Shown piece after piece: positions 1-31,815 of a stretch of 31,815 nucleotides of DNA. Below the pieces are notes generated by a model that was given only the letters and a program-made list of their open reading frames with translations, was not told the DNA's origin and did no database searches. A program made the translations under genes and the position numbers. How positions within the stretch are numbered: position 1 is the first letter of the stretch; each line of letters begins with the position of its first letter. This DNA comes from a virus: positions 1 through 31,815 of IMG/VR virus record IMGVR_UViG_3300010299_000034, one strand, 5' to 3'.

Positions 1-2988
1 GATATTGTACATGCCAAGACGGATATGTCACCTGAGCTTGTAGATATTGTATCAGACTTTTTTAGGCAGTTGGCAGATTTGGCACCGACTATCTTAATAA
101 CAGGTAATCATGACTGTAACTTAAATAATAGTTACCGATTGGACGCCCTTAGTCCTATCGTCTCCAGCCTAAATCATCCGGACTTACACTATCTTAAAGA
201 CAATGGGGTATATAAGATATCCAACGTACACTTTAACGTTATGTCAATCTTCGATTTGCCGGCTGATTACATAAAAGCTTCAGATTTTGAGGGAGAATAT
301 AAGATTGCATTACACCATGGTGCTGTACATAATGCGGCAACTGACACCGGTATGGTACTTAGCAATACTCATGTTACAGTGGATATGTTTGAAGGCCATG
401 ATTTAACATTGCTAGGTGATATTCATAAAATGCAATTTTTGGATGATGCGGAGACTATTGCGTACGCAGGGAGTCTTATTCAGCAGAATCATGGCGAAGC
501 TTTGGAACATGGTATTCTTGTATGGGACTTGAAAACTAGTACAAGCGAGTTTGTAGAAATTCCAAATGACTATGGATATTATACGCTACATGTAGATAAT
601 GGACATATCTTAAATAGGAATTTAAAGTTACCAAAGAAACCTAGACTAAGATTAAAAGTAAAAGATACTGATGCTGCTACAATTAAAACATTGATAGCAG
701 ATTTACGGACGACATATAAAGTCCAGGATATTGCAATACAGAAAGTTAGTGAGCTTACATCGACTGAATCTCATAAGAAAATCGGATTTAGTAATGTTCG
801 TGATGTTGAGTGGCAGAATGATATTATCTCGGAATACTTGACAGTTGAATATGGCTTAGATAAAGATTTATTAGATGCGATACGTCATATTAATCGTACA
901 GTCCATTCTAAGATTCCGGAGAAGATACTTACTCGTAACGTAACTTGGAATCCTCGTAAGTTTGAATTTTCTAACATGTTTAGTTATGGTGAAGGAAATG
1001 TAATCGACTTTACTGACTTTTACGGACTTTACGGATTGTTTGCTCCAAATGCAACTGGAAAATCTACACTGTTAGATTCATTAGCGTTCTGCTGTTTCGA
1101 TCAGTGTAGTCGTACAAAGTATGCGAAGCATGTATTGAATAATAAGAAGACATCTTTCTATTGTAAATTTGAATTTGTATTAGGTAAGTATACATACTTT
1201 ATTGAACGAAGAGGGACAAAGCAGAAAAATGGTCATGTCCCTGTTAAGGTAGATTTTTGGCGTATTGACGAACAGGGTAATACAGAATCACTTAACGGCG
1301 ATCAACGTGATAGTACTAATAAAGTTATACAACAATACTTAGGTACGTATGATGATTTCATTTTAACGGCGTTATCATTACAAAATAACAATACTGGGTT
1401 TATTGATAAATCACAACGTCAACGTAAAGAATTGTTGTCGCAGTTTTTAGATATAGAAATTTTTGAACAGCAATATCAAATCGGAGGCGACGAGAGTAGA
1501 GAGACTGCTGCATTAATTAGAGAATATAAGAGACGAGACTTCAGTACCGATTTGAGTAATGCAAAGGCTGATATAAAAAAATACTCAGATATGTTTAAGC
1601 GTTTAAGCGCTACTAGAGATGAGCATATCAACCTTAAGGATTCGGTTAATGATCTAATGATGCGTGCATCTAGCGAGCTACGTCCTATCAATGAAAATAT
1701 ACAAGACCCGGAGGAGATAACAGAATCATTGAATTCATTAAATGAAAGTATTATAGATACCGAAGCTAAAATTGTTAATGCAGAACAACAGTTACGTGAT
1801 GCTGAACTTTCTCTAGAGTCAAAGCGTGATGAATTATCTAATACTAATTATGATGAGATTGATTTATTGATTGCTGAAAAGTCATCTTTACAAGATCTTC
1901 TCACTGACTTAGGACGAGATCGGTATTCTATTATACATGAAATACAACATGCAGAGAAGATGGTATCGAAATTAGAGGTCCATCAATGGGATGAAGATTG
2001 CGAGTACTGTATGGCGAATCCGTGGTTACACGAAACTAAGACTGCAGCTGACCAATTACCTGATTTAATTGAGCGTAAGAATGGCATATCTAAAGATGTA
2101 GAAACGGCTGAAGCTCGTCTAGATGAAATCAATAATATCGGTCCGTCAGAAATGTTAACTGCAATACACAAGCTTGAAAAGGATGTTTTAAATATAGAAC
2201 GTACTATTTCCGATCGTAAAGGTATATTGGAACGTAAACAATGGGAATTGTCTTCTCAAATAGCTACTCAGTCTGAGTTAATGCAGAAGTTAGAGATGGC
2301 AAAGGCATATGCAGAAGATTTGCAATTTAATAAAGAGAAAGAGGCTGAGATAGAAACCATGCGTTCAGAGATCGATGACTTAGATCATGAAATTCTAGAA
2401 ATATCAGATCAGTTAATGGAGGTATCGGGTAAGCTAAAAATTGCAGAGAAGACAAAAGAAGATGCAGAAGCTAGCATACAGCGACTTAAAGATTTAGAAA
2501 TTCAAAACAAGGGATATGAGTATTATCAAAAAGCTGTGTCTAGAAATGGAGTTCCGTATTATTTGATATCAAAAGCCCTTCCGGAAATTGAAGCAGAGAT
2601 TAATAATATATTACTACAGATTGTAGACTTCTCTATCATACTTAAGACAGACGGCAAAAACATTAATGGGTATATAGTATATGATGAAGAGAATTTCTGG
2701 CCGCTAGAATTGACATCTGGAATGGAGAAATTTATTTCATCGCTAGCAATACGAACTTCCCTTATTAATATTTCAAGCTTGCCTAGACCCAATTTTATAG
2801 CTATTGATGAAGGTTTTGGAGTACTGGATTCAGATAACTTGAATTCTATGTTTATGTTGTTTGAATATATGAAGAATCAATTCGGGTTTATGTTATGTAT
2901 TTCCCATATCGATGCAATGCGTGATATTGTAGATCAATTGATAGAAATCAAGAAAATCAATGGTTATTCTAAAATCGAGTTCACTTGA
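1..2988 (+). CDS. Mre11-Rad50-like nuclease/ATPase fusion (T4 gp47-gp46 type), 5' partial
   Basis: The frame is open from base 1: the codons before the first ATG (base 25) read DIVHAKTD, which fits the GDxxH metallophosphoesterase motif, so the true start lies upstream. Numbering from the ATG at 25, the N-terminal part has GNHD (27-30), an HHG motif and GDIH, as in Mre11/SbcD/gp47 nucleases. From about residue 315 it becomes Rad50/SbcC/gp46-like: Walker A APNATGKST (K346), long coiled coils, a zinc-hook CEYC (659-662), signature-like LTSGMEK (896-902) and Walker B AIDEGFG (D928, E929). In the known family the two activities are separate subunits that process DNA ends in recombination and host DNA breakdown. 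Here they form one polypeptide in the T4 gene order 47-46. The assignment is firm; fusion as the native state is inferred from one uninterrupted frame. Confidence 0.93.
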   Translation, partial: DIVHAKTDMSPELVDIVSDFFRQLADLAPTILITGNHDCNLNNSYRLDALSPIVSSLNHPDLHYLKDNGVYKISNVHFNVMSIFDLPADYIKASDFEGEYKIALHHGAVHNAATDTGMVLSNTHVTVDMFEGHDLTLLGDIHKMQFLDDAETIAYAGSLIQQNHGEALEHGILVWDLKTSTSEFVEIPNDYGYYTLHVDNGHILNRNLKLPKKPRLRLKVKDTDAATIKTLIADLRTTYKVQDIAIQKVSELTSTESHKKIGFSNVRDVEWQNDIISEYLTVEYGLDKDLLDAIRHINRTVHSKIPEKILTRNVTWNPRKFEFSNMFSYGEGNVIDFTDFYGLYGLFAPNATGKSTLLDSLAFCCFDQCSRTKYAKHVLNNKKTSFYCKFEFVLGKYTYFIERRGTKQKNGHVPVKVDFWRIDEQGNTESLNGDQRDSTNKVIQQYLGTYDDFILTALSLQNNNTGFIDKSQRQRKELLSQFLDIEIFEQQYQIGGDESRETAALIREYKRRDFSTDLSNAKADIKKYSDMFKRLSATRDEHINLKDSVNDLMMRASSELRPINENIQDPEEITESLNSLNESIIDTEAKIVNAEQQLRDAELSLESKRDELSNTNYDEIDLLIAEKSSLQDLLTDLGRDRYSIIHEIQHAEKMVSKLEVHQWDEDCEYCMANPWLHETKTAADQLPDLIERKNGISKDVETAEARLDEINNIGPSEMLTAIHKLEKDVLNIERTISDRKGILERKQWELSSQIATQSELMQKLEMAKAYAEDLQFNKEKEAEIETMRSEIDDLDHEILEISDQLMEVSGKLKIAEKTKEDAEASIQRLKDLEIQNKGYEYYQKAVSRNGVPYYLISKALPEIEAEINNILLQIVDFSIILKTDGKNINGYIVYDEENFWPLELTSGMEKFISSLAIRTSLINISSLPRPNFIAIDEGFGVLDSDNLNSMFMLFEYMKNQFGFMLCISHIDAMRDIVDQLIEIKKINGYSKIEFT

Positions 2989-2996
2989 TATTTATT
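2988..2996 (+). promoter_or_regulatory. ATATTTATT element before the 718-residue virion protein
   Basis: This copy overlaps the last base of the preceding stop codon and ends 16 bases before the ATG at 3013. TTAAAAGG follows directly. It is one of 11 gene-boundary copies; see the finding on this motif. Confidence 0.6.
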
Positions 2997-3012
2997 TAAA
3001 AGGTGACAAAGA

Positions 3013-5169
3013 ATGGCCTTGGGCTCATGGAATTTAGGTCAATTACGGAAGCGTGCTAGCTACGTAGGCCTTAAAGATTTTTCATATGAAGTTATTGATA
3101 CTAGTCCATTATCTGATCAGATATTTAGTATACGAGACTTCCCCTCTGTACTTACAGCTGGAAAGAATTTATTTAAGATAAAGGCTAGTACAAATGTACT
3201 CGTTAAGAATTCTACAATCCATATTGAAGTATTAGACTCAAACGGTAATCCATTATATTATGAGCCTATCAAGTATATCGAGGCTGATGGGACTCGAGTT
3301 ATAGCTATATATGTTTATGATGATGTACCGTATGGTATTGCAACTGTTTATGTAGCCGGCCGTGTACATACTAATCCATTTACAGGCCAACAATATACAT
3401 GGTCAAATGATGTAAATTCAGATCAATATTTGAATCTACCAAATGCGCTTTGGTCTCATACACTGACAATTGCTCCGGAGAAACGTAACTCGTCAGAAAT
3501 TATCTATACATCTAAGCCCGAAGTAACATTATCAGAAATACTTCAGCCATATAATCAACCACAAAATATTAATACGGTAGTAACGCAGAGTATCAGTAAT
3601 GCAAAGTATACTATCAAGCCAATTCCATTAATGGAGACTCCTGTTAATACAGGCCAGGCATTTCAAGGGGATACATCATTATCAGGACTACCTACATTTA
3701 GAGGTAGTGTCATTGCACCGAAGCCTCAATCGCTGTCTGCTGCACTATCATATATCAATGCTTCATCTGATAATATATTAGCCGCAACTACGCCTAGATA
3801 TGTTACTGCAGTTAATAAGTCTTTGTTTGAATCGACTAGCCCATTCTTTACTACTTCAATGTCTAGAGGCGATGTTATAACAATTACTAATCCATTAATA
3901 CAAACAATTCGTTCCGGCGCTACATATTCTAGTAGTTTATTAATTCCAGATTCACAAAAATCTACAGAATCATCTTCGAGCTTCGGCACTGCAGTAAATT
4001 CACTGTCAGGTTCGTATAGATTTATAATTGACCGTATCATAAGCGATACTGAAGCAGAAGTCGTGTTATATGACGGATTTAAAAATTCAGCTGATAATTT
4101 AACTGGAGGGTGGTTTCAAGTGACGTTAGATGGAACACCGAAGCAAGTGATTAGGAATATTAGCTTATCAGGTGCGCCTGTGTGTAGTTTTACGGCTCCA
4201 TATGTTATTAGTCAATCTGCTACAACACAATCATTCGCCGAAATTTCAGTATCTAATTTAGAGCCTGCAACCGGTGATGTATACAAGATAAAGACATTTT
4301 ATAAGGCTGCCGGCCAATTCGGAGATTACATTGATGGCGGCGAAACTATACTAGAACGAGATGAGATATTAGAAGATAGTAGTTCGTTCTCATCCACTGC
4401 TGACGCTGGCACATTTTATACACGGATGGGACTATTTAACGGCCTAGCCGATTTTAATACATACTGGACTACAGGCTATGGATTATTAGCATCTCAGCCG
4501 CTAGTATTTACAGAAAGGCTATTAACCCCTGTATATGACAATACTAATATTCTAGGGGGCATACATATGGACCAAGCAGTCGGACAAGGCCTGAGGAATG
4601 AATATGACTGCGGTATTGTACAGCTTTCAGGTTCATATCATCCAGAATTGATTGCAGAAACGGAATATATTCTAACAATGGATGTGTATACAAATAATGC
4701 TATAAAGGCAGGTTTCGCGCAGTTAGATATTTACATAGACACTCCTACAGCTGTACAAGCGTTTGAGTCTCGAGATGCTTTTATAAAAGATACACTAACT
4801 ACATATCAGTCATCAGTAGATGCATCCCCGTTTGCTGACGGCCCGCCATTTGGTACGCGTATAGGTTCAGTACAAGGCCGTCCAGGAGAACGACGTAAAG
4901 TACAATTCAGATTCTTTAACCCGGGAGAATTACAGACAATGAACATGTTCTTTATTCAACGTAAAGGAGAGTGGACATTTGCCGATGTTAGTATAAAGGC
5001 TGTTGATGAATTCGGATTTACACCGAATTTTGCTAAAATTACTACACTGATTGACTCGCAATTTTTAAATACGCCGTTGGCATTTAAGATACTATTTTAT
5101 GATTTCTTAGGCAACGAAGCAAAGACAGAAGCAGAGTTATATCCAGTTATATTCACAGGAGCGACATGA
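3013..5169 (+). CDS. Large beta-rich virion protein, probable fibre or baseplate appendage
   Basis: A 718-residue protein that I do not recognise by name. It is rich in Ser, Thr, Tyr and Asn with alternating hydrophobics, as in beta-sandwich virion proteins. Residues about 45-120 look Ig-like (a segment on ligand and position ending YGIATVYVAG). A later region around 540-680 resembles a carbohydrate-binding-like beta sandwich and is followed by FGFTPNFAKI. There is no signal peptide or membrane segment. Its stop overlaps the start of the next gene (ATGA at 5166-5169), and that gene encodes a fibre-type S74 chaperone domain, which suggests this protein is a fibre or appendage that needs assisted folding. 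The start at 3013 is supported by the upstream AAAAGG and the ATATTTATT element. Confidence 0.75.
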   Translation: MALGSWNLGQLRKRASYVGLKDFSYEVIDTSPLSDQIFSIRDFPSVLTAGKNLFKIKASTNVLVKNSTIHIEVLDSNGNPLYYEPIKYIEADGTRVIAIYVYDDVPYGIATVYVAGRVHTNPFTGQQYTWSNDVNSDQYLNLPNALWSHTLTIAPEKRNSSEIIYTSKPEVTLSEILQPYNQPQNINTVVTQSISNAKYTIKPIPLMETPVNTGQAFQGDTSLSGLPTFRGSVIAPKPQSLSAALSYINASSDNILAATTPRYVTAVNKSLFESTSPFFTTSMSRGDVITITNPLIQTIRSGATYSSSLLIPDSQKSTESSSSFGTAVNSLSGSYRFIIDRIISDTEAEVVLYDGFKNSADNLTGGWFQVTLDGTPKQVIRNISLSGAPVCSFTAPYVISQSATTQSFAEISVSNLEPATGDVYKIKTFYKAAGQFGDYIDGGETILERDEILEDSSSFSSTADAGTFYTRMGLFNGLADFNTYWTTGYGLLASQPLVFTERLLTPVYDNTNILGGIHMDQAVGQGLRNEYDCGIVQLSGSYHPELIAETEYILTMDVYTNNAIKAGFAQLDIYIDTPTAVQAFESRDAFIKDTLTTYQSSVDASPFADGPPFGTRIGSVQGRPGERRKVQFRFFNPGELQTMNMFFIQRKGEWTFADVSIKAVDEFGFTPNFAKITTLIDSQFLNTPLAFKILFYDFLGNEAKTEAELYPVIFTGAT

Positions 5170-5519
5170 GACGTTATTCAGATATACTATTACAGACAGA
5201 CATTGAAACTATAGAAAATGCAGTTGAAACGTTAAGTAGAATTCGAGGCATTTCCTTTAGGTATAAAGATAAAGCAATTGATCTCGGTATTATTCCGGAA
5301 GACCAGCACACTGGTCGTATAGTACATACTGATTCAGTAGGGATAATTGCACAAGAACTAGCCAATATTTTACCAGCCGCGGTAGAAGATAGTCCCGATG
5401 GCTATAAAGTAGCTTACTATGATTTGCTAATCCCGGTATTAGTACAGGCAATACAAGAGCTGAATGAACGACTGAAAGCTCTAGAACCTGATACCCCAGA
5501 CGACGATATTTATTATTGA
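5166..5519 (+). CDS. Free-standing S74 (intramolecular chaperone) domain, catalytic Lys missing
   Basis: 117 residues matching nearly the whole peptidase S74/endosialidase C-terminal chaperone domain: SDILLQTDIE at the N-terminus, then ISFRYKD, GIIAQEL, LPAAVEDSPDGYKV, YYDLLIPVLVQAIQELN and a C-terminal helix. In the known family this domain sits at the C-terminus of fibres and spikes, drives trimerisation, and cuts itself off using a Ser-Lys dyad in an SDxRLK motif. Here Ser5 is present but the Lys position is Gln10, and the domain is its own gene, coupled to the preceding virion protein by an ATGA overlap. It is probably a chaperone acting in trans, or a subunit that stays attached; self-cleavage is unlikely. 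The family call is confident; the partner is inferred from position. Confidence 0.85.
   Translation: MRRYSDILLQTDIETIENAVETLSRIRGISFRYKDKAIDLGIIPEDQHTGRIVHTDSVGIIAQELANILPAAVEDSPDGYKVAYYDLLIPVLVQAIQELNERLKALEPDTPDDDIYY
5506..5514 (+). promoter_or_regulatory. ATATTTATT element inside the end of the S74 gene
   Basis: This copy lies within the last codons of the S74 gene (encoding DIYY-stop) and ends 6 bases before the ATG at 5521. The spacing is the shortest of the set, so it is the least certain of the gene-boundary copies. Confidence 0.45.
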
Positions 5520-5520
5520 T

Positions 5521-7806
5521 ATGAAGAATTTAGGACAAGATATAATAGAAGAATTACTAACAGAATCTAATATTACAGATGTTGTTGTGATATATCCTGG
5601 CAGGTTCCAGCCTATGGGCAGACACCACGCGGCAGTGTATAAGAAATTAGCATCTAAATATGGTAAGACAAATACATATATCGCTACAAGTGATAAAGTA
5701 GCATTACCTAAATCTCCGTTAAACTTCCAAGAGAAGTTACAAGTTATAAAACGGCATGGGATTACAAACGTAGTACAAGTTAAGAACCCATACCAGTCAA
5801 TTGAAATAACATCTCAGTATGACCCGGAAACGACTGCAGTCTTATTTGCTATAGGCAAAAAGGATATGGAAGAGAATCCTAGATTTCGTACAGGAACGAA
5901 GCGGGATGGTAGTCCTTCATATTTTCAAGATTATGAAAAGAATAAACATAATCTTAAATCATATCAATCCCATGGGTATTTGATAGTAGCTCCTCATGTA
6001 GATATTGATATTCCGGGATTCGGTGAGATGTCCGGAACGACATTGCGTAAGGTATTAGCAACTGCCTCTCCAGAAACCTTCGAAGATGTAATGGGATTCT
6101 ATGACGAGTCTATTTATAATATGCTGCGCGATAAGTTTGCTGATTTAAGAACTGAAATGATTGAGACATTTTTAGTAGAATCTAGTACGGTATCGTTTTT
6201 AGGAAAGGCTGTTGTAGATGACGGTCCTAGATACTTTTATGGTAATCAAAAGACATACCAATCAAATTCAACGAAAATGGCAAACCGCTTAGGATTTGAA
6301 GTTATGAGCTACTTGACAGATGACAAGCCGTTAGAGGTACATAATACAGATTATCCAGATGGCCCGCCAATGACGGTATCATTCTTCCCTACAGGTATAA
6401 AAGGAACTGAGTTCTCAGGTACAGATTATTTGAAAGATGCGCGCGGTTCGAAAGCGTATAATGCATGGATGTCATATATCGATAAAGTGGCACAACAAGT
6501 AGGGTTTGAATTTTTAGACTTCTTAGGTGCTGAAGTGTCAATTGATTCTAGTAAATCAGAAGATATGTCTCCTCAGACCATTCGAGAGGTACGATATAGT
6601 ACTGAATGGTGGAAAGAAATGTTAAATGAGGTTATAGTTGAAGCAGCTGCGAATACCCATTTAACTCATTTAGAAGAGCTTATTCTTACTAAAGGAGCCG
6701 AAGGATATAAACAGGCGCGTTCAGTGCTTTTAGAACTTCTTAAGAACTTACGTGGCCATAGTGATACAAAGGTTAATACAACAGTTAAGTGGGATGGCGC
6801 ACCGGCCATATTTTGCGGTGTTAATCCAGATAATGGTAAGTTTTTTGTAGGAACTAAATCAATCTTTAATAAAGAGCCGAAGATAAACTATACGCCAGAA
6901 GATATTGAAATGAACCATGGCCATGCCCCAGGCTTAGCTGATAAGTTAGTTAAAGCATTACAGTATTTACCTAAATTAGGCATTAAGAATATTTTACAAG
7001 GCGACTTTATGTTTGATAAATCGTCATTACAACAACAATCATTAGATGGCGTAACGCATTATACATTCAGACCTAATACAATTACATATGCGGTAGAGGC
7101 AGATTCTGACCTAGGTAAGCGTATTGCAAAAGCTGACTTTGGAATTGTATTCCATACATCATATGATTCATTAACATCGCCGGCACAATTCGGAGCAGAC
7201 GTATCTAATCTTAAGAAGTCGTCAGATGTCTGGTTTGATGATGCATTCTTTAAAGAATCTAGCGGAACGGTATTACTTACTGCTAAAGAAGCTAAACTAG
7301 TAGCATCGAAAATTAAGGCCGCAGATTCAATACGAATTGACTATGAAAATATTCCGGCGCAGTTACTTAATACATATATCAACTCTGAAATCCGTACGGG
7401 CAATTTTCTCGAGAATCCAAAAGCATCATTTCGAGCTTTCAAAGCTTGGTATCAAGTTAAGGTTGATAAGAAAGTTGATAAGTTAAAGTCTGAACGGGGA
7501 AAGGCGAAAGCAATTGCCGCGGGAGAAGAAGCAAAAGCTAACTTTGATGCGCGCCAGGATGATATTATCAAAATTTTCAAATTGACTAAATTATTGGCTG
7601 AAGCAAAGATGGTATTTGTTAATAAGTATAATAACGCAGTATACAGAACAAAGCATTTTAAAGACGATGGTCAGGGCGGATTGGTAGCAACAGCCCCAGA
7701 AGGCTACGTAGCAATTGATAGAATTGGTAATGGAGTAAAGTTAGTTGACCGCTTAGAGTTTAGTAGAGCGAACTTTGCGATGGATAAAGGATTTGCCAAA
7801 AAGTAA
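5521..7806 (+). CDS. Bifunctional-looking nucleotidyltransferase (NMNAT/cytidylyltransferase-like) fused to a ligase-fold domain
   Basis: A 761-residue multidomain protein. Residues about 20-190 have the nucleotidylyltransferase fold signature: YPGRFQPMGRHH (25-36) and SGTTLR (171-176), as in NMN adenylyltransferases and NadR. The first His of the usual HxGH is Gly33; the last is kept (H36). Residues about 215-380 are an unassigned phage-type region. Residues about 385-761 carry nucleotidyltransferase/ligase-superfamily signatures: KWDGAP (candidate nucleophile K423), FVGTKSIFNK, LQGDFMFD, ITYAVEADS with GIVFHTSYD, and near the C-terminus EGYVAIDR with VKLVDR, similar to motifs IV and V. This C-terminal family occurs in marine T4-like phages (I recall DUF6267). 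The N-terminus (MKNLGQDIIEELLTES) could be a cleavable targeting peptide. Domains are seen; substrates are unknown. RNA or DNA end-joining, or NAD metabolism, are possibilities only. Confidence 0.8.
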   Translation: MKNLGQDIIEELLTESNITDVVVIYPGRFQPMGRHHAAVYKKLASKYGKTNTYIATSDKVALPKSPLNFQEKLQVIKRHGITNVVQVKNPYQSIEITSQYDPETTAVLFAIGKKDMEENPRFRTGTKRDGSPSYFQDYEKNKHNLKSYQSHGYLIVAPHVDIDIPGFGEMSGTTLRKVLATASPETFEDVMGFYDESIYNMLRDKFADLRTEMIETFLVESSTVSFLGKAVVDDGPRYFYGNQKTYQSNSTKMANRLGFEVMSYLTDDKPLEVHNTDYPDGPPMTVSFFPTGIKGTEFSGTDYLKDARGSKAYNAWMSYIDKVAQQVGFEFLDFLGAEVSIDSSKSEDMSPQTIREVRYSTEWWKEMLNEVIVEAAANTHLTHLEELILTKGAEGYKQARSVLLELLKNLRGHSDTKVNTTVKWDGAPAIFCGVNPDNGKFFVGTKSIFNKEPKINYTPEDIEMNHGHAPGLADKLVKALQYLPKLGIKNILQGDFMFDKSSLQQQSLDGVTHYTFRPNTITYAVEADSDLGKRIAKADFGIVFHTSYDSLTSPAQFGADVSNLKKSSDVWFDDAFFKESSGTVLLTAKEAKLVASKIKAADSIRIDYENIPAQLLNTYINSEIRTGNFLENPKASFRAFKAWYQVKVDKKVDKLKSERGKAKAIAAGEEAKANFDARQDDIIKIFKLTKLLAEAKMVFVNKYNNAVYRTKHFKDDGQGGLVATAPEGYVAIDRIGNGVKLVDRLEFSRANFAMDKGFAKK

Positions 7807-7812
7807 ATCTAC

Positions 7813-7821
7813 ATATTTATT
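7813..7821 (+). promoter_or_regulatory. ATATTTATT element before the 169-residue protein gene
   Basis: Ends 15 bases before the ATG at 7837, followed by TATAAAGGA, which holds an SD-like AAAGGA. It lies in a 30-base gap and heads the block of tightly coupled genes running to the terminase. Confidence 0.6.
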
Positions 7822-7836
7822 TATAAAGGAACTTCA

Positions 7837-8346
7837 ATGACTGAAAACAAACTTAGAAAATTGGTAAGAGCGCTAGTTAAAGAATCACTAGAAGATCGTA
7901 ATGCACGTAAAAATGTAACAAGGACATTGACGAAAGTTGAAAAGTTACCTTCAGTGAAAATGCTTAAGAAAGCTTTGAGTACTGGATCACCAGTACAACA
8001 GGCTACAGGACTTTATAAAGTAGTAGTTGCGATCTCCGGAGATAATCCGGTAGTAGCTAAGAATTTAGCGCGTATGCTCCAGACAGGAGGTATTGCTGCA
8101 CCGGGAGAATCTGGTCCAGAAAAAGTAGATGAGTCTGGGCTGTCCGATAATTACAAGCCAATAACTAAGCAGCTAGCAAAAGTCGATAACACATCAGCAA
8201 TGAAGCAATTAAAAAAGCAACTAGTAAATAAGCCTGCATCAGCACAGGCAGAGTTTGCATTAGATCTATTAAAAGGATTAGATCTGAAAGATGACGCCAG
8301 ACGCCGTCTTAAAATGATGTTAAATATTTCAGAAGTGAAACATTAA
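7837..8346 (+). CDS. Hypothetical basic helical protein
   Basis: A 169-residue protein I do not recognise. It is Lys-rich and predicted mostly helical, with no membrane segment or catalytic motif. It opens with an amphipathic stretch, LRKLVRALVKESLE, similar to the start of the gene at 31718. Two related segments, VEKLPSVKMLKKAL (about 32-45) and VDNTSAMKQLKKQL (about 112-125), suggest an internal duplication. It follows an ATATTTATT element and an AAAGGA ribosome-binding site, which support the start. It could be a small virion or internal head protein; this is only a guess from the N-terminus and position. Confidence 0.7.
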   Translation: MTENKLRKLVRALVKESLEDRNARKNVTRTLTKVEKLPSVKMLKKALSTGSPVQQATGLYKVVVAISGDNPVVAKNLARMLQTGGIAAPGESGPEKVDESGLSDNYKPITKQLAKVDNTSAMKQLKKQLVNKPASAQAEFALDLLKGLDLKDDARRRLKMMLNISEVKH

Positions 8347-8353
8347 ATACTTA

Positions 8354-9001
8354 ATGAGTAATAAGTTACAAAATATAAAAGCTCTCAAGCAATTGTTAGC
8401 TGGTGAGCATAAGACTCAGACAAGAAAAACATTTAGTTTTGGTTCTGGCGAAGATTCTAAAATTGTAGAAGAACGATTTGAAGACGGTACGCCTAAAGTA
8501 TGGATTGAAACTGATACAAATGGTAATAGGTTTCGAATAACTCAGAATGAAGGTTACAGGACAAAACGTCCAGTGAACTCGACATTAGATATAGTTAAGG
8601 AAACGCTTTCAGTGCCGGACAGCTGTCCGTCATGTGGAAAGAAAATGCGCGACCATGAACAGCGCTTAAATTTCAAATTCTACTTCATGCGTGGAAAGTG
8701 TTTCGAATGTGTATTAGTTGAAGAACGTAAGATAAAGGCAGAAGGACCGGAAGCGTGGGAACGTTATGAGAAACAGATTATGTTAGATAACGCTGAAGCA
8801 TGGTTTAAAGATACTGATAAGGAATTTGAAGTTCTAAAGGCATCTACAATTGAAACACTTTGGGCGAATGCTGAAGGAGATTCAAAAGAGGCTGATATTT
8901 CTGCATTTATAGAAAAAATGGAAAATGATTACGTTAAGCTAAAAGATGATATACGTAAGGATTTGAATATAGATGCAACAGGACAAGGACATAAAGAATA
9001 A
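8354..9001 (+). CDS. Zinc-ribbon protein of unknown function
   Basis: A 215-residue protein with two CxxC pairs, C91-P-S-C94 and C116-F-E-C119, separated by 21 residues, which fits a four-cysteine zinc ribbon. The N-terminal 80 residues contain a beta-rich stretch (KVWIETDTNGNRFRITQNEG). The C-terminal 90 are charged and helical. No enzymatic motif is visible. It begins 7 bases after the preceding stop, and its 3' end overlaps the start of the holin-like gene by 29 bases. Similar zinc-ribbon proteins occur in marine T4-like phages without an assigned role. A nucleic-acid-binding or assembly role is possible but not shown. Confidence 0.75.
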   Translation: MSNKLQNIKALKQLLAGEHKTQTRKTFSFGSGEDSKIVEERFEDGTPKVWIETDTNGNRFRITQNEGYRTKRPVNSTLDIVKETLSVPDSCPSCGKKMRDHEQRLNFKFYFMRGKCFECVLVEERKIKAEGPEAWERYEKQIMLDNAEAWFKDTDKEFEVLKASTIETLWANAEGDSKEADISAFIEKMENDYVKLKDDIRKDLNIDATGQGHKE

Positions 9002-9287
9002 GTGGAAAAGTACGCGGTTATTAATTGCAGTACTAGGATTGTTATATATTGTATGGGTAACAAATATAGCTAAAGTACACGGATGGCCTGATGTTATAAT
9101 ACAGGCACTGTATACAGTAGGAGTTATTTGTGGCGGTTATATAGGGCTAAATACTTTAAGGCCGTCCGGAATTCTAAACAATTTCGGTGGAATTGGCGGA
9201 CAAGCCATTAACATTATCAATTCAGATATTCGTAAAAAGTCGCCAGGGTTCGAGGATAAATCTGATCCAGAGGAGATGCCGTTATGA
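8973..9287 (+). CDS. Small two-helix membrane protein, holin candidate
   Basis: 104 residues with two hydrophobic segments, about 15-33 (RLLIAVLGLLYIVWVTNIA) and 40-60 (VIIQALYTVGVICGGYIGL). A basic N-terminus precedes the first and a polar tail follows the second. Size and topology fit a class II-type holin, which makes the inner-membrane holes that release or activate the endolysin. The neighbour supports this: the amidase gene starts four bases before this gene ends. The start overlaps the zinc-ribbon gene by 29 bases, and no closer ATG is available that keeps the N-terminus. Holin function is inferred from topology and position, since holins share little sequence. Confidence 0.65.
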   Translation: MQQDKDIKNKWKSTRLLIAVLGLLYIVWVTNIAKVHGWPDVIIQALYTVGVICGGYIGLNTLRPSGILNNFGGIGGQAINIINSDIRKKSPGFEDKSDPEEMPL

Positions 9288-9763
9288 TAGATTTTGGTAG
9301 ACCTATAAAACGTATAGTATTACATTGTACAGCTAGTTCATTGAGTGCGACGAAGCAGCAGATATTAGATTATTGGCGTAACGAATTGGGATGGAGGTAT
9401 CCTGGCTATCATTACTTGATTGACCAATACGGCACTAGGCATATTTTATCTCACTTATCAAAGCCTACAAATGGAGTGAAAGGATATAATTGGAATTCAG
9501 TTCATATTTCATATATAGGAGGCAAAGGAGGAATAGATAATAGAACTGATGCCCAGAAACGTGAAATGGAAAATCTTTTATTGGAACTATGTAGCGACAA
9601 GATCTTAGGACCGAAACAAATTTTAGGTCATAGAGATTTATCTCCGGACCGAGACGGTGACGGTATTATAGAGCCACATGAATGGACAAAGTTATGTCCA
9701 TCATTTGACGTTGCAGAATGGTTAGAAGAAATTCAATTTCATAAAAAATTACAACAGCAGTGA
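9284..9763 (+). CDS. Endolysin: N-acetylmuramoyl-L-alanine amidase (Amidase_2 family)
   Basis: A 159-residue single-domain amidase that cuts the bond between muramic acid and the stem peptide. The Amidase_2/T7 lysozyme pattern is clear: RIVLHCTAS (zinc ligand H14), GYHYLID (Y42, H43), a GHRD motif (zinc ligand H116) and WTKLCPSFDV (K136, zinc ligand C138). There is no signal peptide, so it needs a holin, which fits the upstream membrane protein. Between H116 and C138 lies a perfect EF-hand-like loop, D122-R-D124-G-D126-G-I-I-E-P-H-E133. I recall such inserts in amidases of Bacteroidetes and their phages, which bears on host choice. The ATG overlaps the previous stop (ATGA). Confidence 0.92.
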   Translation: MIDFGRPIKRIVLHCTASSLSATKQQILDYWRNELGWRYPGYHYLIDQYGTRHILSHLSKPTNGVKGYNWNSVHISYIGGKGGIDNRTDAQKREMENLLLELCSDKILGPKQILGHRDLSPDRDGDGIIEPHEWTKLCPSFDVAEWLEEIQFHKKLQQQ

Positions 9764-10155
9764 AAGAATTCTATTATAATATACCAGTAGAAGTACGGGT
9801 AGTAGCGCTTGTAATTATTGCTTTCAGTATCTGGTACATTTGGCTTAAGCCGATTAACGATACTCCGAAGAAACTTGACAAGCTAAATGAAACTATGGAC
9901 GAACTTAATAGAAAGTATAGTCCGGAATTTGAAGCTAAAATTGATAGTATTTTAGACATGTCAAAGGACTTTTTAAAGGATTCCGAAAAGGAACAGGAAA
10001 ATACGAACGAAGAAATTAAAGATAATGTTAGTACAAGGACGAAAATATTGTATAGGGATATTAACAACATTTCTACTTACACTGATGCTGAGCGTGACAG
10101 CACATGGGCAAGAGAATCAAGACAACGAGAATTCGTTATCTCCCCAGGACCGTAG
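9760..10155 (+). CDS. Membrane-anchored coiled-coil protein, inner-membrane spanin candidate
   Basis: 131 residues starting at a GTG that overlaps the amidase stop (GTGA). Residues about 11-29 form one transmembrane helix (EVRVVALVIIAFSIWYIWL). A charged, helical, coiled-coil-like domain follows (LDKLNETMDELNRKY and onward). This is the architecture of Rz-type inner-membrane spanins, and the gene directly follows the endolysin. Its last 131 bases overlap the start of the next gene in another frame, as in Rz/Rz1-type pairs. Spanins join inner and outer membranes in the last step of lysis of Gram-negative hosts. The function is inferred from architecture and position. Confidence 0.6.
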   Translation: MKEFYYNIPVEVRVVALVIIAFSIWYIWLKPINDTPKKLDKLNETMDELNRKYSPEFEAKIDSILDMSKDFLKDSEKEQENTNEEIKDNVSTRTKILYRDINNISTYTDAERDSTWARESRQREFVISPGP

Positions 10156-10591
10156 AACAGTTCCTGCATTAGTAGTTAATTATCTGCCTAGTGATTCTAT
10201 AGACTTACGACCGACTAGAATTATCTTTGATGGTAAGAAACTAGCATGTTTCGATTATGGCCAGGAAGAGTCTATGCTATTCAAGTTAGAGTTTAAGGAT
10301 TATTATAAAGAGAATACGATTGACTTACTAGATGTAATGCGTTCTCAGAACGAACATATCGATACATTGCAGTCTGTAGTTAAGTTACAAGCTCAAAATT
10401 TAGACTTGGTATTTGATGGATATAAAGATTTTAAAGATTATGGAGAGGATGCTCTAGAGTATTCCTTTAAATTGAATAGGCGTATGAAAAGACAGCAACG
10501 GGCGACTGTAATTGGATTACCATTAGCGATTGCGATTGGTTATATCGCCCGAGATCAAATCGATAGCATTCTAACTAATTTGTTTAATTAA
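10025..10591 (+). CDS. Secreted protein with signal peptide and C-terminal hydrophobic helix, possible spanin partner
   Basis: 188 residues. The N-terminus (about 1-29) is a signal peptide: basic RK, hydrophobic ILTTFLLTLMLSV, and a probable cleavage site after TAHG. There is no lipobox cysteine, so it is not a typical outer-membrane spanin lipoprotein. The body contains helical stretches (EHIDTLQSVVKLQAQNLDL). Near the C-terminus is a second hydrophobic segment rich in Gly and Ala (ATVIGLPLAIAIGYIA). It overlaps the preceding coiled-coil gene by 131 bases and its stop overlaps the terminase start. It may be the periplasmic or outer-membrane partner of the spanin candidate. The export signal is seen; the role is inferred. 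Confidence 0.6.
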   Translation: MLVQGRKYCIGILTTFLLTLMLSVTAHGQENQDNENSLSPQDRRTVPALVVNYLPSDSIDLRPTRIIFDGKKLACFDYGQEESMLFKLEFKDYYKENTIDLLDVMRSQNEHIDTLQSVVKLQAQNLDLVFDGYKDFKDYGEDALEYSFKLNRRMKRQQRATVIGLPLAIAIGYIARDQIDSILTNLFN

Positions 10592-12180
10592 TGTCTAAGC
10601 AGAAAAGTATAAAAGAACTTATACGGGAAGAGTATAAACGATGTGCGATGGACCCGGTCCATTTTATGCGCAGGTATTGTATGATCCAGCATCCAATGCG
10701 AGGAAAGATCCCTTTTCATTTATATGAATTTCAAGAAGATACATTATTAAAGTTAAGAGATAATCGTTACAACGTTATCCTTAAGTCTCGACAGATGGGT
10801 ATTTCAACCTTAACGGCTGGCTATGCATTATGGTCGATGATATTCAAAGAAGATTTTAAGGTATTGGTAATTGCAACAACACAAGAAGTTGCGAAGAACC
10901 TAGTTACGAAAGTACGTGTCATGCATGACAATTTACCTTCGTGGTTGCGAAGTAGTAGCATGGAGGATAACAAACTTTCGCTACACTTATCTAACGGGTC
11001 GCAAATCAAAGCAGTATCATCGAAAAGTGATTCAGCTAGATCGGAAGCGTTGTCATTATTAATAATTGATGAAGCAGCGTTCATTGATAGAGTTGATGAT
11101 ATATGGGTTTCGGCGCAACAGACACTAGCGACTGGCGGTTCTGCTATAATGTTATCAACCCCGAATGGTACTGGTAATTTATTCCATAAGACATGGGAGT
11201 CTGCAATAAACGACCCTGCATCCGAATTTAATGCTATCAGATTACACTGGACACTGCATCCAGAACGAGACCAGCCATGGCGAGATAAGCAAGACGAATT
11301 GCTTGGACCTAAAATGGCTGCGCAAGAATGTGATTGTTCATTTATTACATCTGGTCATACTGTAGTGGACGGCCCGGTACTTGAATGGTATAAACAATCG
11401 CATATTAAAGATCCGATTGAAAAGCGTGGAGCTGATGGCAATTATTGGTTATGGGAACATCCTAGTTATACAGCTAATGCTAGCTATGCAGTAGTAGCCG
11501 ATGTGGCCCGAGGCGACTCATCTGACTACTCGGCATTCCATGTTATAGACTTAGAATCTATGCGGCAAGTAGCTGAATATAAAGGACGTTTAGGTACTAC
11601 CGAATTCGGCCATATGCTAGTCAATGTAGCTACAGAATGGAATAATGCCTTACTAGTTATTGAAAATGCTAATATAGGATGGGCTGTTTGTCAAATAGCA
11701 ATTGACCGTAAATATGAAAACTTATATTATTCATATAGAAGTGATGGATATGTAGACGAGGAAATACAGCTGAGTAAGGGATATGACTTGAAAGGTAAGG
11801 ATAAGAAAGTAGTTGGATTCTCAACAAATGCTAGAACACGTCCTCTCATCATATCAAAACTAGAAACATACTTCAGAAAGAAAGTACCAATTATTCACTC
11901 AGAACGTTTACATGGTGAATTGCTTACATTCATCTGGCGTGGTCATAAAGCAGAAGCACAACAAGGATATAATGATGACTTGGTAATGTCATTTGCAATT
12001 GCATTATGGATACGTGATACGGCGATAAGGTTACAACAACAAGGAATCGAGTTATCCAGACGTTCTTTAGGACACTTCGGGAAGGTGCAAGGAGTGTATA
12101 CTAACGCTAAAAAGAAGCAGGATGAGTGGAATTGGAACCCAAATGGCCAGGGAGATGAAGATCTTACCTGGTTAATCTAA
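10591..12180 (+). CDS. Terminase large subunit (T4 gp17-like)
   Basis: A 529-residue DNA-packaging motor ATPase and headful nuclease. The ATPase domain shows the usual LYEFQ region, a Walker A-like SRQMGIST (66-73), a Walker B LLIIDEAAF (D160, E161), and coupling motif STPNGTGN (189-196). The RNase H-like nuclease domain shows D304 (VADVARGDSSDYS), E358 (LLVIENANIG) and NDDLV (D462, D463). Length and motif order fit complete T4-type terminases. The ATG overlaps the previous stop. It follows the lysis genes and precedes the portal to which the motor docks. No small terminase subunit is recognisable in this window. Confidence 0.97.
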   Translation: MSKQKSIKELIREEYKRCAMDPVHFMRRYCMIQHPMRGKIPFHLYEFQEDTLLKLRDNRYNVILKSRQMGISTLTAGYALWSMIFKEDFKVLVIATTQEVAKNLVTKVRVMHDNLPSWLRSSSMEDNKLSLHLSNGSQIKAVSSKSDSARSEALSLLIIDEAAFIDRVDDIWVSAQQTLATGGSAIMLSTPNGTGNLFHKTWESAINDPASEFNAIRLHWTLHPERDQPWRDKQDELLGPKMAAQECDCSFITSGHTVVDGPVLEWYKQSHIKDPIEKRGADGNYWLWEHPSYTANASYAVVADVARGDSSDYSAFHVIDLESMRQVAEYKGRLGTTEFGHMLVNVATEWNNALLVIENANIGWAVCQIAIDRKYENLYYSYRSDGYVDEEIQLSKGYDLKGKDKKVVGFSTNARTRPLIISKLETYFRKKVPIIHSERLHGELLTFIWRGHKAEAQQGYNDDLVMSFAIALWIRDTAIRLQQQGIELSRRSLGHFGKVQGVYTNAKKKQDEWNWNPNGQGDEDLTWLI

Positions 12181-12188
12181 TATTTATT
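12180..12188 (+). promoter_or_regulatory. ATATTTATT element before the portal gene
   Basis: Its first base is the last base of the terminase stop codon. It ends 15 bases before the portal ATG at 12204 and is followed by TAAAATG. No strong SD-like sequence follows here. Confidence 0.6.
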
Positions 12189-12203
12189 TAAAATGCAAAT
12201 TTC

Positions 12204-14069
12204 ATGGTAGATACATCATTACGGGCTAGGCTTTCACGTCTATTTTCTACAAATGTAATAGTACGTAGGATTGCAAAGAATAGACTTAAAGTGGTTGATA
12301 CAAACCGACTGCAGTCTAGCGGTAACTTATCAAACAGAAACCATGTAGATAGGTTTAACGGTGTTCATAGAGGAATGCCTGGCTATAATACATATGGACA
12401 AAATCAATCATTCCATACTGCAAAGATCCAGTTATTCCGTGACTATGAAGCAATGGATGCTGATCCTATTATTAGTTCAGCGTTAGATATCTACGCAGAT
12501 GAATCTACAGTTAAAGACAATGACGGGGATACACTTACAATTCGATCACACGATGAAAGGATTGTAAAGGTTCTACGTAATCTATTTAATGACATTTTAA
12601 ATATCGATTTCAATCTATGGCCCTGGATCCGTAATGCTTGTAAGTATGGAGATTTTTATCTACATTTAGATATTGAAGAAGATATTGGGATTATAAATGT
12701 AGTGCCGATATCTCCATATGAGATACGTAGAGAAGAAGGATATGAATTAGAAAATCCTTATGCTCATAGATTTGTATTAGAAGGCACTCATTCAGCTGGA
12801 TCATTTATTGCGAGTAGGGGAGAGCAGAAGATATTCGAACCATTTGAAATTGCCCACTTCCGATTATTGTCGGATACTAACTTCTTGCCATATGGTAAGT
12901 CAATGATAGAGCCAGCTCGTAAGATATTTAAACAGTTATCTCTTATGGAAGATGCTATGCTTATTCATAGGATAATGAGAGCACCGGAGCGTAGGATCTT
13001 CAAGATTGATATAGGAAACATTCCGCCTAATGAAGTAGATCAGCATATGCAGAACATCATTAATGGAATGAAGAAAGTTCCGTATATTGATGAGACTACA
13101 GGAGATTATAATCTTAAGTTCAACATACAAAATAGTATTGAAGATTACTTCATGCCAGTTAGAGGCGGAGAAAGCGGCACAGAAATTGATACATTGCCCG
13201 GACTATCCTCAGACGGACAGATTGATGATATCGATTATCTTAAGAATAAACAATTTAGCGCATTAAAGATACCAAAAGCTTTCTTAGGTTACGATGAAGG
13301 CGTAGAAGGTAAAGGTACTTTAGCACAAGAAGATATTAGATTTGCGCGTACAATTGAACGTATTCAGAAGATATTCGTTTCAGAACTTACTAAAATTGCT
13401 GTAATTCATTTATATGCTCAAGGGTTTACTGATGAAGATTTGATTAATTTCGACTTATCTCTAACTAACCCTTCATTGATATATGAAAAACAGAAAGTAG
13501 AAACTCTAAGCGAAAAGGTAACATTAGCCCAGAATCTTAAAGAATCTAGAATGTTCTCTGATCAATGGATATACGAAAACATATACGGATTGACTCGAGT
13601 CGAATGGCAGACAATGCAAGCTCAAGTTATTAATGACTTGAAAGAGGACTTCAGAAAGGATCAAATTGCATCAGAAGGTAATGACCCGACTAAGACTCAT
13701 CAGAGCTTTGGTACTCCTCATGATATCGCAGCAATGTATGTTAATAAGTCAGATATGCCAGAATTACATCCAGAAGTTGTTCCAGGCCCAGGAAGACCAA
13801 AAGGCAACGTTACTGGCCGGTCTCATAAGTCGCCATTCGGTCGCGATCCTCTAGCCGGAAAAGAGTTAGCTACATCATTGCAACAAAATTCTAGTCCATT
13901 AGATACTCGTAAGAAGAAATCCGGACCGTTTTCTATGGAGAATGCAGAGATATCTGCGTTGGTAGCTTCCATGAAGTCTAAAGATGTAATACGTAAGACT
14001 TTGATCAAGGAAGAGGTCGATAAAGACAACGGTACATTGTTGGATGAGAAGAACCTTTTAGAAGAGTAA
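12204..14069 (+). CDS. Portal vertex protein (T4 gp20-like)
   Basis: A 621-residue protein forming the ring at one capsid vertex through which DNA enters and to which terminase and neck bind. It matches the gp20 pattern: FRDYEAMDADPIISSALDIYADES near residue 90, PWIRNACKYGDFYLHLDI, a basic segment RIMRAPERRIFKID, LPGLSSDGQIDDIDYLKNKQF, and IPKAFLGYDEGVEGKGTLAQEDIRFARTIERIQ. The last 100 residues are polar and low-complexity (PGPGRPKGNVTGRSHK), probably flexible. Length is slightly above T4 gp20. It lies between the terminase and head-assembly genes, with its own upstream ATATTTATT element. Confidence 0.96.
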   Translation: MVDTSLRARLSRLFSTNVIVRRIAKNRLKVVDTNRLQSSGNLSNRNHVDRFNGVHRGMPGYNTYGQNQSFHTAKIQLFRDYEAMDADPIISSALDIYADESTVKDNDGDTLTIRSHDERIVKVLRNLFNDILNIDFNLWPWIRNACKYGDFYLHLDIEEDIGIINVVPISPYEIRREEGYELENPYAHRFVLEGTHSAGSFIASRGEQKIFEPFEIAHFRLLSDTNFLPYGKSMIEPARKIFKQLSLMEDAMLIHRIMRAPERRIFKIDIGNIPPNEVDQHMQNIINGMKKVPYIDETTGDYNLKFNIQNSIEDYFMPVRGGESGTEIDTLPGLSSDGQIDDIDYLKNKQFSALKIPKAFLGYDEGVEGKGTLAQEDIRFARTIERIQKIFVSELTKIAVIHLYAQGFTDEDLINFDLSLTNPSLIYEKQKVETLSEKVTLAQNLKESRMFSDQWIYENIYGLTRVEWQTMQAQVINDLKEDFRKDQIASEGNDPTKTHQSFGTPHDIAAMYVNKSDMPELHPEVVPGPGRPKGNVTGRSHKSPFGRDPLAGKELATSLQQNSSPLDTRKKKSGPFSMENAEISALVASMKSKDVIRKTLIKEEVDKDNGTLLDEKNLLEE

Positions 14070-14096
14070 CTTAACAATAGTTTCCTTAAGTATTGT

Positions 14097-14105
14097 ATAT
14101 TTATT
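14097..14105 (+). promoter_or_regulatory. ATATTTATT element before the 281-residue head-region gene
   Basis: Lies in the 71-base gap after the portal gene and is followed by AAAAA. The ATG at 14141 is 35 bases downstream, with GAGAGGA between as an SD-like sequence. It heads the run of head genes to 18419. Confidence 0.55.
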
Positions 14106-14140
14106 AAAAATAATCATGAATATATGAGAGGACGTATTTT

Positions 14141-14986
14141 ATGGCACGACTGAAACATTCTAAAGTAAAAAACACCGGCTTAATTTTTGAGCTATTGATA
14201 CGCCAGGTAGCTGCGGATACTATGGATGGTAGTAAGTCGAATGCTTTAAGACTAATCAGAAAGCATTTCAGTGCCAATTCAGTTCTATTTAAAGAACTTA
14301 AGTTATACCGCGCCTTGTCGGAAGAGACATTCCCGACAGAGACAAAAGCTGAAAAGTTTGTCGAGGCAGTAATCAATACAAGAGGAAAGTTATCCGAATC
14401 GGAACTACGTCGTGCTAAGTATAATCTTATTAAAGACCTTAAAGAGTTTTGTAATCCGAATGAATTTTTCAAAGCACGAGTTACTAATTATAAACTACAA
14501 GCATCTATCTTTAAGCTGTTTGAGTATAATGAAGTAGATGACCCGAAAGAATATGTAGAAACAAAATTCGGTATAACAGAACATGTTCAACGCGACAAGA
14601 ACCAGAAAGTAGAAGAAAAAACAGTTCTTGTCAACGAACATAAAGACATTCGTATATTAGCTAGTAAGATTGTAATAGATAAATTCAATCAGAAATATTC
14701 AGACCTAGGCCCTAAGCAGAAAAAACTACTTCGTGAGTATATTAATAATGTTACTGATACGGTTAAATTGAAAGATTATATCCTATCAGAAGTTGTAACA
14801 ATTAAGACGGACTTAGATAAGTTGACTAGTACTATTCCTAGTAAGGTTGTAAGAATTAAATTGCATGAAATCTCGAACATGTTGGAAGAGCTTAATAAGC
14901 GTCATGTAATTAAAGATAAAGATGTCTTGACAATATTGAGGTATTATGAGCTAATAGAAGAAATTAAAAAATTAGGAGCTAAGTAA
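14141..14986 (+). CDS. Conserved-looking helical protein between portal and protease, function unknown
   Basis: A 281-residue, Lys- and Leu-rich, almost wholly helical protein. The N-terminus (RLKHSKVKNTGLIFELLIRQV) has the look of a conserved phage family, but I cannot name it. There are no membrane segments or catalytic motifs. It lies between portal and prohead protease, where T4-like phages keep prohead core genes, so a role in head assembly is reasonable but unproven. The start is supported by GAGAGGA upstream. The stop overlaps the ATG of the next gene. Confidence 0.75.
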   Translation: MARLKHSKVKNTGLIFELLIRQVAADTMDGSKSNALRLIRKHFSANSVLFKELKLYRALSEETFPTETKAEKFVEAVINTRGKLSESELRRAKYNLIKDLKEFCNPNEFFKARVTNYKLQASIFKLFEYNEVDDPKEYVETKFGITEHVQRDKNQKVEEKTVLVNEHKDIRILASKIVIDKFNQKYSDLGPKQKKLLREYINNVTDTVKLKDYILSEVVTIKTDLDKLTSTIPSKVVRIKLHEISNMLEELNKRHVIKDKDVLTILRYYELIEEIKKLGAK

Positions 14987-15285
14987 TGGCAAGGACCGAT
15001 CTATCATATAATCCAGCAAATGTAGACGAATTTAAAAGATTAGGCCACCCCGGTCGTTACGTTGAGCCAATACGTATTGCAAATGACTCGGTAGAGTTGA
15101 CGGGGTCATTATATGGCTATGGAGCAATATTAGTACAAAACGCGTCTGGCCTGGAAGTTACTGCATCTAACGGTACAGTTATTGATGCTGCAGTATTTAC
15201 TGCAAATACTATATATGATATCGGATTGAAAAGGGTAGTTACTGGAACCTCTGGCGTTGCATATGTATTCAAAAGGTTTCAGTGA
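14986..15285 (+). CDS. Small beta-rich protein, possible virion component
   Basis: 99 residues with alternating polar and hydrophobic residues and many Gly/Val/Thr, for example SLYGYGAILVQNASGLEVTA and VAYVFKRF at the end. This is typical of small beta-sandwich decoration or tail proteins. No motif identifies it. The ATG overlaps the previous stop (TAATG) and its end overlaps the next start by four bases, so it is translated within the head gene block. A head decoration or vertex role is possible by position only. Confidence 0.7.
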   Translation: MARTDLSYNPANVDEFKRLGHPGRYVEPIRIANDSVELTGSLYGYGAILVQNASGLEVTASNGTVIDAAVFTANTIYDIGLKRVVTGTSGVAYVFKRFQ

Positions 15286-16013
15286 TGAGATATCTTAAAG
15301 AGATGAAAGAAAAGTGGACGGACGAACTTGATGAAATGTCTGTTACTGGAGCCATAGATGGAGGATCAGGCCCTCCACGTACTCCAAAAGCTTTTGGCGA
15401 TGAAGAAGATGAGAATGATAATGCTGAACAATCAGGACTAAAGAAAATGAAGAAGACTAAGAATCATACTAAAGTTGTTGAATCACAATCCTTGTTCAAG
15501 AAAATGATGTCTGAAATGTACGGTATTAATGATATTGAAGAATCTATAGGCAAGCCAAGCAAATACCAAATAGGTACTCATCCAGTTTCTCGAGAAGATT
15601 TGTTAATACATATGATCGAGAAGGAAGATGGCGACTGGAAAATGACTACGCCGGCAAAGGATAAGGAAGCAGTAAAAGCATTAGTAAAAAAATATGGAAT
15701 GGAAAATGTAGCAATAGACGGTACTCAGCGAAATGGCGACCCTGCTACATACGTATTTGTAAATGAAGCAGTTTCATATAGAGAGTTTAAAAAGGATCCT
15801 ACTTCATCCCCTAGTCAGAAAGTCAACAAAGGAATTGCAGAAGTTAACAAAATGTTAGCTGAAATAGAAAAGATTGTACACAATAATTTAAAGCTAAAAC
15901 AAGAGTCTGGTGTTGATTCTTCCCATTTTTGGAAGTCCACTGGAAAGCGTTTTTTGAAAATTAATGAGCGTATTACAAAAATTTCAAATAGATTAAAGGA
16001 ACTATCGCAATGA
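15282..16013 (+). CDS. Acidic/basic mosaic protein before the prohead protease, function unknown
   Basis: 243 residues. It starts with a charged helix, then a Gly/Pro segment VTGAIDGGSGPPRTPKAF followed by an acidic patch DEEDENDN and a lysine cluster KKMKKTKNH. The middle (about 95-165) is more ordered, and the C-terminus (about 180-243) is a predicted coiled coil. Gly/Pro segments of this kind are common in internal virion and core proteins of T4-like phages. No enzymatic motif is seen. It may be a prohead core component like the T4 gp67/gp68 group, judged only by position and charge. Confidence 0.7.
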   Translation: MMRYLKEMKEKWTDELDEMSVTGAIDGGSGPPRTPKAFGDEEDENDNAEQSGLKKMKKTKNHTKVVESQSLFKKMMSEMYGINDIEESIGKPSKYQIGTHPVSREDLLIHMIEKEDGDWKMTTPAKDKEAVKALVKKYGMENVAIDGTQRNGDPATYVFVNEAVSYREFKKDPTSSPSQKVNKGIAEVNKMLAEIEKIVHNNLKLKQESGVDSSHFWKSTGKRFLKINERITKISNRLKELSQ

Positions 16014-16165
16014 TACCAGATCGATCTTGGACACAGTTTGTTAAAGCCCATGAAGGTAAAGAGCTAACAATGGAACAACTTAAACGTCGTTATTCAGACG
16101 AACGTAAAAGACTTGCACAACAACAACAATTCATTAATTCTGGATTGTTTATGAAAGGACTATAA
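16010..16165 (+). CDS. 51-residue basic helical protein, possible prohead core peptide
   Basis: A short gene whose ATG overlaps the previous stop (ATGA at 16010-16013); its TAA at 16163-16165 is two bases before the protease ATG. The product begins MIPDRSWTQFVKAHEGKEL and continues with a charged helix MEQLKRRYSDERKRLAQQQQ, ending NSGLFMKGL. Coupling at both ends and the helical, highly charged sequence favour a real gene. T4 has a small core protein gene (gp67) near this position between portal and protease; homology is not shown. Confidence 0.7.
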   Translation: MIPDRSWTQFVKAHEGKELTMEQLKRRYSDERKRLAQQQQFINSGLFMKGL

Positions 16166-16167
16166 TA

Positions 16168-16776
16168 ATGGAAAAGCGATTATTAGTTGACTATACAGTA
16201 TTTGAAGTAACGCCTCAACAAATTAATGAGTCTTTGGCTAAGAACAATGGACGATTAATTGTAAGGGGAGTACTACAACGTGCGGAGTCTAAAAACCAAA
16301 ACGGTCGTGTATATCCAAAAGAAATATTAATGCGTGAAGCAACTAAATATACTCAAAATTTTGTTGCAGAGCGTAGAGCGATGGGAGAACTAGACCATCC
16401 AGATTCATCAGTTGTGAATCTTAATAACGTTTCTCATAATGTAATTGAGATGCAGTGGAAGGGTAATGACCTAGTTGGAGCAGTAGAAGTATTAGGAACA
16501 CCATCAGGTAATATCTTGAAAGAACTTTTCCAGTCCGGAATTAGATTAGGTATTTCTTCAAGAGGGATGGGTTCAGTAAAAGAAATTGTAAATGAAGATG
16601 GCAGCAATGCACTACAAGTGCAGCCAGACTTTGAATTAATTGCGTTTGATTTTGTATCAAACCCGTCGACTCATGGAGCATTTTTATCTCCAGTGAATGA
16701 AGGGAAGACGCATCAAGAATTAAATAAATTTGAATCGATTGAAAGATTGATTACTGATATAATAACGGAGTTCTAA
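16168..16776 (+). CDS. Prohead core protease (T4 gp21-like, peptidase S77)
   Basis: A 202-residue serine protease that matures the prohead by cutting scaffold, capsid and core proteins. It shows the family pattern: LIVRGVLQRAESKNQNGRVY near residues 30-49, GELDHP (catalytic His H77), and LGISSRGMGS (catalytic Ser S130 or S131), then FELIAFDFVSNPSTHGA. Length is close to T4 gp21. It follows two small core-type genes and precedes the scaffold and capsid genes across a block of unknown genes. Its stop overlaps the next start (TAATG). Confidence 0.95.
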   Translation: MEKRLLVDYTVFEVTPQQINESLAKNNGRLIVRGVLQRAESKNQNGRVYPKEILMREATKYTQNFVAERRAMGELDHPDSSVVNLNNVSHNVIEMQWKGNDLVGAVEVLGTPSGNILKELFQSGIRLGISSRGMGSVKEIVNEDGSNALQVQPDFELIAFDFVSNPSTHGAFLSPVNEGKTHQELNKFESIERLITDIITEF

Positions 16777-17045
16777 TGGCATTAGAAGATTTAGCAGGCA
16801 CATCACAATACGGACCAAATAACCCCGGCCGGAGAGGTACGGGTACAGTCCTAGGACCAAATACTAGTCCATTAACGAATGCTCCCTTAGGCAATCCAGT
16901 TACCCAGGGAGGAGTACAGCATTCAGAACTTAAATCTGCATCGCATTCGAGTATTTACGGTCCAACAAATACCGAAGGTCAACGAGGCACTGGATTCATT
17001 CCAGACCCATATGGAAATATTCCATCTGAATTAACAACTGATTAA
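16776..17045 (+). CDS. Small Gly/Pro-rich protein with an internal repeat
   Basis: 89 residues, low in hydrophobics, probably disordered. It contains two related units: YGPNNPGRRGTG (12-23) and YGPTNTEGQRGTG (61-73), each followed by a short Pro/Gly stretch. I do not recognise the family. It sits between the protease and the repeat-bounded genes, coupled to the protease by TAATG. A flexible core or virion peptide is likely from composition; no function can be assigned. Confidence 0.7.
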   Translation: MALEDLAGTSQYGPNNPGRRGTGTVLGPNTSPLTNAPLGNPVTQGGVQHSELKSASHSSIYGPTNTEGQRGTGFIPDPYGNIPSELTTD

Positions 17046-17049
17046 TATC

Positions 17050-17778
17050 ATGAGTAACAGAAAATACGAAACAGAATTATTGAAGATGATCCTTAATGAG
17101 GATTACGAGCCAGGAACATCGAGTCCTTCGAAGGAAGCGCGTAATGCATTTTTAGAATCTGTAGCTAATTTTAATAATATGGGCGAAGCGATTTATCGCG
17201 AAGATTCTCTAGAAGAGTGCGTTAGTCGTCTTAGGTCGATAGTTGAACAGGCTAGTCAAGTTACAATGGATGAGTCAGAACATTGGTTTGATAAAGTGAC
17301 GGTATCACGTCATGTAAAGCAGCTAAATGAAGCAATGAAAGTATTTGAGAAAACTGCTACAGAAATGAATCAATTACAGCAACGGCTGGAGTCATCATAT
17401 GATGATATTGGTATGATTTTAAACCGTTACTATAATATTAATGAGGCTTTAAAAGATAGCGAATATATAAAAGAGGGAAAGAAATACAAGTTGGGTGATA
17501 GTTACAGTAGGGATTTCGACATAGACGGGATGTTCGATATGGCAGCTACAGTAACTGATAAATGGAGTCTTAGCGATCTCAAGAAACTATATCATTCAAT
17601 GGAAGATATGAACTTTCATGAAGATGCTGCACCACTATGGGATGCTATAGGTGCAATTGAAGATGGGCAGAAAGGATTAGCGTCAAGGTATCTTAAAGAT
17701 TTTGTTAAAAAGCTTGATGAACATCTTATGAGAGAATCATATCTTCCAATGAAATTGGATAGAAGAGCGAATATATAA
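17050..17778 (+). CDS. Helical protein of unknown function, C-terminal part apparently added later
   Basis: 242 residues. Residues 1-138 are helical and end in RYYNINEALKDSE. The remaining 104 residues are a second helical unit (KLGDSYSRDFDIDGMFDMA; SLSDLKKLYHSMEDMNFHED; APLWDAIGAIEDGQKG). The DNA for RYYNINEALKDSE (17425-17463) recurs at 18127-18165, where it is followed at once by a stop. An exact 23-base repeat at 17458-17480 and 17766-17788 flanks the C-terminal unit. So the ancestral gene probably ended near residue 138. The function is not known. Position among head genes suggests a morphogenesis or virion role. Confidence 0.75.
   Translation: MSNRKYETELLKMILNEDYEPGTSSPSKEARNAFLESVANFNNMGEAIYREDSLEECVSRLRSIVEQASQVTMDESEHWFDKVTVSRHVKQLNEAMKVFEKTATEMNQLQQRLESSYDDIGMILNRYYNINEALKDSEYIKEGKKYKLGDSYSRDFDIDGMFDMAATVTDKWSLSDLKKLYHSMEDMNFHEDAAPLWDAIGAIEDGQKGLASRYLKDFVKKLDEHLMRESYLPMKLDRRANI
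17425..17463 (+). repeat. Direct repeat A, copy 1 (39 bases)
   Basis: In frame in the 242-residue gene, encoding RYYNINEALKDSE. It matches 18127-18165 at 35 of 39 positions; the offset is 702 bases, a multiple of three. Confidence 0.85.
17458..17480 (+). repeat. Direct repeat B, copy 1 (23 bases)
   Basis: Identical to 17766-17788, offset 308 bases. Here it is coding (SEYIKEGK). In the second copy it spans the end of the same gene and the ribosome-binding site of the next. Confidence 0.88.
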
Positions 17779-17788
17779 AAGAGGGAAA
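17766..17788 (+). repeat. Direct repeat B, copy 2 (23 bases), containing a ribosome-binding site
   Basis: Exact copy of 17458-17480 in a different reading frame. It supplies the stop codon of the 242-residue gene (ATATAA) and the AGAGGG SD-like sequence before the ATG at 17791. Confidence 0.88.
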
Positions 17789-17790
17789 AA

Positions 17791-18126
17791 ATGGGCAAGA
17801 GTAAACAACATTTAGCAGAAACATATGCACGTTTATTCAAAGGTAGACCTGCAAGCAATGATCATAAACTGCTTCGTGAAGCTGTAAAATATGATGTGGA
17901 AGCAGCTGTTAAAACGATCCAAAATTTTAATAGAGGTACGGCAAGTCACTTACCAAATGAAACATATCTGGCTAAACAAATTCTAAGAGATCTGGGATAT
18001 AGAGTAACGATTAAAAATGTTAACACTGTGCTAGATCACCTAATGGCCTCATCAGACGGCGAAGAAATTCCAGCGGATATGACAATGGTTAGAGAATTGA
18101 TACCAATGTTAGAATCAGTATCATAA
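17791..18126 (+). CDS. Small helical protein inside the repeat-bounded segment
   Basis: 111 residues, helical and soluble, beginning MGKSKQHLAETYARLFKG and ending with PADMTMVRELIPMLESVS. No recognised domain. The start is supported by AGAGGGAAAAA immediately upstream. The entire gene lies between the two copies of direct repeat A, so it appears to have been gained together with the C-terminal part of the preceding gene. The function is unknown; it could be phage cargo or a virion component. Confidence 0.72.
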   Translation: MGKSKQHLAETYARLFKGRPASNDHKLLREAVKYDVEAAVKTIQNFNRGTASHLPNETYLAKQILRDLGYRVTIKNVNTVLDHLMASSDGEEIPADMTMVRELIPMLESVS

Positions 18127-18165
18127 CGTGACTATAATATTAATGAGTCATTGAAAGATAGCGAA
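18127..18165 (+). repeat. Direct repeat A, copy 2: leftover 3' end of the upstream gene
   Basis: Reads RDYNINESLKDSE followed directly by TGA (18166-18168), matching residues 126-138 of the 242-residue protein. No start codon precedes it, so it is a remnant. Its GAATGA also provides the ATG of the bS21-like gene. Confidence 0.85.
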
Positions 18166-18419
18166 TGAACAAAAAAACTAAAAAAACAAGTTATATGAAT
18201 TTACGAGCAAGAAAGACTGTCGGGCCTTCCGGAGGGGTACGAGTTGTTGGAGGAGATATCCGAAATGCACTTCGAACGTTTAAACAAGAATTAAAGAATA
18301 AGGGAGTTATTCAAGACTTAAAGGATAGGAGAGAGTTCAAATCAAAGTCTGAAATTAAACGGGAACAACGTCAACGGGCAGAGTATAGACAAAAGTTTAT
18401 ATCCGAGAATGAAATGTAA
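18165..18419 (+). CDS. Phage homologue of ribosomal protein bS21
   Basis: 84 residues. Residues about 25-78 align with bS21: VRVVGGDIRNALRTFKQ, then KGVIQDLKDRREFKSKSE, KREQRQRAEYRQKF. The core features AL-x-x-FK, GV-x-x-(L)-x-x-RR-x-F and the basic helix are kept. The first 20 residues are an extra basic tail. bS21 sits on the 30S platform near the mRNA exit and the anti-Shine-Dalgarno end of 16S rRNA. Phage-encoded bS21 is known from marine phages and may alter initiation on captured ribosomes. Tyr74 lies where Bacteroidetes bS21 has a conserved C-terminal Tyr, by my unaided alignment. The gene starts within the remnant of repeat A and ends at a terminator. Its lack of a strong SD is notable. 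Confidence 0.75.
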   Translation: MNKKTKKTSYMNLRARKTVGPSGGVRVVGGDIRNALRTFKQELKNKGVIQDLKDRREFKSKSEIKREQRQRAEYRQKFISENEM

Positions 18420-18422
18420 ATT

Positions 18423-18443
18423 AGCGCCGAAAGGCGCTTTTTT
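18423..18443 (+). terminator. Rho-independent terminator after the bS21-like gene
   Basis: Perfect six-base stem AGCGCC/GGCGCT with a GAAA tetraloop, running into six T (18438-18443). It begins four bases after the stop codon and separates the preceding head genes from the scaffold and capsid unit. Confidence 0.92.
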
Positions 18444-18469
18444 ACTATTAAGATGGATGTTTTTATAAT
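18441..18469 (+). promoter_or_regulatory. Sigma70-like promoter for the scaffold/capsid unit
   Basis: TTTACT (18441-18446) and a consensus TATAAT (18464-18469) are 17 bases apart, with the -35 overlapping the terminator T-run. No ATATTTATT element occurs in this gap. A start near 18476 would give a leader of about 120 bases. In a Bacteroidetes host the housekeeping consensus differs, which is a caution. Confidence 0.55.
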
Positions 18470-18493
18470 TACGTGTATATATATTGTTGTACG

Positions 18494-18572
18494 ATATTGT
18501 ATTCCCAATATACAATCCCTCACTTTATCACAAGCAATGCCGTTCGGCATTATTAAGGTTCAAATAACCTTA
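18494..18572 (+). other. Structured leader of the scaffold/capsid unit: three hairpins
   Basis: Three inverted repeats in series: ATATTG/CAATAT (18494-18511 region), AATGCC-GTTC-GGCATT (18536-18551), and TAAGGTT-CAAAT-AACCTTA (18554-18572). None is followed by a T-run, so they are not ordinary terminators. They could stabilise the mRNA or mask the region before the AGGACA ribosome-binding site at about 18591. No open reading frame of note is present. Confidence 0.55.
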
Positions 18573-18598
18573 CTCCAAATTTAAATAATAGGACAAGA

Positions 18599-19483
18599 AT
18601 GAAAAATTCTGATTTACTTAAAGAGGCAATCGCAGATGCTAAAGCAGTACGAGAAACTGCAATTGCCAACGCAAAACTTGCGCTAGAAGAGTCATTCGTT
18701 CCAAAGATCCAATCCATGCTATCTAACCGCATTGCTGAAGAGGAAGGCGGAGAAGAAATGGAAGAACCTGTGGAGGAGCCAGTAATGGACGAAATGCCAC
18801 CAGAGGAAGAAGAGGTATCAATGGAAGAAGGTGATGACTACGAAGAAAAATCTATCGAAGAGATGGATGATGAAGATGAGCTAGAACTTGAAGCGATTAT
18901 TCGTGAGCTGGAAAGCGAAGAAGAAGAGCCGATGGAAGAAGGTGATTATTCGGAAGAAGAAGAGCCGATGGAAGAAGGTGATTATTCGGAAGAAGAAGAG
19001 ATGATGGAAGAGGGTGATGACTATGAAGAGGATATGGATGATGACATCAGTATTGATGAAATCATTAAGTCTCTAACTGAAGAAGATTACGAAGAAGAAG
19101 AGGCTGAAGTAGATGATACGGCAGCTGAACTAGAAGAGGCTATGAACGTGATTCGCTTCTTGAAGTCAAAGCTTAACGAAGTGAACCTTCTAAACGCAAA
19201 ACTACTTTTCTCAAACAAACTATTCAAGAACCATGCATTATCTGAAACACAGAAAATGAAAGTAATAGAAAACTTCGATAGAGCTGAGACTCTACGTGAA
19301 GTGAAGTTAGTCTTTGCTACATTATCTGAATCATTCATTGGTGCAGGCGAAAGAGTAAAAAGAACCGTTAGCGAAGGATACGGGTCAAGAACAAGTCAAT
19401 CAACAGCTCCTAAGAAAGAAATTCTTTCAGAAGGAAATGCATTGGCGGCTCGTTGGAAGAAGCTAGCAAATATTAAAGGATAA
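18599..19483 (+). CDS. Prohead core scaffold protein (T4 gp22-like)
   Basis: 294 residues, extremely acidic in the middle (about 45-185: EEEPMEEGDYS repeats) and helical at both ends (LLKEAIADAKAVRETAIANAK; LNEVNLLNAKLLFSNKLFKN). Position just before the capsid gene, acidic coiled-coil character and helical ends match gp22-type scaffolds of T4-like phages, which fill the prohead and are then cut up by the prohead protease. The C-terminal segment (LSETQKMKVIENFDRAETLREVK) resembles this family. The acidic part contains a 36-base tandem repeat. The start has AGGACA upstream. It shares a transcription unit with the capsid gene, three bases away. Confidence 0.88.
   Translation: MKNSDLLKEAIADAKAVRETAIANAKLALEESFVPKIQSMLSNRIAEEEGGEEMEEPVEEPVMDEMPPEEEEVSMEEGDDYEEKSIEEMDDEDELELEAIIRELESEEEEPMEEGDYSEEEEPMEEGDYSEEEEMMEEGDDYEEDMDDDISIDEIIKSLTEEDYEEEEAEVDDTAAELEEAMNVIRFLKSKLNEVNLLNAKLLFSNKLFKNHALSETQKMKVIENFDRAETLREVKLVFATLSESFIGAGERVKRTVSEGYGSRTSQSTAPKKEILSEGNALAARWKKLANIKG
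18917..19024 (+). repeat. 36-base tandem repeat in the scaffold gene
   Basis: Copies at 18917-18952 and 18953-18988 are identical; a third, diverged copy follows from 18989. Each encodes 12 residues, EEEEPMEEGDYS. Such perfect copies imply recent unit duplication and likely length variation among relatives. Confidence 0.9.
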
Positions 19484-19486
19484 ACA

Positions 19487-21184
19487 ATGAACATAAATTC
19501 ATTACTACCTCATGAACATGCAGCAACTCAAAAAGAAGTGGCTATTCAGCTTGAAAACAAGTGGAAAGGGTCAGGTCTTCTAGAGGGGTTGGATAGCGAG
19601 ATCGATAGACGTTCAATGGCCGTTCTTTTGGAAAACCAGGCTCGTCAACTTGTAACTGAAGCATCAGCTACAGGAGCGCAGTCTAATGCAGAAGAATGGG
19701 CAGGCGTTGCTCTACCACTGGTACGTAGAATCTTTGCTGAAATTGCAGCTAAAGATTTCGTTTCTGTTCAGCCGATGAACCTACCTTCAGGTCTAGTATT
19801 CTACTTAGACTTCAAGTATGGAACAGGTGTTGGTCAGATTGATAGCGTAGCAGGAGGTAACGACTTCTTGACAGGCCAAGGACGTACAGCTGAGTCTGAC
19901 TCTGTATTCGGTATCACTGATGCAGCAGCAGGTACTCCAGCAACAGAAGGTCTTTACGGACCTGGTCGTTTCGGATATACCGTTAACGAAACAGTGACAG
20001 CTCTATTATCAGCTGGTACAGGTGTAACCGATGCTCGTACGGGATCTATTAACCCGACGACAGGACTATTTACTGCAGCAACATCAATGGATGATGCAGC
20101 GTTCCAAGCATTCACGAACTACAATTCTGAATTCTCTGCTTCAGCAGCAGCTGTTGGAAACGTATTCCATGTAGTATCTATTCCATCCGCTTCACTTACA
20201 AATTATGATATTAACGGTGTTAGATCGTTTAACCTATCAGGATCTGGAGCAGGATTTAATGTGTTCCCAGAATTTACAAGAACAACCGAAAATGGTTCTC
20301 ATGTAGAATTCTTGGTACACTCTATCGCTGGTACACCTTCATTTAAAGTTGCGTATGCTAAGCAGCCAACTGATATCACTCGTGGTGATTATGAAGATAC
20401 TGTAGGTGATGCAACTACTAACTCACTTTCGATTCCAGAGATCAACCTTGAGATGAGATCTGAACCGATCGTTGCTAAGACTAGAAAGCTTAAGGCTATT
20501 TGGTCTCCTGAATTTGCTCAGGACTTGAATGCTTATCACTCAATTGATGCTGAAGCAGAATTGACAAGCATGCTTTCTGAATATGTTTCGCAAGAAATTG
20601 ATTTGGAAATCTTAGACATGCTTATCCAGAATGCACAGACAACTGATAAGTGGTCAGCACGTGTTGGATATGAGTTTAATGCTGCAACGAACACGTTCAG
20701 TGCCGGCGCAACAGCAGCTCAAGCATACAACCAAGGAACATGGTTCCAGACTCTTGGAACTAAGATCCAAAAGGTAAGTAACAAGATTCACCAATTGACT
20801 CTAAGAGGTGGAGCTAACTTCCTTGTATGTTCTCCAACAGTGGCAACAATCCTAGAATCTATTCCTGGATATGCTGCAGACACTGACGGTGATAAGATGC
20901 AGTTCGCAATGGGTGTTCAGAAAGTTGGATCTATCAACAGTAGGTTCCAAGTGTATAAGAACCCTTACATGACTGAGAACGTTATTTTGATGGGATACCG
21001 TGGATCTCAGTTCCTAGAAACAGGAGCTGTTTATTCTCCATATATTCCGTTGATCATGACTCCTCTATTGCATGACCCAGAAGACTTCACTCCACGTAAA
21101 GGTGTGATGACTCGTTATGCTAAGAAGATCACTCGTCCTGAGTTCTATGGTAAGGTCTTTGTCCACGGACTAGAGACTATATAA
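19487..21184 (+). CDS. Major capsid protein (T4 gp23-like)
   Basis: 565 residues building the head lattice. Typical gp23 features: ALPLVRRIFAEIAAKDFVSVQPM and PSGLVFYLDFKYG near residues 75-110, PEINLEMRSEPIVAKTRKLKAIWSPEFAQDL in the centre, and PLIMTPLLHDPEDFTPRKGVMTRYAKKITRPEFYGKVFVHGL at the end. The N-terminal 58 residues are helical and end in RQLVTE-A, a plausible site for the prohead protease, whose known preference is a hydrophobic residue two before Glu. Maturation would therefore remove about 58 residues. The gene is three bases from the scaffold gene and is followed by a strong terminator. Confidence 0.97.
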   Translation: MNINSLLPHEHAATQKEVAIQLENKWKGSGLLEGLDSEIDRRSMAVLLENQARQLVTEASATGAQSNAEEWAGVALPLVRRIFAEIAAKDFVSVQPMNLPSGLVFYLDFKYGTGVGQIDSVAGGNDFLTGQGRTAESDSVFGITDAAAGTPATEGLYGPGRFGYTVNETVTALLSAGTGVTDARTGSINPTTGLFTAATSMDDAAFQAFTNYNSEFSASAAAVGNVFHVVSIPSASLTNYDINGVRSFNLSGSGAGFNVFPEFTRTTENGSHVEFLVHSIAGTPSFKVAYAKQPTDITRGDYEDTVGDATTNSLSIPEINLEMRSEPIVAKTRKLKAIWSPEFAQDLNAYHSIDAEAELTSMLSEYVSQEIDLEILDMLIQNAQTTDKWSARVGYEFNAATNTFSAGATAAQAYNQGTWFQTLGTKIQKVSNKIHQLTLRGGANFLVCSPTVATILESIPGYAADTDGDKMQFAMGVQKVGSINSRFQVYKNPYMTENVILMGYRGSQFLETGAVYSPYIPLIMTPLLHDPEDFTPRKGVMTRYAKKITRPEFYGKVFVHGLETI

Positions 21185-21203
21185 TCGAGTTTAATTGATT
21201 ATT

Positions 21204-21234
21204 AAAAAGGGGAGGCTTCGGTCTCCCTTTTTTT
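21204..21234 (+). terminator. Rho-independent terminator after the major capsid gene
   Basis: AAAGGG(G)AG pairs with CTCCCTTT around a GCTTCGGT loop with one bulged G, running into a T-tract (21228-21234). It begins 20 bases after the stop. Confidence 0.85.
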
Positions 21235-21255
21235 ACATCTACTTGTCCGGTTACG

Positions 21256-21264
21256 ATATTTATA
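21256..21264 (+). promoter_or_regulatory. ATATTTATA element before the PhoH-like gene
   Basis: Lies after the capsid terminator, 22 bases before the ATG at 21287. The ninth base is A rather than T. It restarts expression after termination, as a promoter would. Confidence 0.6.
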
Positions 21265-21286
21265 ATAAATCATTTATTTGACGTGT

Positions 21287-21949
21287 ATGGCGAAGGCAGA
21301 GAATAAGGCGAAGACGCCTCCAAAAGGCAATGTTCGATTTTCAATCATATTATCAGAAGAACAGAAATTAGCTAAGGCTGAAATATTAAAACATCCGTAT
21401 AATTTTATTTTGGGTGCAGCAGGAACTGGTAAAACATTATTAGCAGTTCAGATTGCCCTTGATATGTTCTTTAAAAGACAATACAACAAAATTGTAATTA
21501 CAAGACCAACTGTTTCTACAGAAGATAACGGATTCTTACCCGGCGATGCAAATGAAAAGATGGAGCCATGGCTAGTTCCGATCAGATCGAATATGCGCAA
21601 GGTATACAACAAACAAGAGAAGTTGACTCAGTTAGAAACATCAGATGAAATTGAATTAGTATCGTTAGCTCATTTTAGAGGACGTACATTTGATGATTCA
21701 ATTGTAATAGTAGATGAATGTCAGAACTTAACCAGATCGCAGTTGGCCATGGCCATCGGTCGACTTGGTAAGAATTCAAAAATGATGTTTTGTGGTGATT
21801 CAAAACAAATTGATTTGCGAGATAAAAACCACTCGGCTATACACGATGTATCTAAGCTATTAGTATCAAATAGCGTTTATAGATGTAATCTTACAGACTC
21901 ACATAGACACGAAGCAGTGAATGAATTATTAGATCTGCTATATGCTTGA
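21287..21949 (+). CDS. phoH: PhoH-like P-loop ATPase
   Basis: 220 residues from the ATG at 21287; a TTG three codons upstream is a weaker start. Walker A is GAAGTGKT (43-50), Walker B IVIVDECQN (D143, E144), followed by GDSKQIDLRDK (a sensor-like motif) and SHRHEAV near the end. Also present is ITRPTVSTEDNGFLPGDANEKMEPW, a hallmark of PhoH. PhoH is a cytoplasmic ATPase common in marine phages; its real activity is disputed (RNA helicase or phosphate-stress related). Its place here, between capsid and neck genes in the late region, is unusual for T4 order. It has its own ATATTTATA element. Confidence 0.93.
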   Translation: MAKAENKAKTPPKGNVRFSIILSEEQKLAKAEILKHPYNFILGAAGTGKTLLAVQIALDMFFKRQYNKIVITRPTVSTEDNGFLPGDANEKMEPWLVPIRSNMRKVYNKQEKLTQLETSDEIELVSLAHFRGRTFDDSIVIVDECQNLTRSQLAMAIGRLGKNSKMMFCGDSKQIDLRDKNHSAIHDVSKLLVSNSVYRCNLTDSHRHEAVNELLDLLYA

Positions 21950-21954
21950 TCTGT

Positions 21955-21963
21955 ATATTTATT
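21955..21963 (+). promoter_or_regulatory. ATATTTATT element before the neck gene block
   Basis: Ends 16 bases before the ATG at 21980 and is followed by ATAAAGGA, including an SD-like AAAGGA. It heads three consecutive neck and tail completion genes. Confidence 0.62.
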
Positions 21964-21979
21964 ATAAAGGATTGCTCGT

Positions 21980-23149
21980 ATGGCAACTGATATTATAGTA
22001 TGGCCTGGTTCATCATCTTTCTTTCCAGGGGATACTCCATTTGAACTATATGATAACGATCTTCAATTTCAGTATGACGCTCCGAGAGTCGCTGAATGGA
22101 CAGCAAAAAGACTAGGATATCCAATAACGGATATAGAACTACAAGATTGTAATTTCTTTGCATGTTTCGAAGAGGCTGTATCAGAATATGGAGCTCAGCT
22201 CAATACGTTCAATATACGAGATAACATGCTTAACTTGTACGGGTCTAGTACAGGCTCATCGACAAATTTATCAGGAAGAACAGTATCTCCTAATTTTGGC
22301 GGTTTAATCGAATTGGCAAAGGAATATGGGACAGAAGCCGGCTCCGGAGGAAATGTTACTTATTATACGGGGTCAATCACAATTAGTTCTAGCCAACAAA
22401 TGTATGACTTGACTGATACTGGCAGCGTGACATTTGAACAAGGAACCCCGGGAGTAGATGATATTGAAATTAAACGAGTGTTCCATGCCGCACCGCCGGC
22501 AATCGTACGTTATTTTGATCCGTATGCAGGTTCTGGCTTAGGGACGCAACAAATGTTAGATGGATTCGGATGGGGAGGACTTTCTACATCAGTTTCATTT
22601 ATGATGATGCCAGTATACTTCGACGCATTAAGAGTCCAGGCTATCGAGTTTAATGACCAAATACGTAAGTCAGCATTTACGTTTGAGCTTATTAATAATA
22701 GAATAAGATTCTTCCCAATACCAAATGGAACGAATTTCAGAAAGGTATACTTCCAATATATACTTAAAGCTGATAGGGCTAATGCGTTAAAGGGAACTAC
22801 TGGTACGGTATCTGATTTTTCTAATGTTCCATATGAATCAATTACTTACAAGACTATTAATGCAGTTGGAAAGCAATGGATTAGAAGATACACATTAGCG
22901 TTAGCAAAAGAGATGCTAGGTTATGTTCGTAGTAAGTATTCGTCGCTTCCAATACCGAATGCTGAAATAACATTGAATGGTGATCAGTTAGTGAGCGCTG
23001 CAGAAGCCGAAAAGCAAGCACTTATCGAAGAACTTAAAGAGATACTAGACTCAATGTCAAGGCAAGCACAATTGGAACGTAAACAGGCAGAGGCAGAATC
23101 CATGCAACAACAGCTTGCTAAGATTCCAACTAAAATATACATTGGATGA
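21980..23149 (+). CDS. Neck/head completion protein (T4 gp13-like)
   Basis: 389 residues. The N-terminal segment with VAEWTAKRLGYPITDIELQDCNFFACFEEAVSEY is the recognisable part of gp13-like neck proteins in marine T4-like phages. A Gly/Ser-rich loop region follows (about 85-125), then a beta-rich centre, a segment VYFDALRVQAIEFNDQIRKSAF, and a helical C-terminus with coiled-coil character (LIEELKEILDSMSRQAQLERKQAEAE). The protein closes the packaged head and joins it to the tail. Gene order (followed by gp14- and gp15-like genes) supports the assignment. Confidence 0.85.
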   Translation: MATDIIVWPGSSSFFPGDTPFELYDNDLQFQYDAPRVAEWTAKRLGYPITDIELQDCNFFACFEEAVSEYGAQLNTFNIRDNMLNLYGSSTGSSTNLSGRTVSPNFGGLIELAKEYGTEAGSGGNVTYYTGSITISSSQQMYDLTDTGSVTFEQGTPGVDDIEIKRVFHAAPPAIVRYFDPYAGSGLGTQQMLDGFGWGGLSTSVSFMMMPVYFDALRVQAIEFNDQIRKSAFTFELINNRIRFFPIPNGTNFRKVYFQYILKADRANALKGTTGTVSDFSNVPYESITYKTINAVGKQWIRRYTLALAKEMLGYVRSKYSSLPIPNAEITLNGDQLVSAAEAEKQALIEELKEILDSMSRQAQLERKQAEAESMQQQLAKIPTKIYIG

Positions 23150-23152
23150 TAG

Positions 23153-23686
23153 ATGGCATTATATGGATCAAAACGAGATGCGAAATTAGTTAAGTCTATT
23201 AATCGAGAGTTAATCAATGACTATATCGATATGGAAGTAGGAATCTACATTCTAAGTTTAGATGATACTAAAGCCAACATATATGATGAGTCAGATACAA
23301 AAGTATACCAGCCAGTAATACGAATTAATGCTTTAATCGGGAAGGATGATAAAGTATTTGATAGTACAGAAATTTACGATCAGAATAGGACAGCTACATT
23401 TGGATTTATTCGTGACGATTTAGTCAATGAAAACATTGTTTTAAAAGAAGGCGATGTAATTGAATTTGATAATGAGTTCTATGAAATTGATACGGTGGGC
23501 TCATCACAGTATTGGGCCGGCAAGAATCCATCGACAGATTTAGGATTCACTTTAAATGATAGAAAAGAATTTGGTTTGTCTGTAGCTGTTAATGTAACGG
23601 CCCATTTGACAAGGCGTAACAGATTGAATATTCAAGAAGTTCGTTCAGGTCAGAATAAATCTAATGTAATACCTAAGAACTTATAA
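23153..23686 (+). CDS. Neck protein (T4 gp14-like)
   Basis: 177 residues, mostly beta. The conserved core includes EIYDQNRTATFGFIRDDLV, EGDVIEFDNEFYEIDTV, SSQYWAGKNP and VTAHLTRRNRLNIQEVR, which fit gp14-type neck proteins that work with gp13 to seal the head. Length is somewhat shorter than T4 gp14. The gene starts three bases after the previous stop and overlaps the start of the next by one base (TAATG). Confidence 0.87.
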   Translation: MALYGSKRDAKLVKSINRELINDYIDMEVGIYILSLDDTKANIYDESDTKVYQPVIRINALIGKDDKVFDSTEIYDQNRTATFGFIRDDLVNENIVLKEGDVIEFDNEFYEIDTVGSSQYWAGKNPSTDLGFTLNDRKEFGLSVAVNVTAHLTRRNRLNIQEVRSGQNKSNVIPKNL

Positions 23687-24486
23687 TGGCAAAGAAAGAG
23701 TTAAAACAAACCCAATCTTCATATAGTAATGACCCAAAAACTAACAGGGCTAACGAAGTTCGTCGTGATAATGATATTATCCGGACTCCAAAAATTACAA
23801 TCGAAGATATCGACTTTGCTATATTCTCATACATACGTGATGTCATCCGTCCGCAGATTAAAGAGAACGGGCAAATGATAGATGTTCCGGTGATGTGGGC
23901 TAATGGAGAGAAGTGGGCTCAAGTACAAGCTCGAGGTTTTATGCGAGATAGAAAAGGAAAAGTAATGACTCCAGTATTTTCTATTCGTAGAACTAATTTG
24001 GTAGAACGAGACGAACTTAAAGCATTGGGGGTGAATCAGAACCCCGACTCGAACAATTACGTTTTTGAGAATAAGTATACAAAGAATAATAGGTATAGCA
24101 GATTATCAGTATTACAGAATACTAGTAGAGGTAGAGAATTGTATATCTCTCCCGTCCCGGAATTCGTAAATGTATCATATGAGTTCGTAATATGGACAGA
24201 GTATACGGAACAGTTAAATGCAGTGATAGAACAGATAGTACCTACTAATGGATTTGCATATGGAACTACTTTCAAGTTCCCGACTTATTTAAGAGATGTA
24301 TCAATAGAGACTACAAATGTAGCTGGAGAAGATAGAGTTGTAAGAGCAACACTCCCGGCAGAGGTGAAAGGTACATTATTAATGCCATATGAATTACAGG
24401 CATCGAATTTACAAAAAAGGTTTTCTCCTAAGAAGGTTGTATTCGGTAATGAATCGGATGGTACTGGGCTAATTAATCCTGGATAA
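23686..24486 (+). CDS. Tail completion/sheath stabiliser protein (T4 gp15-like)
   Basis: 266 residues. Recognisable parts: ITIEDIDFAIFSYIRDVIRPQIKENG, VPVMWANGEKWAQVQARGFMRDRKGKV, PVFSIRRTNLVERDEL, VSYEFVIWTEYTEQLNAVIEQI, and near the C-terminus AEVKGTLLMPYELQ. These fit gp15/gp3-type proteins that cap the tail and hold the sheath to the neck. The order 13-14-15 is the T4 order. The ATG overlaps the preceding stop. The region after it contains no obvious hairpin terminator. Confidence 0.88.
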   Translation: MAKKELKQTQSSYSNDPKTNRANEVRRDNDIIRTPKITIEDIDFAIFSYIRDVIRPQIKENGQMIDVPVMWANGEKWAQVQARGFMRDRKGKVMTPVFSIRRTNLVERDELKALGVNQNPDSNNYVFENKYTKNNRYSRLSVLQNTSRGRELYISPVPEFVNVSYEFVIWTEYTEQLNAVIEQIVPTNGFAYGTTFKFPTYLRDVSIETTNVAGEDRVVRATLPAEVKGTLLMPYELQASNLQKRFSPKKVVFGNESDGTGLINPG

Positions 24487-24501
24487 TCCTTCTTCTTTTT
24501 C

Positions 24502-24510
24502 ATATTTATT
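24502..24510 (+). promoter_or_regulatory. ATATTTATT element before the fibre region
   Basis: Ends 15 bases before the ATG at 24526, followed by TAAAAGGA with an SD-like AAAAGGA. Same arrangement as at 2988 and 7813. Confidence 0.62.
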
Positions 24511-24525
24511 TAAAAGGATACGACT

Positions 24526-24927
24526 ATGCCAGCCGGACTATATTCGTTTGTTATAGAACAAGGAGCTACTTTAGATTTAGAAGTGGCTTACAAAGATTCT
24601 GGTTCTAATGCTATTGATTTAACAGGCTATCAAGCTCGGATGCAATTACGTCCTAATGTTGGTAGTTCTACTGTATTGTTAACACTTTCATCGAGTTTAA
24701 CATCAGATGGTACTGGATTGAACATGAGCGGGAGTTCCGGAACCAATTCTCCAACATTGGGGACAATTGGAATTTATATATCCGCGGCATCTTCATCGCA
24801 GTTAGATTTTGGAGAGGCGGTATACGATTTAGAAATAGCGTCTGGCGATGCAGTGCCGACAGTTTATAGAATATTAGAAGGAAAGATTCGGTTATCTAAG
24901 AATGTAACCTTAGGACCAACTTACTAA
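24526..24927 (+). CDS. Small beta-rich tail-associated protein
   Basis: 133 residues. The pattern FVIEQGATLDLEVAYKD, AIDLTGYQARMQLRPN, then a Gly/Ser-rich region and a final beta segment VYRILEGKIRLSK is common to small phage proteins encoded next to tail fibres, often in other phage groups too. I cannot assign a specific role; fibre attachment or a fibre-base domain is likely from context. The stop overlaps the start of the fibre gene (TAATG). The start has a good AAAAGGA spacing. Confidence 0.75.
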   Translation: MPAGLYSFVIEQGATLDLEVAYKDSGSNAIDLTGYQARMQLRPNVGSSTVLLTLSSSLTSDGTGLNMSGSSGTNSPTLGTIGIYISAASSSQLDFGEAVYDLEIASGDAVPTVYRILEGKIRLSKNVTLGPTY

Positions 24928-27900
24928 TGGCATCTAGAAACTGTAATACAAGAATTATCGATGTTAATCGCGATAAGAATACAGTTATCATTAATAATGT
25001 ACAACGACAAGTACTTGTAACTGATAACCGATGTGACCGTACTGTTAATACAGTTCAGCAACTTACTAATATTGTCCATGTAAAAATACCAGGCCCTCAA
25101 GGCCAAGCAGGGTTGCAAGGACCATCCGGATCACAAGGACCATCTGGATCGCAAGGACCATCTGGATCGCAAGGCCCGATCGGACCATCTGGATCGCAAG
25201 GGCCGGCAGGACCAGTACAGCCAACAGGCTCGTTTATGGTCACTGGGTCAGTTGCTTCAAACATATTAACATTCACTAAAGGTGATGGTAGCACATTCCA
25301 ATTAACAGTCGCAACTGGATCTGGAGGAGGCTCTGGCCCATCGACTGATACATTACAAGATGTTACAAGTAGAGGTAATCAGACATCAGCTTCCATTATA
25401 ATTACCGGATCATTAATAACAGGACAGTTTAATACATTAAGTGGTATTGGTTCGAGAGCACATGGCTTCTTTACAAATGCTAGCGGGTCATATTCCCATG
25501 CCGAAGGAGGATTTACACAAGCTATCGGCCAATATTCGCATGCAGAAGGCGTAGGATCATTCGGTTTTGAAAACAAATCAGTAGGCATAGGGTCTCATGC
25601 AGAAGGAAGCCAGACACAAGCCATAGGAGACCATTCACATGCAGAAGGCGCTACTACAATAGCCAGGGGCGTAGGATCGCATGCACAAGGCCAACAGACT
25701 GTAGCCCACGGGGGCTATTCATTCGCCCAAGGCGTTGGCACAATAGCATCCGGATCCCACCAGGCAGTCTTTGGCACATATAATGTAGCAAATGATAGCT
25801 CGTTATTTATAATAGGTAACGGTATTGACCAATTTTCTAGAAGTAATGTATTAGTCATTGATAGCGATCGTATTACAGTTTCAGGTAGTCTAAAATTAGA
25901 TCCATCTGAAGACCCAGATCCATCAGGTACTGATTTAGATTCAACTGCATTATTTCAAAGTGCATCTAATACATCTTTAGGGTATGATTTATATATCCGC
26001 CAAAATGGAAATCTAATAAAATGGAAATGGGTTGAAGGAGTAGTAAACACAGGATTGTTATTTGGTGGGGTAGTTACTTATTCAGGTAGTACAGTTTTTG
26101 TGTCATCTGGTAGTGGTATAATAGTTGATCACAATGCTACAACTAATCAGGAAATATCACCTATAATAACCTATGTTAATTGGTCTAATATTAGTCAGAG
26201 TGTTTCAAACATATCCACTCAGCAGGTAACTTACTTATATATCGATCAAAATGGTGATTTACAACAACAATCAAGCAGATTTACAAATGACCAATATCAC
26301 GATTATATTCCGTTAGGATCTGTAGGTCATTTTGATTATACCCAAGTATCAGCATTTGGAGGTCAAGTTCAAACTGCCTATGGCCAAATATCTCAAATTT
26401 CAACATTTGTTGATGTATTTGGACCTTTGAAAATATCAGGATATGGAATTACTGGTCAGGCAGGTAGTTTGAGATTATCAGTTGGATCAGGTCAATCTTT
26501 TATACATGGAGGGTTTTATGAAAATGACCCTGAGTTACCTTCAACTATAACAACAAATGCCCAAGCAACCGCCAGTATAGCCTATGTTTATAGATCAGGT
26601 TCTGGAGCTGCATTTGATACAAATGGAGGGAATTTATACACCTCACTTAGGCCTGGGTTTTATGATCCAGGAACTGGAGTAACTGGCTCAGTTTCAAACA
26701 ATGACTGGACAATTCAAAGAGCATACTCAGATCCTAAAACAGGAGTACTATATATTTATTATGGTCAAACTATCTATCCTGACTATAATACTGCTTTAGC
26801 GGATCTTTCCTCAGATTCATTCACAGAAGGGGATACATTTGATTTTACTACTTTTGTTGGATTTCTCGTCCTAAAGAGTAATACAACAGATATAACAAAT
26901 ACAGGCGATAATAAAATAATTCCTGCTGGATTATTTAGAGGATCTGGTCAAGGTGGGGGAGGTGGTTCTGCTGTAAGTAATTTAGATGATTTAAGTGATG
27001 TCTCAATTACAGGACCTACAGATGGAGAAGCATTAGTTTATAATTCAGGAGTCTGGATAAACGGAACCCCAGCTTCATCAAGTTATGCTTTATCAAGTTC
27101 ATATAGTTTAAGTAGTTCATATTCGTTATCTTCAAGTTATTCAACAACTGCATCGTATGCACTAAATGTCATTCCAACAAATACAAGTTCATTATTAACA
27201 ACAGCATCTATATCATCAAATGTTATTACATTTACTAAAGGTGATGGATCAACATTTGGAGTAACTGTTGATACTGGATCAACGCCGACTTTGAACCAAG
27301 TAGTAGAAGCCGGTAATATTGCAAATTCCAAAGTAATAATATCTGCATCACTACTAGTAGGAAGAGATACATTGGTATCTACAGACTTTGGATTTGCTCA
27401 AGGGCGTGATACGTTAATTGAAGGAAAGTATGGCCATGCCGAAGGTTCGTCATCTGCAGTTTATGCAACAGCCGGACACGCAGAAGGATTCGGTACCTCC
27501 GTACAGAACAATTACGGTCATGCTGAGGGATGGGGTTCATTAGCGACTGGCCAGGCAGCTCATGCCGAAGGATTCGGAACGCGCGCCTCTGGGTTATATT
27601 CACACACTGAAGGGTCTAGTACTAGAGCATCCGGACAAGCAGCTCACGCTGAGGGCCAGTCGGCTATAGCTTCTGGAATAGGGTCGCATTCGGAAGGAGA
27701 AGAAACTGTCGCTAGCGGAACAGGATCACATGCAGAAGGAGGTCAGTCACAAGCAATTGGAGATTATTCGCATGCGGAAGGCAAAAGCACTAAAGCGAAT
27801 GGTTTAGGATCACATGCTGAAGGCCAGGGAACGGTAGCCGATGGAGATTATTCACACGCTGAAGGTCAGGGAACAGTAGCCTCTGGATCACATCAACATG

Positions 27901-28685
27901 TACACGGACAGTATAATACTCATGGCAATACTACGGCGCTAGTAATTATTGGTAATGGTACTAGTGACGGTGCTCGAAGCGATTTAGCCGTATATAATCA
28001 GAACTCGATATTATATAATGCTTCCGTTACAGCTTCAAGTGATATAAGCGCATCCGGAGATATTTCATTACGTGGATTCCCGAGCCTATCTAGTTCATTG
28101 TTAGAATACATGACTACAGCTTCGGTAAGTAGTAATGTGATTACATTTACTAAAGGTGATGGAGCAACATTCGATCTTACAGTCGCAACAGGATCGGGTG
28201 GACCAACTGGGTCTACTGGCCCTAGTGAATTTTTTATACAAGATCAGGGTAGTGGTATAAATACTATCAGCGAAACTAGCCAAAGAGTTCGTAGCCCATT
28301 CACTGGGGGTGAGAATGCAGAAGCATGGAATACCAATTTCCCTACTCTTGAATATCAGAGGACAGGTCATATCGTACCTTACAACTCTACTTTGACGGGA
28401 ATCAGGATGCATACAAGAGGATATGATTCAGGGACATATACGATAACTCTTAGAGTATACAGAAAAAATTTCACTGACAATGCGGCAGGTACAAGTGATA
28501 ACATACAAACACACACGGGTGTCTTTGTTAATGGTACAGGAAAACTCAGGGAATTTCTCAATTTAACATATAGTGATGCATTCAACGCCGGAGATGAAGT
28601 ATATGTAACTTGGCAAGCTGATGCGGGTTATAATGCAAAAAGATTTATATTAATAGGAATTACCTATTATTTTGAAAGAACATAA
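24927..28685 (+). CDS. Large modular tail fibre with collagen-like and YadA-like head repeats
   Basis: 1252 residues. In order: a beta N-terminal attachment region (1-55); a collagen-like Gly-x-y run (about 56-95, many GPSGSQ); a linker LTFTKGDGSTF (about 115); a first block of YadA-head-type repeats with SHAEG units (about 170-290), ending in an IGNG segment; a large unrelated central domain (about 320-700); a hexapeptide SSSYSL run; a second TFTKGDGSTF linker (about 768); a second SHAEG block (about 824-1010) ending again in IGNG; a third TFTKGDGATF linker (about 1073); a short GPTGSTGPS; and a C-terminal domain (1095-1252: PTLEYQRTGHIVPYNSTLTGIRM) likely to be the receptor-binding tip. Trimeric fibre is inferred. 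The central part has different base composition. Downstream, the gene abuts a broken small frame. Confidence 0.88.
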   Translation: MASRNCNTRIIDVNRDKNTVIINNVQRQVLVTDNRCDRTVNTVQQLTNIVHVKIPGPQGQAGLQGPSGSQGPSGSQGPSGSQGPIGPSGSQGPAGPVQPTGSFMVTGSVASNILTFTKGDGSTFQLTVATGSGGGSGPSTDTLQDVTSRGNQTSASIIITGSLITGQFNTLSGIGSRAHGFFTNASGSYSHAEGGFTQAIGQYSHAEGVGSFGFENKSVGIGSHAEGSQTQAIGDHSHAEGATTIARGVGSHAQGQQTVAHGGYSFAQGVGTIASGSHQAVFGTYNVANDSSLFIIGNGIDQFSRSNVLVIDSDRITVSGSLKLDPSEDPDPSGTDLDSTALFQSASNTSLGYDLYIRQNGNLIKWKWVEGVVNTGLLFGGVVTYSGSTVFVSSGSGIIVDHNATTNQEISPIITYVNWSNISQSVSNISTQQVTYLYIDQNGDLQQQSSRFTNDQYHDYIPLGSVGHFDYTQVSAFGGQVQTAYGQISQISTFVDVFGPLKISGYGITGQAGSLRLSVGSGQSFIHGGFYENDPELPSTITTNAQATASIAYVYRSGSGAAFDTNGGNLYTSLRPGFYDPGTGVTGSVSNNDWTIQRAYSDPKTGVLYIYYGQTIYPDYNTALADLSSDSFTEGDTFDFTTFVGFLVLKSNTTDITNTGDNKIIPAGLFRGSGQGGGGGSAVSNLDDLSDVSITGPTDGEALVYNSGVWINGTPASSSYALSSSYSLSSSYSLSSSYSTTASYALNVIPTNTSSLLTTASISSNVITFTKGDGSTFGVTVDTGSTPTLNQVVEAGNIANSKVIISASLLVGRDTLVSTDFGFAQGRDTLIEGKYGHAEGSSSAVYATAGHAEGFGTSVQNNYGHAEGWGSLATGQAAHAEGFGTRASGLYSHTEGSSTRASGQAAHAEGQSAIASGIGSHSEGEETVASGTGSHAEGGQSQAIGDYSHAEGKSTKANGLGSHAEGQGTVADGDYSHAEGQGTVASGSHQHVHGQYNTHGNTTALVIIGNGTSDGARSDLAVYNQNSILYNASVTASSDISASGDISLRGFPSLSSSLLEYMTTASVSSNVITFTKGDGATFDLTVATGSGGPTGSTGPSEFFIQDQGSGINTISETSQRVRSPFTGGENAEAWNTNFPTLEYQRTGHIVPYNSTLTGIRMHTRGYDSGTYTITLRVYRKNFTDNAAGTSDNIQTHTGVFVNGTGKLREFLNLTYSDAFNAGDEVYVTWQADAGYNAKRFILIGITYYFERT
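25119..25199 (+). repeat. 18-base tandem repeat coding collagen-like GPSGSQ
   Basis: Four units at 25119-25136, 25137-25154, 25155-25172 and 25182-25199, with a nine-base GPI spacer (25173-25181). Units two to four are identical; the first differs at two bases. Confidence 0.92.
27075..27164 (+). repeat. Ser/Tyr hexapeptide repeat in the fibre gene
   Basis: Five 18-base units encode SSSYAL, SSSYSL, SSSYSL, SSSYST and TASYAL. They are diverged at the DNA level but regular in protein, a linker type seen in phage fibres. Confidence 0.85.
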
Positions 28686-28687
28686 TT

Positions 28688-28853
28688 ATGCCGATATTAA
28701 CAGTATATCAATATCCTGTTCTATGCAAGATTCGGTAATGATCCAGATGATGATTCAACAGGAGGAACAGGAGTGATAAAAGACAGAGTAGGAGGATTCG
28801 ACGGAACCCCTATAAACACAGAATCAGGTGATAATGTAACAGATGACCCGTGA
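28688..28853 (+). pseudogene. Possible small gene broken by a frameshift
   Basis: An ATG three bases after the fibre stop begins MPILTVYQYPV but stops after 16 residues. A +1 shift at about 28712-28721 would continue as FYARFGNDPDDDSTGGTG and run to a TGA at 28851-28853, overlapping the next gene's start at 28843, for about 54 residues. The second frame has no ATG of its own. It could be a frameshifted remnant, a sequencing error, or untranslated sequence. The acidic Gly-rich stretch is not diagnostic of any family. Confidence 0.35.
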
Positions 28854-29043
28854 TATGATACAACCAAAACGACAACAATACTATGACGCGGAAGTGCGAT
28901 TACGATTATTATATGATATGATCGGCCGTTATATGATACAAGATCCATGTTTCAAATTAGATAAAGATTTTTCACGTCATATAGAAATAGCAGCTGAAGA
29001 GTTATATAAAGCCTTGTTAGAATTACAGTACAAACAACAGTAA
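28843..29043 (+). CDS. Small helical protein, function unknown
   Basis: 66 residues, mostly helical, with RQQYYDAEVRLRLLYDMIGRYM and EIAAEELYKALLELQYKQQ. It has no recognised domain. It lies between the fibre and sheath genes and starts inside the broken frame. No good ribosome-binding site is seen, so initiation may depend on coupling with the upstream frame. A minor tail component or chaperone is possible, with no sequence support. Confidence 0.6.
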   Translation: MTRDMIQPKRQQYYDAEVRLRLLYDMIGRYMIQDPCFKLDKDFSRHIEIAAEELYKALLELQYKQQ

Positions 29044-29046
29044 TAC

Positions 29047-29055
29047 ATATTTATT
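29047..29055 (+). promoter_or_regulatory. ATATTTATT element before the 84-residue gene
   Basis: Ends 13 bases before the ATG at 29069 and is followed by TTAAA. No AGG-type ribosome-binding site is present in this copy. Confidence 0.58.
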
Positions 29056-29068
29056 TTAAACATTAGTT

Positions 29069-29323
29069 ATGGCAGAAACAAAAAAATTTACAGAGCAAGA
29101 AATTGCAGAAATCAAAACATTACAACAACGTGTAGCCGATACTACATACGAACTCGGTCTAGTCCAAATTGATAAGCAAATGCTAAAAGATAGGGAGTCT
29201 GAATTAATTAGTTCATATGAACGTATTATTAAAGATGAACAAGATTTGGTTGCCAAATTAAGTTCAAAGTACGGTGTCGGAACACTAGACTTGTCTACTG
29301 GGGAGTTTGTACCCCAATCTTGA
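29069..29323 (+). CDS. Small coiled-coil protein upstream of the sheath gene
   Basis: 84 residues. A long coiled coil (about 5-65: EIAEIKTLQQRVADTTYELG; DRESELISSYERIIKDE) ends in a short conserved-looking tail, SKYGVGTLDLSTGEFVPQ. Similar coiled-coil proteins with a YGxGxLD tail occur in T4-like phages of marine bacteria, without a known role. It is preceded by an ATATTTATT element and followed by a 66-base gap before the sheath. Likely structural or assembly-related; not assigned. Confidence 0.72.
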   Translation: MAETKKFTEQEIAEIKTLQQRVADTTYELGLVQIDKQMLKDRESELISSYERIIKDEQDLVAKLSSKYGVGTLDLSTGEFVPQS

Positions 29324-29343
29324 TTGTTTACTATATTACTTCA

Positions 29344-29352
29344 ATATTTATA
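29344..29352 (+). promoter_or_regulatory. ATATTTATA element before the sheath gene
   Basis: 37 bases before the GTG start at 29390, a longer spacing than most. A hairpin AATGAA-TCATT-TTCATT (29353-29369) and a TAGGAG ribosome-binding site (29377-29382) lie between. Confidence 0.55.
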
Positions 29353-29389
29353 AATGAATCATTTTCATTATTAATATAGGAGCATTATA

Positions 29390-31159
29390 GTGGCCGAAAC
29401 AATTATCTCACCTGGTGTATTTACCAACGAAGTAGATCAGACATTCCTTCCTGCAGGAATCCAAGCAATTGGAGCTGCAGTAATAGGACCAACACAAAAA
29501 GGTCCAGCCGGAATTCCTACGATTGTATCAAGTTATTCAGAGTACTTGCAAATATTTGGAGGAAAGTTTACTTCTGGTTCTGGAGCATCAGAAAATTCAT
29601 ATAAATATCTAACAAACTACGTAGCTCAAGAGTATCTTAAATATGCTGATACGTTGACAGTAGTACGGGTATTGGATGGTGCATATGCTCCTGCAACATC
29701 TTCAGTGCCATCCGCTGAAGCCAGTTCCGGTTTTGGGGGAGGCCCATATGCCTTTACATTGACAACACTAGCAGATGGCGATGAAATGAACAATGCCGGC
29801 ACTCCTGGTACTAATCATTTATTGCTATCTGGATCCGGAAATAATATTCGTTGGGAAGTAACTTCAGTTAATCCAACAAAAGGTACTTTCAACTTATCTC
29901 TACGAAGAGGCGATGATACTATTAAGAGAAAGGTTATCTTAGAGTCTTACTCAAACTTAACTCTAGACCCAAATTCATCTAATTATATCGGAAGAGCGAT
30001 CGGCGACCAATCATATACATTGAGAGATAGTGGTACATCTGATCCCTTTTTGCAATTGTCAGGTTCATTCCCTAATAAGTCTAAATATGTAAGAGTTTCA
30101 AATATTGCAAATACATACAATTACCTAGATTCTAATGGTACTATTAGAGACGGCAACTTATCAGGAAGTTTGCCGCAAACAGGCTCAGGTTCAGTAGGAG
30201 GAGGATTTACAGGAGGTTCTGACGGTACCGTTCTTCATCCAAAGGCCTTTAATGAAAGTATTTCAAACACAAATGTTCAAGGTATTACATTTGATGCAAA
30301 TGGTTCTCAAGAGTATATTGATGCAATTAGATTGCTTAAGAACCAAGATGAATATGATATTAATTTGCTAGTACTTCCTGGCTTGGTAGATAACTTTGCA
30401 AATCATGCTCCGGTAATCACTGAAGCTATTGCAATGGTTGAGTCCAGAGGAGATTGTTTCCTAGTTGCTGATCCAGTTGAATATGGACAGACAATAGCGC
30501 AAGCTGCTACAAAAGCTGAATCAAGAGATTCTAGCTATGTTGCTGAATATTGGCCATGGGTTAAAGTTCCGGATAATGACTTGGGACGTAATGTATGGGT
30601 GCCAGCATCAGTACTGATTCCTTCAGTATATGCATTTAATGATAAAGTAGCTGCTCCATGGTATGCCCCAGCTGGATTGAATAGAGGTGGTATTGATATA
30701 GCGATTGCGACAGAACGTAAGTTGACTACAGCTAACCGTGATACAATGGCTGATAGCAATCTTAATCCAATTGCGACATTCCCTAATGCAGGAGTAGTTG
30801 TATATGGACAATATACAACACAAAAGAAACAGTCTGCACTAGATAGAGTTAATGTAAGACGTTTATTGATTGCAGCTAAGAAATTTGTTGCTTCAACTAG
30901 TAAGTTCCTAGTATTTGAAAATAATACTGCGGCAACAAGAAATAGATTCCTATCAATTGTTAATCCATACTTTGAAAATGTTCAACAACGTCAAGGGTTG
31001 TATGCATTTGAAGTTAGAATGGATGAATCAAATAACACTCCAGATGTAATTGACAGAAACCAGCTAGTAGGTCAAATATTCCTACAGCCTGCAAGAACGG
31101 CTGAGTTTATTATTATTGACTTTAATGTGATGCCGACAGGCGCATCGTTCCCAGAATAA
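29390..31159 (+). CDS. Tail sheath protein (T4 gp18-like), GTG start
   Basis: 589 residues, the contractile outer tail layer. The N-terminus ISPGVFTNEVDQTFLP with IGAAVIGPTQKGPA is the standard sheath start. The conserved C-terminal half includes NLLVLPGLVDNFANHAPVITEA, YWPWVKVPD, VPASVLIPSVYAFNDKVAAPWYAPAG, the RRLLIAAKKFV segment and QIFLQPARTAEFIIIDFNVMPTG. Length is near that of other T4-like sheaths. The GTG at 29390 is favoured by TAGGAG eight bases upstream. The tube gene follows after 42 bases, as in T4 (18-19). Confidence 0.96.
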   Translation: MAETIISPGVFTNEVDQTFLPAGIQAIGAAVIGPTQKGPAGIPTIVSSYSEYLQIFGGKFTSGSGASENSYKYLTNYVAQEYLKYADTLTVVRVLDGAYAPATSSVPSAEASSGFGGGPYAFTLTTLADGDEMNNAGTPGTNHLLLSGSGNNIRWEVTSVNPTKGTFNLSLRRGDDTIKRKVILESYSNLTLDPNSSNYIGRAIGDQSYTLRDSGTSDPFLQLSGSFPNKSKYVRVSNIANTYNYLDSNGTIRDGNLSGSLPQTGSGSVGGGFTGGSDGTVLHPKAFNESISNTNVQGITFDANGSQEYIDAIRLLKNQDEYDINLLVLPGLVDNFANHAPVITEAIAMVESRGDCFLVADPVEYGQTIAQAATKAESRDSSYVAEYWPWVKVPDNDLGRNVWVPASVLIPSVYAFNDKVAAPWYAPAGLNRGGIDIAIATERKLTTANRDTMADSNLNPIATFPNAGVVVYGQYTTQKKQSALDRVNVRRLLIAAKKFVASTSKFLVFENNTAATRNRFLSIVNPYFENVQQRQGLYAFEVRMDESNNTPDVIDRNQLVGQIFLQPARTAEFIIIDFNVMPTGASFPE

Positions 31160-31169
31160 TGAATGGCAC

Positions 31170-31178
31170 ATATTTATA
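31170..31178 (+). promoter_or_regulatory. ATATTTATA element before the tube gene
   Basis: 23 bases before the ATG at 31202; GGAGT lies between as a ribosome-binding site. Ninth base A. Separate expression of the abundant tube protein would fit its copy number. Confidence 0.58.
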
Positions 31179-31201
31179 TAAAAGAAATGGAGTAAAATAA
31201 G

Positions 31202-31690
31202 ATGGCAGAACTACTCGACCCGACCGAAATATTTTATACAGCTTATGAGCCAAAGATGGCTAATAGGTTCATCATGTATATTGAAGGAATACCAGCATAC
31301 CTAATTAAGGCAGCTAGTAGACCATCAATTGATCAGGGTGAAGTTATCCTAGACCACATCAACGTTGAAAGAAAGTTGAAAGGTAAGTCTAGATGGCAAG
31401 ATGTAACAGTAACATTGTATGATCCAGTTGTTCCGTCAGGAGCACAAGCGGTGATGGAATGGGTTAGATTACATCACGAGTCTGTAACAGGTAGAGATGG
31501 TTATTCCGACTTTTATAAGAAAGACATTACTTTCAATTCGCTAGGCCCTATAGGTGATAAGGTTGAAGAATGGACTTTGAAAGGAGCTTTCATATCATCT
31601 GCAACGTTTGGAGATATGGATTGGTCGACAGAAGATCCAGTTAACATTGAATTGACACTTAAGTACGATTACGCAGTATTGCAATTCTAA
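31202..31690 (+). CDS. Tail tube protein (T4 gp19-like)
   Basis: 162 residues, the inner tail tube subunit through which DNA passes. Matches gp19: NRFIMYIEGIPAYLIKAASRPSI, the loop VERKLKGKSRWQDVTVTLYDPVVPSGAQAVMEW, and WTLKGAFISSATFGDMDW with VNIELTLKYDYAVLQF at the end. Length equals the family norm. It follows the sheath and has its own upstream element. The fold is the tube/Hcp beta-barrel type. Confidence 0.96.
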   Translation: MAELLDPTEIFYTAYEPKMANRFIMYIEGIPAYLIKAASRPSIDQGEVILDHINVERKLKGKSRWQDVTVTLYDPVVPSGAQAVMEWVRLHHESVTGRDGYSDFYKKDITFNSLGPIGDKVEEWTLKGAFISSATFGDMDWSTEDPVNIELTLKYDYAVLQF

Positions 31691-31709
31691 TAAAAATTCT
31701 AATAAAAAG
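31685..31709 (+). repeat. Short tandem duplication after the tube gene
   Basis: TTCTAATAAAAA occurs twice in immediate succession, the first copy including the tube stop codon. It is probably a small slippage duplication. Confidence 0.6.
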
Positions 31710-31717
31710 TAGTTAAT

Positions 31718-31815
31718 ATGTCTAAGCAAGAATTATTTGTTAATAGCTTAAGGAAATTGATCAATGAAGAACTTAAGCGATTAGATGAGAGAGCACCGGA
31801 CAGCTGGTCGGAAGA
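31718..31815 (+). CDS. Start of an unknown gene, runs off the window
   Basis: The ATG at 31718 opens a frame to the window end without a stop, giving 32 residues: MSKQELFVNSLRKLINEEL, then KRLDERAPDSWSE. The amphipathic LRKLINEELKR resembles the start of the 169-residue protein at 7837. In T4 the gene after tube is the portal, but that is elsewhere here, so the identity cannot be told. No ATATTTATT element precedes it in the 27-base gap. Confidence 0.6.
   Translation, partial: MSKQELFVNSLRKLINEELKRLDERAPDSWSE

Follow-up and report, generated by a model that had tools for sequence, protein, structure and literature searches.

The window analysed here is the whole stretch of 31,815 nucleotides of the record IMGVR_UViG_3300010299_000034, a 31.8 kb fragment of a T4-like myovirus whose gp20, gp21 and gp23 belong to an Immutovirus-related lineage. 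Its capsid and portal proteins share 56% and 47% identity, respectively, with those of Flavobacterium phage immuto, and 57% and 52% with those of the Microcystis phage Mel-JY01. The gene under study, which encodes a homologue of the ribosomal protein bS21, lies in a head cassette with the order terminase, portal, prohead protease, bS21, acidic protein at the scaffold position, gp23 capsid and PhoH. Its earlier placement in the late head region is borne out by the terminase, portal, prohead protease and gp23-type capsid genes starting at 10591, 12204, 16168 and 19487. The features are as follows (SD, Shine-Dalgarno sequence):

10591..12180, + strand, terminase large subunit, without SD (Pfam/PHROG)
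12204..14069, + strand, portal (gp20), without SD (PF07230, 4.2e-78)
16168..16776, + strand, prohead protease (Peptidase_S77), SD AAAGGA (Pfam/PHROG)
17791..18126, + strand, hypothetical gene, 111 aa, 38 nt upstream of bS21; no significant match of its product in Pfam and PHROG
18165..18419, + strand, bS21 open reading frame, 84 aa (PF01165, TIGR00030 and PDB matches, AF2 model)
18190..18194, + strand, GTTAT leader before the probable bS21 start, conserved among the relatives compared
18195..18419, + strand, likelier extent of the bS21 gene, starting at Met11, 74 aa (homologue starts, GTTAT)
18384..18386, + strand, codon of Tyr74, opposite Tyr54 of F. johnsoniae bS21 (7jil_z alignment)
18423..18438, + strand, stem of a predicted intrinsic terminator directly downstream of bS21, with a T run behind it
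18599..19483, + strand, acidic protein, putatively the scaffold by its position only, SD AGGA
19475..19480, + strand, SD of the capsid gene, AAAGGA
19487..21184, + strand, major capsid protein, gp23 (PF07068, 3.1e-77)
21278..21949, + strand, PhoH-like protein (PF02562, 8.6e-53)

The 84-aa open reading frame was confirmed, and sequence comparison firmly identifies its product as a true bS21 homologue. It matches the Pfam profile PF01165 with 37.7 bits (E 1.6e-9; Pfam cut-off 27), residues 25-76 being aligned to profile positions 2-54 of 55, and the NCBIfam profile TIGR00030 with 36.1 bits (cut-off 28.95). Hence, the bS21 homology that had been claimed from the letters is backed by two profile matches well over their curated cut-offs. 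The PHROG match was PHROG 21469 'ribosomal protein S21', and a sequence search of the PDB returned S21 chains exclusively. Residues 29-77 align without gaps to residues 9-57 of F. johnsoniae bS21 (7jil_z), and Tyr74 indeed falls on residue 54, the C-terminal Tyr match to Bacteroidetes bS21 that had been suspected. The AF2 model (pLDDT 77.5, pTM 0.43) predicts helices at residues 32-46, 48-56 and 61-83; with Foldseek this model best matched chains of mitochondrial small subunits, in several cases S21, at a weak E of 0.05. In a tblastn search for direct bS21 relatives in GenBank phages only two matches were obtained (E=2), because the protein diverges fast.

The earlier note had assigned 84 residues to the protein. 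An open reading frame of this length is present, but translation more likely begins at 18195: the homologues start at the second in-frame ATG (Met11 of the window protein) with a conserved GTTAT before it, therefore the protein probably has 74 aa. GTTAT stands directly 5' of the ATG in 24 of 41 bS21 genes of the aromatic type, i.e. with an aromatic residue at position 54, vs 29 of 1154 other genes. No SD was found before either candidate start (18165, 18195). Among 76 distinct cases the bS21 gene has an SD of its own in six and lacks it in 70, with 0/41 in the aromatic class. We also observed the motif TTATATT(A) 10-75 nt 5' of the bS21 start (L007, L044, L089 etc.), in 28/41 aromatic-type vs 2/35 other cases; it is likely a promoter element.

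SDs were scored as AGGA, GGAG or GAGG at positions -20 to -4 of the start. In the window, such motifs precede 15 of 31 called starts vs 10% of the internal ATGs, in agreement with the AAAGGA-like sites reported before on the late genes, and their strength is moderate (about -4 to -9 kcal/mol). The same score gave 50% for T4 and 6% for immuto, which infects Flavobacterium and lacks bS21.

More than 200 related loci were obtained from IMG/VR by searching with capsid and protease, and 18 from a GTDB scan; an HMM built up from members of the phage family served to look for bS21 in them. All 24 aligned phage bS21 members match PF01165, and this profile was found in 12/12 long records assigned as bS21-carrying and in 0/11 assigned as bS21-lacking, when sought anywhere in the record. 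In the first set, restricted to loci in which the protease-capsid interval is covered, with Mel-JY01 entered twice (once unlabelled) and T4 as outgroup, SDs were found at 29-82% of the genes in 57 loci with bS21 vs 0-16% in 15 without, i.e. without overlap. In the wider set, the median SD share of head-region genes was 50% vs 11%, and among 125 non-redundant relatives an SD share of at least 25% was reached by 52/53 loci with bS21 vs 8/72 without. On the capsid tree the bS21 label changes five times, at least four of these changes being forced by well-supported branches. Hence, bS21 presence and SD use go closely together in this phage family, a correlative finding based on about five independent gains or losses. 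The main counter-example is L272 (G021), which has bS21 (PF01165, 55 bits) yet SDs at only 1/18 genes.

The coupling was also seen independently of gene calling, with starts placed by homology only. An SD precedes the capsid gene in 48/52 loci with bS21 vs 7/72 without (P 6e-22); all seven exceptions without bS21 belong to one clade (L289, L290, L297-L299, L308 and L312), and elsewhere the count is 0/65. This clade is sister to the bS21-carrying L168/L172, and no bS21 was detected in those of its long records that were examined. Similar differences were found for PhoH (22/30 vs 0/49), neck (12/21 vs 0/44) and protease genes (32/50 vs 8/66). SDs are rare in both groups at portal (3/27 vs 0/44) and terminase genes (1/12 vs 0/8), therefore they mark the high-copy products. 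The motif is situated 9-16 nt before the ATG, the same canonical spacing as in T4. In immuto and the bS21-lacking genomes G025-G028, SD-like motifs occur at 2-5% of starts vs 10-20% of internal ATGs, as if SDs were avoided at starts there.

When eight long bS21-carrying records, Mel-JY01 and the window were pooled, SDs were found at 90/164 (55%) structural vs 18/111 (16%) replication genes (OR 6.3, P 6e-11; within-genome Mantel-Haenszel OR 5.6); the window has no replication gene start, and the split rests on its relatives. The relatives without bS21 have SDs at 11/79 structural and 2/55 replication genes. No such split exists in phages of SD-using hosts, where the structural and replication shares are 60/45% in T4, 50/67% in HTVC008M and 40/42% in S-PM2. 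G013 and G020, both of the Tyr type, show the early/late split only weakly, and in Mel-JY01 SDs also occur at 10/19 genes behind host-type promoters, therefore SDs are not strictly late there.

Part of this picture has been described before. As described by Chen et al. (2022; PMC9723584), huge phages that infect freshwater Bacteroidetes encode a bS21 with an aromatic residue 54 in a head-gene cassette beside terminase, portal, protease and capsid, as in the window; it is transcribed together with late genes, and a late hijack of host ribosomes and translation was proposed. In those phages, bS21 is encoded opposite to the structural genes in genomes of 293-331 kb, whereas in the window, itself a 31.8 kb fragment with long relatives on contigs of about 157-181 kb, it shares their strand as part of an operon. 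The basic idea of a translational role of phage bS21 was also published by Al-Shayeb et al. (2020). No SD link was found in the accessible part of Chen et al. (2022), and no earlier report of a bS21/SD coupling was found in the limited open-access literature covered, supplements excluded. Hence, a phage bS21 in the head cassette with its Tyr and a proposed late role is already known, while the link to late-gene SDs appears to be new.

Other known systems share single traits with the window. RpsU of Mel-JY01 (PP395634, WWT39311) is of the same family, its gene also lies between protease and capsid, and late genes bear SDs; however, its residue 54 is of the Lys/Arg type, and its recorded host is cyanobacterial while its promoters are Bacteroidia-like. 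Pelagibacter phage HTVC008M is T4-like with a bS21 that enters E. coli 70S ribosomes (Mizuno et al., 2019; PMC6375957), but there bS21 adjoins replication-type genes and SDs are genome-wide. In ribosomes of F. johnsoniae, bS21, bS18 and bS6 hold the anti-SD, and a strong-SD mRNA was translated 3-5 fold more in vitro when bS21 was truncated or carried Y54A (McNutt et al., 2023; PMC9976891). In this autoregulation, as proposed here, the bS21 composition decides on the use of SD mRNAs; however, it is a cellular system in which the host rpsU has an extended SD, whereas the phage bS21 gene has none. Some Bacteroidia rpsU SDs are very strong according to the same study, and for L345-L347 we obtained values of about -17 to -19 kcal/mol. 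In Francisella an alternative bS21 paralogue selects mRNA subsets (Trautmann and Ramsey, 2022; PMC9578407), but this system is cellular, with neither a phage nor an SD switch.

The window phage may have a Bacteroidota host. Its close relative immuto, without bS21 and SDs, infects Flavobacterium, and among the sampled cellular bS21s an aromatic residue 54 occurs only in a subset of Bacteroidota; elsewhere in this sample the residue is K/R in cyanobacteria, R/K in proteobacteria and R in the remaining Bacteroidota. The motif TTG-N18-20-TAnnTTTG, which we take to be the Bacteroidia promoter consensus, occurs in 18 upstream regions of Mel-JY01 (L431-L433; 0.23 expected), most with a spacing of exactly 20, and in ten of G025, which lacks bS21 and SDs. 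Thus, these two phages with the same host-type promoter differ in bS21 and SDs together. Mel-JY01 was recorded from Microcystis, but with such promoters it may in truth infect a Bacteroidota bacterium that accompanies the cyanobacterium in culture. Across the contigs searched, the Bacteroidia-type promoter is strong only in Mel-JY01 and G025 and lacking in most; this absence is uninformative on the host because immuto, with its Flavobacterium host, lacks the promoter too. The MAG assignments of the 18 GTDB loci are suggestive, several being Bacteroidota and the rest mixed. tRNA genes were found neither in the window nor, apart from a few, in the other contigs. As a side observation, locus L324 (G011), from a Prochlorococcus single-cell genome, encodes two bS21s, the usual cyanobacterial one and a phage-like one whose residue 54 is Tyr.

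Taken as a correlation, the coupling suggests that the virus re-tunes host ribosomes toward its late messages. We consider it slightly more likely than not that phage bS21, joining the host 30S subunits at a late stage of infection, promotes initiation on SD-bearing mRNAs. For the window protein incorporation into ribosomes would be expected by analogy, and 30S subunits carrying it would presumably expose the anti-SD or make it better accessible. In a fuller version, to which we give rather less than even credence, a phage in an SD-ignoring host would make bS21 from an SD-less gene, and bS21 exchange would then create SD-reading 30S subunits that favour SD-tagged capsid and tail mRNAs, i.e. 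a switch in ribosome composition between early and late infection. The missing SD of the bS21 gene would allow unmodified ribosomes to make bS21 first. In this reading the phage has placed SDs on high-copy late genes for capsid, protease, neck and tail proteins and kept them off the low-copy portal and terminase genes; in the relatives, replication genes stay SD-poor. In Bacteroidia, whose ribosomes normally ignore SDs, this would amount to a translational early-to-late switch.

The earlier note had suggested that a phage bS21 might change the use of such sites by 30S subunits; the coupling fits this idea, but the Tyr as its cause is not supported. Tyr54 could be ruled out as the switch, since SD use is equal in phages with aromatic and non-aromatic bS21s. 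The first candidate for loosening the 16S tail would rather be the N-terminal helix, which diverges at the positions listed by Chen et al. (2022). Several points speak against a late switch, namely the Tyr kept at position 54, L272, and the bS21-lacking clade with capsid SDs. Moreover, the phage SDs are only moderate, whereas F. johnsoniae ribosomes without bS21 reportedly depend on an extended SD.

The most serious competing explanation, although we regard it as rather unlikely, is host confounding, i.e. phages with bS21 infect SD-using bacteria and those without it SD-blind Bacteroidota, with no causal tie between the two traits. The groups are separated by no more than about five changes of the bS21 label on the capsid tree, HTVC008M and G023 combine bS21 with genome-wide SDs, hosts can be named for a minority of contigs only, and the MAG assignments are mixed. 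However, an SD-using host would not explain why SDs mark structural and not replication genes in the bS21-carrying family, unlike in T4, S-PM2 and HTVC008M. The Bacteroidia-type promoters, found both in Mel-JY01 with bS21 and SDs and in G025 with neither, also argue against it, as does the aromatic residue 54 of the window clade, which among the sampled cellular bS21s is confined to a Bacteroidota subset.

The model of Chen et al. (2022) and Al-Shayeb et al. (2020) would imply that phage bS21 picks phage mRNAs via its altered N-terminal half and non-SD features of the leaders, with the anti-SD covered by Tyr54. The Tyr retained in the window bS21 agrees with this, since the anti-SD should then stay covered according to the Y54A result of McNutt et al. 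(2023); so do its N-terminal extension and the residues Gln41, Leu43, Asn45 and Val48 at helix positions 21, 23, 25 and 28, found divergent by Chen et al. (2022). Nevertheless, this model explains neither the link between bS21 and capsid SDs nor the equal coupling with non-aromatic bS21s, and we find it improbable. Even smaller is the chance that phage bS21 merely replenishes a labile ribosomal protein and the SDs, unrelated to it, reflect late-gene strength. It is true that bS21 is exchangeable and that a phage bS21 can enter ribosomes (Mizuno et al., 2019), but in the relatives without bS21 the late genes, although equally strong, lack an SD (capsid 0/65, one clade excepted).

A causal role of phage bS21 in SD use, if true, would clearly exemplify specialised ribosomes made by a virus. 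The coupling offers a concrete and falsifiable answer to the question of what phage ribosomal proteins are for, namely that through bS21 the phage gains the use of SDs on its late genes for high-copy products, and matched phages with and without bS21 are now named. It also bears on the puzzle that Bacteroidota keep an anti-SD that is rarely used.

Some further features of the window should be mentioned. The sequence ATATTTATT is present in nine copies, all on the + strand (1.7 expected over both strands), eight of which (2988, 5506, 7813, 12180, 14097, 21955, 24502 and 29047) lie about 15-45 nt before start codons, which makes it a candidate late promoter. The product of 24927-28685 is very long, contains collagen-like GPSGSQ repeats as well as recurring SHAEG motifs and is probably a tail fibre, and 5521-7806 encodes a DUF6267 protein with a cytidylyltransferase-like N-terminal part.
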